43,886 nucleotides of DNA from a virus. Shown one piece after another: positions 1 to 43,886 of this stretch (its first letter is position 1; every line of letters starts with the position of its first letter). The notes below the pieces were generated by a model. The model was given only the letters and a program-made list of their open reading frames with translations, was not told the origin of the DNA and ran no database searches. The position numbers and the translations under genes are program-made. The stretch spans positions 1 to 43,886 of the IMG/VR virus record IMGVR_UViG_3300040801_001003; one strand, given 5' to 3'.

Positions 1-269
1 ACGGCCGCCATGACGACCGCGTTGATTGCGGGAACGACTTCGGGCAGTTGTGCAGGCGACACGTCGCCGCCGGTTTCTCGAACGTCGTTGACCAGTTGCA
101 GCAACGTCATAGGAATTTGGCCGGACGCGGCCAATGATTCCAGTTTGACGTGCGTGCGCAACGTGATCGGCAATTGCATGGTAGGTAATGTGAATTCCTC
201 GACGTTGTTCACGGCCGATTTCCACGCCTGCAAATGCTTCGATTTGGTGGTTGTTTTGCGTTTGGTCAT
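1..269 (-). CDS. Tail assembly chaperone (gpG-like), N-terminal part; continues at the right edge
   Basis: This is the first 89 codons of a frame starting at the ATG at 269-267 and running off the left edge. It begins with a basic stretch, then a segment with EEFTLP, followed by LPITLRTHVKLESL and SGQIPMTLLQLV. That layout (LP, R.., then G.IP..L) is typical of siphovirus tail assembly chaperones. The frame phase at base 1 matches the open frame that enters from base 43886, giving a joined product of 159 residues. It lies directly after the major tail protein gene and before the tape measure gene, the standard place for this chaperone pair. The family binds the tape measure protein during tail assembly. 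Identity rests on motif pattern and gene order; fairly sure. Confidence 0.75.
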   Translation of the reverse strand, partial: MTKRKTTTKSKHLQAWKSAVNNVEEFTLPTMQLPITLRTHVKLESLAASGQIPMTLLQLVNDVRETGGDVSPAQLPEVVPAINAVVMAA

Positions 270-286
270 GTCGGTTTATTCGCCTT

Positions 287-823
287 TTACGCAGTCGACG
301 GAACGGCCGTTGCGGTTTCGTTTTGCACGATTTGAACGACGCCATTTGAACCGTCGTCGAGACAAACCGCCTCGAATTCGTTCATGCGCCAATTGCCGTT
401 TTCTAATTTCATCATGCCGGGAATCGCGGTCAATTTGACCTTGTAGCAAAGCAAATGAATATCGCCCGCGTCCTCGTCGTATGCCTGCGCATACAAACGA
501 AAATACGGCAACCGCGTGCCCTCGTCGATTTGCAAAGTCGTTTCCTCGTTCGGCGTCGTGCCCGACGTGGTCAACGTCAACCCCAGCATAATCGCGACCG
601 CCGCCGACGAATATTCGCCCGAACTGAAATTCAACACGCCATGCGTGATAAACGCAATCCACGCCTTCATCGCGTCGTCGCCTTCCAAACCACCGCCGAC
701 GATTTGGGGCACAAATTCGGCCGTCACCGCCGCGCCTAAATCCTCCTGCGTATCATTGTCGCTGTTCGTGATTTTGATGTCACGCAAACCAAAAACCGCG
801 TTACCATATGTTACACTTGGCAT
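287..823 (-). CDS. Major tail tube protein
   Basis: The product has 178 residues and starts at ATG 823 behind GGAGG (about 8 bases upstream). It contains TYGNAVFGLRDIKIT near the start, a central stretch with GTTPNEETTLQIDEGTRLP, and an IPGMMKLENGNW segment, consistent with the phage major tail protein fold that polymerises into the tail tube. It follows the tail terminator-type gene and precedes the tail chaperone by 17 bases, which is the conserved order in siphoviruses. No catalytic residues are expected. The assignment rests mainly on size, beta-rich composition and position; a similarity search would settle it. Confidence 0.7.
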   Translation of the reverse strand: MPSVTYGNAVFGLRDIKITNSDNDTQEDLGAAVTAEFVPQIVGGGLEGDDAMKAWIAFITHGVLNFSSGEYSSAAVAIMLGLTLTTSGTTPNEETTLQIDEGTRLPYFRLYAQAYDEDAGDIHLLCYKVKLTAIPGMMKLENGNWRMNEFEAVCLDDGSNGVVQIVQNETATAVPSTA

Positions 824-826
824 TTG

Positions 827-1054
827 TTATTCCTCCAAAGGCGCAATCGTTGCGCCGATTAATTGTTCCAACTGGTCGACGACGTCGTCGTCGGGCATTG
901 TTGCGATGACGAAATCGTCACCGGGCAACGTGAGCAAATTCGCCGCCGTGTCGACATCGACGTCGACGACGTGGTCGTTCGATGCGTCCCACCGATATGG
1001 TTTGACGATGCGAACGCCTGATGATCCTTCGTATCGAATCGCGACCGTTTTCAT
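827..1054 (-). CDS. Small conserved-type tail-region protein, function unknown
   Basis: A 75-residue acidic protein whose start ATG (1054) overlaps the stop of the upstream gene as ATGA, so translation is probably coupled. The sequence has an early YEGSSGVRIVKPYRW segment and an Asp-rich middle (VVDVDVDTAANLLTLPGDDF). It ends just before the ribosome binding site of the major tail protein. Small proteins are often found between the tail terminator and the tail tube gene. I do not recognise a domain and assign no function. Confidence 0.7.
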   Translation of the reverse strand: MKTVAIRYEGSSGVRIVKPYRWDASNDHVVDVDVDTAANLLTLPGDDFVIATMPDDDVVDQLEQLIGATIAPLEE

Positions 1055-1467
1055 CGACGTTTCACCACCTCGTAACGCGACACGATTGTCGTCGCCGACA
1101 AACCGTCGTCATAAAATCCTGTGACGTCGTTCGTATGCCACAATTCAAAACTACCCGAACCGACGCGCGCGCGGTGCAGCAACTCATATATGCGCGACCG
1201 CGCCGATTCGATGGTCGCGCCGTCGATGCCGCGTTCGTAAAGCCACACCGCGACCGATTCGGTCGCGGCGAAACCGACGACGCGGTCGCCGGTCACGGTG
1301 TCGACGCGCACGTTTGCGCATGGTTCGATTTCCTTGTTTGCGTCGAACGCATCGGGCACCGATTGACGCGACAATTCGACGACGTTGTGAACGCCGCCGG
1401 TGAGGAGCGCCGACAACGTCGCGTCGCCGGTCAGCAATGTGGTGATGACGTCGGTCGCGGTGGTCAC
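1051..1467 (-). CDS. Tail terminator / tail completion protein, probable
   Basis: The product has 138 residues. I chose the GTG at 1467-1465 because it overlaps the upstream stop as GTGA and sits behind GAGGGG; the frame is open further upstream, but that part overlaps the previous gene completely. It begins TTATDVITTLLTGDATLSALLTGGVHN, then has a segment with VAVWLYERG and ARSRIYELLHRA, like the small alpha/beta tail terminator family that caps the growing tail and joins it to the head. It stands after the gp10-like gene and before the tail tube gene, the expected slot. Confidence 0.6.
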   Translation of the reverse strand: MTTATDVITTLLTGDATLSALLTGGVHNVVELSRQSVPDAFDANKEIEPCANVRVDTVTGDRVVGFAATESVAVWLYERGIDGATIESARSRIYELLHRARVGSGSFELWHTNDVTGFYDDGLSATTIVSRYEVVKRR

Positions 1468-1805
1468 ATAATCCCCCTCAACGCCGCCTTGATTTCCTCG
1501 ACGGTCGTTCGCATCGTCGGGAATAAAATCGCATAACGGCCGTTGTTTTTCAGTTCGAGATACACACCATATTCGGCGCTGTGAATGAAATACATGATGA
1601 AACCGGGCGACGTTTGTTTCACTCGCACGCGCAAACCGCGACGCGCGTTGCCGGTGATGTCGCGCCACGGCCGCTGTGATTTCATGGTCGCCTCGGCGTT
1701 GACACCGATGTCGGCCAGCGCCTGCCCGATGCGTGATTGCAAAACGTCGACCAGTTCGTCGACGTTTTCGGCCAACCGCGTCGGGGAGGTTCGCCAACGA
1801 ATCAT
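1464..1805 (-). CDS. HK97 gp10-like neck/tail completion protein, probable
   Basis: The product has 113 residues with an N-terminal helix-rich part (ENVDELVDVLQSRIGQALADIG) and a central W-R-D-I-T-G-NARRGLRV motif followed by FIHSAEYGVYLE. The W..(D/I)TG.AR.(G/S)L....... H..EYG.YLE pattern is characteristic of the HK97 gp10-like family found in the neck of siphoviruses. The start ATG overlaps the stop of the preceding gene, with GAGGCGG upstream. Its role would be in head-tail joining. Confidence is good because the EYG.YLE signature is clear. Confidence 0.72.
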   Translation of the reverse strand: MIRWRTSPTRLAENVDELVDVLQSRIGQALADIGVNAEATMKSQRPWRDITGNARRGLRVRVKQTSPGFIMYFIHSAEYGVYLELKNNGRYAILFPTMRTTVEEIKAALRGIM

Positions 1806-2161
1806 TATTGCACCGCCTCACATTCCGCGACGGTCACGACTTGACGATTCGGGTTTACGAAGTTCACGCGAAACAACGTGTCGTTGACCGTGAAACGGTC
1901 GCCCACCTGAACGTTGAACGTCGTCGAACCGATCACCGTGATACGCGATTGCTGTTCGCGCGCGGTTTCCTGAACCGATTCGTCGTAGGAACGCATCAAA
2001 CCGACGCGCACGTCCTGCGCCGACAACGTCGTGTCGCCGCGCCTGATGGTGATCGTCGCGCCGAACGCGTTTTCGGAGCCGTGCATCGCGTTCGCGATGG
2101 TGCGCAACGACGCGGCCATGTTTGGGTGAATCGTTCGCGCTGCGTTCGTGCTAATCGGCAT
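1805..2161 (-). CDS. Head closure / head-tail joining protein, probable
   Basis: The product has 118 residues. The start overlaps the preceding stop as TGATG. The middle part (ATITIRRGDTTLSAQDVRVGL) and the beta-rich C-terminal part (STTFNVQVGDRFTVNDTLFR) suggest a small beta-barrel protein like phage head-tail stopper proteins. It lies between the connector adaptor gene and the gp10-like gene. Identification is by size, predicted fold and gene order only. Confidence 0.6.
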   Translation of the reverse strand: MPISTNAARTIHPNMAASLRTIANAMHGSENAFGATITIRRGDTTLSAQDVRVGLMRSYDESVQETAREQQSRITVIGSTTFNVQVGDRFTVNDTLFRVNFVNPNRQVVTVAECEAVQ

Positions 2162-2550
2162 CAGGACTCCAACTGTTCGTTGAACAAATATTGACGCCGC
2201 TGCGCCGGTGTCAATATCATTTCGGCGGTGTCGAACAAACCGTCGGCGTCGGCCGCGTCGTCCTCGTCGGCTTGCGCGTCAAGTGCATCGGCGAGTTGTC
2301 GCAATTGCACCGCCTCGGCCGGGCCGTCGGTTGACAAGTCTAAAATCCTGATGCGTTTTTGCACAAGAATTTCGTTTGCGGCGATGGTGCGCAACGCAAT
2401 CGCGGCGGCACGTTTCACCGATGAACCGCGGGCGAGTTCGATGAACGCGTCAATCGCTTGACCATTAAACAGGTGATTAGCGGGATCGGTGTCGGCGATT
2501 AGCAACCGCACTTTGCCACGATTCGTTGAATAGTCGAACGTTTCAGCCAT
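2161..2550 (-). CDS. Head-tail connector adaptor (gp6/gp15-like), probable
   Basis: The product has 129 residues, starting at ATG 2550 behind GGAGG. It begins FDYSTNRGKVRLLIADTDP, has FNGQAIDAFIELARGSSVKRAAAIAL, and continues helical. The pattern of an N-terminal RLLI.D.D.....F.d..I..fi, followed by R.AA..AL..IA, is typical of helical head-tail adaptor proteins that dock under the portal. The C-terminal third is Asp/Ala-rich. Position after the capsid gene block fits. Confidence 0.7.
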   Translation of the reverse strand: MAETFDYSTNRGKVRLLIADTDPANHLFNGQAIDAFIELARGSSVKRAAAIALRTIAANEILVQKRIRILDLSTDGPAEAVQLRQLADALDAQADEDDAADADGLFDTAEMILTPAQRRQYLFNEQLES

Positions 2551-2860
2551 TTATAATCCTCCGCACTTCGTCGAGGATTTGCGTCGCGGTCACGTTGCCG
2601 ATTCCCGAAATCGCGGTCAATGCGTCGCGGTCGCGCGGCACCGCGTCGACGGTGTCGATTCCTGCGACTGCGAGTTGACGACGGCCGGGGAAGTCATCGG
2701 GCAACGGCCGTTCGGTGATTGCCGGTTTCGGTTCGCGCAACGGTGTCAACTGGTCGCGCGGTTGCGATTCGGGCCACCGCGCGACCAGTTCGTCGACGCG
2801 TTTGAGCAGTTCGGCCAGGTACATTTGATCGACCGTGACCGGCGTCGGCAATTTGGTCAT
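2543..2860 (-). CDS. Unknown protein with C-terminal helix-hairpin-helix motif in the head region
   Basis: The product has 105 residues; its ATG overlaps the major capsid stop as TAATG. The N-terminal half is Pro- and charge-rich. The last 30 residues contain LTAISGIGNVTATQILDEV, a helix-hairpin-helix (HhH) signature (GIG..TA..I), a motif that usually binds DNA backbone without sequence preference. Genes at this spot are often short head proteins of unknown role. An HhH here could help hold the packaged DNA end near the connector, but that is only an idea. Similar HhH sequence ends the RecA-like ATPase at 16523-17728. Confidence 0.65.
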   Translation of the reverse strand: MTKLPTPVTVDQMYLAELLKRVDELVARWPESQPRDQLTPLREPKPAITERPLPDDFPGRRQLAVAGIDTVDAVPRDRDALTAISGIGNVTATQILDEVRRIING

Positions 2861-4131
2861 TAGGAACCGGAACCGTTCGACGCGACGGCCGCCTTGGGAT
2901 CCATGCGCGCGCCGCCGAACGCGACCACGCCCTTATAGTGCTGTTCCATCGTCGCAAAGTCGCCGGCCATTTGGTCGACACCACCACCGATTCGCGCCGC
3001 GTTGCCTGCCTTTTGGAAAAGGGCCGGTTGCGCAAAACCGCGCAGGAAACCGATTTCACCGGCCGGTCGACCGGCGTTCGGATTCGCGAACACTGCCCAC
3101 GATGTCGCACCGTTCGCAGTCGACGCCACAATCGGGATGTAGGGATTCATGACGGTTTGCATGTTGTCGACTAGCCAGTTGTTGACGCGAACGGTTTGGT
3201 TTGTCGTGCCGCCGTCGGTGGTCACGTCGACCGTGATTTGATTCATGACGTTTTGCACCGCGACATGAAGGGCGGGGGTGTAAACGATGGTAACGCCTTC
3301 GATGGTAACGGGCAGCGAATCGGCGTCGGTTTGCGTCAAAAACGTTTCGATTGCGGTGCCCAACGCGGCCACCGAAAACGCAGGATTGCCGGAAAGTAAA
3401 TTCCCGTTGCCGCCGGTGAAGAACGACGCGTGCGGTCCCGACGCATCGAAGAACAGTTCGGTCGCGAATTTCTCGATTGTGCGACGACCGCCCTTGCCCA
3501 ACCGTTGCGGGATGGTGTCGAACGCGTCGAGGTCGTCATTCATGATCATACGAAACGACAACTTGACGGCCAAACCGTACAACGACGGCGCATAGGTATA
3601 TTCGCCGTCGTCCAACGTTTTTGAATATTTCAACGGTTCCTGCTCGGTCATTTCCTCGTACAGTCCTTCACCACCGTCGAGGACGTAACGGTCGACCGAA
3701 CGGAAGTCGTTCAACGGTCGCGACTCCTTGATGAACGCGCGCCAATTGACACCGCGTTCGGCATAGTTCGCCAGCATCATGCGGTCGAGGATGTCGCCCA
3801 GGATATACGGGAAATCACTGGTCGTATACGATTCGCCCAACGCGGTCGAACGCGCATAAAGTTCGGGATAATTCGACCGCAAAACGTGGTCGGAACGACC
3901 GGGCCACGACGGCGCAATCGCTTCCTTGAGCGCCCACGACGGCGCACCGCCCGACAGGACGTCGGTCAAAAGTTCGGCACCGGCGGCGATTGCGGCGATA
4001 TGCGTGACGGGCAACTGATTGCCGCCCCATCGCCCGGTTTGCGATTCGCGCATGACGCGACGATGACCGCCGACGAAACCAGAAAAATCGTCGACGGTTT
4101 TATAAGTTTCCATTAGGTTTGTGTTTTGCAT
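2860..4131 (-). CDS. Major capsid protein
   Basis: The product has 423 residues, starting at ATG 4131 behind AAGGAGT. It follows the protease/scaffold and cement genes, as major capsid genes do. Segments such as NDFRSVDRYVLDGG, KLSFRMIMNDDLDAFD and RRTIEKFATELFFDA fit the HK97-fold capsid proteins related to the Mu gpT-like group (R.M.NDDL.AFd..p..lG...r). The C-terminal part contains IGFLRGFAQPALFQKAG and a GGVDQMAGDFATMEQHYKGVVAFGG stretch typical of the end of the P-domain. No transmembrane or signal segments. Confident from motif, size and order. Confidence 0.85.
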   Translation of the reverse strand: MQNTNLMETYKTVDDFSGFVGGHRRVMRESQTGRWGGNQLPVTHIAAIAAGAELLTDVLSGGAPSWALKEAIAPSWPGRSDHVLRSNYPELYARSTALGESYTTSDFPYILGDILDRMMLANYAERGVNWRAFIKESRPLNDFRSVDRYVLDGGEGLYEEMTEQEPLKYSKTLDDGEYTYAPSLYGLAVKLSFRMIMNDDLDAFDTIPQRLGKGGRRTIEKFATELFFDASGPHASFFTGGNGNLLSGNPAFSVAALGTAIETFLTQTDADSLPVTIEGVTIVYTPALHVAVQNVMNQITVDVTTDGGTTNQTVRVNNWLVDNMQTVMNPYIPIVASTANGATSWAVFANPNAGRPAGEIGFLRGFAQPALFQKAGNAARIGGGVDQMAGDFATMEQHYKGVVAFGGARMDPKAAVASNGSGS

Positions 4132-4140
4132 GGTGACTCC

Positions 4141-4527
4141 TTATTTGTCCGGGCGGTGCAGGACTTTGATTCGTTCGGTGCCGTCGGCGGCCACGGTTTC
4201 AAGTGCGACACCGAATTCGGCGTCGGCCGACGTCGACGTGTTGTTCAAACTGGTCGCGGGATCACCGGTCGCGGTGTCGTGATAATAAATGACGTCGCCG
4301 ACCGCGATGCCTGACGATTCGTTGTCGTCGACGACCAAATCCCAAACGCGTCGACCGATGTCGACCGTCGTTTCGGTCGCGGCGTTGCCGCCGTCGCCTT
4401 CGTCGACCAGTGCGACGCCGGTCATGCTGCCCAAACGCACCGGGTCGCCTGACGACGGCGTCGCGGGATGCGTGACCGCGACTTGTCCCAAAATATTGCC
4501 ATTGTGTTGATCGAGGTATTTCGTCAT
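4141..4527 (-). CDS. Capsid cement/decoration protein (DUF2190-like), probable
   Basis: The product has 128 residues and starts at ATG 4527 behind AGGAGG. It begins with NILGQVAVTHPATPSSGDPVRLG, then GVALVDEGDG, a WDL beta segment, and GVAL with RIKVLHRPD at the end. Short beta-rich proteins with VxSGDPV and GVAL..... elements between protease and capsid genes belong to the DUF2190 cement family, which bind the outer capsid and stabilise it. It precedes the capsid gene by 9 bases. Confidence 0.72.
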   Translation of the reverse strand: MTKYLDQHNGNILGQVAVTHPATPSSGDPVRLGSMTGVALVDEGDGGNAATETTVDIGRRVWDLVVDDNESSGIAVGDVIYYHDTATGDPATSLNNTSTSADAEFGVALETVAADGTERIKVLHRPDK

Positions 4528-4539
4528 TTGTGCGCCCTC

Positions 4540-5016
4540 CTATGCGGTCGCTTCGTTCAGGGATTTTAGGGCCGCGGCCATGCGTTCGCGCGCGGTCGCT
4601 TCGTCGATGTCGCGCCCGGTGTCGCCCTGACCGTCGACACGGCCGTTCCCGGTCGTGATCGCCTCGACTTCGGCGACGGCTTCGGCGATGGTCGTTTCGA
4701 CGGTCGACGCATACGCATCGGCGTCGAAACCGTCGTCGGCGACGTTCACCGCGTCGGCCAATTGACGACGCACGCGCGATTCGACCACGTCAGGCAACGG
4801 CGTCGGCAACGCATCGATGGCGTTTGTCACCATGTCGCGCGCGGTCGCGTCGACTAGCTGGCGAGTCGTCACGCGCAACGATTCGGCGAGGCGTTCGATT
4901 TCGTCGTGTTGCGATGCGATTTCGGTTCGTGCCTCGGTCAATTCGGCGCGCACCTCGACCAGTTCGTCGCGTGCGTCATTCAAGCGCGACTCGGCTAATT
5001 CAAGTTCTGTTGGCAT
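4540..5016 (-). CDS. Nested scaffold protein, internal in-frame start within the protease gene
   Basis: An ATG at 5016-5014, in frame with the protease, is preceded by GGAGG at 5029-5025 with 8 bases between. It would give a 158-residue protein made of the coiled coil (about residues 1-60) and the C-terminal helical tail. The same nested layout is known from lambda C/Nu3, where the inner start makes the scaffold. The strong internal ribosome binding site is visible in the sequence; production of the protein is inferred. Confidence 0.6.
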   Translation of the reverse strand: MPTELELAESRLNDARDELVEVRAELTEARTEIASQHDEIERLAESLRVTTRQLVDATARDMVTNAIDALPTPLPDVVESRVRRQLADAVNVADDGFDADAYASTVETTIAEAVAEVEAITTGNGRVDGQGDTGRDIDEATARERMAAALKSLNEATA

Positions 5017-5586
5017 AGCTGGTTCCTCCAAATTAGGGGCAGGCGGTGCGCCTGCCGATTCAAATAATTGAACAACGCGACCACCCGCGCCCGGTTTCGT
5101 GACATAGTCGACGCGATTCATCGGTCGTTCGGTCGCCGGTGCGATGCGTTGAACGATTGCACCCTCGCGGCCTTCGGCTTCGCCGTCGACGACGTCGCCC
5201 GATGCACGAATCGACACGCCTATCCATTCGGCGAGTTGTTCGACCGCCGGTCGAAACGAATCGACGACCAGTGCGTCGGCATACATTCCCGGGCCGTCGG
5301 GCACGGTCGCGAATCGCGGTGTCGACACGATCACCGATGCGAGTCGCGACAAATCACCCTCCGGCCGTTCATATTCCTCGGTCGGTGTATCATGATTCCA
5401 AAACATTTGTGTCCCAACCGGGAACGCATCGGGCACGTCGCGTTCGAGGACATCGCGCGAATAATATCCCGACGAACCCCAACCCGGTGCGATTATTTTG
5501 ACCAGTGCGGTGCCGTCGTTGCGCACAACGCGCGCCTCACGCGCGTCGATGGTAAACGGTGTTCCTACTTCGATTAGTTCAGGCAT
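4540..5586 (-). CDS. Capsid maturation protease fused to scaffold
   Basis: The product has 348 residues from the ATG at 5586 (a TTG further upstream lies in a hairpin region and is less likely). Residues 1-180 form a phage prohead serine protease: WNHDTPTE at 63-70 supplies the candidate catalytic His65, and GVSIRASG near 123-130 supplies the candidate Ser126. Residues 191-250 form a charged coiled coil (ELELAESRLNDARDELVEV and following), followed by a helical scaffold-like tail. The protease cuts the scaffold and capsid delta regions in the procapsid. An internal in-frame ATG with a strong ribosome binding site suggests a separately made scaffold (see the nested entry). There is no clear Shine-Dalgarno site in front of 5586. 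Confidence 0.8.
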   Translation of the reverse strand: MPELIEVGTPFTIDAREARVVRNDGTALVKIIAPGWGSSGYYSRDVLERDVPDAFPVGTQMFWNHDTPTEEYERPEGDLSRLASVIVSTPRFATVPDGPGMYADALVVDSFRPAVEQLAEWIGVSIRASGDVVDGEAEGREGAIVQRIAPATERPMNRVDYVTKPGAGGRVVQLFESAGAPPAPNLEEPAMPTELELAESRLNDARDELVEVRAELTEARTEIASQHDEIERLAESLRVTTRQLVDATARDMVTNAIDALPTPLPDVVESRVRRQLADAVNVADDGFDADAYASTVETTIAEAVAEVEAITTGNGRVDGQGDTGRDIDEATARERMAAALKSLNEATA

Positions 5587-5599
5587 ACGATCATAATAC

Positions 5600-5630
5600 A
5601 AAAACCGGGCGACATATATTGTCGCCCGGT
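5600..5630 (-). terminator. Terminator-like hairpin directly before the capsid protease gene
   Basis: On the minus strand an 11-bp stem (ACCGGGCGACA, loop ATATA, TGTCGCCCGGT) is followed by TTTT and one more T, ending 13 bases before the protease ATG. A terminator between a promoter and its operon suggests attenuation or antitermination. Whether it ends transcription is untested. Confidence 0.6.
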
Positions 5631-5716
5631 CGCACGTTCGACCGCTTTGCCGGGAAATTCGGGCGCTGTGACGTTTATACGGTGGGGGAGGTATGCACGT
5701 AGGGGGCTAATAAACC

Positions 5717-5756
5717 GCAACGACCGTTCGCAATGGGGGGGGCGAACGGTCGTTGC
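5717..5756 (-). other. Strong leader hairpin with C-rich loop
   Basis: A perfect 15-bp inverted repeat (minus strand GCAACGACCGTTCGC, 10-base loop with seven C, then the complementary arm) inside the leader of the capsid operon. No T-run follows, so it is not a simple terminator; it may be a regulatory or RNA-stabilising structure. Confidence 0.6.
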
Positions 5757-5820
5757 ACTGTGATCACCATTTTCCGCAGGTGGCGGGACCGTCATTCTCA
5801 CGGCCAGGAGGCTCGACCGA

Positions 5821-5849
5821 ATTATGCCAAAACGTCGCGCCGTTGTCAA
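5821..5849 (-). promoter_or_regulatory. Promoter of the capsid/tail operon
   Basis: On the minus strand TTGACA (5849-5844) and CATAAT (5826-5821) are 17 bases apart. The predicted start near 5814 gives a leader of about 228 bases, with two strong hairpins, before the protease gene. It stands just after the terminator of the upstream cassette, so it is the natural start of the structural operon. Confidence 0.55.
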
Positions 5850-5861
5850 ACGGTTGAAAAC

Positions 5862-5893
5862 AAAAAACGGCCGTTGCGAGTGCAACGGCCGTT
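5862..5893 (-). terminator. Rho-independent terminator of the 6637-5919 cassette
   Basis: On the minus strand a 12-bp perfect stem (AACGGCCGTTGC, loop ACTC, GCAACGGCCGTT) runs into a run of T at 5867-5862. It lies 25 bases after the stop of the gene at 5919-6260. Confidence 0.8.
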
Positions 5894-5918
5894 CATGGTG
5901 CGCGCGGTGCGTCGGTGT

Positions 5919-6260
5919 TTACAGTCGACCGGCCACCATCGGCGAACCGTCGGGACGCGCAACGACGAACGCGGTCGGCGTCAGCGGGCCGTCAATCGAA
6001 ACCAGTGAATGAGCAATGATGCACAATGAGGTCGCGGTCGAACCGTTCAGGACGCGACCGCGATGCGTGCGCACGATGTCGCGCACTTTCACGAACACCG
6101 CGCGGTCGATGGTGTCGGCCGCGAACGTCATGCGCAGGCAATGATCACCGCGAAATTCGACGTCGTCGACGGTCACGTCGCCCAGGTGTTCGGGAAACAT
6201 AACGCGCGTGTTACAGATTGCGGTGATTTCGGTCGTGTCGATGGTGATTTTTTTGGTCAT
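5919..6260 (-). CDS. Unknown protein of an accessory cassette in the structural region
   Basis: The product has 113 residues from ATG 6260 behind AGGAGGCTCA. It shows alternating beta strands and charged turns (VTVDDVEFRGDHCLRMTF, VFVKVRDIVRTHRGRVLNG) and no motif that I recognise. It is the second gene of a two-gene cassette that has an early-type promoter upstream and a terminator downstream, and is preceded by a GC-rich intercistronic hairpin like those in the right-hand early block. It is thus likely expressed with early or accessory genes rather than with capsid genes. No function assigned. Confidence 0.75.
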   Translation of the reverse strand: MTKKITIDTTEITAICNTRVMFPEHLGDVTVDDVEFRGDHCLRMTFAADTIDRAVFVKVRDIVRTHRGRVLNGSTATSLCIIAHSLVSIDGPLTPTAFVVARPDGSPMVAGRL

Positions 6261-6282
6261 GGTGTGAGCCTCCTCAAATGGT

Positions 6283-6306
6283 GCGCGCACCGCGAACGGT
6301 GCGCGC
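6283..6306 (-). other. Intercistronic GC hairpin
   Basis: A 10-bp stem (GCGCGCACCG, loop CGAA on the plus strand) lies between the genes at 6323-6637 and 5919-6260, just before AGGAGGCTCA. It is the minus-strand member of the hairpin family seen at 27476, 29674, 30160 and 30719. Confidence 0.7.
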
Positions 6307-6322
6307 GTTGTGTTGCGGTCGA

Positions 6323-6637
6323 TTATAGTGCGTTTTGCAGGCGGGCGAATTCGCGCGCCGTGGCGATTTGTTTGTCGACTTGTGCGAGTGCGTCCGATTG
6401 TCCCTGAGTGTATGCGGCTTTCAGGAGGATTCGCAAGTCGTTCACAACGTCGCGTTGCATCGCCTCGACCGTGTCGCGCGAGGTGTGTTCGCCGCATAGT
6501 GCTTGCGCGATGTTCATTGCGAGTTCGTCGCGAACGTCGTTGATTGCCTCAATGTTGCGGGTGTGCGAATTCGCGTCGCGGTTTGCGATGACGTCGATTA
6601 GCTGGTCGCGTTCGTCCTGGGTGATTAGAAAATTCAT
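6323..6637 (-). CDS. Unknown small helical protein, first gene of the accessory cassette
   Basis: The product has 104 residues. I place the start at ATG 6637, behind GGAGGCTCACACC; a longer frame overlaps the leader and is not needed. The protein is almost entirely helical and charged (TQDERDQLIDVIANRDA, RDELAMNIAQALCG, KAAYTQGQSDALAQVDKQI). No domain recognised. Its promoter carries the same ATTGTGGTCACAAT operator as three promoters in the right-hand early block, so it probably belongs to the same regulon. Confidence 0.75.
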   Translation of the reverse strand: MNFLITQDERDQLIDVIANRDANSHTRNIEAINDVRDELAMNIAQALCGEHTSRDTVEAMQRDVVNDLRILLKAAYTQGQSDALAQVDKQIATAREFARLQNAL

Positions 6638-6687
6638 GGTGTGAGCCTCCGGTTGAATGAATGTTGTCAAATCGTCCTACAAACATG

Positions 6688-6715
6688 ATTATAACAGATT
6701 GTGACCACAATGCAA
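6688..6715 (-). promoter_or_regulatory. Early-type promoter with ATTGTGGTCACAAT operator (minus-strand copy)
   Basis: On the minus strand TTGCAT (6715-6710) and TATAAT (6693-6688) are 16 bases apart. The spacer and the end of the -35 box hold the inverted repeat ATTGTG-GT-CACAAT (6711-6698). The leader that follows (GTTTGTAGGA, then a TTGACAACATTCATTCA element and GGAGGCTCACACC) is nearly identical to those at 26.04, 26.83 and 29.05 kb. Confidence 0.8.
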
Positions 6716-6733
6716 GCAAGTCGGGAAAACTGG

Positions 6734-6961
6734 TCAATATTCGGAAATCGACGACGGTTTGTCGACGTGCCGCCACCGGCCGTCATCGTCGCGATATATA
6801 GGAACCGCACGCGAAATCGCATCGAAGTCGCGTTGAATCGTGCGCAACGAAACGTCGAACATTTCGGCCGCTTCGCGCGTCGTCAACGTGCCGCCCTGCA
6901 TGAACCGAACGGTCAACGCGACGACGCGTTCGGTTCGACTCGCTTCCCACAAATGAACCAA
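6734..6961 (-). CDS. Small winged-helix DNA-binding protein (DeoR/HTH_11-like)
   Basis: The product has 75 residues. The start is probably TTG at 6961, right after the stop of the MuF-like gene, with GGAGG 8 bases upstream. Residues 9-60 (RVVALTVRFMQGGTLTTREAAEMFDVSLRTIQRDFDAI) form a clear DeoR-type helix-turn-helix: TTREAAEMFDVS is the first pair and RTIQRDFDAI the recognition helix. There is no effector domain, so it would be a minimal repressor or activator. It sits between the portal/MuF block and the operator-bearing promoter at 6688-6715, which makes that promoter a possible target. Function by family only. Confidence 0.75.
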   Translation of the reverse strand: MVHLWEASRTERVVALTVRFMQGGTLTTREAAEMFDVSLRTIQRDFDAISRAVPIYRDDDGRWRHVDKPSSISEY

Positions 6962-7834
6962 CTATGACGCCTCCTTGTCGATGCGTCGGAAAACATTCGT
7001 GCATCGACACCCGCCGTCGGTGGGGGGGCGACTCGCACCATCGCCCGAAAACGTTGCGTCGATGTCGATATAACCATCGGCCGCGTTCGCGTTGTGTTCG
7101 GGACGCACGCGCGAATCGCCCGCGTTCAACCAACGTTTCTCGAACTTCCAACCCAGTTCACGACGCATGATGTCGATTGCCGTGCGACTGCCTGCCTCGT
7201 ATGCGTCGCCGATTTCATACGATGCGATCATTTGCGACCGCGACGTGAATTTCTTCGACGGGAACAACGGTGGTCCCGCAAAGTCGTCGAACCGCGCGTC
7301 GATTTCACGCGCGGTTCGGTCCCAACCCCAACCCTCGTCGACCGCCTGAACGATTAGTCGGTTCAACCGTTTTTCGGTGGTCGCGTTGATTCGCGTCACC
7401 TGATCGGCCGCGCGCGCGGTCGCGTATCGAACCGCCTCGGGCGAACCGGACGAAAACACGATGCCCGCGCCGAACTGGTCAATCACAATCGTCGCACCAC
7501 CGACGAACGCTTGTGCATGATATGCCTCAATGATTTCGGCCATCATCGCATCGTGTTCGCCCTGTTCACCGCTAATCGACTGCGCCAACAACGCGCGCCA
7601 CTGGTCGCGCGTCAAACCATCCGATTCGGTCAACGCGTTTGCATCAAACCACGATGCAAACGGTCGCATCGCGCGCATGACCGACTGTTTTTGGGCGATG
7701 AATAATTCGGCGATTTCAACCGCCATTTTCTTTTCAAGTTGCGCGCGATGCGTCAGGCGCTGCGCGTGCGTCAACGCTTCGACGAAACCGTCAACGAACG
7801 CGCGCCCGGCCGTTGCGAATTGTTTCGATTTCAT
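6962..7834 (-). CDS. MuF-like head morphogenesis protein
   Basis: The product has 290 residues; its start overlaps the portal stop as ATGA. The N-terminal half is helical. The C-terminal region (about residues 225-285) contains EKRWLNAGDSRVRPEHNA, then DGYIDID, PPTDGGCRCTN, the signature of the phage Mu F / SPP1 gp7 family (W....D.RvR..H......G......F......P..g.CrC). The family is a minor head protein bound to the portal, sometimes ejected with DNA. Position straight after portal agrees. Confident. Confidence 0.85.
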   Translation of the reverse strand: MKSKQFATAGRAFVDGFVEALTHAQRLTHRAQLEKKMAVEIAELFIAQKQSVMRAMRPFASWFDANALTESDGLTRDQWRALLAQSISGEQGEHDAMMAEIIEAYHAQAFVGGATIVIDQFGAGIVFSSGSPEAVRYATARAADQVTRINATTEKRLNRLIVQAVDEGWGWDRTAREIDARFDDFAGPPLFPSKKFTSRSQMIASYEIGDAYEAGSRTAIDIMRRELGWKFEKRWLNAGDSRVRPEHNANAADGYIDIDATFSGDGASRPPTDGGCRCTNVFRRIDKEAS

Positions 7835-9648
7835 GCCGCACTGCCTTCGGTCAACTGGTCGACATAGTTGTCGAGCGCAGTCGCGAGGATTGCGAGTGCC
7901 GCCGATTCGGTTTGCGTTTGCGGTGCGCCTGGCTCATTCCCGCCCGCACCGTCGCCGTTGTCGTTCGCGTTCGCGGTCGCCTGCGCGATTTCCTGCGCGC
8001 GCCGTTCGCGTTCGTCGCGTTCCTCGCGCCACAATTCCATGATTTGTTGCGCGTCGGGCAAGCCGAGGAGGTCGACCAGTTGCGCAACGGCCGTTTCGAC
8101 CGGCACACCACCGCCCGTGCCTTTCATCGTTGACGCATCGATCACCGCGTCGACCAGTGCCGGGACGTCGGTTTCAACAATCGGCGGGAATTGCACCGTC
8201 ACGCCACCGTCGACGTCATCGGCGAACGTTACGACGCGACGCAACAAATCGTCGCGCACCGGGTCGCGTTCATATTTGAATTGCGCGACGTCGTTCGTCA
8301 ACACGCCGTTAGGCGCTTTCACGTTGCACGCGATGACGAATTCGACCACGTCGCGCAATATGTTTTCCCACAACGTTTGCCGGTCGCGCACGCGCAATTC
8401 GGTCGGTCGGTCGAGCGATTTCGCAGTCGCGAGGGAACCGACCGACGCATCGCCGAAAAAGGTTTCGGGCCAACCGAAAACGGCCGTTGCCATGAGGAGC
8501 AACCGACGACCGTCGTCGGCCGCCATTGTCGCGCCTGCGGTGCGAAATGGTTGCATCGTAACATCGGGCGACGACACAAATGCGCCACCGGCCACCGGCG
8601 GCGGGTTCGTGTCGCTTGAGCCACTGGTCAACGTGGTATGCAATTTGTTTTTCGCCGCCGCGACTCCCTGACGACCGCCCGACGTCGTCAATTTCCACGA
8701 CCAACGCGCCAATGCCTGCCACACCGCGGCGAGTTGTTCAAGGAATGACTTATATGCGAGTGCCCAATCATGCGCCGCATAATATTCGGGAACACCGAAT
8801 CGACCGCGCCCGAAACGGTTGACCGAAACGTGTTTAATCGGTGTCTCCCATCGCACCGCGCCCGGTTTGCGTTTTTGCAATTCGCGTTCGTATCGTGCGC
8901 GGTCAGATGGTTTTGACGGGATGAACGCGATGTCGGGATAATATTCATTGACCTGTTCGGTCGTGCCGTCAAGTTGAACGCGCGAAAACGACCGATGATA
9001 AAACCACGGTTCTGCCGTGTCGTTCGGGTTTGTCACGATTTCGGTGATTTCCAACGCATCGACGGTTCGCACCGCGACCGCGCCGGTTTTGCCGTCGACG
9101 AAAAAGCGCAAAAACAAGTTGCCGTCCGATTGCAACGACTCCTCCTTTTCACCTAACGCCTGATGCCCGGTGAACGCGTCGCGGTTTGCGGTGTCGGTCA
9201 TGAACGCGGTCACGACGTCGCCGACGCGTTCGTCGTTCGCCTTCACTTGCACGCCCTGCGCGAAAACGTAAAGTCGCAGGATTTCAACGCCGCGTTTGAT
9301 GATCGGGTTTTTCACTTTCATGATTCGAGCGAGTTCGATGATTTTACGAATGCCCGCCGGCGAAAACTCCTCCTGTGCCTGCATCGACAACATGCGCCAG
9401 TCGCCTGTGTATAACATTTGTTCCAACCGCGCGACCGATTCGTTCAACTGTTGCACCATCGCATCGACGTCATTGCCGCCGACGGTGGCCGCGCCGTCGA
9501 CATCAACGGCCGTTTCAGCCAGCGACACGAATTGACGCGCATATGACGTCGACACGTCGACGCCTAATTTCGACGCGGTTTGCGCGACCAGTTGTTGCGC
9601 GGTCATGCCCGGTTTGTAAACCTCGCTCATTGCGGTTTTCTTATTCAT
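7831..9648 (-). CDS. Portal protein
   Basis: The product has 605 residues, start ATG 9648 behind GAGGATT. The first 60 residues are an extra helical segment; from about residue 90 the protein shows portal features: IVKRGVEILRLYVFAQGV-like segment (IIKRGVEILRLYVFAQGVQV), then NLFLRFFVDGKTG, VRTVDALEITEI, and a later ETFFGDASVGSLATAKSLDRPTEL stretch typical of the portal wing/stem region. The C-terminal 70 residues are low-complexity (Ala, Asn, Gly, Gln). Portal dodecamers form the DNA entry channel and dock the terminase. Lies directly downstream of terminase, with one small gene between. Confidence 0.85.
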   Translation of the reverse strand: MNKKTAMSEVYKPGMTAQQLVAQTASKLGVDVSTSYARQFVSLAETAVDVDGAATVGGNDVDAMVQQLNESVARLEQMLYTGDWRMLSMQAQEEFSPAGIRKIIELARIMKVKNPIIKRGVEILRLYVFAQGVQVKANDERVGDVVTAFMTDTANRDAFTGHQALGEKEESLQSDGNLFLRFFVDGKTGAVAVRTVDALEITEIVTNPNDTAEPWFYHRSFSRVQLDGTTEQVNEYYPDIAFIPSKPSDRARYERELQKRKPGAVRWETPIKHVSVNRFGRGRFGVPEYYAAHDWALAYKSFLEQLAAVWQALARWSWKLTTSGGRQGVAAAKNKLHTTLTSGSSDTNPPPVAGGAFVSSPDVTMQPFRTAGATMAADDGRRLLLMATAVFGWPETFFGDASVGSLATAKSLDRPTELRVRDRQTLWENILRDVVEFVIACNVKAPNGVLTNDVAQFKYERDPVRDDLLRRVVTFADDVDGGVTVQFPPIVETDVPALVDAVIDASTMKGTGGGVPVETAVAQLVDLLGLPDAQQIMELWREERDERERRAQEIAQATANANDNGDGAGGNEPGAPQTQTESAALAILATALDNYVDQLTEGSAA

Positions 9649-9946
9649 GGTTGAATCCTCGCGCTTTCAAATAGTCGACCATGACGTCGCGCGGTTGTGG
9701 TCGAATCGCGGTCGTGGCTTCGAGGAGGCGCGACGCGGCAACCGTCCCGACACCGACCGTCGTCGCCCATTCGTGCAACCGTATTGACGCCTCGTTCGCG
9801 GCAATGATGAATTGCGCAAATGACGGCACGTTCGCCGCACCGATGGCCGCGCCGGTCGCGACCGCCGCGCAGTTCGTTACCGAATCGGGAACCGACGCAA
9901 GTCCTGCGCCCGGTTCAATTTGTTGTGGTTTGTTGTGTTGTGACAT
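9641..9946 (-). CDS. Unknown small protein between terminase and portal
   Basis: The product has 101 residues, start ATG 9946 behind GAGGTTAGGA, and its end overlaps the portal start. It has an Ala/Gly/Val-rich middle (NCAAVATGAAIGAANVPSF) that is only weakly hydrophobic, and a C-terminal helix (PQPRDVMVDYLKARGF). I do not recognise the family. Translation is probably coupled to the portal. Confidence 0.7.
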   Translation of the reverse strand: MSQHNKPQQIEPGAGLASVPDSVTNCAAVATGAAIGAANVPSFAQFIIAANEASIRLHEWATTVGVGTVAASRLLEATTAIRPQPRDVMVDYLKARGFNHE

Positions 9947-9961
9947 CGTTGTCCTAACCTC

Positions 9962-11416
9962 CTAATAGGGCGAAATCGCGACCGACGTGTCGTCGACGAC
10001 GACGGTGTCGCGCGATGGCCGTGCGAGTGCCATATAAACCGCCTGGGCCAATGACCACGCCCAAAACTTGTCGGCGTGGTGTTTTTGGTTGCGGTCTGTG
10101 TCAAATATAACATTATTTGACGGTGATTTCAGTCGTTTAATGCTGTGAATTTGCAACCGCAATTCGCGATCAACTGGTATCGGTGCGCGCGCCTGTTCGA
10201 CGAGCATTTTGGTATCGGTCGCCCACAATAGTTTTGACGCGTTTGTGAAGTTCACACCGGCGACTTTTCCGGGGTGGTCGCGTTCGAGGTTTTCGGCCAA
10301 ATTCGCGCCGATGCCGTTGCGGTCGATATATGCACCGATCACCGGCAACGCGGTCACGACGCGCGCGATCACCGCCTCCTGGTTGTCAAACGGTTCGTTG
10401 TCCAATGTGATTGCAAGTCGCAACGGCAACGAATTCAACGTCGACACACCGACGACATAAATTTCCGTTGTGTTGCGAGTGCGACCGATGTCGACACCGG
10501 CGCACAATTGCTTCTCGACTTTTGAATCGTCGACCAGTTTTGCGAGTTCGTCGATTGCGTGCATCGCATCGTCGACGCCGGTCGCGAACAAACAGGGGCC
10601 GCGGTGCGCGGCTTCGATGGTTTTGATTTGTTCCCATGTTATGTATGCGGTCGCCTCGTCGACGAATGTTGATTCATATTCCTGTTGGAAATCCTCAGTC
10701 GGCATGTTTGCAAATATGACTTGCAAACGCGGTTCGCCGAACCGTTCGACACGTTCGGCCGTCGTCAACGTCGGCGCGATGATTCGCGCGACCGCGACGT
10801 CGGTGCAAAACGCGCGCACCTCCCACCACGGCGTCGACTTGCGAGTGTAGCCGGGATAGGGTCGAACCTGTTCGGAAAATATTTCCCAAAAACGACCACC
10901 GGCGCCCATCGGCGACGAACCGATTCGCAACCGTCGATTTGACTTTGTTATGACCGGCAGGATTGCGGTGTACACCTGTTGCGCCCACCGCATATGCGCG
11001 AATTCGTCGAGGTAAACGTGCATTTGCGCCTTGCCTCGCGATGGCACACCGGGCAGCGATATGAGTCGCGCGCCGTTTTCAAATTGCAATCGCTGCAAGT
11101 TGTCGAGGACGATGGTCGGTCGCATCGATGGTCGCATCGCGCGAATGACCGCATGCGCGTATCGTATTTTTTCCTGGGCCTCGTCGAGATTCATCGATTG
11201 AAACAATGACGATTCGCCATATAAAACAGCCGACGCGACCGCCTCGGCCGCCGTTATAAATGACCATGCAATTTGTCGCGCCTTGTTCTCAATACGGAAC
11301 ACCGAATCGTCGCACAAGTGCGCGATTTGAAAATGTTCCCACCGTGCGCCGGGATAATCGGCGGCGACTTCGAGGTCGACGTTTTCGATAAGGAATAACG
11401 CACGTTCAGTCAGCAT
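9962..11416 (-). CDS. Terminase large subunit (TerL)
   Basis: The product has 484 residues from ATG 11416 (inside the end of terS; a TTG one codon earlier is possible). The ATPase domain shows the terminase-type Walker A variant KARQIAWS at 45-52 and Walker B VYLDEFAHM around 134-142 (Asp137, Glu138), followed by a motor coupling motif IGSSPMG. The nuclease domain begins around 305 with GVDIGRTRN (Asp309), then IDRNGIG and a final AD.FWAWSLA segment containing another acidic metal ligand. TerL packages DNA into the procapsid through the portal and cuts it. Its gene follows terS and precedes portal, as expected. Confidence 0.92.
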   Translation of the reverse strand: MLTERALFLIENVDLEVAADYPGARWEHFQIAHLCDDSVFRIENKARQIAWSFITAAEAVASAVLYGESSLFQSMNLDEAQEKIRYAHAVIRAMRPSMRPTIVLDNLQRLQFENGARLISLPGVPSRGKAQMHVYLDEFAHMRWAQQVYTAILPVITKSNRRLRIGSSPMGAGGRFWEIFSEQVRPYPGYTRKSTPWWEVRAFCTDVAVARIIAPTLTTAERVERFGEPRLQVIFANMPTEDFQQEYESTFVDEATAYITWEQIKTIEAAHRGPCLFATGVDDAMHAIDELAKLVDDSKVEKQLCAGVDIGRTRNTTEIYVVGVSTLNSLPLRLAITLDNEPFDNQEAVIARVVTALPVIGAYIDRNGIGANLAENLERDHPGKVAGVNFTNASKLLWATDTKMLVEQARAPIPVDRELRLQIHSIKRLKSPSNNVIFDTDRNQKHHADKFWAWSLAQAVYMALARPSRDTVVVDDTSVAISPY

Positions 11417-12044
11417 CAAATAATTGCATCGTTTTCGTCACGTCGTCCAACCGTTTGCGCGCCTGTTCGCGCCACTCCTCGACGGTCATGCCGTCGTCGG
11501 TTTGCGCGACGTTCGCATCGATGCGATCACGTCGCCCGAACTGGTCGGGGTGACGACGTTCGAGCAACCACGCCGCCGCCTGCCATGTCCCTGAATTTGA
11601 CGCGGTGTCAATCGTTCGCAGTGCGTTATATTGCGCGGTCGCCTGTGCCTTTTTTAGTGCATCAAAAAACTCAAAATAAGGTTGTTCGCGTTCCCATTTG
11701 CGCGTGCCTGATTTGACGCGCGGTGACGACCGTCGTTCGGCTTCGACTTCGCCGCGATTGTACCAATTGCGCAAGGTCGCATAAGTCACACCGGCCAACG
11801 ACGCCGCCGCCTCGTAATACATGCCGCGCGAAACGGCCGTGACGATGATTTTCTGAACTTCGGGCGATAGTTTTGACGGTCGACCAGTTGCGCGCGGTTC
11901 GGTAACGACCGGCGGCGGTTCGCCGTTGTCGAGCGCCGCGTCGACAACGGCGGGATCATAGTCGGGGTGTTGAATCAAAAACGTTTGCCACCGGCGCAAA
12001 AACGTTTCACCGGCAGCGACCAAACGGTCACGGGATACAGGCAT
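11406..12044 (-). CDS. Terminase small subunit (TerS), probable
   Basis: The product has 212 residues from ATG 12044, which has GAGGTGG just upstream. After a linker, residues 55-110 (GRPSKLSPEVQKIIVTAVSRG, then YEAAASLAGVTYATLRNWYNRG) form a helix-turn-helix of the terminase small subunit type. The C-terminal half is helical (QPYFEFFDALKKAQATAQYNAL, then WLLERRHPDQFGRRDRI), also usual in this family: A....A.WlLERr.P..fgr. TerS recognises the packaging site on concatemeric DNA and hands it to TerL, which is encoded directly downstream and overlaps it. Confidence 0.85.
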   Translation of the reverse strand: MPVSRDRLVAAGETFLRRWQTFLIQHPDYDPAVVDAALDNGEPPPVVTEPRATGRPSKLSPEVQKIIVTAVSRGMYYEAAASLAGVTYATLRNWYNRGEVEAERRSSPRVKSGTRKWEREQPYFEFFDALKKAQATAQYNALRTIDTASNSGTWQAAAWLLERRHPDQFGRRDRIDANVAQTDDGMTVEEWREQARKRLDDVTKTMQLFDAD

Positions 12045-12086
12045 CGGCCACCTCATAAAATCGATGGCAGCAAACCAAATTCGTCA

Positions 12087-12114
12087 CGGTTGCATTAATG
12101 CACATTAATTGAAC
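12087..12114. repeat. Inverted repeat upstream of terS
   Basis: Two 13-base arms (GGTTGCATTAATG and CATTAATTGAACC, with CA between) match at 11 of 13 positions. The AT-rich core stands out against the GC-rich surroundings. It lies in the 121-base gap between the transporter gene and terS. It could be an operator or a TerS binding site; nothing decides between them. Confidence 0.5.
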
Positions 12115-12165
12115 CATGACGGTGGAACGGCCGTTGCCGACCGCCCCACCTCGACGCGGTGTCAA

Positions 12166-12822
12166 TCAATGACGACCGCGAACCAAATAAATCCAAGGCA
12201 TCGAAATCAACGTGACGCCGCCTTTGATCAAAACGTTCGACAACGCAATCGCGCCGACGACTGCCCACGGTAACGCACCACCGAACGCAATCAGTGAAAA
12301 CAACACCGAATCGATAGGAACCGACACCGCGTTCGATGACAACACGCGCGCCCACTGGTAACGGTGCGCGAACCGGTTCACCCATCGCTGGTACACTTCC
12401 CCATCGATGAATTCCGAAATCATTTCGGCGACGATTGACGCGACCACGATGCGCCACACCGGCGACAACACCGCGACGAATTCGGTTTGCACACCGACGG
12501 CCATGTCGGGCGGCAATGAACCGACGAGCAAAAACAACAACGCCATGACCAAATTCACGACCGCTGCAACGACTATGAGAAGGCGCGCGGTCGTCACGCC
12601 TGCGACTTTATGAACCATGTCGCGCAACGTGAACGTAAACGGGTAAACGAAGGTACCACCGTCGATTGACAAACCGCCGACGTTCACGATTCGCAACGAC
12701 GCGACGTCGGCTAATATTTGCGCCGACACGTAAAGCGATGAAACCAACGCGACCGCCTGTTGTCCTGCGAGTTGAAACCGGTTTGAATTCATTTGATTTG
12801 TTTCATTTGCTGCTTGTTGCAT
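12166..12822 (-). CDS. yhhQ: Queuosine precursor transporter, YhhQ/VUT family (phage-encoded)
   Basis: The product has 218 residues from ATG 12822 (AAAAGGA 9 bases upstream). It shows about six hydrophobic segments and the family landmarks: a start with VSSLYVSAQILADVASLRIV, then GGLSIDGGTFVYPFTFTLRD near residues 50-70, VAGVTTARLL, LPPDMAVGVQTEFVAVL, RIVVASIVAEMISEFIDGEVYQ, and NAVSVPIDSVLFSLIAFGGALPW. The GT.vYP.tF...D, S...s.f.D...y and VS...D...F...AF.G elements are those of YhhQ, which imports preQ0/preQ1. It lies directly after the ParB-DpdA gene, so it most likely supplies the base used for DNA modification. No precursor synthesis genes are seen in the window. Confidence 0.85.
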   Translation of the reverse strand: MQQAANETNQMNSNRFQLAGQQAVALVSSLYVSAQILADVASLRIVNVGGLSIDGGTFVYPFTFTLRDMVHKVAGVTTARLLIVVAAVVNLVMALLFLLVGSLPPDMAVGVQTEFVAVLSPVWRIVVASIVAEMISEFIDGEVYQRWVNRFAHRYQWARVLSSNAVSVPIDSVLFSLIAFGGALPWAVVGAIALSNVLIKGGVTLISMPWIYLVRGRH

Positions 12823-12846
12823 GATGAAATGTTTTCCTTTTGGTTT

Positions 12847-12868
12847 GGGCAGGTTTCCGCGACTGCCC
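12847..12868 (-). other. Hairpin in the leader of the transporter gene
   Basis: On the minus strand GGGCAG (12868-12863), a 10-base loop TCGCGGAAAC and CTGCCC (12852-12847) are followed by an A-rich tail that contains the ribosome binding site (AAAAGGA) of the transporter gene. The size and A-rich tail recall a preQ1-I riboswitch, but the conserved loop of that class is not present. Confidence 0.35.
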
Positions 12869-12897
12869 GTTGTGCGAGTCAATAAAAATCGGTGCAA

Positions 12898-14145
12898 TTA
12901 TTCGTCGTTTACGTCATGCGGTTCGCCCTCCTGCGCCGCGCCCGGTGCAACTGGTCGCGGGTATAGTTCATTCAATTTTGCACCCATTGCGCCAAACATG
13001 ACGGCCATCGAGATGACTTTGCCGTTCGTCGCCCACGGCAAACCGATGTCGGCCGGTTTGCCGATGCGTTCACCGTCGGGATCATACATTTCGCCCCACG
13101 TCGAAATATGGTTGCAATAATTGTGATCGAACGAAACGACGTCGGTGCCCAACGCGGCCATGAAATGCAATTGACGACGCCACGAACCGCCCAGGAGGTG
13201 AACGCGTCGACCGCGAAACCGGTCAACGTGCAACGGTGTCGAACCGTGCGACGTCGGCACCGAATAGCCAAGCATAAACCGTTCGGGAATTTCATCGATG
13301 CAATCATATTTCGGAATGACGATCACGTTTTCGACCAGTTGCGACAAATCGTCTGCCCATTTCATAATTTGGTCGAACGAATGGTGCGCGACGTTTTGCG
13401 CGACGCACTGGTCGCGCGTCATGATATCCATGACCGTTGCATATTTGGGGCGGTGTAATTCGATGCAAGCACGGTGCAAACCGTGATCGTATTGCCAATA
13501 GTCGTTGTCAATGAACGACACGTCATAAGGCGGTTTGAATTTCTCGGTCAATGCGAGTTTTTGCGATTGGAAACCCCACATGAAACCGGTGTCAATTGCC
13601 ATCGGCACATACGACGACCGCCAATTGGATAATGTGAATATTGCATCGATTGGCAAGTCGCGAGGCGACGGCATTTTAGCTGGCGCGTCGTATGCGTTCT
13701 CCTTTTCAAGTGCGGCGGCGATTTCGGCCGACATCGCGTTGACGTCGTCATCGGTGAAACCGGTCGGGAGGTCGGGGTCGATTGCGCGCAACGCGTCGAC
13801 CAGTGCATCGCGTGCCCACTCGGAAAGTTCGGCGGTGCGATTGTCTGCGATTGCAAAACCGACGGCCGTCATCGGGTCGTCGTCGACGATGACGGCCGCA
13901 ATATGCGACCAACCCAACGACCGCGCCGCGCGCAACGTGCCGTTGCCTGCCTCGACTTTCATGTTTTGCGTTCGGTTGACAATGATCGGTTTGCGTTGTT
14001 TGTAAACTCGCAACGACGCGGCGATTTCGTCGACGTCGTGGTCGGTGCGCAAATTCGCGGGATCCAAAACCGGCCGGTCAATAGGAATTGCGAGTGCGCG
14101 CAACGGTTCGACGATATAGTTCAAATCGGGCGAGGTGTCGGTCAT
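12898..14145 (-). CDS. dpdA: ParB-like domain fused to DpdA-type DNA 7-deazaguanine transglycosylase
   Basis: The product has 415 residues, start ATG 14145 behind AAGGACA. Residues 20-120 are a ParB/sulfiredoxin-like domain: PANLRTDHDVDEIAASL, IIVNRTQNMKVEAGNGTLRAA (GNGTLRAA at 67-74). From about 165 it resembles the TGT-fold phage DpdA proteins: FIDNDYWQYDH at 211-221, HRPKYATVMDIMT at 231-243, VIVIPKYD at 274-281, MLGYSVPTSHG at 291-301, RVHLLGGSW at 314-322 and FDHNYC at 339-344. DpdA swaps guanine in DNA for a 7-deazaguanine such as preQ0. It is followed by the YhhQ transporter. The ParB part may steer the enzyme to DNA or use nucleotides; that is inference. The exact modified base cannot be read here. 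Confidence 0.82.
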   Translation of the reverse strand: MTDTSPDLNYIVEPLRALAIPIDRPVLDPANLRTDHDVDEIAASLRVYKQRKPIIVNRTQNMKVEAGNGTLRAARSLGWSHIAAVIVDDDPMTAVGFAIADNRTAELSEWARDALVDALRAIDPDLPTGFTDDDVNAMSAEIAAALEKENAYDAPAKMPSPRDLPIDAIFTLSNWRSSYVPMAIDTGFMWGFQSQKLALTEKFKPPYDVSFIDNDYWQYDHGLHRACIELHRPKYATVMDIMTRDQCVAQNVAHHSFDQIMKWADDLSQLVENVIVIPKYDCIDEIPERFMLGYSVPTSHGSTPLHVDRFRGRRVHLLGGSWRRQLHFMAALGTDVVSFDHNYCNHISTWGEMYDPDGERIGKPADIGLPWATNGKVISMAVMFGAMGAKLNELYPRPVAPGAAQEGEPHDVNDE

Positions 14146-14179
14146 GGTTTGTCCTTGTTTGCGGGAAATTCGCGCGCTG

Positions 14180-14581
14180 CTAGGCGTATGCGGTCATTCG
14201 GGCATGATGGTAGGGGGCCGAACCGGTTGACGCAAATGCAAACGACCGTTGATTGTCAACGGCCGTTTGTTCCTCGTTATTCAATTCGACATCGATCACC
14301 GTGCAACCGGTCGCAGGAATCGGGAATCGGTCGACCATATGCACCGCGTCGATATACGCCAAACCTGCACGTCGCGAAATGTATGATGCGAGTGCCGCGC
14401 GCGCGCCCGACGTCAACCGATTCGCGTCGATTTCGTAACAAAGGCGCTCGACCGGCACGCGACCGCGAACCGGTTGCAACCGTGGTCGCGGGATTCGCGA
14501 CACCACCGGCAACCGGTCAACGCCAAATAATTCAAACCAACGCGAACGCCGCGCCGTGTCGTCAGCAATAATGTAGAACAT
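14180..14581 (-). CDS. Unknown protein upstream of dpdA, possibly leaderless transcript
   Basis: The product has 133 residues from ATG 14581. There is no ribosome binding site; instead a TACAAT box ends 6 bases upstream, so the transcript may start at or next to the ATG. The protein has a compact N-terminal part (MFYIIADDTARRSRWFELF), a basic Pro/Arg stretch (PVVSRIPRPRLQPVRGRVP) and a helical centre (TSGARAALASYISRRAG). I do not recognise the family. It may be the first gene of the unit containing dpdA and the transporter. Confidence 0.6.
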   Translation of the reverse strand: MFYIIADDTARRSRWFELFGVDRLPVVSRIPRPRLQPVRGRVPVERLCYEIDANRLTSGARAALASYISRRAGLAYIDAVHMVDRFPIPATGCTVIDVELNNEEQTAVDNQRSFAFASTGSAPYHHARMTAYA

Positions 14582-14587
14582 AACATT

Positions 14588-14618
14588 ATTGTAGCACAAC
14601 ACGACGCGGCGCAGTCAA
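14588..14618 (-). promoter_or_regulatory. Candidate promoter before the dpdA unit
   Basis: On the minus strand TTGACT (14618-14613) and TACAAT (14593-14588) stand 19 bases apart, longer than ideal. The box ends 6 bases before the ATG of the next gene, which would make a leaderless mRNA. Confidence 0.4.
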
Positions 14619-14648
14619 CGCAAACGGTCGCGGTCAAATCATTCGTTG

Positions 14649-14894
14649 CTATTCGATGGTTTCGCCTCGCAACGGCAACGAACCGTCGTCGTTCGGTAAC
14701 GCGCGCAACCGCCGCAAATGCCGATGAACCGTCGTCAACGTGTCGCCAATCGGTTTATATTCGTCGAGGTTGATTTGTGCGCCGGTTTCGTTGTGTTCGT
14801 AAATGCGCGCGGGACCGGGAAGCCGTGACCACCCTGCGCGACGCATACGAAACAATAATTGGCGAATCGTCCATGGTTTGGTTTGGTTATTCAC
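14649..14894 (-). CDS. Small unknown protein, faint HicA-like layout
   Basis: The product has 81 residues and starts at a GTG (14894) overlapping the stop of the preceding gene. The order TIRQLLFRMRRAGWSRLPG, ARIYEHNETGAQINL, then GDTLTTVHRHLRRLRAL resembles the small dsRBD-like HicA fold (helix, GW, beta strands, helix), but the catalytic His expected in the GSH motif is absent and no HicB-like partner is adjacent. I treat the resemblance as weak and give no function. Confidence 0.6.
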   Translation of the reverse strand: MNNQTKPWTIRQLLFRMRRAGWSRLPGPARIYEHNETGAQINLDEYKPIGDTLTTVHRHLRRLRALPNDDGSLPLRGETIE

Positions 14895-15745
14895 TGCAAC
14901 TCACCGCCGGTTTTCTGCATGAACAAATCGCGAACCAACGCAAAACCAGTGTGCCATGCGCAAGGCCCATACGAGTCGCAACACGGCGAAGGCGGTTCAT
15001 AATCGATTAGCATGTCAACCAGCGCATTTTTCAACGCGTCAATATTGCGACTAAAACCCTCGTCGGTGTCGTCGTCGGTGTCGTCAATCGATGCGAGTGC
15101 CGCGCGTGCGAGTTTTCGCGCCGTCACGTAAAGTTCACCACGAAACCGCGCGTCATTCGCGCCGGTCGCGGTGGTCAAACGGTCGTCGTCAACGTTGCCG
15201 CCCAAATTCGCGATTGCGTTCAAATAGTCGACCAAACCGCCGCCGGGTTCGTCACGCATCGGGTTCGCGTTTTCGCACGGTGCAACCAAATCGCGCGCGA
15301 CGAATTGTTGTTCGGTCAACGGCAGCGACTGCGCCAGGTATGCCACAACGCCCCACCCTGCCCGATGAATTTCGACGCGTTCGCGGTCGTCGTCGGTCAC
15401 GATGTTATAAGGCGATTTGCGGTCGTCGTCGGTGTCGTCAATCGATGCGACCGCGTCGTCGTCGGTGTCGTCAATCGATGCGACCGCGTAGGCGTCACCG
15501 TCCAAACTCGCAAACGTTGTCGCCCAAATCGCGTTTTCTGTTTTCGTTTCGACGCCGGTCAGTCGATTATAAATGACTGCGAGGTCGTCGACGACGGTCC
15601 CAATAACGCCCGCGTGATCGTAGAAAATGTTCAACATACGCAAAACGTCATCGAAGGCGATAACCTTGTCGGTTTTCGTGTCGACGATCACGGGCGTCGC
15701 GGTCGTTGATTGACCGAATTTGTATCGTTTCGTGTTTTGGTTCAT
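14891..15745 (-). CDS. Unknown protein with IDDTDDD repeats
   Basis: The product has 284 residues, start ATG 15745 behind AAAGGAT. The N-terminal part (YKFGQSTTATPVIVDTKTDKVIAF) and a central helical part are followed by unknown sequence. Three copies of ASIDDTDDD occur, two of them in tandem (about residues 87-108) from a 33-base repeat and one near residue 217. The C-terminal part has a Cys/His cluster (SPCCDSYGPCAWHTGF) that might bind a metal. The acidic repeats probably form flexible linkers and their number may vary. Not recognised. Confidence 0.7.
   Translation of the reverse strand: MNQNTKRYKFGQSTTATPVIVDTKTDKVIAFDDVLRMLNIFYDHAGVIGTVVDDLAVIYNRLTGVETKTENAIWATTFASLDGDAYAVASIDDTDDDAVASIDDTDDDRKSPYNIVTDDDRERVEIHRAGWGVVAYLAQSLPLTEQQFVARDLVAPCENANPMRDEPGGGLVDYLNAIANLGGNVDDDRLTTATGANDARFRGELYVTARKLARAALASIDDTDDDTDEGFSRNIDALKNALVDMLIDYEPPSPCCDSYGPCAWHTGFALVRDLFMQKTGGELQ
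15422..15487 (-). repeat. Two tandem copies of a 33-base coding repeat
   Basis: Units at 15422-15454 and 15455-15487 are identical and encode AVASIDDTDDD twice. A third partial copy lies at about 15064-15095 in the same gene. Confidence 0.85.
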
Positions 15746-15758
15746 GGTTTCATCCTTT

Positions 15759-15791
15759 GCGGTGCAACGGCCGTTTCGACCGTTGCACCGC
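15759..15791 (-). other. Intercistronic hairpin
   Basis: A 12-bp perfect stem (GCGGTGCAACGG, 9-base loop, complementary arm) between the genes at 15807-16187 and 14891-15745, upstream of AAAGGAT. No clear T-run. Confidence 0.6.
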
Positions 15792-15806
15792 GTTTTTGTG
15801 GTTTGT

Positions 15807-16187
15807 TTAGAAAGGCGATTCGTCCTCGACCTGCGCGGGAAGTTCGGCGGCGCGGTTGCGCATGGTGACGGCCGTCAACAACGCGCGAACCTCGTCGGTT
15901 CGACTGTTTTCAACCGCACGCAAAAACAGTTCGGCCAAATATGGCGTCAGGCGTTCGACGTCGGCGCGGTTTTTGCGCGCGACCGTTTTCGCGTCCGGTT
16001 TTTCGCGTTCATGCAGTGCGTAAAAATACGCGCCGCCGACGGTTTCCTTATCGACTGCGAGTCGCAACGACCGCAACCGTTGCGCGCACCGATTCAAAAC
16101 CAGCAAAACGAAGTTGAACAGGTGGTCGTCGGTCATGTCGCGCACTGCGATTTCGTTTCCGTGCGCGTCGGTGTGAATGGCGAACAT
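15807..16187 (-). CDS. Unknown helical protein
   Basis: The product has 126 residues, start ATG 16187 behind GAGGAGG and touching the upstream stop. It is mostly helical and charged (DDHLFNFVLLVLNRCAQRLRSLRLAVDKE, then REKPDAKTVARKNRADVERLTPYLAELFLRAV in short runs) and ends in acidic residues. No motif recognised. It lies in the regulatory/recombination block between the RecA-like ATPase and the repeat protein. Confidence 0.72.
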   Translation of the reverse strand: MFAIHTDAHGNEIAVRDMTDDHLFNFVLLVLNRCAQRLRSLRLAVDKETVGGAYFYALHEREKPDAKTVARKNRADVERLTPYLAELFLRAVENSRTDEVRALLTAVTMRNRAAELPAQVEDESPF

Positions 16188-16459
16188 TATTCCTCCTCCT
16201 CATGAATCGGTTCGTCGATGCCGCGTTGTTGTGCGAGTGCAATGATGTCGTGCCACGTCACAACAAAAACTTTGCTGGTCGCGGTGTTCGTCAAAATTGC
16301 CGCGCATGAACCAACGTCAAATCCCATCATATATTCGGCGTCGCCGTCGGTCGCGGTGCCGATATGGTGCTGCATAAACAACGCACGGTCGAACAGGTTG
16401 CCGATTTGATTCGCGTCAATTGTGGGCGGTGTGCCGGTGTTTTCATTCATGTCGGTCAT
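16187..16459 (-). CDS. Unknown small protein
   Basis: The product has 90 residues. I prefer ATG 16459, which has AAAGGA 10 bases upstream, over a TTG nine bases earlier. It has a central part EYMMGFDVGSCAAILTN and VFVVTWHDIIALAQQRG, and ends with a run of Glu (HEEEE). No family recognised. Downstream gene starts at its stop, so they are translationally coupled. Confidence 0.7.
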   Translation of the reverse strand: MTDMNENTGTPPTIDANQIGNLFDRALFMQHHIGTATDGDAEYMMGFDVGSCAAILTNTATSKVFVVTWHDIIALAQQRGIDEPIHEEEE

Positions 16460-16482
16460 TCGTTTCAATCCTTTTTGATGGT

Positions 16483-16513
16483 GCGCGCGGTCGCGACCAG
16501 TGCGACCGCGCGC
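16483..16513 (-). other. Intercistronic GC hairpin with GACCAGT in the loop
   Basis: A 12-bp stem (GCGCGCGGTCGC and its complement) with the loop GACCAGT (plus strand), between the ATPase gene and the next gene. It belongs to the GCGCGCGGT hairpin family of the right-hand block. Confidence 0.7.
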
Positions 16514-16522
16514 GATGGTTTG

Positions 16523-17728
16523 TTAGCTTAACAGTTCGACGATGGCTTTCGCGGTCGCCGGGCCGATGCCGGGAATTTCGGTCAACTGGTCGACGTCGTT
16601 CGGAATCGATGACATGGTCACATAACCACATTGTTTCAAAATGCGATAGGCGGGGAAACCGTCGGGAATCGGTCGTGACGTCGGTCCGTCGTCGGTCGCA
16701 TCGTCGGTCGCATCGTCGGCCGCATCGTCGGCCATATAAGCGACCGCACGTTTGCGCGCGTTCGGTGCCGCGTTTTTGACGAGGACACCGTCGGCGCGTT
16801 CGTTTGCATATTTGCGCAGGATGTCGACGATAGCGGTCGTATCGACTTCGTTGAAAACGTCGACCGCGTCGCGACCATCGTCGACGAACACGAAGTCGAA
16901 CCAATCGCGCAACCGTTGCGCCGATTCAAACCACGGTTTCACCCACGACAACGCGAACGCGTGAACGACGAAACCGTCGACGTCGGTCGCGTCGATGACG
17001 TCGCGCATGATGTCGGCCTCAGTGCGCGGCGGTTCGCCTGATAGCCATTCGATCAACGTCGCCGCGACATCGGCGCCCGGTTTGTCGAACGCGCGACCGG
17101 CCAGCGACGCGCACCGCGTTTTCGACACGATTGCGACGTTTTCGACGGTCATGTCGAATATGACGTCGAATTCATATTCGATGCCGTCGCGTTGAATCGC
17201 TTCCATCCCCACTTTGCGCGGCACGTTCACGGTTCGACCGTTGCGTTCGACCTCCTCGACCACATATTTCGTTTTCGTGCGCAACGTAACGATGACATGA
17301 ATTTTGGCCGACATGATTGCCTCGACCATGCGTTGTTGTATCGGTGTCGCGGTTTTCCATGCCGCGAACGTGTTCGACGTTTTCATCGTTTTCGCGATTT
17401 CGTCGACCAGTTCGAGCAAACCGCCTGACCCCATCCACGCGTGCGACAACGTGTCGATGATCAACGTTGTGTAGCCACCGGCGACGGCCGCGTCGATGAA
17501 TTCGACAAACCGGTCGGGATGATACGGCGCTTCCATTGCGATGGTGTCGAAATCGAAAACGTCGGCATATTTCGTTGCCGAATTGTTTTCGGTGTCAACG
17601 ACCGCGACACGACCGCCGAATTCCCGCGCGATTTTGAGCGCCGTCATCGTTTTGCCACTGCCCGACGGTCCCATGATAGCCATGCGCAACTTCGATTCGC
17701 GTTTGACTGCTTTTTGAAAAATGCTCAT
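16523..17728 (-). CDS. RecA-like NTP-binding protein (Sak4-like recombinase) with C-terminal HhH
   Basis: The product has 401 residues, start ATG 17728 behind GGAGG. Walker A is GPSGSGKT at 20-27; Walker B is YTTLIIDTLSH near 86-96. The layout M.GPSGSGKT..AL.iA......VavvDTE..sA..Y and WK..TP.qQrmveaI matches the phage AAA/RecA-like protein family often called Sak4, single-strand annealing or strand-exchange ATPases used in phage recombination. Residues 335-355 hold the repeat DDAADDATDDATDDG as a linker. The C-terminus (LTEIPGIGPATAKAIVELL) is a helix-hairpin-helix, which would add nonspecific DNA binding. It is overlapped at its start by the XRE regulator gene. Confidence 0.78.
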   Translation of the reverse strand: MSIFQKAVKRESKLRMAIMGPSGSGKTMTALKIAREFGGRVAVVDTENNSATKYADVFDFDTIAMEAPYHPDRFVEFIDAAVAGGYTTLIIDTLSHAWMGSGGLLELVDEIAKTMKTSNTFAAWKTATPIQQRMVEAIMSAKIHVIVTLRTKTKYVVEEVERNGRTVNVPRKVGMEAIQRDGIEYEFDVIFDMTVENVAIVSKTRCASLAGRAFDKPGADVAATLIEWLSGEPPRTEADIMRDVIDATDVDGFVVHAFALSWVKPWFESAQRLRDWFDFVFVDDGRDAVDVFNEVDTTAIVDILRKYANERADGVLVKNAAPNARKRAVAYMADDAADDATDDATDDGPTSRPIPDGFPAYRILKQCGYVTMSSIPNDVDQLTEIPGIGPATAKAIVELLS

Positions 17729-18042
17729 TGTGTTTTGCCTCCTTGGGCGTTGAATGGTTGATCCTGCAAATTGTATTGAACACGGTCGGAAAACTTCGAC
17801 CAGTTGACGCGCAACGTTTGCGCGATTCGGAAAACGACCGGAAACGACGGTGAACGATCACCGCGTTCGATCAGCGACATATACGACACCGACAAACCGA
17901 CACGGTTTGCGAGTTGCGATTGTGTCCATTTGTTCACGCGTCGATAATAGCGAATCGTTGCACCGACCGCGCGCATGATGTCGTCGTCGGTCATGAACGC
18001 GTCGTCGTCGGTGTGACGGTCGAATTCGATTTCAGGTGTCAT
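17725..18042 (-). CDS. XRE-family helix-turn-helix regulator
   Basis: The product has 105 residues, start ATG 18042 behind GAGGTG, overlapping the next gene's start. Residues 29-82 (IRYYRRVNKWTQSQLANRVG, then SVSYMSLIERGDRSPSFPVVFRIAQTL) form a classic XRE/Cro-C1 HTH: TQSQLANRVGLS and SYMSLIERG. There is no protease or oligomer domain as in long repressors, so it is a small regulator. The divergent promoter region at 19.5-19.7 kb with two TTGACA/TGTCAA palindromes is a plausible target, since both are in the same unit. Binding is inferred. Confidence 0.85.
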   Translation of the reverse strand: MTPEIEFDRHTDDDAFMTDDDIMRAVGATIRYYRRVNKWTQSQLANRVGLSVSYMSLIERGDRSPSFPVVFRIAQTLRVNWSKFSDRVQYNLQDQPFNAQGGKTQ

Positions 18043-18455
18043 TGCGACACCTCGTCACGCATCGACCACACCGCAGGCGACACGACGCGGTCGCCGATGT
18101 CGATGACACCGCGACGAACGTCGATGTCGGCCAGCGGATAACGCGCGTTGATTGCGTCGATGAACTGGTCGCGCAATTCGTGCGCACTTTCCCAAATCGC
18201 ATCGGCGTCGGCTTGCGTCGGCTCGGTGCGCCGGCCGTTTACTTTGGTCACGGTGCCGGTGGGCATCATGGTCGCGTAAATGGTGCCGGTCGCACCGATG
18301 AATCGCGCATGAACACCGACGCGGAATTCCTCGATTGCGTGCGAATTGTACGACCGCATGATTTGTTCACCGACGACGATGCGAACGACGCGCGGTTTTT
18401 CGTGACCGATTTCCTCGATGAAATCGTCAACGGTTCCGAATGTTATGACGTGCAT
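18039..18455 (-). CDS. Unknown protein
   Basis: The product has 138 residues, start ATG 18455 behind AAGGAGG. It begins MHVITFGTVDDFIEEI, has beta strands VVRIVVGEQIMRSY and ARFIGATGTIYATM, and a helical C-terminal part (QADADAIWESAHELRDQFIDAI). No family recognised. It overlaps the XRE gene by four bases, so expression is coupled. Confidence 0.72.
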   Translation of the reverse strand: MHVITFGTVDDFIEEIGHEKPRVVRIVVGEQIMRSYNSHAIEEFRVGVHARFIGATGTIYATMMPTGTVTKVNGRRTEPTQADADAIWESAHELRDQFIDAINARYPLADIDVRRGVIDIGDRVVSPAVWSMRDEVSQ

Positions 18456-18467
18456 TTTACTGCCTCC

Positions 18468-18767
18468 TTAAAATGGTGAATGATTTGGATTTGCGGGATG
18501 CGTCGGTTTGGTTTCGGGCCAAACCGCGCGCCCTGCGTGATCATATTTCATACGAATTCCGGTCGATGACCAGTAAACAAACGCACCGACCGCGCGCAAC
18601 CATCGTTTGTGTTCGTCCTCGTCACCACCGAAATGACGTTCGGTGGTCACGTCGAAACCGCGTCGGCCGATGCGTGACATATGGTCGCGACCATATTTTG
18701 CGACCAGTGCGCGACCACCGCGCGAGGCGATGCGTCGACAATGTTGCGCGCGTTCGTCGGGTGTCAT
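18468..18767 (-). CDS. Unknown small basic protein
   Basis: The product has 99 residues. I chose ATG 18767, which has GGAGGAT 10 bases upstream, over longer frames. It opens TPDERAQHCRRIASRGGRALVAKYGRDHMSRIG, a basic stretch resembling small proteins (GG.A...ygrehm..IG.rGf) common in phages and bacterial stress operons, followed by W-rich sequence (HKRWLRAVGAFVYW). Role unknown; the basic N-terminal part may contact nucleic acid. Confidence 0.7.
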   Translation of the reverse strand: MTPDERAQHCRRIASRGGRALVAKYGRDHMSRIGRRGFDVTTERHFGGDEDEHKRWLRAVGAFVYWSSTGIRMKYDHAGRAVWPETKPTHPANPNHSPF

Positions 18768-18790
18768 GGTTTGATCCTCCGATGAACCGC

Positions 18791-18821
18791 GAACGGCCGT
18801 TGCACCGTGCAACGGCCGTTC
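18791..18821 (-). other. Intercistronic hairpin
   Basis: A perfect 14-bp stem (GAACGGCCGTTGCA, loop CCG, complementary arm) between the genes at 18829-19482 and 18468-18767. The arms contain the palindromic word ACGGCCGT. No T-run follows. Confidence 0.65.
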
Positions 18822-18828
18822 GTGGTGT

Positions 18829-19482
18829 TTAGTGATAGCTGGTTTCACTGATTTCGTTTCCGTCCCAAACGCGCGCGCTATAACGGCCGTTTCGCCCAAC
18901 GTTCACCGAATATTCGCGATTTTTGTAAATGTTGATTCGACCGCGTTGAACGTCGCCGACGAATTCATCAGGACAAGCAACAACGTAACGTTGCGCCCAC
19001 GCATAAGATTCGGTTTTGCCGGGTTTACTCGCAATCGGGCGAACGTCAGCATAACATTTCGTGCGGTTGACGATTTGATAGAAATCGACGTTTGTTTGTT
19101 CATATCCCCACGTTGAAACCAGTATGTCGCCGACTTTCAATTTGTCGTCGGCTTCGACTTTGGCGCGGCGCATTTTGCGCGCAACCGACCGTTGTTTGCG
19201 CCGTTCGATGACCTCGTCCTCGCGTTTTTCGGTCGACTCAATCCAGTCGGCAACCGCACGACGAAACGTGTCGTCAATCGCGGTTTTGTGGTCGCCGTCG
19301 TTCGTGCGCGTCGACGTAATGCCCGACCATTTTTTAGCGCGGTTCGATTTTTTGCCGGTCGCGTAAAACATCCAACGCGGGCGACTTGTCGTTGTGTTCG
19401 CGTGCATATCGGCGCGACGAACCTCGACGACGATGCCGTCGTGCTTTTTCGATTTGATGGTGAATAAGGTTTGACTTGTCAT
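18829..19482 (-). CDS. Unknown early leftward protein, first gene of the minus operon
   Basis: The product has 217 residues, start ATG 19482 behind AGGAGGCTCA. The N-terminal half is basic and helical (ESTEKREDEVIERRKQRSVARKMRR). The second half has KVGDILVSTWGYEQTNVDFYQIV and a C-terminal YSARVWDGNEISETSYH. The VGD..v..WGY.q.n.dFYqVv and the WDG.....s.yH ending occur in a family of phage and bacterial hypothetical proteins of unknown function; that is from memory of the pattern. It is the first gene behind the leftward promoter. Confidence 0.75.
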   Translation of the reverse strand: MTSQTLFTIKSKKHDGIVVEVRRADMHANTTTSRPRWMFYATGKKSNRAKKWSGITSTRTNDGDHKTAIDDTFRRAVADWIESTEKREDEVIERRKQRSVARKMRRAKVEADDKLKVGDILVSTWGYEQTNVDFYQIVNRTKCYADVRPIASKPGKTESYAWAQRYVVACPDEFVGDVQRGRINIYKNREYSVNVGRNGRYSARVWDGNEISETSYH

Positions 19483-19528
19483 GTCGGTGAGCCTCCTAAA
19501 TGACTGTTGAATTCGACTAACAGTTACG

Positions 19529-19556
19529 ATTATAACACGATTCGAGGCATGGTCAA
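19529..19556 (-). promoter_or_regulatory. Leftward promoter of the divergent control region
   Basis: On the minus strand TTGACC (19556-19551) and TATAAT (19534-19529) are 16 bases apart, followed by a short leader and AGGAGGCTCA before the gene at 19482. The -35 box lies inside the palindrome at 19552-19565. Confidence 0.75.
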
Positions 19557-19565
19557 GCGATTGAC
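19552..19565. promoter_or_regulatory. Operator-like palindrome OL
   Basis: GTCAA-GCGA-TTGAC is a perfect 5-base inverted repeat with a 4-base spacer and overlaps the leftward -35 box. The same arm and spacer length recurs at 19625-19640 over the rightward -35 box. Confidence 0.6.
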
Positions 19566-19624
19566 ACCGCCTATTTATTGCGCACGTTTCATTATATGCA
19601 ATCGCGACCGCGCGTTCGGTTCGG

Positions 19625-19640
19625 TGTCAATTTGTTGACA
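19625..19640. promoter_or_regulatory. Operator-like palindrome OR
   Basis: TGTCAATTTGTTGACA is a perfect 6-base inverted repeat with a 4-base spacer. Its right arm is the TTGACA -35 box of the rightward promoter, so a bound repressor would block polymerase. Confidence 0.65.
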
Positions 19641-19663
19641 CGTCGTGCATGGTGCGTTACCAT
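19635..19663 (+). promoter_or_regulatory. Rightward early promoter
   Basis: TTGACA (19635-19640) and TACCAT (19658-19663) are 17 bases apart. The -10 box is weak. It precedes the excisionase-like gene, which has AAAGGAGAA as ribosome binding site. Confidence 0.6.
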
Positions 19664-19702
19664 CGCATTAATATCAACCCTCATTCAAAAGGAGAATGAA
19701 CC

Positions 19703-19990
19703 ATGAACACAAAAACCGCGACCGATGCGTCGAACGTTTTGACGGTGAAACGAACCGCCGAACTGTTGAACGTAACGGCGCAAACCATATATACCCGCCT
19801 CGACGACGGTGTTTTTCCAAATCATTTCGTCGTCGGTGAGGGCGGCGGTCGGTTGACGTTGATTCCTATTGACGACATCGTTCCCATCGTTTGCGCCGAC
19901 ATCGATCACCACCGCGAACGCCTCGCCGCGTTGCAATCATTCATCGATGAACACCGGCCGCAATTCACCGAATATTCGCGGGGTTCCTGA
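19703..19990 (+). CDS. Excisionase/MerR-like HTH protein
   Basis: The product has 95 residues, start ATG 19703 behind AAAGGAG. Residues 13-60 (LTVKRTAELLNVTAQTIYTRLDDGVFPNHFVVGEGGGRLTLIP) match the small winged HTH of excisionase and MerR N-domains: V...AElLnVt.qTIY.rl..G.fP......G....ip. The C-terminal part is a helix (HRERLAALQSFIDEH). No integrase is present, so it is more likely a transcription or replication regulator. First gene of the rightward unit; it touches the initiator gene. Confidence 0.8.
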   Translation: MNTKTATDASNVLTVKRTAELLNVTAQTIYTRLDDGVFPNHFVVGEGGGRLTLIPIDDIVPIVCADIDHHRERLAALQSFIDEHRPQFTEYSRGS

Positions 19991-20967
19991 TGTCGTGGCA
20001 AGCGATAGGCGCGGTGCAAATGCACTCGCAATTCAGGCACGACCGCGACGACTTCACGGCGTTCAAATTAATGCTTGCGCTTGCATGGTTCGCCGACGTG
20101 AACGGCGTCGTCGGTGTGGAGGGCGATTATCGAAAATGTCCCGGCTATCGTCGACTCGCAAAACGCGCGTCGATTCATCACAACACGGTCACGAACATCA
20201 TGCCCAAATTGTACGAAGCGGGTGAAGTCGAAACCGTGGCCGAGGGTGGTCGCGGTGGCGGTCGGTGGACGGTGCGACGCATAACGTTGCCGATGGCTGG
20301 CGACGACGAATTCGACCGCGCGGCACGCGTTACCGAAACGGCCGTGACGCCCGACATCATGAAACAAATCGCGCAAACAGTCGCCGACGAACTGGTCGCG
20401 CGCGGTGTTGTGACAACATTGCGCAATGATGTCACAACGACCGACGCAATGATGTCACAAACGACGTCACAACCTCCGGCAAATGATGTCACAACAAACG
20501 ACGATGTCGTCATAACGGCACCCATGCCCGGTGTGACAAATCAGTTCAAACCGAAACCCCTAACAGTAAACAACGATCAGGGGGGATCACACCCCGATGA
20601 CTTCGCTCAACATTGTTGGGATCAAATGCGTGAAATCCTTGAAAAGTGGCGACAACGTTTGACGCTTTCTCGCGGTTTCGACGAATCGAACGACACCGAC
20701 CGCGTGCATTTTATCGAACCGGTCATGCGTCTCGTTAACGACCTCGACGGCGACGGTTCGCGCGCATGGTCGCGAATTGTGCAACAACATAATGCAATGC
20801 TGGCTGACGGTTTGACGCCCATCAAATTGTCGGCCGTCGTTAATCAAATTCGGTCGGCTGATTTGGCGTCAAAAGTCGACCATAAAGTCGCGCCGGGCGA
20901 CTCGGCGCACGTCGCGGCGCAATATGCGCAAATGCGCAATGAATTCATGAAACGAAAAGGAGCTTGA
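19990..20967 (+). CDS. Replication initiator-like winged-helix protein, origin repeats inside the gene
   Basis: The product has 325 residues, start ATG 19990 overlapping the preceding stop. Residues 1-115 are a winged-helix domain: FKLMLALAWFADVNG, CPGYRRLAKRASIHHNTVTNIM, LYEAGEVETVAEGG and GRWTVRRITL, the layout of helix-turn-helix replication proteins. A linker of Thr/Asn/Asp (about 140-185) with repeated NDVTT is encoded by the iteron-like repeats at 20408-20494. The C-terminal domain (FAQHCWDQMREILEKWRQ and following) is helical. Like lambda O, it would bind repeats in its own gene and open the origin. Its role is inferred from fold, location and repeats. Confidence 0.7.
   Translation: MSWQAIGAVQMHSQFRHDRDDFTAFKLMLALAWFADVNGVVGVEGDYRKCPGYRRLAKRASIHHNTVTNIMPKLYEAGEVETVAEGGRGGGRWTVRRITLPMAGDDEFDRAARVTETAVTPDIMKQIAQTVADELVARGVVTTLRNDVTTTDAMMSQTTSQPPANDVTTNDDVVITAPMPGVTNQFKPKPLTVNNDQGGSHPDDFAQHCWDQMREILEKWRQRLTLSRGFDESNDTDRVHFIEPVMRLVNDLDGDGSRAWSRIVQQHNAMLADGLTPIKLSAVVNQIRSADLASKVDHKVAPGDSAHVAAQYAQMRNEFMKRKGA
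20408..20494 (+). repeat. Iteron-like repeats, putative replication origin
   Basis: The 13-base word AATGATGTCACAA occurs at 20425-20437, 20448-20460 and 20482-20494. A related copy (ACGACGTCACAA) is at 20461-20472, and an inverted copy with one mismatch (TTGTGACAACATT) is at 20408-20420. They lie inside the initiator gene, as in lambda. The following 60 bases are poorer in GC than the surroundings. Confidence 0.6.
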
Positions 20968-20972
20968 AAACT

Positions 20973-21449
20973 ATGACCCATGCCCTGTCCACCTTCCCCG
21001 TCGGCGCGATGTCGACGACCACCGTCGACGAACTGGTCGCGCAATTGCCGACATGGTTGCGCCTGATGGTCGCGTCGTTCCCCAAAGTCAAAAACGCGCG
21101 CATTGATTCATTCGCCGCGTATGAAACCGCGTTCGCAGATGAGGACGACGACGTCATGACCGATGCAATCGTGCGCGCGTTGAAGGCCCACGAATATCAT
21201 TCATGGCCAACAATCGGCCAAATCGCGCGCGCGGTCGAGGACGTGAAAACACAACGACACGTCGCAACGTATGACATGAAAACGGTCCCGTTCCACGTTT
21301 GGCACCGCGACGTTTTTGCGCCGTCAAAATGGGAGTTGCATGAACCATGCGGCGAGTTGACGCCCGACGTCGACGATTGCCCGTTTTGCGCCGATATGGT
21401 TGAAATCGAAATCGAATTGAAACAAATGGAGGAACCAACAAATGAATGA
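20973..21449 (+). CDS. Possible helicase loader / replication accessory protein
   Basis: The product has 158 residues. The start is likely ATG 20973, behind AAGGAG, rather than a TTG at 20964. It contains TVDELVAQLPTWLRLMVASFPKVKN, a helical middle with VRALKAHEYHSWPTIGQIARAV, and a late CPFCADMVEIEIELKQM that could form half of a zinc site (a Cys at about 116 may help). Short proteins with a W-P-T-I-G-Q-I segment after an initiator gene often act as helicase loaders or primosome parts. Assignment is by position and partial pattern. Confidence 0.55.
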   Translation: MTHALSTFPVGAMSTTTVDELVAQLPTWLRLMVASFPKVKNARIDSFAAYETAFADEDDDVMTDAIVRALKAHEYHSWPTIGQIARAVEDVKTQRHVATYDMKTVPFHVWHRDVFAPSKWELHEPCGELTPDVDDCPFCADMVEIEIELKQMEEPTNE

Positions 21450-22245
21450 ACAAACCATCGAAATGATTGACCAGTTTTTCGCACTGGTTGACACCGACAC
21501 CGCCGCACCGCCTGCACCGGCCGCACCGGCCGCGCCGTGCGAGTCGCCACCGAAACCGCGACGCACTGGTCGCCAACTGCCCACCGGCCAACCGTTGCGC
21601 GACATCGACGCGCACCGCGCCGCGCGTGCGCGCGTGCGCAACCTGAAACCGACACCGCGACCAGTTGCGCCGCCGACACCGATTCAGCCAGGCGCACCGA
21701 CACACCCGGTCGACGCGCCCGAACTGCCGCCGCTCGACGACATCGAAGTCGCCGACGTGACCGGCTCAATTTACGACGGCCAAATGCGTTATGTGAAAAC
21801 GCTCGACGTCGTCGGTCGCGTTTTCCTTGTTGAGTGGGAACCGTTGATCGTGACCGAACCGGTTTCGGCATTGTTTCGACGCGATGTCGTCGACCGCCTG
21901 TGCGATGAAACGTTGCGCGACTTGAAAACGGTCATGCGCGGGCAGGTCGCAATTTCGGGGATTATGTTTGGTGCCGACGTCAACAATATTCGGGAATGGT
22001 GCGAATATGCACACCCCGATGAACCGTTCGCCGCGTTCATGCGAATCGGCAATCATGGTTCGCAACGCGCAAACGGCCGCGCGTTGCTGGCCGACGTGCG
22101 CAACCATGCGCGCCCGGCGATTGCGCGCGTCATCGATGACGTCGCCCACGTCCTGACGCGCACCGAACACACCGCGTTCGCGAAATGGTGGAGGCACGAA
22201 CAAATCGTGCCGACGCAACCGTTGCCGCGACTGCCGAGGTCGTGA
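21442..22245 (+). CDS. Unknown protein with Pro/Ala-rich N-terminal linker
   Basis: The product has 267 residues, start ATG 21442 behind GGAGG. Residues 17-100 are low-complexity (Ala, Pro, Thr, Arg). From about 105 a folded part follows with DIEVADVTGSIYDGQMRYVKTLDVVGRVF, a helical middle, and FMRIGNHGSQRANGRALLADVRNHARPAIARVI. I do not recognise it. Its position among replication genes suggests a nucleic-acid role, but no motif proves that. Confidence 0.68.
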   Translation: MNEQTIEMIDQFFALVDTDTAAPPAPAAPAAPCESPPKPRRTGRQLPTGQPLRDIDAHRAARARVRNLKPTPRPVAPPTPIQPGAPTHPVDAPELPPLDDIEVADVTGSIYDGQMRYVKTLDVVGRVFLVEWEPLIVTEPVSALFRRDVVDRLCDETLRDLKTVMRGQVAISGIMFGADVNNIREWCEYAHPDEPFAAFMRIGNHGSQRANGRALLADVRNHARPAIARVIDDVAHVLTRTEHTAFAKWWRHEQIVPTQPLPRLPRS

Positions 22246-22247
22246 CC

Positions 22248-22586
22248 ATGCACGCACGTCGAAAACTGGTCGACACCGTCGAACAACTGTTAGCGATTCA
22301 ATCGCCTGATTATGTTCGCCTTTCGCGCGGTTTGACGTTGTCGCATGATCCGTCGAAACGTGACGAACACAATCGCATCGCGATCACGTTGTCGCGCACG
22401 AACGCAAAACCGTCTGACGAGGAAATAAAAGTCGTCACCGCAAACATTCGCGACGCGTGCGCGCGTCATAACCTCGCCGTGGTGAACGTCGCGGTCGAAC
22501 GCGGTTCGGCCGGGAAGTTCACAAAGTTCGCGCGCATTTGGTTCGACACAATGAAACAATTAAAACTTGGAGGCTTGACACAATGA
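22248..22586 (+). CDS. Small unknown protein, possible nucleic-acid binding
   Basis: The product has 112 residues. I set the start at ATG 22248, behind CCGAGG, just after the previous stop. It has a helical start (RKLVDTVEQLLAIQ), a basic middle (SHDPSKRDEHNRIAITLSRTNAKP), and a C-terminal GSAGKFTKFARIWF segment. No family recognised. Its stop overlaps the next start as ATGA. Confidence 0.68.
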   Translation: MHARRKLVDTVEQLLAIQSPDYVRLSRGLTLSHDPSKRDEHNRIAITLSRTNAKPSDEEIKVVTANIRDACARHNLAVVNVAVERGSAGKFTKFARIWFDTMKQLKLGGLTQ

Positions 22587-23185
22587 ATATTCCCGACACC
22601 TTAATGACCGATGCACTGTTTAATCACGGGTTGCAGCAATGCGTCGATTTCATTCGCGACCGCCTCGACGCAGGCGCGCCGCCTGAAACCGTTCCGGTCA
22701 TGATTCGCATTATTTCGATTTCGCAACGCGCGGTCGATGCGATTGCGAACGGCGAAACCGTCGACGGCGAAAACTGCGACAACTTCGACCAGTTGTTCGA
22801 CACGACGACAGCCGCCATTCACGCACCGACAACTGTGCCGCACGACCTCCACCACGATATATTCGCACTCGCCGGTCGCGAATATTCAAACGCGCGCGCA
22901 AAGTCCTATCATGGTTTGGTCGTCGCATTGTATGTCATCGGGCGCGGTCAATTAATCCGAGTCAAATCCAACGCGCCCGATACCATTGAGGGAATTATTA
23001 TCAGTGGGATCACGCACGACGTTCGCATGAATTCGGTCGTCATCACCGACGAAGGAAACGCGACCGATTTCAATCTCGCGGGCGCAGTGCCCAACCCGAC
23101 AACGCCGTCACCGATTGCGACCGGGTTCATGCACGGGATACAAACCGCGACGATTGCGCGTTTTATCGACAAAACCAGTCAATAA
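22583..23185 (+). CDS. Unknown protein
   Basis: The product has 200 residues, start ATG 22583 behind TTGGAGG and overlapping the preceding stop. It has a helical first half (MTDALFNHGLQQCVDFIRDRLD, PVMIRIISISQRAVDAI) and a beta-rich second half (YHGLVVALYVIGRGQLIRV, EGIIISGITHDVRMNSVVITDEG). Not recognised. The stop is followed by a 14-bp hairpin and then the membrane/ATPase trio. Confidence 0.7.
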   Translation: MNIPDTLMTDALFNHGLQQCVDFIRDRLDAGAPPETVPVMIRIISISQRAVDAIANGETVDGENCDNFDQLFDTTTAAIHAPTTVPHDLHHDIFALAGREYSNARAKSYHGLVVALYVIGRGQLIRVKSNAPDTIEGIIISGITHDVRMNSVVITDEGNATDFNLAGAVPNPTTPSPIATGFMHGIQTATIARFIDKTSQ

Positions 23186-23189
23186 ACAA

Positions 23190-23221
23190 CGACCGGCGCG
23201 TCGTGGTCGACGCGCCGGTCG
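23190..23221 (+). other. Intercistronic GC hairpin before the membrane/ATPase trio
   Basis: A perfect 14-bp stem (CGACCGGCGCGTCG, loop TGGT, complementary arm) followed at once by CGAGGAGATAG, the ribosome binding site of the next gene. No T-run, so it is more likely an mRNA stability or processing element than a terminator. Confidence 0.65.
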
Positions 23222-23239
23222 CGAGGAGATAGAAACCCC

Positions 23240-23974
23240 ATGTCAAATAATACCACAACTATTTTGAAACGCCTCGACGTCGTGACCAACGTCCTGATGA
23301 TCGTTTTACTGGTCGTGCCGTTCGCGATGTCGTTCGGTGCATTGCGCGATTTGGCGGCGCAACACGGCGTCGCGTATGCGTGGCTATACCCGATTATGAT
23401 TGACGGTGGTTTGATCATATTCAAATCGCTCGTGCTGCGCGCGTCGTTGCGCGGTCGCAGCGACCGTTATTCGTGGTTTATGGCCGCGACCGCGACCGTC
23501 GTTTCGGTTGCGCTTAACGTCGTTCATGCGCCGGCCGATTTCCTTTCGCAGTTCATGGCCGCGTTGCCGCCGGTGGTGTTGTTGGCCGCGTTCGTCGCGG
23601 TCGCACACCGCGTTCGCGAATCGGTCGTCGTCATGAACTTCGAGGAACTTGCAGAAACGGCCGTGAACGAACGCGACGCGATGCGTGAACAACTTGAAAC
23701 GGCCGTGAACGAACGCGACGCGATGCGTGAACAACTTGAAACGGCCGTGAACGAACGCGACGTCGCGCGCGAACGCGCCGCCGAATTGTCCGAACGCATC
23801 GACCAGTTGAACGAGCACGCGACCGCGTTCGGTGCAATGAATCCCGTCGCGCAGGACATCGCGCGAATGCTGGCCGGGATTGACGAACGGTCACAGGCCG
23901 ACATCGCACGCGCGCACAACGTCAGCAAATCGACCGTGTCAAAATACAAATCATCGTTGAACGGGAGTTCGTAA
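23240..23974 (+). CDS. DUF2637-like membrane protein with coiled coil and C-terminal HTH
   Basis: The product has 244 residues. It carries about four TM segments between residues 13 and 125: VLMIVLLVVPFAMSFGALRD, WLYPIMIDGGLIIFKSLVL, FMAATATVVSVALNVV and ALPPVVLLAAFVAVAHRV. The WLYP.miDG.... signature matches DUF2637, membrane proteins common next to FtsK/TraB-type ATPases on actinobacterial mobile elements. Residues 138-180 form a coiled coil from a 14-residue repeat (ETAVNERDAMREQL), and the end (DIARAHNVSKSTVSKYKS) is a helix-turn-helix. So it seems to be a membrane protein that holds a DNA-binding domain on the cytoplasmic side. It is followed at once by a two-TM protein and the ATPase. 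Confidence 0.75.
   Translation: MSNNTTTILKRLDVVTNVLMIVLLVVPFAMSFGALRDLAAQHGVAYAWLYPIMIDGGLIIFKSLVLRASLRGRSDRYSWFMAATATVVSVALNVVHAPADFLSQFMAALPPVVLLAAFVAVAHRVRESVVVMNFEELAETAVNERDAMREQLETAVNERDAMREQLETAVNERDVARERAAELSERIDQLNEHATAFGAMNPVAQDIARMLAGIDERSQADIARAHNVSKSTVSKYKSSLNGSS
23654..23770 (+). repeat. 42-base coding repeat, two full copies and one partial
   Basis: Copies at 23654-23695 and 23696-23737 are identical and encode ETAVNERDAMREQL; the third starts at 23738 and diverges after about 24 bases. The unit length equals two heptads, so copies lengthen the coiled coil without breaking phase. Confidence 0.85.
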
Positions 23975-24354
23975 TGAAAAGGTCATCGATTGCGTTAGTT
24001 TTCATCGGTTTCATTTTGACGTTTGCACTCGCAATCGCGATTCCTGCGTCGTTATGGTCGTATGCGGCCATAATCGACGCGCAGGCACCGGCGTCGGTCC
24101 TCGACCAAATCGAACAACAACGCGCAATCGAGGCGACGACCAGTTCGGCCGGTCACGGTTTTCTGTTCGCACTCGCATCGGTTGCGGTCGTCGTGCTTTT
24201 CGCAGGCGGTGCGTTTGCGTTCATTTACTACAAACGCACGTCGGCAGAAAACAAAAAACAGTCGCGCCTATTGTTGCGCGAACAACGTCGTCAACCGAAA
24301 CCGGTCGCGCGCGTGCCGCGACTGCCCGAACGCACGCAGGAGCGAATACAATGA
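23974..24354 (+). CDS. Small membrane protein with two TM segments
   Basis: The product has 126 residues, start ATG 23974 behind GGGAG and overlapping the preceding stop. TM1 is residues 7-27 (ALVFIGFILTFALAIAIPAS) and TM2 about 64-86 (FLFALASVAVVVLFAGGAFA). The loop between them is short and charged; the C-terminal 40 residues are basic (RRQPKPVARVPRLPERTQ) and probably cytoplasmic. It lies between the DUF2637-like protein and the ATPase, with both overlaps suggesting stoichiometric translation. Likely a partner in one membrane complex; no direct motif. Confidence 0.7.
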   Translation: MKRSSIALVFIGFILTFALAIAIPASLWSYAAIIDAQAPASVLDQIEQQRAIEATTSSAGHGFLFALASVAVVVLFAGGAFAFIYYKRTSAENKKQSRLLLREQRRQPKPVARVPRLPERTQERIQ

Positions 24355-25925
24355 AACGAATCGAACTGATTGGCGTCATCATTTTGATGGTTCTGGCCGT
24401 CGGTTGCTCGAAACCATACGACGGCTATTTCGATGCACCGAACACCACGTCGTCGACCGGCGGTTCGGTGGTGCAACCGAACGCGGTCGCGGTCGACTCG
24501 CAAAACCTCATGGGAACCGCGAACGCGGTCGCGGCGCAGGAAACGGCCGTTGCCGCCGAATCGACATCGGTTGCGGTCAACGCGACCGCGAACGCGCGCG
24601 CGGCGACCGTCGACGCACGCGAGGCGGCGGTCGCGACGTCGACGGCCGTTGCGGTGTCGACGTCGTCGGCGCTGGTCGTGCGCGCGACGTCGGTCGCACT
24701 TGACGCGACCGCGACCGCCGTCGCCAACGCCGCAATGCTCGAACAACGCGCACTTGACGACCAGTCGCAATATTTGCAAATGCAACGACAGGAACAGGCG
24801 GTGCGCGCGCGCAACCGTCAAATATGGTCAGCCATATTTCAGGGAATCGCGATTGCGTTCGCGGTTTTTGTTGCCGGTGTGCTTGCGTTCATTGCGAACA
24901 ACTGGTCGAAATCGATGCGACCGATTCACGCGCCCGATGGCACCCTCGTTTTGCCTGCCGGTCGGTTTGAAACGTTGACGACTCGCAACGGCGAAACCGG
25001 TTCGCAGTTGTCGACGGTCAACCGCGAACCGGTCGTCGAACTGCCGAAGCTCGAAGGCGGTCACGTCATGATTGTGGCACCGTCAGGCGCTGGAAAATCG
25101 ATGGCGATGCGTGAAATCATCGACCACCGACGCGGCGACGTGATCGTGCTTGATCCTCACTACACGCCCGGCGCGTGGGGCGACGTGACCGTCATCGGCG
25201 CCGGTCGCGACTTCGATGCGATTTCGCGGTTCGTTCAATACATGCGCGACAACCTCGACAAACGCGCAACCGCACGCGCAAACGGTCAACGTCATTTCCA
25301 ACCGATCACAATCATGGCCGAAGAACTCCCGGCCGTGGTCGGTGGCAGCGACGACACGGTCGTCGAGGTTTGGCGGCAGTGGATGCGGGAGGGCCGCAAG
25401 TTCGGTTTGTTCATGGTGATCGTCACGCAATCGACGCGCGTGCGCACTTTGGGAATCGAAGGCGAGGGCGACGTCCTCAAGAATTTCAACAACGTTTTGT
25501 TGCTTGGTTCGGCGGCGGTCGACCGCGTGCCCGATTTGGTCGCGGGGATGAACCGCCCGGCCGCACTCCTCGACGCCAACGGTCGCGCAAAACCGGTCGT
25601 CATCCCTTACGACGCGCGACGTGATCCTGAATCGCCGCAATTCGAGGCACCGACACCGCGACCGGCACAACTGCCCGAAGTCGGTGCAAATGCGTCGCTT
25701 GCGCCGCCTGTCGTCGGTGATCCTTACCGGGACGGTTTGACCACCGAACGCGGTCACGTTACCGGCGCGCAGGTGACACAAATCGACATGCTGTGTCGTC
25801 GCGGCAACGAATCGGGACGCGCGATTCAACGCGCGGTTTTTGGGCATCATGGTGGGGCAGCGTATGACAAATTCATCGCGGTCGTCGAACGGTTGAATTT
25901 GCCAAAACCGAACGGTGACGGGTAA
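24351..25925 (+). CDS. Lipobox-bearing membrane ATPase of the FtsK/HerA/TraB type
   Basis: The product has 524 residues from ATG 24351 (GCAGGAG upstream, ATGA overlap). Residues 1-20 form a lipoprotein-type signal (ILMVLAVGC). Residues 30-150 form an Ala/Thr/Val-rich stalk ending in a charged helix. A TM helix follows at 158-184 (IFQGIAIAFAVFVAGVLAFI). The ATPase domain has Walker A APSGAGKS near 243-250 and a Walker B-like ITIMAEEL near 319-326, with WMREGRKFGLFMVIVTQS after it, as in HerA/FtsK motors. The last 50 residues (QVTQIDMLCRRGNESGRAIQRAVFG) may be a DNA-binding wing. FtsK-like proteins pump double-stranded DNA. Here it may move DNA at the membrane; the lipobox plus TM arrangement is odd. 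Confidence 0.75.
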   Translation: MKRIELIGVIILMVLAVGCSKPYDGYFDAPNTTSSTGGSVVQPNAVAVDSQNLMGTANAVAAQETAVAAESTSVAVNATANARAATVDAREAAVATSTAVAVSTSSALVVRATSVALDATATAVANAAMLEQRALDDQSQYLQMQRQEQAVRARNRQIWSAIFQGIAIAFAVFVAGVLAFIANNWSKSMRPIHAPDGTLVLPAGRFETLTTRNGETGSQLSTVNREPVVELPKLEGGHVMIVAPSGAGKSMAMREIIDHRRGDVIVLDPHYTPGAWGDVTVIGAGRDFDAISRFVQYMRDNLDKRATARANGQRHFQPITIMAEELPAVVGGSDDTVVEVWRQWMREGRKFGLFMVIVTQSTRVRTLGIEGEGDVLKNFNNVLLLGSAAVDRVPDLVAGMNRPAALLDANGRAKPVVIPYDARRDPESPQFEAPTPRPAQLPEVGANASLAPPVVGDPYRDGLTTERGHVTGAQVTQIDMLCRRGNESGRAIQRAVFGHHGGAAYDKFIAVVERLNLPKPNGDG

Positions 25926-25971
25926 CGGTAACGCGTTCCTACCAGTGGCACGGCCGTTTCCCGACGTCGCG

Positions 25972-26002
25972 AACCGTTACCCAACCGGGTAACGGTTTTT
26001 GT
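25972..26002 (+). terminator. Rho-independent terminator after the ATPase gene
   Basis: AACCGTTACCC, loop AACC, GGGTAACGGTT, then TTTTG: an 11-bp perfect stem with a T-run, 46 bases after the ATPase stop. Confidence 0.85.
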
Positions 26003-26039
26003 TTGCGAAATCGACGGTCGACCAGTTTTCCCGACTTGC

Positions 26040-26067
26040 TTGCATTGTGGTCACAATCTGGTATAAT
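26040..26067 (+). promoter_or_regulatory. Early cassette promoter 1 with operator
   Basis: TTGCAT (26040-26045) and TATAAT (26062-26067), 16 bases apart. The inverted repeat ATTGTG-GT-CACAAT (26044-26057) covers the end of the -35 box and the spacer. The leader ends in CGGAGGCTCACACC before the gene at 26116. Confidence 0.82.
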
Positions 26068-26115
26068 CATGTTTGTAGGACTTGACAACATTCACTCAAT
26101 TCGGAGGCTCACACC

Positions 26116-26736
26116 ATGAATTTGCAACATTTGATTGACCAGTTCACGACCGACGGTTTCACCGATTTCGACGCGATTGTCGCGACACAGGGTTCCGACG
26201 AATCCCTCATGTGGGAAGCTGCGACCGCGTTGTTCATTCGCGAACACGGTGTCGATTCGTTCAACGACGAGGCGACCGTCGACGACGTGACCGTTCGGTG
26301 GGCGCGCGCATATATTGACGCATGGGATGGCGATGACGGGATTTGGTTATCCGACATCGATGAATGTTTGTGGCAAAACGCGGTTGAAAACGGGATGCCC
26401 AAACAGTCGACCGAATCGCGGTCGGTCGCGATTTATATCGACATCGTCGACCTCGGTGCCGATGACGACGAACGCGTCGTCGCGACCGTTGCGGTCAACT
26501 GCCCGAAATCGTCGTTGCAAATGTTGCCGTTTTTATGTTCGGCGCGCCTCAACGACTATTTGACCGACGAACACGGTGATCCTTTCGGTTCGATGACGAC
26601 GTTCGATTTCCAACCGCACGACGACGACGCGCGCCAAATGTTACGCGCCGCGACCGCGTTGCTCGACCAAACCATCGACGACAACCTCAAAACCATTCGC
26701 GACCACAACGACGCGCACGGTTTCACCACCGCATAA
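26116..26736 (+). CDS. Unknown acidic protein
   Basis: The product has 206 residues, start ATG 26116 behind GGAGG. It is markedly acidic (DEATVDDVTVRW, DAWDGDDGIWLSDIDE, DIVDLGADDDERVVATV) with a mixed alpha/beta pattern; the segment RSVAIYIDIVDLGADDDER starts a likely beta sheet. No domain recognised. It has its own operator-controlled promoter and terminator, so it is a stand-alone gene cassette. Acidic early proteins of phages are sometimes DNA mimics against restriction, which is speculation here. Confidence 0.72.
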   Translation: MNLQHLIDQFTTDGFTDFDAIVATQGSDESLMWEAATALFIREHGVDSFNDEATVDDVTVRWARAYIDAWDGDDGIWLSDIDECLWQNAVENGMPKQSTESRSVAIYIDIVDLGADDDERVVATVAVNCPKSSLQMLPFLCSARLNDYLTDEHGDPFGSMTTFDFQPHDDDARQMLRAATALLDQTIDDNLKTIRDHNDAHGFTTA

Positions 26737-26757
26737 ACCGCGCGCAACGACTCGCAA

Positions 26758-26790
26758 ACGACGCACCGTCGAAACGGTGCGTCGTTTTTG
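26758..26790 (+). terminator. Rho-independent terminator
   Basis: ACGACGCACCGT, loop CGAA, ACGGTGCGTCGT followed by TTTTG: a 12-bp perfect stem. Its arms are almost the same as in the terminator at 28997-29028. Confidence 0.88.
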
Positions 26791-26824
26791 TTTTGACCAG
26801 TTTTGACGAATATTCCCGAATCGC

Positions 26825-26852
26825 TTGCATTGTGGTCACAATCGTATATAAT
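26825..26852 (+). promoter_or_regulatory. Early cassette promoter 2 with operator
   Basis: TTGCAT (26825-26830) and TATAAT (26847-26852), 16 bases apart, with ATTGTGGTCACAAT at 26829-26842. The leader ends in TTAGGAGGCTCAACC before ATG 26902. Confidence 0.82.
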
Positions 26853-26901
26853 CATGTTTGTAGCACTTGACAACGTTCATTCACTTAGGAGGCTCAACCC
26901 C

Positions 26902-27462
26902 ATGTTTGAAATCAATGTTAACGACACGGTTCGCGGTTCATATTACGGTCACGAATTCACCGGCACGGTCACGACCGTTCGCCCCAATTATGGCTACAAT
27001 GCGCGCGACTTGCTTTTCGTTGCGGTCGATTTGCATGAACCGATTTTTATTCACAGTGCGACCGACAAACGCACGTCGGTCATATTCGACTCGGTCATAT
27101 TCGACGCGGTCAATCGTCACGGCAACGACGTTTCGTCAACCGGCCCGAACTGGTTGAAGGTCATCGACCTCGACGAACTGTCCGACGACGTGGTCGCGGC
27201 CGAACGCGACGCGGTCGACGAATTGCGCGACATGATTGCCGACATGACCGGCAACGACATCGCGTCGCACCACGTTTTCGTAATGACTCGCCCGTTCACG
27301 CCCGGCGGCAAGTTGCGCACCAGCTTCGAGGGCGAACGGTTCGACCACCTCGACGAACTGGTCACGCATATTCGTTACCTGTGCGACGAACACGGTTTCA
27401 AACCGGCCGAATTCGGTGTCGAATTGCACGTCGCGCTAAAAGTCCCGACGCTGGTCGCGTAA
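26902..27462 (+). CDS. Unknown protein
   Basis: The product has 186 residues from ATG 26902 behind AGGAGG; an in-frame longer version starting in the leader is not supported because its start lies upstream of the expected transcript start. The N-terminal part is beta-rich (VNDTVRGSYYGHEFTGTVTTV, LLFVAVDLHEPIFIH) and may be a small SH3-like barrel. The middle is helical and acidic (SDDVVAAERDAVDELRDMIADM). The C-terminal part ends EFGVELHVALKVPTLVA. Not recognised. First of a run of genes ending at 28972. Confidence 0.72.
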   Translation: MFEINVNDTVRGSYYGHEFTGTVTTVRPNYGYNARDLLFVAVDLHEPIFIHSATDKRTSVIFDSVIFDAVNRHGNDVSSTGPNWLKVIDLDELSDDVVAAERDAVDELRDMIADMTGNDIASHHVFVMTRPFTPGGKLRTSFEGERFDHLDELVTHIRYLCDEHGFKPAEFGVELHVALKVPTLVA

Positions 27463-27475
27463 CATTTCAAACCGC

Positions 27476-27503
27476 GCGCGCGGTTGCGAGTGCAACCGCG
27501 CGC
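27476..27503 (+). other. Intercistronic GC hairpin
   Basis: GCGCGCGGTTGC, loop GAGT, GCAACCGCGCGC: a perfect 12-bp stem, followed by ACCATTCAGGAGGCTCACC and the next ATG. The arms are identical to those at 29674-29701. Confidence 0.8.
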
Positions 27504-27523
27504 ACCATTCAGGAGGCTCACCG

Positions 27524-27868
27524 ATGAACGAAATCACAATCAACCCCGGTTCCTTTTTTTACTCGCCCGACGCCGAAATCATCGAAGTCGTCGACGTGGT
27601 CGATCACCGCGTCGTCGTGCGGTGGCCCGACATGACGACGACCGCCTATGTCGTCGAATATTTCGACGCATGGTTCGCGCCTTACTGGTCGCACGATGAC
27701 GACCTCATGTTCGCGATTGCATACGATATGCACCGATGCGGCTTGTCGGTCGACGAAATCGCGCAACAAATCGCGCCCGACTTCGATGTCCCGGTCGACC
27801 ATGCACTCGCAATCGTTCACGAACTGGTCGACGGCATGGTTGACCGCGCCTATTCGATGAACCGATAA
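27524..27868 (+). CDS. Unknown acidic protein
   Basis: The product has 114 residues, start ATG 27524 behind AGGAGGCTCA. The first half is beta-rich (GSFFYSPDAEIIEVVDVVDHRVVVRW) and the second helical (DEIAQQIAPDFDVPVDHALAIVHEL). The acidic content is high. No family recognised. Same operon as the gene at 26902. Confidence 0.7.
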   Translation: MNEITINPGSFFYSPDAEIIEVVDVVDHRVVVRWPDMTTTAYVVEYFDAWFAPYWSHDDDLMFAIAYDMHRCGLSVDEIAQQIAPDFDVPVDHALAIVHELVDGMVDRAYSMNR

Positions 27869-27883
27869 CAGGAGGATCACACC

Positions 27884-28126
27884 ATGAAATCCGAAACCAA
27901 ATTCGCCCACAAAACCGGCCACGGTTCGACTCTCATTCGCACCGATGCAAACGGTCGTTTGTTGCATATCAAAACGGTCGTGCTCGACAAAAACGGTCAC
28001 GACTTGACGGTGACGATGCGACCGCAAACCGACGGCGGTTTGTCGGTGCAATCGTCAAACGGTCAAATCATCATTGAACCAATCGTCGGCACGATGATCG
28101 TCGTTCGCGACGAATCGCAAATATAG
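27884..28126 (+). CDS. Small unknown beta-rich protein
   Basis: The product has 80 residues, start ATG 27884 behind AGGAGGATC. Strand pattern: STLIRTDANGRLLHIKTVVL, DLTVTMRPQTDGGLSVQ, GQIIIEPIVGTMIVV. No catalytic or metal motif. Unknown function. Confidence 0.68.
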   Translation: MKSETKFAHKTGHGSTLIRTDANGRLLHIKTVVLDKNGHDLTVTMRPQTDGGLSVQSSNGQIIIEPIVGTMIVVRDESQI

Positions 28127-28138
28127 GAGGAACAAACC

Positions 28139-28480
28139 ATGTCCAAAATTTTACGCGCGACCAGTGAAATCAAATCGCTCGTCGGTTTCACCGCCGACGA
28201 CGCGCACGCCCTCGCATCGTGGCAACTTTACGGCCGTTTCAACGAAGTCGTCAAAACCGAACACGCCCGACACCGCGTCGACCGTTTGGCGACCAGCATC
28301 ATGGTTTGGCGCGCGTCGCGGTGCGACATCGTGCGCGGCGACTATGGCACGTGGGTCGCGGTCAAGTGCCGCAAGTGCGGTCACGAACACGCAATCACCG
28401 ACCGCTTTTCGGTCGCAAAACACGCGCGCGACGAACACGGTTTGACCATCGATTTCGGGGAGTTCGTGAATTCAAAATGA
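28139..28480 (+). CDS. Small protein with a CxxC...HxxxxH zinc-finger-like end
   Basis: The product has 113 residues, start ATG 28139 behind AGGAGG. The first 80 residues are helical (ADDAHALASWQLYGRFNEVVK, then HRVDRLATSIMVW). Near residue 80 it has KCRKCGHEHAITDRF followed by VAKHARDEHG: two Cys with spacing two and two His about 17 residues later, like a C2H2-type zinc finger. This suggests binding to nucleic acid or protein. Its stop overlaps the next start. Confidence 0.7.
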   Translation: MSKILRATSEIKSLVGFTADDAHALASWQLYGRFNEVVKTEHARHRVDRLATSIMVWRASRCDIVRGDYGTWVAVKCRKCGHEHAITDRFSVAKHARDEHGLTIDFGEFVNSK

Positions 28481-28791
28481 AATCGATGATCGAACAAATC
28501 ACCGACGAACTCGCAGTGCGCGGCCCGATCAACGTCGGCGCATGTTATGACCTGATGCGAAACGGCTACATTCCCGCGCACGTCATCGAAGTTGACGGCG
28601 AACCGGTTGCGCTATTCCTCGCGACTCGCACCGCGCCACGACTGCCGACGACGTCGTTCGTCACGGTCGACCAACGCGACCACATTGTCGCGATTGACAT
28701 TAAATCGGGCACAACGATTTCAACATTTGAAACGATTCAATTATTCCTCGACGCCTGCGCCGGGGAACAGGAGCAAACAAACCATGAATGA
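28477..28791 (+). CDS. Unknown small protein
   Basis: The product has 104 residues from ATG 28477, which overlaps the preceding stop as ATGA. It is helical first (IEQITDELAVRGPINVGACYDLM), then beta-rich (HVIEVDGEPVALFLATRT, FVTVDQRDHIVAIDI), and ends in a helix. I do not recognise it. Its stop is overlapped by the next gene's start. Confidence 0.68.
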   Translation: MKSMIEQITDELAVRGPINVGACYDLMRNGYIPAHVIEVDGEPVALFLATRTAPRLPTTSFVTVDQRDHIVAIDIKSGTTISTFETIQLFLDACAGEQEQTNHE

Positions 28792-28972
28792 AACAACAAA
28801 AACAACGAACCGCCGGTCGAAACGATACGGCAAATTAACGCGCGTTTCCGCATGGCGCACGACCGATGCACGCATCGCGGCAATGACCGCATATTGTGAA
28901 CGCCACAACATAACGCGAACCGAATTGCTCGAACGCGCGGTCGACGCGTTCATGTCGGCCGATGACGCCTGA
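28784..28972 (+). CDS. Ribbon-helix-helix-like small DNA-binding protein
   Basis: The product has 62 residues, start ATG 28784 behind CAGGAGC. The first 25 residues are basic (TNRRSKRYGKLTRVSAWRTT). Residues 28-58 (ARIAAMTAYCERHNITRTELLERAVDAFM) match the helix-turn-helix part of ribbon-helix-helix (CopG/MetJ-like) repressors, which bind palindromes as dimers. It is the last gene before a terminator and the third operator-bearing promoter, so it is a candidate regulator of the ATTGTGGTCACAAT operators. Function is inferred from fold. Confidence 0.65.
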   Translation: MNETTKTTNRRSKRYGKLTRVSAWRTTDARIAAMTAYCERHNITRTELLERAVDAFMSADDA

Positions 28973-28996
28973 CGCGCGACCAGTTCAACCAAACAA

Positions 28997-29028
28997 ACGA
29001 CGCACCGTTTCGACGGTGCGTCGTTTTG
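28997..29028 (+). terminator. Rho-independent terminator
   Basis: ACGACGCACCGT, loop TTCG, ACGGTGCGTCGT, then TTTTG. A 12-bp stem with the same arms as at 26758. Confidence 0.88.
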
Positions 29029-29052
29029 TTTTGACCAGTTTTGCCAAATCGC

Positions 29053-29080
29053 TTGCATTGTGGTCACAATCGTATATAAT
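29053..29080 (+). promoter_or_regulatory. Early cassette promoter 3 with operator
   Basis: TTGCAT (29053-29058) and TATAAT (29075-29080), 16 bases apart, with ATTGTGGTCACAAT at 29057-29070. The leader is nearly identical to those of promoters 1 and 2. Confidence 0.82.
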
Positions 29081-29125
29081 CATGTTTGTAGGACTTGACA
29101 GCATTCATTCACTTAGGAGGCTCAC

Positions 29126-29662
29126 ATGTCAAAACAAGGAACGCACGTCGCATTAAATATTTCTCGCACCGACATCGACCGCATGGTCGCTCAGTTCAAC
29201 CGCAACGGCGGTCGCAATGGGTGGACCGCGACCGATGTCGCTGGCGCTTATTACGGGTGGGCAGTGCATAACGGCCAACGCGAGGACACCGTCATCGTTC
29301 GGTTTTTCGTGACCAACAAACGCGGCGCAAACGATTCGATGGCCGCCGAATTGTCAACGAACGATTTTTCTGTCATTCGCTGGTTGCCCTCGAATCGTTC
29401 AAACATGCAAATCGCGTTTGACAACGAAACCGTGAATCTGGTCGACGACCGCGAAACCAAATTGACCGTCGCGGTCATGGCTCAAAACGAACTTGCATTA
29501 TGGTTGCAACAATTCAACCTCGCGTCGAACGCCGACGTCGTCGACCTGTTCACGAACAACGCGCCGCACGAAGTCGACATGAAATTTCGTCGCGAACTGG
29601 TCGACCATTTGAACGCAAACGCCGACGCCGACGCAATCGTTCGTCGCGCTTATTCACTGTAA
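29126..29662 (+). CDS. Unknown protein
   Basis: The product has 178 residues, start ATG 29126 behind TTAGGAGG. It has an N-terminal helix (SRTDIDRMVAQFNRNGG), a beta-rich core (YYGWAVHNGQREDTVIVRFF, DFSVIRWLPSNRSNMQIAF) and a helical, acidic C-terminal part. The family is unknown to me. It is the first gene of the last early operon, which runs to 32405. Confidence 0.72.
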   Translation: MSKQGTHVALNISRTDIDRMVAQFNRNGGRNGWTATDVAGAYYGWAVHNGQREDTVIVRFFVTNKRGANDSMAAELSTNDFSVIRWLPSNRSNMQIAFDNETVNLVDDRETKLTVAVMAQNELALWLQQFNLASNADVVDLFTNNAPHEVDMKFRRELVDHLNANADADAIVRRAYSL

Positions 29663-29673
29663 ACAAACCACCG

Positions 29674-29701
29674 CGCGCGGTTGCACTCGCAACCGCGCGC
29701 A
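29674..29701 (+). other. Intercistronic GC hairpin
   Basis: GCGCGCGGTTGC, loop ACTC, GCAACCGCGCGC: same 12-bp arms as at 27476, followed by ACCATTTAGGAGGCTCACACC. Confidence 0.8.
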
Positions 29702-29721
29702 CCATTTAGGAGGCTCACACC

Positions 29722-30150
29722 ATGTTAAAATCAACGCACGATAAAATCAACGACCTGATGAACACCGACAATTTGTTGTCGGGCGGTCGCGCCCTTCACC
29801 TGCGCAATCGTATCAACGCCGAATTGAACGCAAATTCCGATTTGCGCGATTTGTACGGCCGCGACATAACGCCATATGATGTCGAAATCAATGCGCGCGC
29901 CGACGTCGTCATCGTCAAATATTATCAGTCCGATTCGGTGACGTATTTCCTGCACCTGCGCGAATCGTTCTCTTTTCGACAATTGACCGACGACGAAATC
30001 GTGTCGACAATTGTTGATTTGATCACGCGCGCCGATACGCTCGACCTCGGCCGCGTCGACTATGAAAACGTCGCCGAAATTACCATGAACATGCACACCG
30101 GCCGCCGGTTCATGACGACGGCGCAAGGTTTCAATATTTACATCGACTAA
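29722..30150 (+). CDS. Unknown protein
   Basis: The product has 142 residues, start ATG 29722 behind AGGAGGCTCA. It begins with helices (THDKINDLMNTDNLLSGG, LHLRNRINAELNANSDL), has a strand region (VEINARADVVIVKYYQSDSVTYFLHL) and another helical acidic part. It shares the general design (helix, beta strands with VIVKYY or VIVRFF, acidic helix) with the product at 29126-29662, so the two may be distant paralogues. Unknown function. Confidence 0.7.
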   Translation: MLKSTHDKINDLMNTDNLLSGGRALHLRNRINAELNANSDLRDLYGRDITPYDVEINARADVVIVKYYQSDSVTYFLHLRESFSFRQLTDDEIVSTIVDLITRADTLDLGRVDYENVAEITMNMHTGRRFMTTAQGFNIYID

Positions 30151-30159
30151 CAAACCATC

Positions 30160-30192
30160 GCGCGCGGTCGCGGCCAGTTCACGACCGCGCGC
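30160..30192 (+). other. Intercistronic GC hairpin
   Basis: GCGCGCGGTCG, 11-base loop, CGACCGCGCGC, followed by ACCATATGAGGAGGCTCA and the next gene. Confidence 0.75.
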
Positions 30193-30214
30193 ACCATATG
30201 AGGAGGCTCATACC

Positions 30215-30709
30215 ATGTTGCACCCTTTGCAAGTTGTTATTTTTCTCGCAGTGCCAAACGGGAACGGTTCGCATGACGTTACGCGGTCGACTGCGCCGCC
30301 GTTCGACGTCCCGATGACGGTCGTCAACGAGGAGTTGATCACGCAATTCGACGAAACCGCGATTGCGCGATGGATTACCGATGCGGTTCGACAAACGCGC
30401 CTGCGCAATCGCGAAATCAAATCGCTATCGGTGCCGGCCGTGGTCATGCGTTATTATCCGACCGAACCGATCAACCTCACCGAAAATCCGAAGTGGCGCG
30501 CATATGTGAACAAATTCAACGTGCGCTATCACGACTTCGCCCAGGATGAGGAAACCATCGTCGCCGCAATCGGTGACGAACCGCGTCGGTGGATTTGGTC
30601 GACCAAACCGCCGGTCACGAAACCGCGCACGGCCGCGCGACGTGCGACTGCGCCGCGCGATGTCAAACCGCCCGCCGACGGTGTCATTCGATATTATCCA
30701 ACCGACTAA
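30215..30709 (+). CDS. Unknown protein with YYPTE/YYPTD motifs
   Basis: The product has 164 residues, start ATG 30215 behind GAGGAGGCTCA. The motif MRYYPTE near residue 76 and IRYYPTD at the very C-terminus are similar, separated by a mixed part and a basic, Pro-rich linker (TKPRTAARRATAPRDVKPP). The short tail copy may be a binding peptide for a partner of the first. The family is unknown. Confidence 0.68.
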   Translation: MLHPLQVVIFLAVPNGNGSHDVTRSTAPPFDVPMTVVNEELITQFDETAIARWITDAVRQTRLRNREIKSLSVPAVVMRYYPTEPINLTENPKWRAYVNKFNVRYHDFAQDEETIVAAIGDEPRRWIWSTKPPVTKPRTAARRATAPRDVKPPADGVIRYYPTD

Positions 30710-30718
30710 CAAACCATC

Positions 30719-30748
30719 GCGCGCGGTGCGACCAGTTGCACCGCGCGC
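30719..30748 (+). other. Intercistronic GC hairpin with GACCAGTT loop
   Basis: GCGCGCGGTGC, loop GACCAGTT, GCACCGCGCGC, followed by ACCATTTGAGGAGGCTCA. Confidence 0.78.
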
Positions 30749-30771
30749 ACCATTTGAGGAGGCTCAACCGC

Positions 30772-31536
30772 ATGTTTCGCAAAAACCTTTTATTGTCCAA
30801 ATTCGAGACGGAAATGAAGTTGCACGAACTCGCAAAACACAACGCGATTGTGTTCAACGCACACGACGACCACGTTCACATTTTGCCGTATGAAAAGCGC
30901 CCGGACTGGTTTCGCGGTTTCAACCGTTACGACTTTTCCGGCATGAAGATCACCGGCGATTTAACGCGCCTCATTTGTCATGATTGCAATTTTGCCGACG
31001 CCGATTTCGCGATGAAAACGAACGCGATGAATTCGGCTTTCTACGACTGTTCATTCGTTAGCGCGACGTGGCCGTCGTCAACCATAAAGCTGACGTCGTT
31101 TGCTCGATGCGATTTCTCGCAAATGGTTGCGACGACGTCGCGTTTTGACGTCTGCGAGTTCGCGGGGTGTTCGTTTATACGCGGTGACTTTATTCAATGC
31201 CGGTTTATCAACGCCACGTTCGACGGCTGTTCTTTTATCGATGTCGATTTCACGTTCACTACATTTGCTGGCATCAAAAACCACGGCGCGACACCGACGA
31301 CGCGCGTTTTCGCGATTGACTTGTCGCCTTTCAGTGCCGTGATCGCCGGTGGCTATATGGTCGTCGGTTGCCAGCGCCACCGCCTCGAAACGTGGTTGAA
31401 AACAGGCGACGAAATCGCGGCCGACTATGCTGCCGACGCGTCGTTCGTCGCGGTCGTGCGCGCATGGTTCGAGGCGGTCGTGCGCGAATATTATCCGATG
31501 ATTTGGGACGCGGTTCGCGGTTCGACCGATGAATAA
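30772..31536 (+). CDS. Pentapeptide-repeat-like protein
   Basis: The product has 254 residues from ATG 30772 behind AGGAGGCTCA. Residues about 45-170 show the A(D/N)LxF-type rhythm with an F or L every five residues: CNFADADF, SAFYDCSFVSATW, TSFARCDFSQM, SRFDVCEFAGCSFIRGDFIQCRF, ATFDGCSFIDVDF. This predicts a right-handed quadrilateral beta helix. Such proteins can mimic DNA and block gyrase (Qnr, MfpA) or act as scaffolds. The C-terminal 80 residues are helical. The pentapeptide fold is well supported; the target is not known. Confidence 0.72.
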   Translation: MFRKNLLLSKFETEMKLHELAKHNAIVFNAHDDHVHILPYEKRPDWFRGFNRYDFSGMKITGDLTRLICHDCNFADADFAMKTNAMNSAFYDCSFVSATWPSSTIKLTSFARCDFSQMVATTSRFDVCEFAGCSFIRGDFIQCRFINATFDGCSFIDVDFTFTTFAGIKNHGATPTTRVFAIDLSPFSAVIAGGYMVVGCQRHRLETWLKTGDEIAADYAADASFVAVVRAWFEAVVREYYPMIWDAVRGSTDE

Positions 31537-31807
31537 ACCGCTAATGTATCTTTGGGTCGACGACCAGTTGCGCGACCGCATGTTGCGCGATTGGCAACCG
31601 AACCGCGATTGCCCGTTGTGTCACGACCGCATGATGGTCGACGAACGCCTCGTGCGGTGGCGTCCCGACGAATGTTGCCCGGTGTGCCGGTCGGTTCATG
31701 CGGTGGTTTGGGACGCGCAACGTCGCGTCGGCGTTTGTGGTTTTTGCAACGTGCGATTGTATCGTGCGCCCGACGGTTCGACGTGGGCGCCCATGTTGAC
31801 GTATTAA
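31529..31807 (+). CDS. Zinc-ribbon protein
   Basis: The product has 92 residues, start ATG 31529 overlapping the end of the previous gene. It has CPLC near residue 29, CPVC near 51, and CGFC near 70, each CxxC, plus an extra Cys before CPVC. Two knuckles can make one zinc ribbon; the third may form a second site. Short zinc-ribbon proteins in phages often bind nucleic acid or transcription machinery. No further identity. Confidence 0.7.
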   Translation: MNKPLMYLWVDDQLRDRMLRDWQPNRDCPLCHDRMMVDERLVRWRPDECCPVCRSVHAVVWDAQRRVGVCGFCNVRLYRAPDGSTWAPMLTY

Positions 31808-32172
31808 TGACCACACCGACACCATTCGAGGAGGCAGTCGCGACCATCATGCGCGAGGAACTTGAAACGTCGCGCCTGATGGTCGTCCTCGTGCCTAGTG
31901 ATTTGAGCCACCAGCCGACGCGACGCAAACGTCGCGTCGCCGAGGAACGCAATCCCGAATGGTATCGAAACCTTTGTGCGTTATACCAGTCCGACCGCGC
32001 GCACCGACGCAAGCACGGCGACACCATTATTCGACGTGCGCACGTCCTGCGCGCGTTGAACGAAATCGCGAACGGTCGCGTCGTCACAACATACGCGCAA
32101 CGCGTTTTCCCGTTCGTGCAACGATACGGCCGCGACTTGCAACGACGACACCGTTCGAGGAACGAACCATGA
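31807..32172 (+). CDS. Unknown basic protein
   Basis: The product has 121 residues from ATG 31807, overlapping the preceding stop as TAATG. It has a helical N-terminal segment (FEEAVATIMREELETSRLMVVLV), then a strongly basic middle (HQPTRRKRRVAEERNPEWYRNL, then RAHRRKHGDTIIRRAHVL) and a basic C-terminus. Nucleic-acid binding is likely from charge alone. No family recognised. Confidence 0.65.
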   Translation: MTTPTPFEEAVATIMREELETSRLMVVLVPSDLSHQPTRRKRRVAEERNPEWYRNLCALYQSDRAHRRKHGDTIIRRAHVLRALNEIANGRVVTTYAQRVFPFVQRYGRDLQRRHRSRNEP

Positions 32173-32405
32173 AATCACAACGTTACCCAAAACCATTGTG
32201 CATCCGCGACGTCGGTTCGTTTTGCAATTGCCCACGATGCGAGTCGCAAACGGCCGTTGACCGCGCCGCGTATGTTTGGCGTTACCACAAAGGCAGTAGG
32301 TGGGCGCGCGACCATTTGCAACGGCTGGTCGTCAACCGCTGGTTGACGCAATCACAGTTCGACCAAATCGTGAAACCGGTCGAACAACTATCGTTCGACT
32401 TTTGA
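32169..32405 (+). CDS. Small protein with CNCPRC motif, last rightward gene
   Basis: The product has 78 residues from ATG 32169, overlapping the preceding stop. It has a GSFCNCPRCESQ segment (three Cys) near residue 20 and an aromatic/basic middle (YVWRYHKGSRWARDHLQRLV). Only three Cys in one cluster plus one earlier Cys, so metal binding is possible but not sure. It ends 12 bases before the bidirectional terminator. Confidence 0.65.
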   Translation: MKSQRYPKPLCIRDVGSFCNCPRCESQTAVDRAAYVWRYHKGSRWARDHLQRLVVNRWLTQSQFDQIVKPVEQLSFDF

Positions 32406-32416
32406 AACGACCAAAC

Positions 32417-32452
32417 AAAAAAGGCGCACCGTTTTCGCGGTGCGCCTTTTTT
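32417..32452. terminator. Bidirectional terminator between converging operons
   Basis: AAAAAA, GGCGCACCG, loop TTTTCG (stem closed by G-C), CGGTGCGCC and TTTTTT form one hairpin whose A-run and T-run serve both strands. It lies between the stops at 32405 (plus) and 32465 (minus). Confidence 0.92.
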
Positions 32453-32464
32453 GTTTTGCGGTGG

Positions 32465-35005
32465 TCATTGCATCGATGCGTAAATTTGCGGCAGTGCGGT
32501 GCCTGCCCACGACTCGCCGTTGACGTCAAGTTCGGGCAACCATTGCGCCACGAAGTAAGCGACACCAGCCACACCGGGCACCGCGCGCAACCGTTTTTCG
32601 ATGGTGCGATAAACGGTCGCGCGGTGTTGTGACGATGCGGGACGGTTGACCGACAATTCCGAAACGAATAACGGCACCTGCAATTTTAGGTAACGTTGCA
32701 ATTCGACGATTTGCGCCACGACACCATCGACGGCCGTTTCGACGTTCGCGGTTTCGCCTGTGTACGCGTGCATACAAAAACCGTGCATCAAATCGCGCAC
32801 AATCGGCCACGCGTCATTCGTAAACGCGAATTGATTCGTCCACGGCACACCGGGCGACATGCCGGGAAACCATAGTCGTGCATCGGGCGCGAACGTGCGC
32901 ATGATTTGCGCGAACGCGCGCAACCAGTTGCCGAAATGTTCACCGGAAAACCAAACCAGCCCCAGCCCTTCCGACGTCAGATTCGGTTCGTTAAACAACT
33001 CGAAATCGCGCGCGCCTGCGTTATAAAACCGCATGACGTCGCCGCCGACATCCTCCCACGCCTCAATCGCGGTTTTCTGCCTGTCCGGTTTCCAAAACAC
33101 GCGAACCATATGCGCGCGACCGCGAACAAAGTGCGACGCGTTCACACCATGCGACAAATATTTGACCGGCAGGTTTGCGGTCGCAATCGCATCGACGACG
33201 TCGCCGGTGTTCCACGCCCAATCATCGGCCGGACCGTGCAGCATCGGCACGAAATCGACGTCGGGACCATCGTATCGATATGTCGTCGTCGGCGGTGTCG
33301 CATCGGGAATCGCGTCGAGGTATGGTGTTGGGTCAATGATTTCATAAGGATAGCCAATATAACGCGCACCACCGACAAACGCGTCGTCGTGCTTGTGCGT
33401 CAAATGCAAATGATCACCGAACGAATTTCCGGTGTTATCGGCGCGACCGATGACGTCGCCGCCGTCGACGCGGTTGCCAACCGTCACCGCGACGTCGAGG
33501 AGGTGCGCGTATATCATGCGGTGTTTTCCGCTGCTCACGCGAACATGAATCCCATAATTATGACCAGTGCCAACCGCGTCGACGGCGTAAACGACACCGC
33601 CCGCGACCGCGCGAATCGTGTCGCCGTGGTTTGCGTATATATCGACGCCTTCGTGACCGGGCAGGCCATATTGTGCATAGCGGTCAGGATTTGCACCGAA
33701 CGCCTGATTGATGCGTCGGTGCGGTGTCGGCCAATGCGTATACCTGAAACCGTCGTCGACCGGCGGTGTCGGTTCGCCCGGCAGTGCGCGAAACGAAACG
33801 TCGACGCCTGGATAATGTTCGTTAAACCATGCGGTGAACAACGGTTGATCGGCGTCGTCAATCCCAAAACAAACGACGCGACGGTTCGTCAAATTGCCGA
33901 TGCCTCCGTCGTCATACGACCAACCGACCGTTTGACGTTTGTCGTCGTGGGCCATGCGAATGACGGCCGCGCACTGGTCGGCGGTCGCGGTCGGCGGTAA
34001 CACCCAATATTCGCGACTATAATCGATTCGCGGTTCGCCGCGCACCGGCGGTTCGTCATCGGGTGGGGTGGGGGGTGGGTCGACATGAAACCGCGCGTCG
34101 CGTGCATATTCGGCAATCAACGGGATCATGCGCGACAACGCGTTCGGCAGTCCTGCCCACGCCGCGCCGCCGTGCGTCGTCCACAAACAAACGCCGACGA
34201 TTTCGTGATAGTGCGCATAAAACAACGCGAGGTCGACGACGTCACGCATCGCGGTTTCGACGTCGGGCATTTGATCATACGACCACGCCCATTCCGTAAT
34301 TGCGCCGCGCGGTCGCGCAATGCCTAACGCATCGGCCGCGACGAACGCGTCGACAAAGCGACCAGTGTAAAACATATGTGATTTGGCGACCGGCGACGTC
34401 ATGTCGAGGATTTCACCGTTTTCGGCTTCGCCGATGAACTTGCCTTCGTGAAAAGTCAACAACACGCGGTCGCGGTGCGCACTCGCAAACCGCAACAACG
34501 GTTCGAGCGGTGCGTCGCCGTCGTCGTTGTGCCAATCGACCGCCTCCGGTTCGCCTGCGTTGAAATTCGGTAGCGCGACTTTCCAACCGGCATCGATTGC
34601 GAGTTCGGCGAATCGTTGACAAAAACGCGCCGCATATGCGTTGTTCTGACGCGCGATTTCGTTCGTCGGTGAGATATACAATTCGCGGTCGCGCCACGGT
34701 GCGAGTTCGGGCAATTTATGTTCCTGCCACAACTTCCAAAACGCGACCGCCTCGTCGTGCGCGTCGTTCGCCAGAATCGGGTGATCGTCGTTTCGACCAT
34801 GCGGTTTTGTCCACCGAATGATCACGGTGTTGTCGGTCGATGCGTTTAACACTTCGGCCACGACGCCGAAGTCGTCGGCCGACGTGACCGTGACCGGCAC
34901 ACCGGCGTCGGCCAGCGTTGCCAAATATTCGCCGAAACCGGTTCGGTTTCCACCGACGCCGACGTGGAAACCGATTTTACAAAACGCGATTTGTAAATTT
35001 GTCAT
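32465..35005 (-). CDS. Three-domain lysin: GH-like, M23 peptidase, GH-like
   Basis: The product has 846 residues from ATG 35005 (GAGGTG just upstream; a GTG at 35011 is also in frame). Residues 1-290 are a TIM-barrel glycoside-hydrolase-like domain starting KIGFHVGVGGNRTGFGEYL, with SPTNE near 111 and ITEWAW near 235 as possible catalytic Glu. Residues 440-545 form an M23 metallopeptidase: GHEGVDIYANHGDTI (His, Asp) near 449 and DHLHLTH near 530 supply the zinc ligands. Residues 575-846 are a second GH-like domain with FELFNEPN near 668 (acid/base Glu) and FVSELS (nucleophile candidate) near 788. It presumably cuts the host wall at both peptide and sugar bonds. It is unusually large for an endolysin and has no signal peptide. 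It is the last gene of the late operon, next to holin-like genes. Confidence 0.75.
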   Translation of the reverse strand: MTNLQIAFCKIGFHVGVGGNRTGFGEYLATLADAGVPVTVTSADDFGVVAEVLNASTDNTVIIRWTKPHGRNDDHPILANDAHDEAVAFWKLWQEHKLPELAPWRDRELYISPTNEIARQNNAYAARFCQRFAELAIDAGWKVALPNFNAGEPEAVDWHNDDGDAPLEPLLRFASAHRDRVLLTFHEGKFIGEAENGEILDMTSPVAKSHMFYTGRFVDAFVAADALGIARPRGAITEWAWSYDQMPDVETAMRDVVDLALFYAHYHEIVGVCLWTTHGGAAWAGLPNALSRMIPLIAEYARDARFHVDPPPTPPDDEPPVRGEPRIDYSREYWVLPPTATADQCAAVIRMAHDDKRQTVGWSYDDGGIGNLTNRRVVCFGIDDADQPLFTAWFNEHYPGVDVSFRALPGEPTPPVDDGFRYTHWPTPHRRINQAFGANPDRYAQYGLPGHEGVDIYANHGDTIRAVAGGVVYAVDAVGTGHNYGIHVRVSSGKHRMIYAHLLDVAVTVGNRVDGGDVIGRADNTGNSFGDHLHLTHKHDDAFVGGARYIGYPYEIIDPTPYLDAIPDATPPTTTYRYDGPDVDFVPMLHGPADDWAWNTGDVVDAIATANLPVKYLSHGVNASHFVRGRAHMVRVFWKPDRQKTAIEAWEDVGGDVMRFYNAGARDFELFNEPNLTSEGLGLVWFSGEHFGNWLRAFAQIMRTFAPDARLWFPGMSPGVPWTNQFAFTNDAWPIVRDLMHGFCMHAYTGETANVETAVDGVVAQIVELQRYLKLQVPLFVSELSVNRPASSQHRATVYRTIEKRLRAVPGVAGVAYFVAQWLPELDVNGESWAGTALPQIYASMQ

Positions 35006-35130
35006 GAGCACCTCATAAATAATGAAATTCGCGCGCTAAGGCGCGCAACGTGTTTTTAGGTATGGTTGTGGGTGAAACGGGCAACGCGACGCACGCGCCC
35101 GGCGTCTACCGGGCAATGCGTCGCAACTGG

Positions 35131-35481
35131 TCACGACGGCGTCAACCGTGCAACCATCGTGACCAGTGCGATGAGGATGAGGATGGTTTGAATCGAAACG
35201 ATGACACCGGCATATACTAGGAGGCGATTATACGACCGCGCAATTGCCTCTTGGTTTTGCGAAACCTTTTCATAAAGTTCGGCAACCATTTTAACAATGC
35301 CGTCCTTGAAACCGATTGAGGGATCACCGTGCAACGACTTTTCCAAAACCGCGATGTCGTGCTCGACTTTCTTCAACATTCGGTCGATTCGTCGCACGGC
35401 GGTTTCGGTTTGGTTTGTCGCCGTGAATAGTTGCGTTACCTGCCGTTCCAGTTTTTCAATTCGGTCGTCAATCGTTCCCAT
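35131..35481 (-). CDS. XhlA-like coiled-coil membrane protein, holin-associated
   Basis: The product has 116 residues, start ATG 35481. Residues 1-90 form a coiled coil (DDRIEKLERQVTQLFTATNQ, then VRRIDRMLKKVEHDIAVLEK), and one TM helix follows at about 90-112 (LLVYAGVIVSIQTILILIALV). This is the layout of hemolysin XhlA-type proteins that assist holins in host lysis. It lies between the holin-like gene and the lysin, which supports the role. An alternative is an unrelated membrane anchor. Confidence 0.65.
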   Translation of the reverse strand: MGTIDDRIEKLERQVTQLFTATNQTETAVRRIDRMLKKVEHDIAVLEKSLHGDPSIGFKDGIVKMVAELYEKVSQNQEAIARSYNRLLVYAGVIVSIQTILILIALVTMVARLTPS

Positions 35482-35508
35482 GTTGTTCGCAACGTTGATT
35501 AAACTGTT

Positions 35509-35820
35509 TTACCCGCCCAACGCCTTTTGACCAGTGCGACCGCCGTCGGCAAAACCCCAACCGGCCGCAAGTGCGACCGCGACCGACATCGCGCCCAGTT
35601 CGGCCAAAAACGACGCGCCGCCCAGAAGCGGCACCAAACCGATCACCGCGCCGACCAGTTGACCGACGACGAACCGCCAATCAAATGCCGCGCCGGTGTC
35701 GATGCGTTCCTGCAAGTAAGGCAAAACAATGCGCAAAACCACGCCGACCGCGTATGCGATATAGGGCCAAAATTCGGCGAGTTCATGCGCGGTTTGCAAA
35801 ACGATTGAAATAAAAATCAT
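35509..35820 (-). CDS. Putative holin
   Basis: The product has 103 residues, start ATG 35820 behind AAGGAGAA. It has a first TM at about 18-36 (FWPYIAYAVGVVLRIVLPYL) and two weaker hydrophobic segments (VVGQLVGAVIGLVPLLGGASFL, MSVAVALAAGWGFADG). Small proteins with two or three TM next to a coiled-coil membrane protein and lysin are usual holins. No sequence signature, so the call rests on topology and position. Confidence 0.6.
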   Translation of the reverse strand: MIFISIVLQTAHELAEFWPYIAYAVGVVLRIVLPYLQERIDTGAAFDWRFVVGQLVGAVIGLVPLLGGASFLAELGAMSVAVALAAGWGFADGGRTGQKALGG

Positions 35821-35821
35821 G

Positions 35822-36148
35822 TCATTCTCCTTTCACTTTTCTGACAACAAATTCATAATCGTCGACGGCGGGTGTGCCGCCGCTATACGTATAATTGACG
35901 ACCAAATAACGAGGAACGCGATCATAGTCTTCGGTGATAGCCAGGTCGTCGCCCGACAGGACGACCGTCGCGGTCGTCGCCGGTGTTATGGTTTCGTCGG
36001 AACGGCCGTTGATGACGTTTCCGTCGATGTCAAACAACGACCACGACGCCGACGTCGGCGTGACCGCTTCGCCGTCGGCGTCGGTGAACGCGATGTCGAA
36101 TTGAATCGAACCGTTTTGACGCGCCTCGGTTGTGACATAAATTGGCAT
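35822..36148 (-). CDS. Beta-rich tail-associated protein
   Basis: The product has 108 residues; its ATG follows at once after the previous stop. It starts YVTTEARQNGSIQFDIAFTDADG and reads SWSLFDIDGNVINGRSDETI, then VLSGDDLAITEDY and YLVVNYTYSGGTPAVDDYEFVV, an Ig-like beta-sandwich pattern seen in small phage tail/structural accessories. Between tail fibre-like genes and the lysis genes. Function unknown, probably an exposed virion or tail protein. Confidence 0.62.
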   Translation of the reverse strand: MPIYVTTEARQNGSIQFDIAFTDADGEAVTPTSASWSLFDIDGNVINGRSDETITPATTATVVLSGDDLAITEDYDRVPRYLVVNYTYSGGTPAVDDYEFVVRKVKGE

Positions 36149-36661
36149 TTATGCACCGTCGTCCGCGCCGGTCACGGTGTACGTGACCTCCAACGTGTCG
36201 CCGTTGTCGACCGCCTTCGCCGACGCGAAATCGGCCGCCGAAAACAGGGTGCCCGACGTGCCGCCCTTCGTGTTGTCGCTGGTCAAAAACAGACCGGCGA
36301 TAGTTTGCGAATCGGTGTCAATCGAAAACGTCGCAGGCGAACCGCTGTTGTCGACCGATTTCGACGACACACCACCATCCGACCACGTTTGACGCACTGA
36401 CTCGGAATAGTTTTCGTTTTCAGTCCAACCGGCATGACTCGCCATTGTGTCACCGGCCGCAATCGTGCCCGCGTTTTTCAGGCCGATATACCATGTTGCG
36501 GTTTGCGTGCCGTTTGACAACGCGACGTCGAGCGCATGATTCACACCGGCGTCGACAATCAAATTCCTGACGGTTTCCTCCCACTTTGGCGAACCGTTCG
36601 CGCCGCGGCAAACGACGTGCCAAATGCCTTTCAATTTCAATTCGTTTTTGTTTTTGTGCAT
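36149..36661 (-). CDS. Tail fibre-associated/virion protein, probable
   Basis: The product has 170 residues, start ATG 36661 behind GGAGAAAG. It has GIWHVVCRGANGSPKWEETV, NLIVDAGVNHALDVALSNG, TWYIGLKNAG, and DTMASHAGWTENENYSE followed by RQTWSDG. The combination of NLIV..G..H.LDV.L..GT....WyiGL and DTM.SHaGW.E...Y....R is frequent in a family of phage virion proteins near the tail genes. Its exact function is not known to me. The C-terminal part is beta-rich. Confidence 0.65.
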   Translation of the reverse strand: MHKNKNELKLKGIWHVVCRGANGSPKWEETVRNLIVDAGVNHALDVALSNGTQTATWYIGLKNAGTIAAGDTMASHAGWTENENYSESVRQTWSDGGVSSKSVDNSGSPATFSIDTDSQTIAGLFLTSDNTKGGTSGTLFSAADFASAKAVDNGDTLEVTYTVTGADDGA

Positions 36662-36670
36662 GGCTTTCTC

Positions 36671-38185
36671 CTAGTTGTCGGCGGTGTCGTCGGCACCGCG
36701 AACCGTTATTGACGACGACGCGCGCGACACCGTGATCGTGATTTGTGCGCGCGACGCGGTGGTCGTGATTTGAATGAATGTTGCTTCGTCGGCCGTTACG
36801 GCCGTTTCGCCCAACGTCAAACCGTCGGAAACGGTCGCGACCAGTTGCGCGACCGCGTCGACCGTTTCGGAAAATGCAAGACCGTCGGCCACGGTCACGG
36901 CAATCGAAACCGTGCCCACCTCTCCTAAAATCATACCATCATTGGCGACAACGTTTGTCGTCATGGTAACGCCGACGTTTTCACCGATGGTCAAACCGTC
37001 GGTCGCTGTGCCGCCTATATTCCCCGACGACGAGGCGAACGCGATGTCGGCGACGACAAACCCGTCGGTCGTCGTTGCGCCCAACGTGGCCGCACTGGTC
37101 GCGGTGTCGCCGAACGTGACACCGTCGTCGGGCGATGCAAACGACGCGATCACCGATGCGACGACGTCGCCGAACGCGACACCGTCGTCGATGGTGGCCG
37201 CAACGGTTGCCGCAACCGCGACCGCCTCGCCGATGGTCAAACCGTCGACGGTGGTAGGGCCATACGTCAACACCACGTCGCCCACGTCGCCCAACGACGC
37301 GGCGTCGGTCGCGGTTGCGACCAGTTGTGCAACCGTTGTGACAACGTCGTCCAATGTTGCACCATCGGCCGCACTCGCAATTCGTGTCGATTGTGGTGTG
37401 CGCGACGAGCCAATGACCAAACCGTCTGAAACGGTCGTGACGATGTCGCGCCTCGGTGTGGCGGTGTCACCCAACGTCAAACCGTCGGTTGCACTGCCTT
37501 CGACCGTTGTTCCTGCCGAATCGGCCAACAAAACGACGAGGAACGACACCGCGCGATGGTTGTCGGAATCGGTCGTCGTCCATGTGATCGTCGGGTTTAG
37601 TGCGGTGGTGGCCGCGGTGGTTTTGTATGCGGAAATGCCGGGCAACGTGAACGAACCGGCGTGACCGACGAAATCGGCAATTGTGAAACCTTCGTCACAA
37701 CTCGCAGTCAACGGGATGTCGTTCGCATCGGAACCTTTTATGATGATTCCCGTTAACGCGAACGTCGTCGGCTGCGACAACGCGCCCGACGAACCGGGCG
37801 GGAACCCGACGGTTTCATCGACCGACAACGTTTCGTTGTCGCCCGTATATTCGACGATAGCTGACGGCAACGACAAAAACGGTCCTTCGACTTCGTGCAA
37901 AATAAAAAACTGGCGACCGTTTGAACCGGTCAACGACAAATCGGACTCGGACGACGTTGCAATTTTAGCAAAAACAAAACTGTAGATTGCGGTTTCGTTT
38001 GCCCACGGTTCGATGCTCCAAATTTTATCCCAACCAGAAAACGACCACGATTGCGCGGCGCGGTTCGAGCAAAACAACAACAACAAATTGCCCGCGGTCG
38101 GTGTGGTCGCGTTCACGCCCCATTCGAGGTCAAACGATGAATTATTCGCATCTGATGAAACGTTGACAACGTCGCCGAACGCCAT
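36671..38185 (-). CDS. Repeat-rich tail protein with DGLTLGDT repeats
   Basis: The product has 504 residues. Residues 1-220 are a beta-rich domain (WGVNATTPTAGNLLLLFC, GWDKIWSIEPWANETAIYSFVFAKIA, ending HRAVSFLVVLL), similar to phage tail or lectin-like modules. Residues about 225-470 consist of some twelve repeats of about 20 residues with the core DG(L/V)(T/A)(L/I/F)G(D/E), such as TDGLTLGDTA, VDGLTIGEAV, DDGVTFGDTA, NDGMILGEVG. The final part (ITITVSRASSSITV) is beta. The repeats would form an elongated stalk. It lies between the tail tip gene and smaller virion genes, consistent with a tail fibre or tip decoration. Confidence 0.68.
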   Translation of the reverse strand: MAFGDVVNVSSDANNSSFDLEWGVNATTPTAGNLLLLFCSNRAAQSWSFSGWDKIWSIEPWANETAIYSFVFAKIATSSESDLSLTGSNGRQFFILHEVEGPFLSLPSAIVEYTGDNETLSVDETVGFPPGSSGALSQPTTFALTGIIIKGSDANDIPLTASCDEGFTIADFVGHAGSFTLPGISAYKTTAATTALNPTITWTTTDSDNHRAVSFLVVLLADSAGTTVEGSATDGLTLGDTATPRRDIVTTVSDGLVIGSSRTPQSTRIASAADGATLDDVVTTVAQLVATATDAASLGDVGDVVLTYGPTTVDGLTIGEAVAVAATVAATIDDGVAFGDVVASVIASFASPDDGVTFGDTATSAATLGATTTDGFVVADIAFASSSGNIGGTATDGLTIGENVGVTMTTNVVANDGMILGEVGTVSIAVTVADGLAFSETVDAVAQLVATVSDGLTLGETAVTADEATFIQITTTASRAQITITVSRASSSITVRGADDTADN

Positions 38186-38189
38186 TATT

Positions 38190-39935
38190 TCACTCGCCTG
38201 AAATCAACGTGACCAACGTCGGGACCGTCGCATCGGGTTCGATGCGAACCGTCAACGCATTGCCGGTCGCATCGATCACAATGTGCCGAATTTTGAACGT
38301 CGTCAACTGGTCGATATCCGCGTCGGGCGACGCGGGCAAATTCCTCACGACCAACGTGTCGTTGTGTCGCAATTCGGTCAAACGCGCTTGCGCGCCTGAC
38401 TCATTATACAAACTGTCAAATTGCAACGTCGCGCGCAACGAATAACGCGCGCGACTGTCCAAAAACGCATCGCGCACCGCGACCGCGTCGGCTTCCAAAA
38501 CGGTGTCGACGTCGATTGCGGCACGTCGTTCGATACCATCGCGCGACGTGTCGGCCGCCGATTCCGCGACGTCGGTGCGCACGATTTGACGGTCGACGCG
38601 TTTATAAACCGCGTAGGCGGCGTTGCGTTTTTCGTTCAAATCCTGTTCGAGCGAGAAGTCGGTCACGTCGACAAAAAACGTTCGGCCGCGACTGCCTGCC
38701 GGCCGAAAATACAATTGGCGACCAGCGCCCACGCCCCATTCGTAATTCTCGCGCGCGCACAATTCGTCGAGGATTTGACCGGGGAACGTGTCCTCCCAAA
38801 TCGCGTTTTGCCAATCGGTCGTTGTTTGTTCGATTTGACTTGTCGTCGCGACCAGTTGCGACGCGTTGACGTCGCGCACGAACGATAACAAATCTTCGGC
38901 CATATCGGAGGCGCGCACACCGTAAACCTCAACCGTCGCGCCCGATGAATATGCGTTCGCTAATTCGACCTCGAACGTCGTCGACGTGGTCGACAACACG
39001 CGTTCGGTTTCGGTGTTGACACCGTCGGAAATCGTCACGACCGCGCCCTCGTATATGCCAGCCATCGACGCCGGTGTCACGTTTACGGTTCCCGACGTGA
39101 CACCGGCCGTCGTTGTGGTGTCGGCGATTTTTATTTCGACGCCTAACGCACGCACGCGACGGCATTCAAAAAAGTAGAATCCTTCACTCGCAGTCAACGC
39201 GCCACCGGGATAAGTGCGCAACCATGCAATTTCCGCACGCGACCGCGAAATGTCGACATCCTCGGTGCCATAATCGCGCGTTGATCCCGAACTGGTCGAC
39301 TGATTGAACGACGACGCAGAAAACGAAATCGCACCGTCAATATATCCCGAAAATGCACCGACGTTCCACGCGTTCATGCGCGCCGACCAGTCGAATATCA
39401 ACCGTTTCCAATCGTGTCGCGCGTTCCAAAACGCGCCCAGGATGAAACCGAAATCGGCACCGCTACCATACGAACCGGCATACGGCGCGACGACCAACGC
39501 TTTACCGTCGTTTTCATATTTGCATCGCTCGACCGTTTCGGTCGTAAATGCACCGCTACCATATCCCGCGGTGTACGGTCGCCACAACGCATGGTCGGCC
39601 GTCGAATAAACGGCCGTGACCGGGACGTCGTAAAACGCGCGCCAAAAACCGGTTGCGGTGAACGCGTTCCCGGCCGTATCGATGCGACGTCGTTCTAGTC
39701 GCCCCTCGAACACCACGTCGCCCGAATCATCGCACGCGACGACGCGAGGCAGTTGAGGATAATTGTATCGACGAAACGCGTTCATGAGCGCCGTCGGCAC
39801 GTTAGGCAGTTCGAGGGTGCCGAAACCGCGCGGCCCCAACGACCACCGCACACCGCCACCGTTCGCAATGTGGTCGGTCAAGTCCTCCAAAACCGTGTTG
39901 CCTGCGCCATTATAAACAACGACAGAAATGTTCAT
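38190..39935 (-). CDS. Tail tip / baseplate hub-like protein (Gp37-like)
   Basis: The product has 581 residues, start ATG 39935 overlapping the preceding stop. It begins VVVYNGAGNTVLEDLTDH, RWSLGPRGFGTLELP and VFEGRLERRRIDTAGNAFTATGFWRAFYD, the pattern of Siphovirus tail proteins related to ReqiPepy6 gp37/baseplate hub proteins. A central region (TSGTVNVTPASMAG, then VTISDGVNTETERVLST) looks like a small beta insertion. The C-terminal part (RTDVAESAADTSRDGIERR, then ALTVRIEPDATVPTLVTL) resembles the hub end. It follows the distal tail gene, in keeping with tail-tip assembly. Confidence 0.7.
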   Translation of the reverse strand: MNISVVVYNGAGNTVLEDLTDHIANGGGVRWSLGPRGFGTLELPNVPTALMNAFRRYNYPQLPRVVACDDSGDVVFEGRLERRRIDTAGNAFTATGFWRAFYDVPVTAVYSTADHALWRPYTAGYGSGAFTTETVERCKYENDGKALVVAPYAGSYGSGADFGFILGAFWNARHDWKRLIFDWSARMNAWNVGAFSGYIDGAISFSASSFNQSTSSGSTRDYGTEDVDISRSRAEIAWLRTYPGGALTASEGFYFFECRRVRALGVEIKIADTTTTAGVTSGTVNVTPASMAGIYEGAVVTISDGVNTETERVLSTTSTTFEVELANAYSSGATVEVYGVRASDMAEDLLSFVRDVNASQLVATTSQIEQTTTDWQNAIWEDTFPGQILDELCARENYEWGVGAGRQLYFRPAGSRGRTFFVDVTDFSLEQDLNEKRNAAYAVYKRVDRQIVRTDVAESAADTSRDGIERRAAIDVDTVLEADAVAVRDAFLDSRARYSLRATLQFDSLYNESGAQARLTELRHNDTLVVRNLPASPDADIDQLTTFKIRHIVIDATGNALTVRIEPDATVPTLVTLISGE

Positions 39936-41215
39936 TGCGGCACCAAATAGGCGGCGGTTCGGTCGACGTCGAACGTATACCCGTAATAAGTGCCGGTGCC
40001 GAAATCATAGTTGCGGAAATCGGCGCCAACCCCGGCGTCAAAAACGCACCACGTCAAATTCGTGCCTTTACTCACAATCGGCAAAACACCACGATAGCCA
40101 CCCGAACCGGTCAACGTGTCGCCCGACGGCGGCGTGTTGTAAAACAAACCGAACGGGCGGTCGTTCATGCGGTGTTCAAACGTCGCCGCCTGCCCGTTGA
40201 AATCGCCGTCGTATCGAATCGCACGATTGCCGGTTTTGCTCACGTCGACGACTGCGAGTCGTGACAAATCGATGTCATCGGAACCGGTCAACATTCGATA
40301 ATAAATTTTGACCTTTTCGACGTTACCAGTTGCACCGGCCGCCAGCCCCAACGTTATGACCTGCGTGCCCGACGATGGTGTCGTGCGTTTTGTCGGTGAA
40401 ACAAACGTGTCGCCGTCAACTGAAATTTCTGCCCACAACTCGCAGTCGGCGGGGAAGTCGCCCAGAACATACAATGCGACGTTGCGCGCGTCGACCGTTC
40501 CCGCCAACGTGCGCGTCGTCGAACCGGCCGTCGTCGTGGCCGCGAACCGTTCATAGTTGCCGGTGAAATCATGAATCTCAACGTCGTCGGCGTCCTCAAC
40601 CATGACGAAATAAAAATCGGTGTACAACGTCGGGACGCCTGCGCCCGGTGCCGATTCGACGACCGCCGTGAACGTGACATCGCACGGCGAATAGGCGGCG
40701 ACGTCGGTCGAAAACGTCGCGTTAGTTTTCGACCATCCTTTTGTCAAGCTGGAACCCGACGAAACCGATTCGACCGCGCCCAACCATGCGCCCAACCGAC
40801 GCGCGTTGACGTTCACCGGGCCACATACGAAATCCTCCAAATATGGTCGAAACGTGATCGGCAAATCGAGCGGCACGCGCGCACCGCCTTTTATGACCGC
40901 CTTCACGTATGACGAACCGCCGTCGGGGTCATATTCGAGCAACGGCGGCGACACGTTTTCGTTGTCAAGCCATCGATGACCTTGCTCGACGATGGTTGCG
41001 AGTTCGTGCAGTGCGGTCAATACGGCCGTTTTTGAATCGCCGACAATGTTGATCGGTAACGTTTCGTCGACGTCGTTATACGGCCAGCCACCGACCGGAT
41101 TCATGCGACGCGATGCAACCGCCGGTCGCCAACCCGGTTTTGCGACCGAAAACGTCGCGCCGTTCAAATCGATGGTGCCCGGTTCGCCGCCTGTTATGCG
41201 TAAACTAAAAGCCAT
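39932..41215 (-). CDS. Distal tail protein-like (minor tail) protein
   Basis: The product has 427 residues, start ATG 41215 just inside the tape measure end. The N-terminal region (FSLRITGGEPGTIDLNGATFSV, then WPYNDVDETLPINIVG and ALHELATIVEQG) matches a group of phage minor tail proteins with a distal-tail-like N-domain that joins the tube to the tip. Later parts form galactose-binding-like beta sandwiches (YFVMVEDADDVEIHDFTG, VEKVKIYYRMLTGSDDIDLSRLAVVDVS). Position between tape measure and hub gene supports the role. Confidence 0.68.
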   Translation of the reverse strand: MAFSLRITGGEPGTIDLNGATFSVAKPGWRPAVASRRMNPVGGWPYNDVDETLPINIVGDSKTAVLTALHELATIVEQGHRWLDNENVSPPLLEYDPDGGSSYVKAVIKGGARVPLDLPITFRPYLEDFVCGPVNVNARRLGAWLGAVESVSSGSSLTKGWSKTNATFSTDVAAYSPCDVTFTAVVESAPGAGVPTLYTDFYFVMVEDADDVEIHDFTGNYERFAATTTAGSTTRTLAGTVDARNVALYVLGDFPADCELWAEISVDGDTFVSPTKRTTPSSGTQVITLGLAAGATGNVEKVKIYYRMLTGSDDIDLSRLAVVDVSKTGNRAIRYDGDFNGQAATFEHRMNDRPFGLFYNTPPSGDTLTGSGGYRGVLPIVSKGTNLTWCVFDAGVGADFRNYDFGTGTYYGYTFDVDRTAAYLVPQ

Positions 41216-43460
41216 TTAATACCAACCTCCTGTTGTATGCGTCATTGCCACCGTTACCGATTGCGCGTTCGACTTCGAGGCGAACCGCGTTCGCGATGGT
41301 CGTTTCCATTCCTGGCGTTGCGCCCGGTGCCGAAATCGAACCGGGCATGAATTGCACCGAATGCTGAACCGATTGTGCCGCGACGACGCCCGACGTCGCC
41401 ATGTCGCGCATTGCCGCCGCGACCGCGTTTGTGTCGGCGATGCGATTCGCAAACGTGCCGGTCACGTTGTCGGCGATGTCAATCATGACTTTTGACGGTG
41501 AACTAATGCCCAACCGTTCCTTTGCCGCCGCGATTGCGCCGTCGATGACACCGGCCAACGCGTCGACGACCGCTTGCGCGCCTGCGGTCAAACCGCCGAT
41601 CAAACCGTCGATGATTCGCCGCGCCAACGAACTCCAATCCTGCCCTTGAAACCATTCGCCGAATTTCGTGAACAAACCGTCCAACGCGGTTTTGAATCGT
41701 TCCCAAATCGTCGTAAAGAATTCGACCATTTGCTCCCATAAGTCAAACCACAAATTGACCAGTTCATAGCCGAACGTTTCCCAGTCGCCGGTGAACAACG
41801 CGCTAAACACCGAAAACACCGACGAAATGTTGTCCCAAACCATGCGGAAATGTTCGACCAGTTGCGCGACATATGGTTTCAACCATTCGATGATTTCCAA
41901 AGTCGTTGTGCGAATCCCGTTCCAATCGGTCGCCCACGCCGCGCCCAACGCACCGACGGCCGCAATGACCAACGTCACAGGATTGACCAGCGCAGCGACC
42001 GCGCCGACGACCGCTAAAATCCCGGCGACAATGCCCGCCGCTGCAATGGCCGCGCCGATTGCAATCAACGCGCCCTTGAACGCCTCGGCGTGCGTCGAAA
42101 CGAATTCGACGACGACACCGATCACCGATTGAATGGCCGGGATGATTTCGCGAATCGAATCGCGCATCGTGACCAGTGCGTTCAAAACAGCGGGCGGTGC
42201 GATGTCCCAAATCGCTTCGATGAACGCATCGACGACCGACATGCCTTCGCCCAGGTTGCCCAAAAACGACGTGACCACACCGCTAAACGTTTGCAATGCG
42301 GTTTCGACGTTCGGCAATATGGTTTCAACCCATTGCCGAAATTCGTCGGCCAACGCGCGCGCAATCGGCAAAACCGCCTGACCGAACGTCAACGCCAACG
42401 ACTCAAAAACACCCGTGACCAGTTCGACGACGCCTTTCAACGTGTCCATGCGCGTTGCGGCGTTTGCAAGTGCGTCGGTTTGCGACATCGTGTCGGCCAT
42501 CGATGCGAAACCTTCCTCGCCGGTTTGCATGACACCGACGGCGGCACGCATCGCGTCAGCTCCAAAAATGGTGTTGAGGTATTGCGTTCGTTGTTGTTCA
42601 CTCAAATCGCCTAACGACGTTTCTAAAATCCCGGCGATTTCGGCCATCGATTTCAGGTTGCCTTCGGCGTCGTAAAATTGATTCGCACCGTCCTCGGTGA
42701 TTATGCCTAATGCGGCCATCGCGTCGCTGGCCGCGTTCGACGCAGGAGTCAACCGCGTGATCATTGTTTTGAACGACGTGCCCGCATCGCTGCCCGATGC
42801 GAATAACGGCGAAATCGCGGCGATGGTGGTGTTAAAATCATCGAATTCGACACCGGCCGCCGACGCCGCGCCGCCGCCTTGCGCTAGTGCGAGTGCATAG
42901 TCGTCGATTGTAAATTTTGAATTATTCGTGACCGACACAATGCCGTCGACCGCGTCCTGCATGTTCTCGGCTTCGATGTTAAAAATCGCCATTGTGTCGG
43001 TTGCGATGTCGGCCGCGTTGCCGAAATCGGCACCGGTCGCGTTCGCAAGGACGACCGTCGATTTCGCCGCGCCGTCCATGATTTCGGTCATGGTTAAACC
43101 GTTGCGCGCGAGCATTTGAATCGCCTGCGCCGCCTGATCGGCGGTGACTTTCAAATTCGGGTCGACGCCCAATTGTTGAATTAGGTCGCCCAACGGTGCG
43201 ACCTCGTCGCGCGTCAAATTCATGATTGCGGCGGTGTCGGCTAACGACTGTTCCATGTCGGCCGCCATTTGTCCCGCTTTGACCGTTGCGCCTAGTATGG
43301 CCGCGCCGGTCGCGGCAAACGCACCGGCAATAACAACACCGGCGTTTTTCGCAACCGATTCGAGCGACAACAAATCGTCGCGCGCGCGACCGATTCCCGA
43401 ACGCATATCGTTCGTATCGATGACAATTGAACCGTGCGCGCTGCCTAAGTTTATGGTCAT
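41205..43460 (-). CDS. Tape measure protein (TP901-like)
   Basis: The product has 751 residues, start ATG 43460. The N-terminal core (about 1-330) is typical of phage tail tape measure proteins of the TP901 type: QSLADTAAIMNLTRDEV, TADQAAQAIQMLARNGLTM, AKSTVVLANATGADFGNAADI, GGGAASAAGVEFDDFNTTIAAI and LFASGSDAGTSFKTMITRL. A hydrophobic region near 435-500 (ALIAIGAAIAAAGIVAGILAV, then VNPVTLVIAAVGALG) is the usual membrane-active part. The C-terminal part has repeats of WFDLWEQMVEFFTTIWERF type. It sets tail length: at roughly 1.5 angstrom per residue the tail would be about 110 nm, by the general rule. Confidence 0.88.
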   Translation of the reverse strand: MTINLGSAHGSIVIDTNDMRSGIGRARDDLLSLESVAKNAGVVIAGAFAATGAAILGATVKAGQMAADMEQSLADTAAIMNLTRDEVAPLGDLIQQLGVDPNLKVTADQAAQAIQMLARNGLTMTEIMDGAAKSTVVLANATGADFGNAADIATDTMAIFNIEAENMQDAVDGIVSVTNNSKFTIDDYALALAQGGGAASAAGVEFDDFNTTIAAISPLFASGSDAGTSFKTMITRLTPASNAASDAMAALGIITEDGANQFYDAEGNLKSMAEIAGILETSLGDLSEQQRTQYLNTIFGADAMRAAVGVMQTGEEGFASMADTMSQTDALANAATRMDTLKGVVELVTGVFESLALTFGQAVLPIARALADEFRQWVETILPNVETALQTFSGVVTSFLGNLGEGMSVVDAFIEAIWDIAPPAVLNALVTMRDSIREIIPAIQSVIGVVVEFVSTHAEAFKGALIAIGAAIAAAGIVAGILAVVGAVAALVNPVTLVIAAVGALGAAWATDWNGIRTTTLEIIEWLKPYVAQLVEHFRMVWDNISSVFSVFSALFTGDWETFGYELVNLWFDLWEQMVEFFTTIWERFKTALDGLFTKFGEWFQGQDWSSLARRIIDGLIGGLTAGAQAVVDALAGVIDGAIAAAKERLGISSPSKVMIDIADNVTGTFANRIADTNAVAAAMRDMATSGVVAAQSVQHSVQFMPGSISAPGATPGMETTIANAVRLEVERAIGNGGNDAYNRRLVLNGF

Positions 43461-43461
43461 T

Positions 43462-43489
43462 TGCGCGTCATCCTTTGCGCGTCATCCTT
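43462..43489. repeat. Tandem 14-base duplication before the tape measure start
   Basis: TTGCGCGTCATCCT is found twice in tandem (43461-43474 and 43475-43488). On the minus strand each copy supplies an AGGAT that can serve as ribosome binding site; the chaperone stop lies inside the unit nearest the tape measure ATG. Confidence 0.7.
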
Positions 43490-43791
43490 GCGAGGGCTAA
43501 CCAATCGGCGCGCGTTGCGCGTCGATTCGGTTTTGAGGAGGGGCGGCGACCAGTGCGCGCACCATTGCGCGCACGGCCACCACTGTTTTGACGTGCGTTT
43601 TCGCGTGCATCGTTTTCCTCAGAAATGCCGATGAACGCGACCGCGACGTCAAATTGAAAAGCGACGAACGCGTCGCTAATTTGTAACAGTTGCGACGGCC
43701 TTATCCCGTAACGTTTTGCCGTCGCGTCGACGATCACCATTTGTTCCCGATTGCTGACGAAATCGGTCCAACGCTGCCGCCGGAGCGTTCG
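43468..43791 (-). CDS. Tail assembly chaperone extension (GT-like), probably made by +1 (or -2) ribosomal frameshift
   Basis: This frame is open from just after a TGA at 43794-43792 to the TGA at 43470-43468 and overlaps the end of the short chaperone in the +1 frame. It encodes VDATAKRYGIRPSQLLQIS followed by DAFVAFQFDVAVAFIG and a basic tail. The pattern RYG..PS.LL..... D.A is characteristic of the second half of gpG/gpGT chaperones. The continuation DRF-VSNREQMVIVDATAKRYG makes a sensible fused protein, so a shift near the codons CGA TTT CGT (TTT at 43762-43760, a possible slip of tRNA-Phe from TTT to TTC) is plausible. An ATG at 43740 could instead start it separately, but no good ribosome binding site precedes it. 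The shift site is inferred. Confidence 0.62.
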   Translation of the reverse strand, partial: RTLRRQRWTDFVSNREQMVIVDATAKRYGIRPSQLLQISDAFVAFQFDVAVAFIGISEENDARENARQNSGGRARNGARTGRRPSSKPNRRATRADWLALARMTRKG

Positions 43792-43886
43792 TCAACTGAA
43801 AAATGAATGACCGATCAGATAACGGGATGTCGTCGATATGAATCGCATCGCGCGCGTCGTCGCGGTCGCCGTCATACAACGGCGGG
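43676..43886 (-). CDS. Tail assembly chaperone (gpG-like), C-terminal part; joins base 1
   Basis: This open frame enters at base 43886 in the phase left by the frame at 269-1 and ends at the TAG at 43678-43676. It holds IHIDDIPLSDRSFIFQLTN and AAALDRF, followed by a hydrophilic tail that ends in VATVTN. The overlapping +1 frame downstream encodes a second conserved segment, so this tail is what one would expect of the unshifted short product. The join across the window ends is an inference from matching phase and sense; no stop intervenes. If the ends do not join, both pieces are partial genes. Confidence 0.72.
   Translation of the reverse strand, partial: PPLYDGDRDDARDAIHIDDIPLSDRSFIFQLTNAPAAALDRFRQQSGTNGDRRRDGKTLRDKAVATVTN

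Follow-up and report, generated by a model that had tools for sequence, protein, structure and literature searches.

The DNA analysed here, referred to as the window, is the complete IMG/VR virus record IMGVR_UViG_3300040801_001003, which has 43,886 bases and is classed as linear by IMG/VR. It carries two adjacent genes that form a putative DNA-modification module next to the terminase genes:

12898..14145, minus strand: ParB-DUF6610 fusion gene, proposed DNA-guanine transglycosylase (415 aa; PF20314 3.4e-34, ParB-like PHROGs, AlphaFold model)
13696..14097, minus strand: ParB-like N-terminal domain, proposed DNA-targeting part (approximately aa 17-150; phrog_723, Foldseek; Pfam below cut-off)
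12934..13668, minus strand: DUF6610 domain (aa 160-404; 8-strand barrel; domain model, invariant residues)
12166..12822, minus strand: YhhQ/QPTR (COG1738) 7-deazaguanine precursor transporter (218 aa with the likely start; PF02592, TIGR00697, start region)
11406..12056, minus strand: terminase small subunit (TerS), next gene downstream of the module (phrog_4102 6.6e-33, gene contexts)
9962..11419, minus strand: terminase large subunit (TerL; PHROG terminase matches)

Profile matches confirm that the two module genes named in the initial annotation are real and adjacent. Both open reading frames are intact and have the codon composition common to the terminase and portal genes of the window. 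The order module, TerS, TerL recurs at four other loci (L003, L009, L051 and L053). No preQ1 riboswitch or other RNA was found at the window module. At L003:8427-8491 there is a match to the Rfam int-alpA RNA, barely above the gathering score.

The larger protein belongs to Pfam family PF20314 (DUF6610; 3.4e-34, 118.7 bits against a cut-off of 27, aa 183-357). It had initially been described as a DpdA-type transglycosylase, a description that holds for the fold and fails for the sequence. The protein has no match to phrog_887, the canonical phage DpdA, nor does the canonical DpdA HMM match it, and DUF6610 shows no link to the sequence profiles of canonical DpdA or tRNA-guanine transglycosylases (TGT; hhalign probability 0.3%). 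A canonical DpdA by sequence is therefore ruled out. AlphaFold models the full-length protein with a mean pLDDT of 84.2 and the DUF6610 domain with a pLDDT of 93.4 and a pTM of 0.90, as a barrel with eight main strands. When the domain model was compared with the PDB using Foldseek, 49 of the best 50 matches were tRNA-guanine transglycosylases (best match E 4.5e-5, probability 1.00; TM score by query length up to 0.60). A fold search of a viral library also matched the model to a phage DpdA of the canonical type, from Arthrobacter phage Mufasa8. By its predicted barrel, DUF6610 falls within the TGT/DpdA superfamily; with no link between the sequence profiles, this is an assignment by fold.

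Seven residues (D213, D240, K279, S295, H316, D340 and N342) are invariant in 28 DUF6610 relatives, and the window protein keeps all of them. In the model, D213, D240 and D340 sit at the ends of strands 3, 4 and 8. Matched to TGT by strand order, they fall at what we take to be the positions of TGT D102, D156 and D280, with numbering and strand placement as we assume them. D340 is the likely nucleophile of the modelled barrel and D213 its likely general acid/base.

The N-terminal part of the fusion is a ParB N-terminal domain according to PHROG profiles (phrog_723, 6.2e-23, aa 29-152) and to the fold, as Foldseek matches the full-length model to ParB/Noc with a probability of 1.00. Pfam ParB_N scores 20.9 bits, under its own cut-off of 26.3. 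The sole match in defence libraries was that of the window ParB part to a methyltransferase profile. A separate ParB gene adjoins canonical DpdA and preQ0 genes in the phages Phantasmagoria (Rosebushvirus), Sonali and Mufasa8, so ParB commonly accompanies the DNA transglycosylases of phages. One related contig, L042, has a second DUF6610 copy that is fused to a DNA N6/N4 methylase and lies beside YhhQ and QueF (L042:15289-17085). The fusions of DUF6610 to ParB and to this methylase point to DNA as the target. In another relative, DUF6610 is fused to a putative metal-binding CxxCxxCC domain (L030:9464-11050), which stands alone in the module of mycobacteriophage Knocker (gp4, L044:2544-3185). 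Both occurrences score under the Pfam cut-off, and the domain may be a further component of the modification pathway.

The second gene was proposed to encode a YhhQ-type transporter, and profiles bear this out, with PF02592 (Vut_1; 4.5e-36, 125 bits) and TIGR00697, the 'queuosine precursor transporter' (99.7 bits), both exceeding their cut-offs of 27.2 and 50.95, respectively. The listed reading frame (12166-12897) is over-extended by its TTG start at 12897. An ATG at 12822 is preceded by AAGGA and, judged from this sequence, is the likely start. A search of PDB sequences with the window YhhQ gave no match. The protein scores 33 bits against PRK11212, the equivalog for E. coli-type YhhQ, which demands 252, and the exact substrate can hence not be transferred from E. 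coli. The E. coli member imports both preQ0 and preQ1 (PMC5372724), while the Bartonella transporter prefers preQ1 and that of Chlamydia takes queuine (PMC11130926). Among relatives of the window, the YhhQ copies of L015, L030, L035 and L037 are short or divergent.

Whole-record searches of the window found no QueC, QueD, FolE, QueF or radical SAM protein (QueE), and Pfam searches with the 52 other open reading frames gave no queuosine genes among the matches listed (25/30 families). This agrees with the initial annotation, which had noted no synthesis gene in an apparently full genome. The ends of the record speak for its completeness. A tail-assembly reading frame, flanked by the major tail protein and the tape measure, exits at base 3 and resumes in frame from base 43885 (ends 1-269 and 43676-43886), an agreement expected by chance in one of three cases. 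Joining the two halves raises the scores slightly, from 13.0 to 18.3 bits for phrog_6280 and from 19.4 to 20.4 bits for phrog_4336, a tail assembly chaperone. Despite its linear label, the window is probably a near-complete, circularly permuted genome, and the absence of synthesis genes is thus probably real. Relatives of its portal and terminase proteins come from mixed hosts and indicate no single host.

When viral contigs were searched, the window enzyme by itself retrieved no relative. Relatives were instead reached through a YhhQ search and small alignments. A DUF6610 alignment run against viral contigs gave 31 loci, which were scanned by profile for neighbouring YhhQ; as the seeds were importer-type, the locus counts are not frequencies. 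In most relatives, DUF6610 adjoins genes for precursor supply, its neighbouring slot being taken by YhhQ or else by a cassette of QueF-QueC-QueD-QueE-FolE. YhhQ is the neighbour of DUF6610 in L003, L004, L005, L007, L008, L015, L020, L024, L029, L051 and others. It occurs without any synthesis gene in the window as well as in L003, L004, L005, L008, L015, L020, L024, L029, L030, L035 and L037, and with QueF as the only synthesis gene in L042. Conversely, six records (L017, L021, L025, L026, L028 and L033), searched over their whole length, contain QueC, QueD, FolE, QueF and QueE without YhhQ, and the short contig L023 has QueC, QueF and FolE without it. Across 27 non-redundant records, which are not independent of each other, the exclusion between YhhQ and at least three pathway genes has a Fisher p of 0.0019, and that between YhhQ and QueC alone a Fisher p of 0.013. 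Mapped onto the DUF6610 phylogeny, the mode of supply changes at least four times.

This alternation is a tendency and not a law, because Streptococcus phage MS1 and HCTV-16 carry synthesis genes and YhhQ together. L034 combines YhhQ with QueF and QueC and has no QueD, QueE or FolE; such a phage might take up an intermediate from further along the pathway, for instance CDG, and complete the synthesis itself. Neither importer nor synthesis genes were found in six DUF6610 records (L019, L027, L036, L038, L041 and L043). Five of them (L027, L036, L038, L041 and L043) are contigs of 39-100 kb, and these phages presumably rely on the base of their host. The module also appears in metagenome-assembled genomes. 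A Chloroflexota contig (L051) carries ParB-DUF6610, YhhQ, TerS and TerL in a row. A Peptococcaceae contig (L053) has YhhQ, QueF, ParB-DUF6610, TerS and TerL, and the sole QueF found in that genome is the copy within this locus. In 400 Chloroflexota genomes, most matches covered the ParB part only. The DUF6610 part was matched in two (G040 and G376), and one of the two copies in G376 has a stop codon.

The same layout exists with a different enzyme. In L009 and L010, the genes follow the order ParB, canonical DpdA, YhhQ, TerS and TerL, and in L012 and L013 the order is YhhQ, canonical DpdA and ParB, followed by the terminase (terminase calls at these four loci were made by eye from gene order and sequence). 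Two transglycosylases that are dissimilar in sequence hence share the slot beside YhhQ. This is the best indirect evidence on the role of DUF6610, and suggests that it does the same job as DpdA and is served by YhhQ.

Taken together, we consider it probable that the two genes form a salvage-type module for 7-deazaguanine DNA modification, combining import through YhhQ, ParB-targeted base exchange by DUF6610 and protection from nucleases. Phage YhhQ, inserted in the host membrane, would raise the supply of queuosine precursor, either preQ1 or preQ0 that host QueF reduces. The ParB-like domain would dock the fused enzyme on DNA, where the DUF6610 barrel would work by the mechanism of TGT, removing guanine and inserting the imported 7-deazaguanine in its place. 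Phage DNA modified in this way may then resist host nucleases. The model builds on observations, namely the transporter family, the TGT fold of the predicted structure, and the adjacency, recurrence and alternation of the genes; from these we infer that the enzyme acts on DNA, that preQ1 is the base, which residues are catalytic, and that the modification protects from restriction or CRISPR. The original proposal of a transglycosylase paired with an importer in place of synthesis genes is thereby strengthened by the DUF6610 fold, the recurrence of the pair and its near-exclusive alternation with the cassettes.

With regard to the base, all DUF6610 viruses seen with preQ0 synthesis genes also possess QueF, which converts preQ0 to preQ1. 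In the DNA of the archaeal virus HVTV-1, dPreQ1 replaces about 30% of G; no DpdA was recognised in this virus, and the authors invoked a DpdA of the host (PMC6884629). Together with the substrates of the QPTR family, this makes preQ1 our first guess and preQ0 our second, so that preQ1 appears the likelier base of the window module.

An alternative is that DUF6610 assists in the pathway by tailoring, removing or targeting 7-deazaguanines, and leaves their insertion to a host DpdA or to other phage DpdA. DUF6610 indeed lacks a sequence link to DpdA and coexists with canonical DpdA in the mycobacteriophages Knocker, Funsized and Rinkes, where it could act differently. We nonetheless regard this as unlikely. 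The predicted fold of DUF6610 is that of TGT, profile searches found no canonical DpdA in the window, L051 (4 kb) or L053 (21 kb), and the DNA of HVTV-1 is extensively modified although no DpdA was recognised there (PMC6884629).

Alternatively, phage YhhQ may feed the tRNA queuosine pathway of the host and so aid translation, with DUF6610 as an incidental neighbour. Members of the YhhQ family do serve queuosine salvage for tRNA (PMC5372724; PMC11130926), and phage preQ0 genes without DpdA have been proposed to boost Q-tRNA (Hutinet 2019, PMC6884629). Against this, several phage groups show YhhQ tied to ParB, terminase genes and two sequence-dissimilar DNA transglycosylases, and the position of YhhQ is occupied in other phages by a synthesis cassette. 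In addition, none of the QueA, QueG and tRNA TGT families is among the Pfam matches listed for the window, and we judge this explanation to be quite unlikely. Very unlikely is a module that is non-functional in the window phage for want of a base from host or environment, as might be argued from phage Orion, whose DNA is unmodified despite its DpdA (PMC6884629), since neither window gene is disrupted, their codon composition is that of the terminase and portal genes, and the invariant residues are retained.

We return to the import-and-exchange module as the preferred reading. In a broader form, DUF6610 would be a second family of DNA-guanine transglycosylases, with no sequence similarity to DpdA detected and preQ1 as the usual base. 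Its phages would switch time and again between making and importing this base, and one class of viruses would depend, for the protection of its genome, on nucleobase taken up from beyond the infected cell; here we see the chances as evenly balanced. If the model is true, DUF6610, a family of unknown function, gains a likely function and could be the transglycosylase still missing from HVTV-1, and phages devoid of synthesis genes would have a way to modify their DNA nonetheless. From the alternation, one would expect such phages to be protected only in places where they can obtain the base, for instance from neighbours or from cells in decay. The evasion of host defence would thereby be tied to nutrient exchange.

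Phages with DpdA and no synthesis genes had been reported before, as had phage YhhQ (Hutinet 2019, PMC6884629), which renders the initial idea less novel than it seemed. What is new is the strong linkage, the make-or-import alternation and the evidence for DUF6610 as a transglycosylase. Like the window, the DpdA-only phages have a base-swap enzyme without preQ0 synthesis genes; unlike it, they use canonical DpdA and have no linked importer reported (PMC6884629). Uptake of exogenous base was suggested for them as one possibility, and phage YhhQ showed no correlation with any phage group (PMC6884629). Fusobacterium phage phiFN37 comes close to the window in having ParB, a transglycosylase and YhhQ together with no adjoining synthesis gene. 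Its transglycosylase, however, is canonical DpdA, the order is ParB, DpdA, DUF6884, YhhQ (DUF6884 gene at L076:5523-5954), and a radical-SAM gene lies elsewhere in the part of the record examined.

Knocker, Funsized and Rinkes encode a full-length homologue of the window enzyme, the ParB-DUF6610 protein gp1 (32-33% identity over 80-85% of the query), near the terminase. In these phages, QueF, canonical DpdA, QueC, QueD, QueE and FolE take the place of YhhQ. The haloviruses HVTV-1, HCTV-1 and HCTV-16 (Druskaviridae) likewise carry DUF6610 within a 7-deazaguanine cluster; in HVTV-1 it is gp69, beside FolE, with QueE, QueD, QueC and QueF further along. HCTV-1 and HCTV-16 share YhhQ with the window. 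All three differ from it in their full synthesis set including QueF, in their archaeal hosts and in that no ParB domain was detected in the DUF6610 protein. Cui et al. (NAR, 2023) reportedly described a DpdA4 subfamily of transglycosylases from archaeal viruses in which DpdA had previously gone unrecognised. DpdA4 is possibly the same as DUF6610, whose archaeal members that work would then already cover. Compared by description, DpdA4 is said to be specific to archaeal viruses, whereas the kind found in the window belongs to bacterial phages, is fused to ParB and is linked to an importer.
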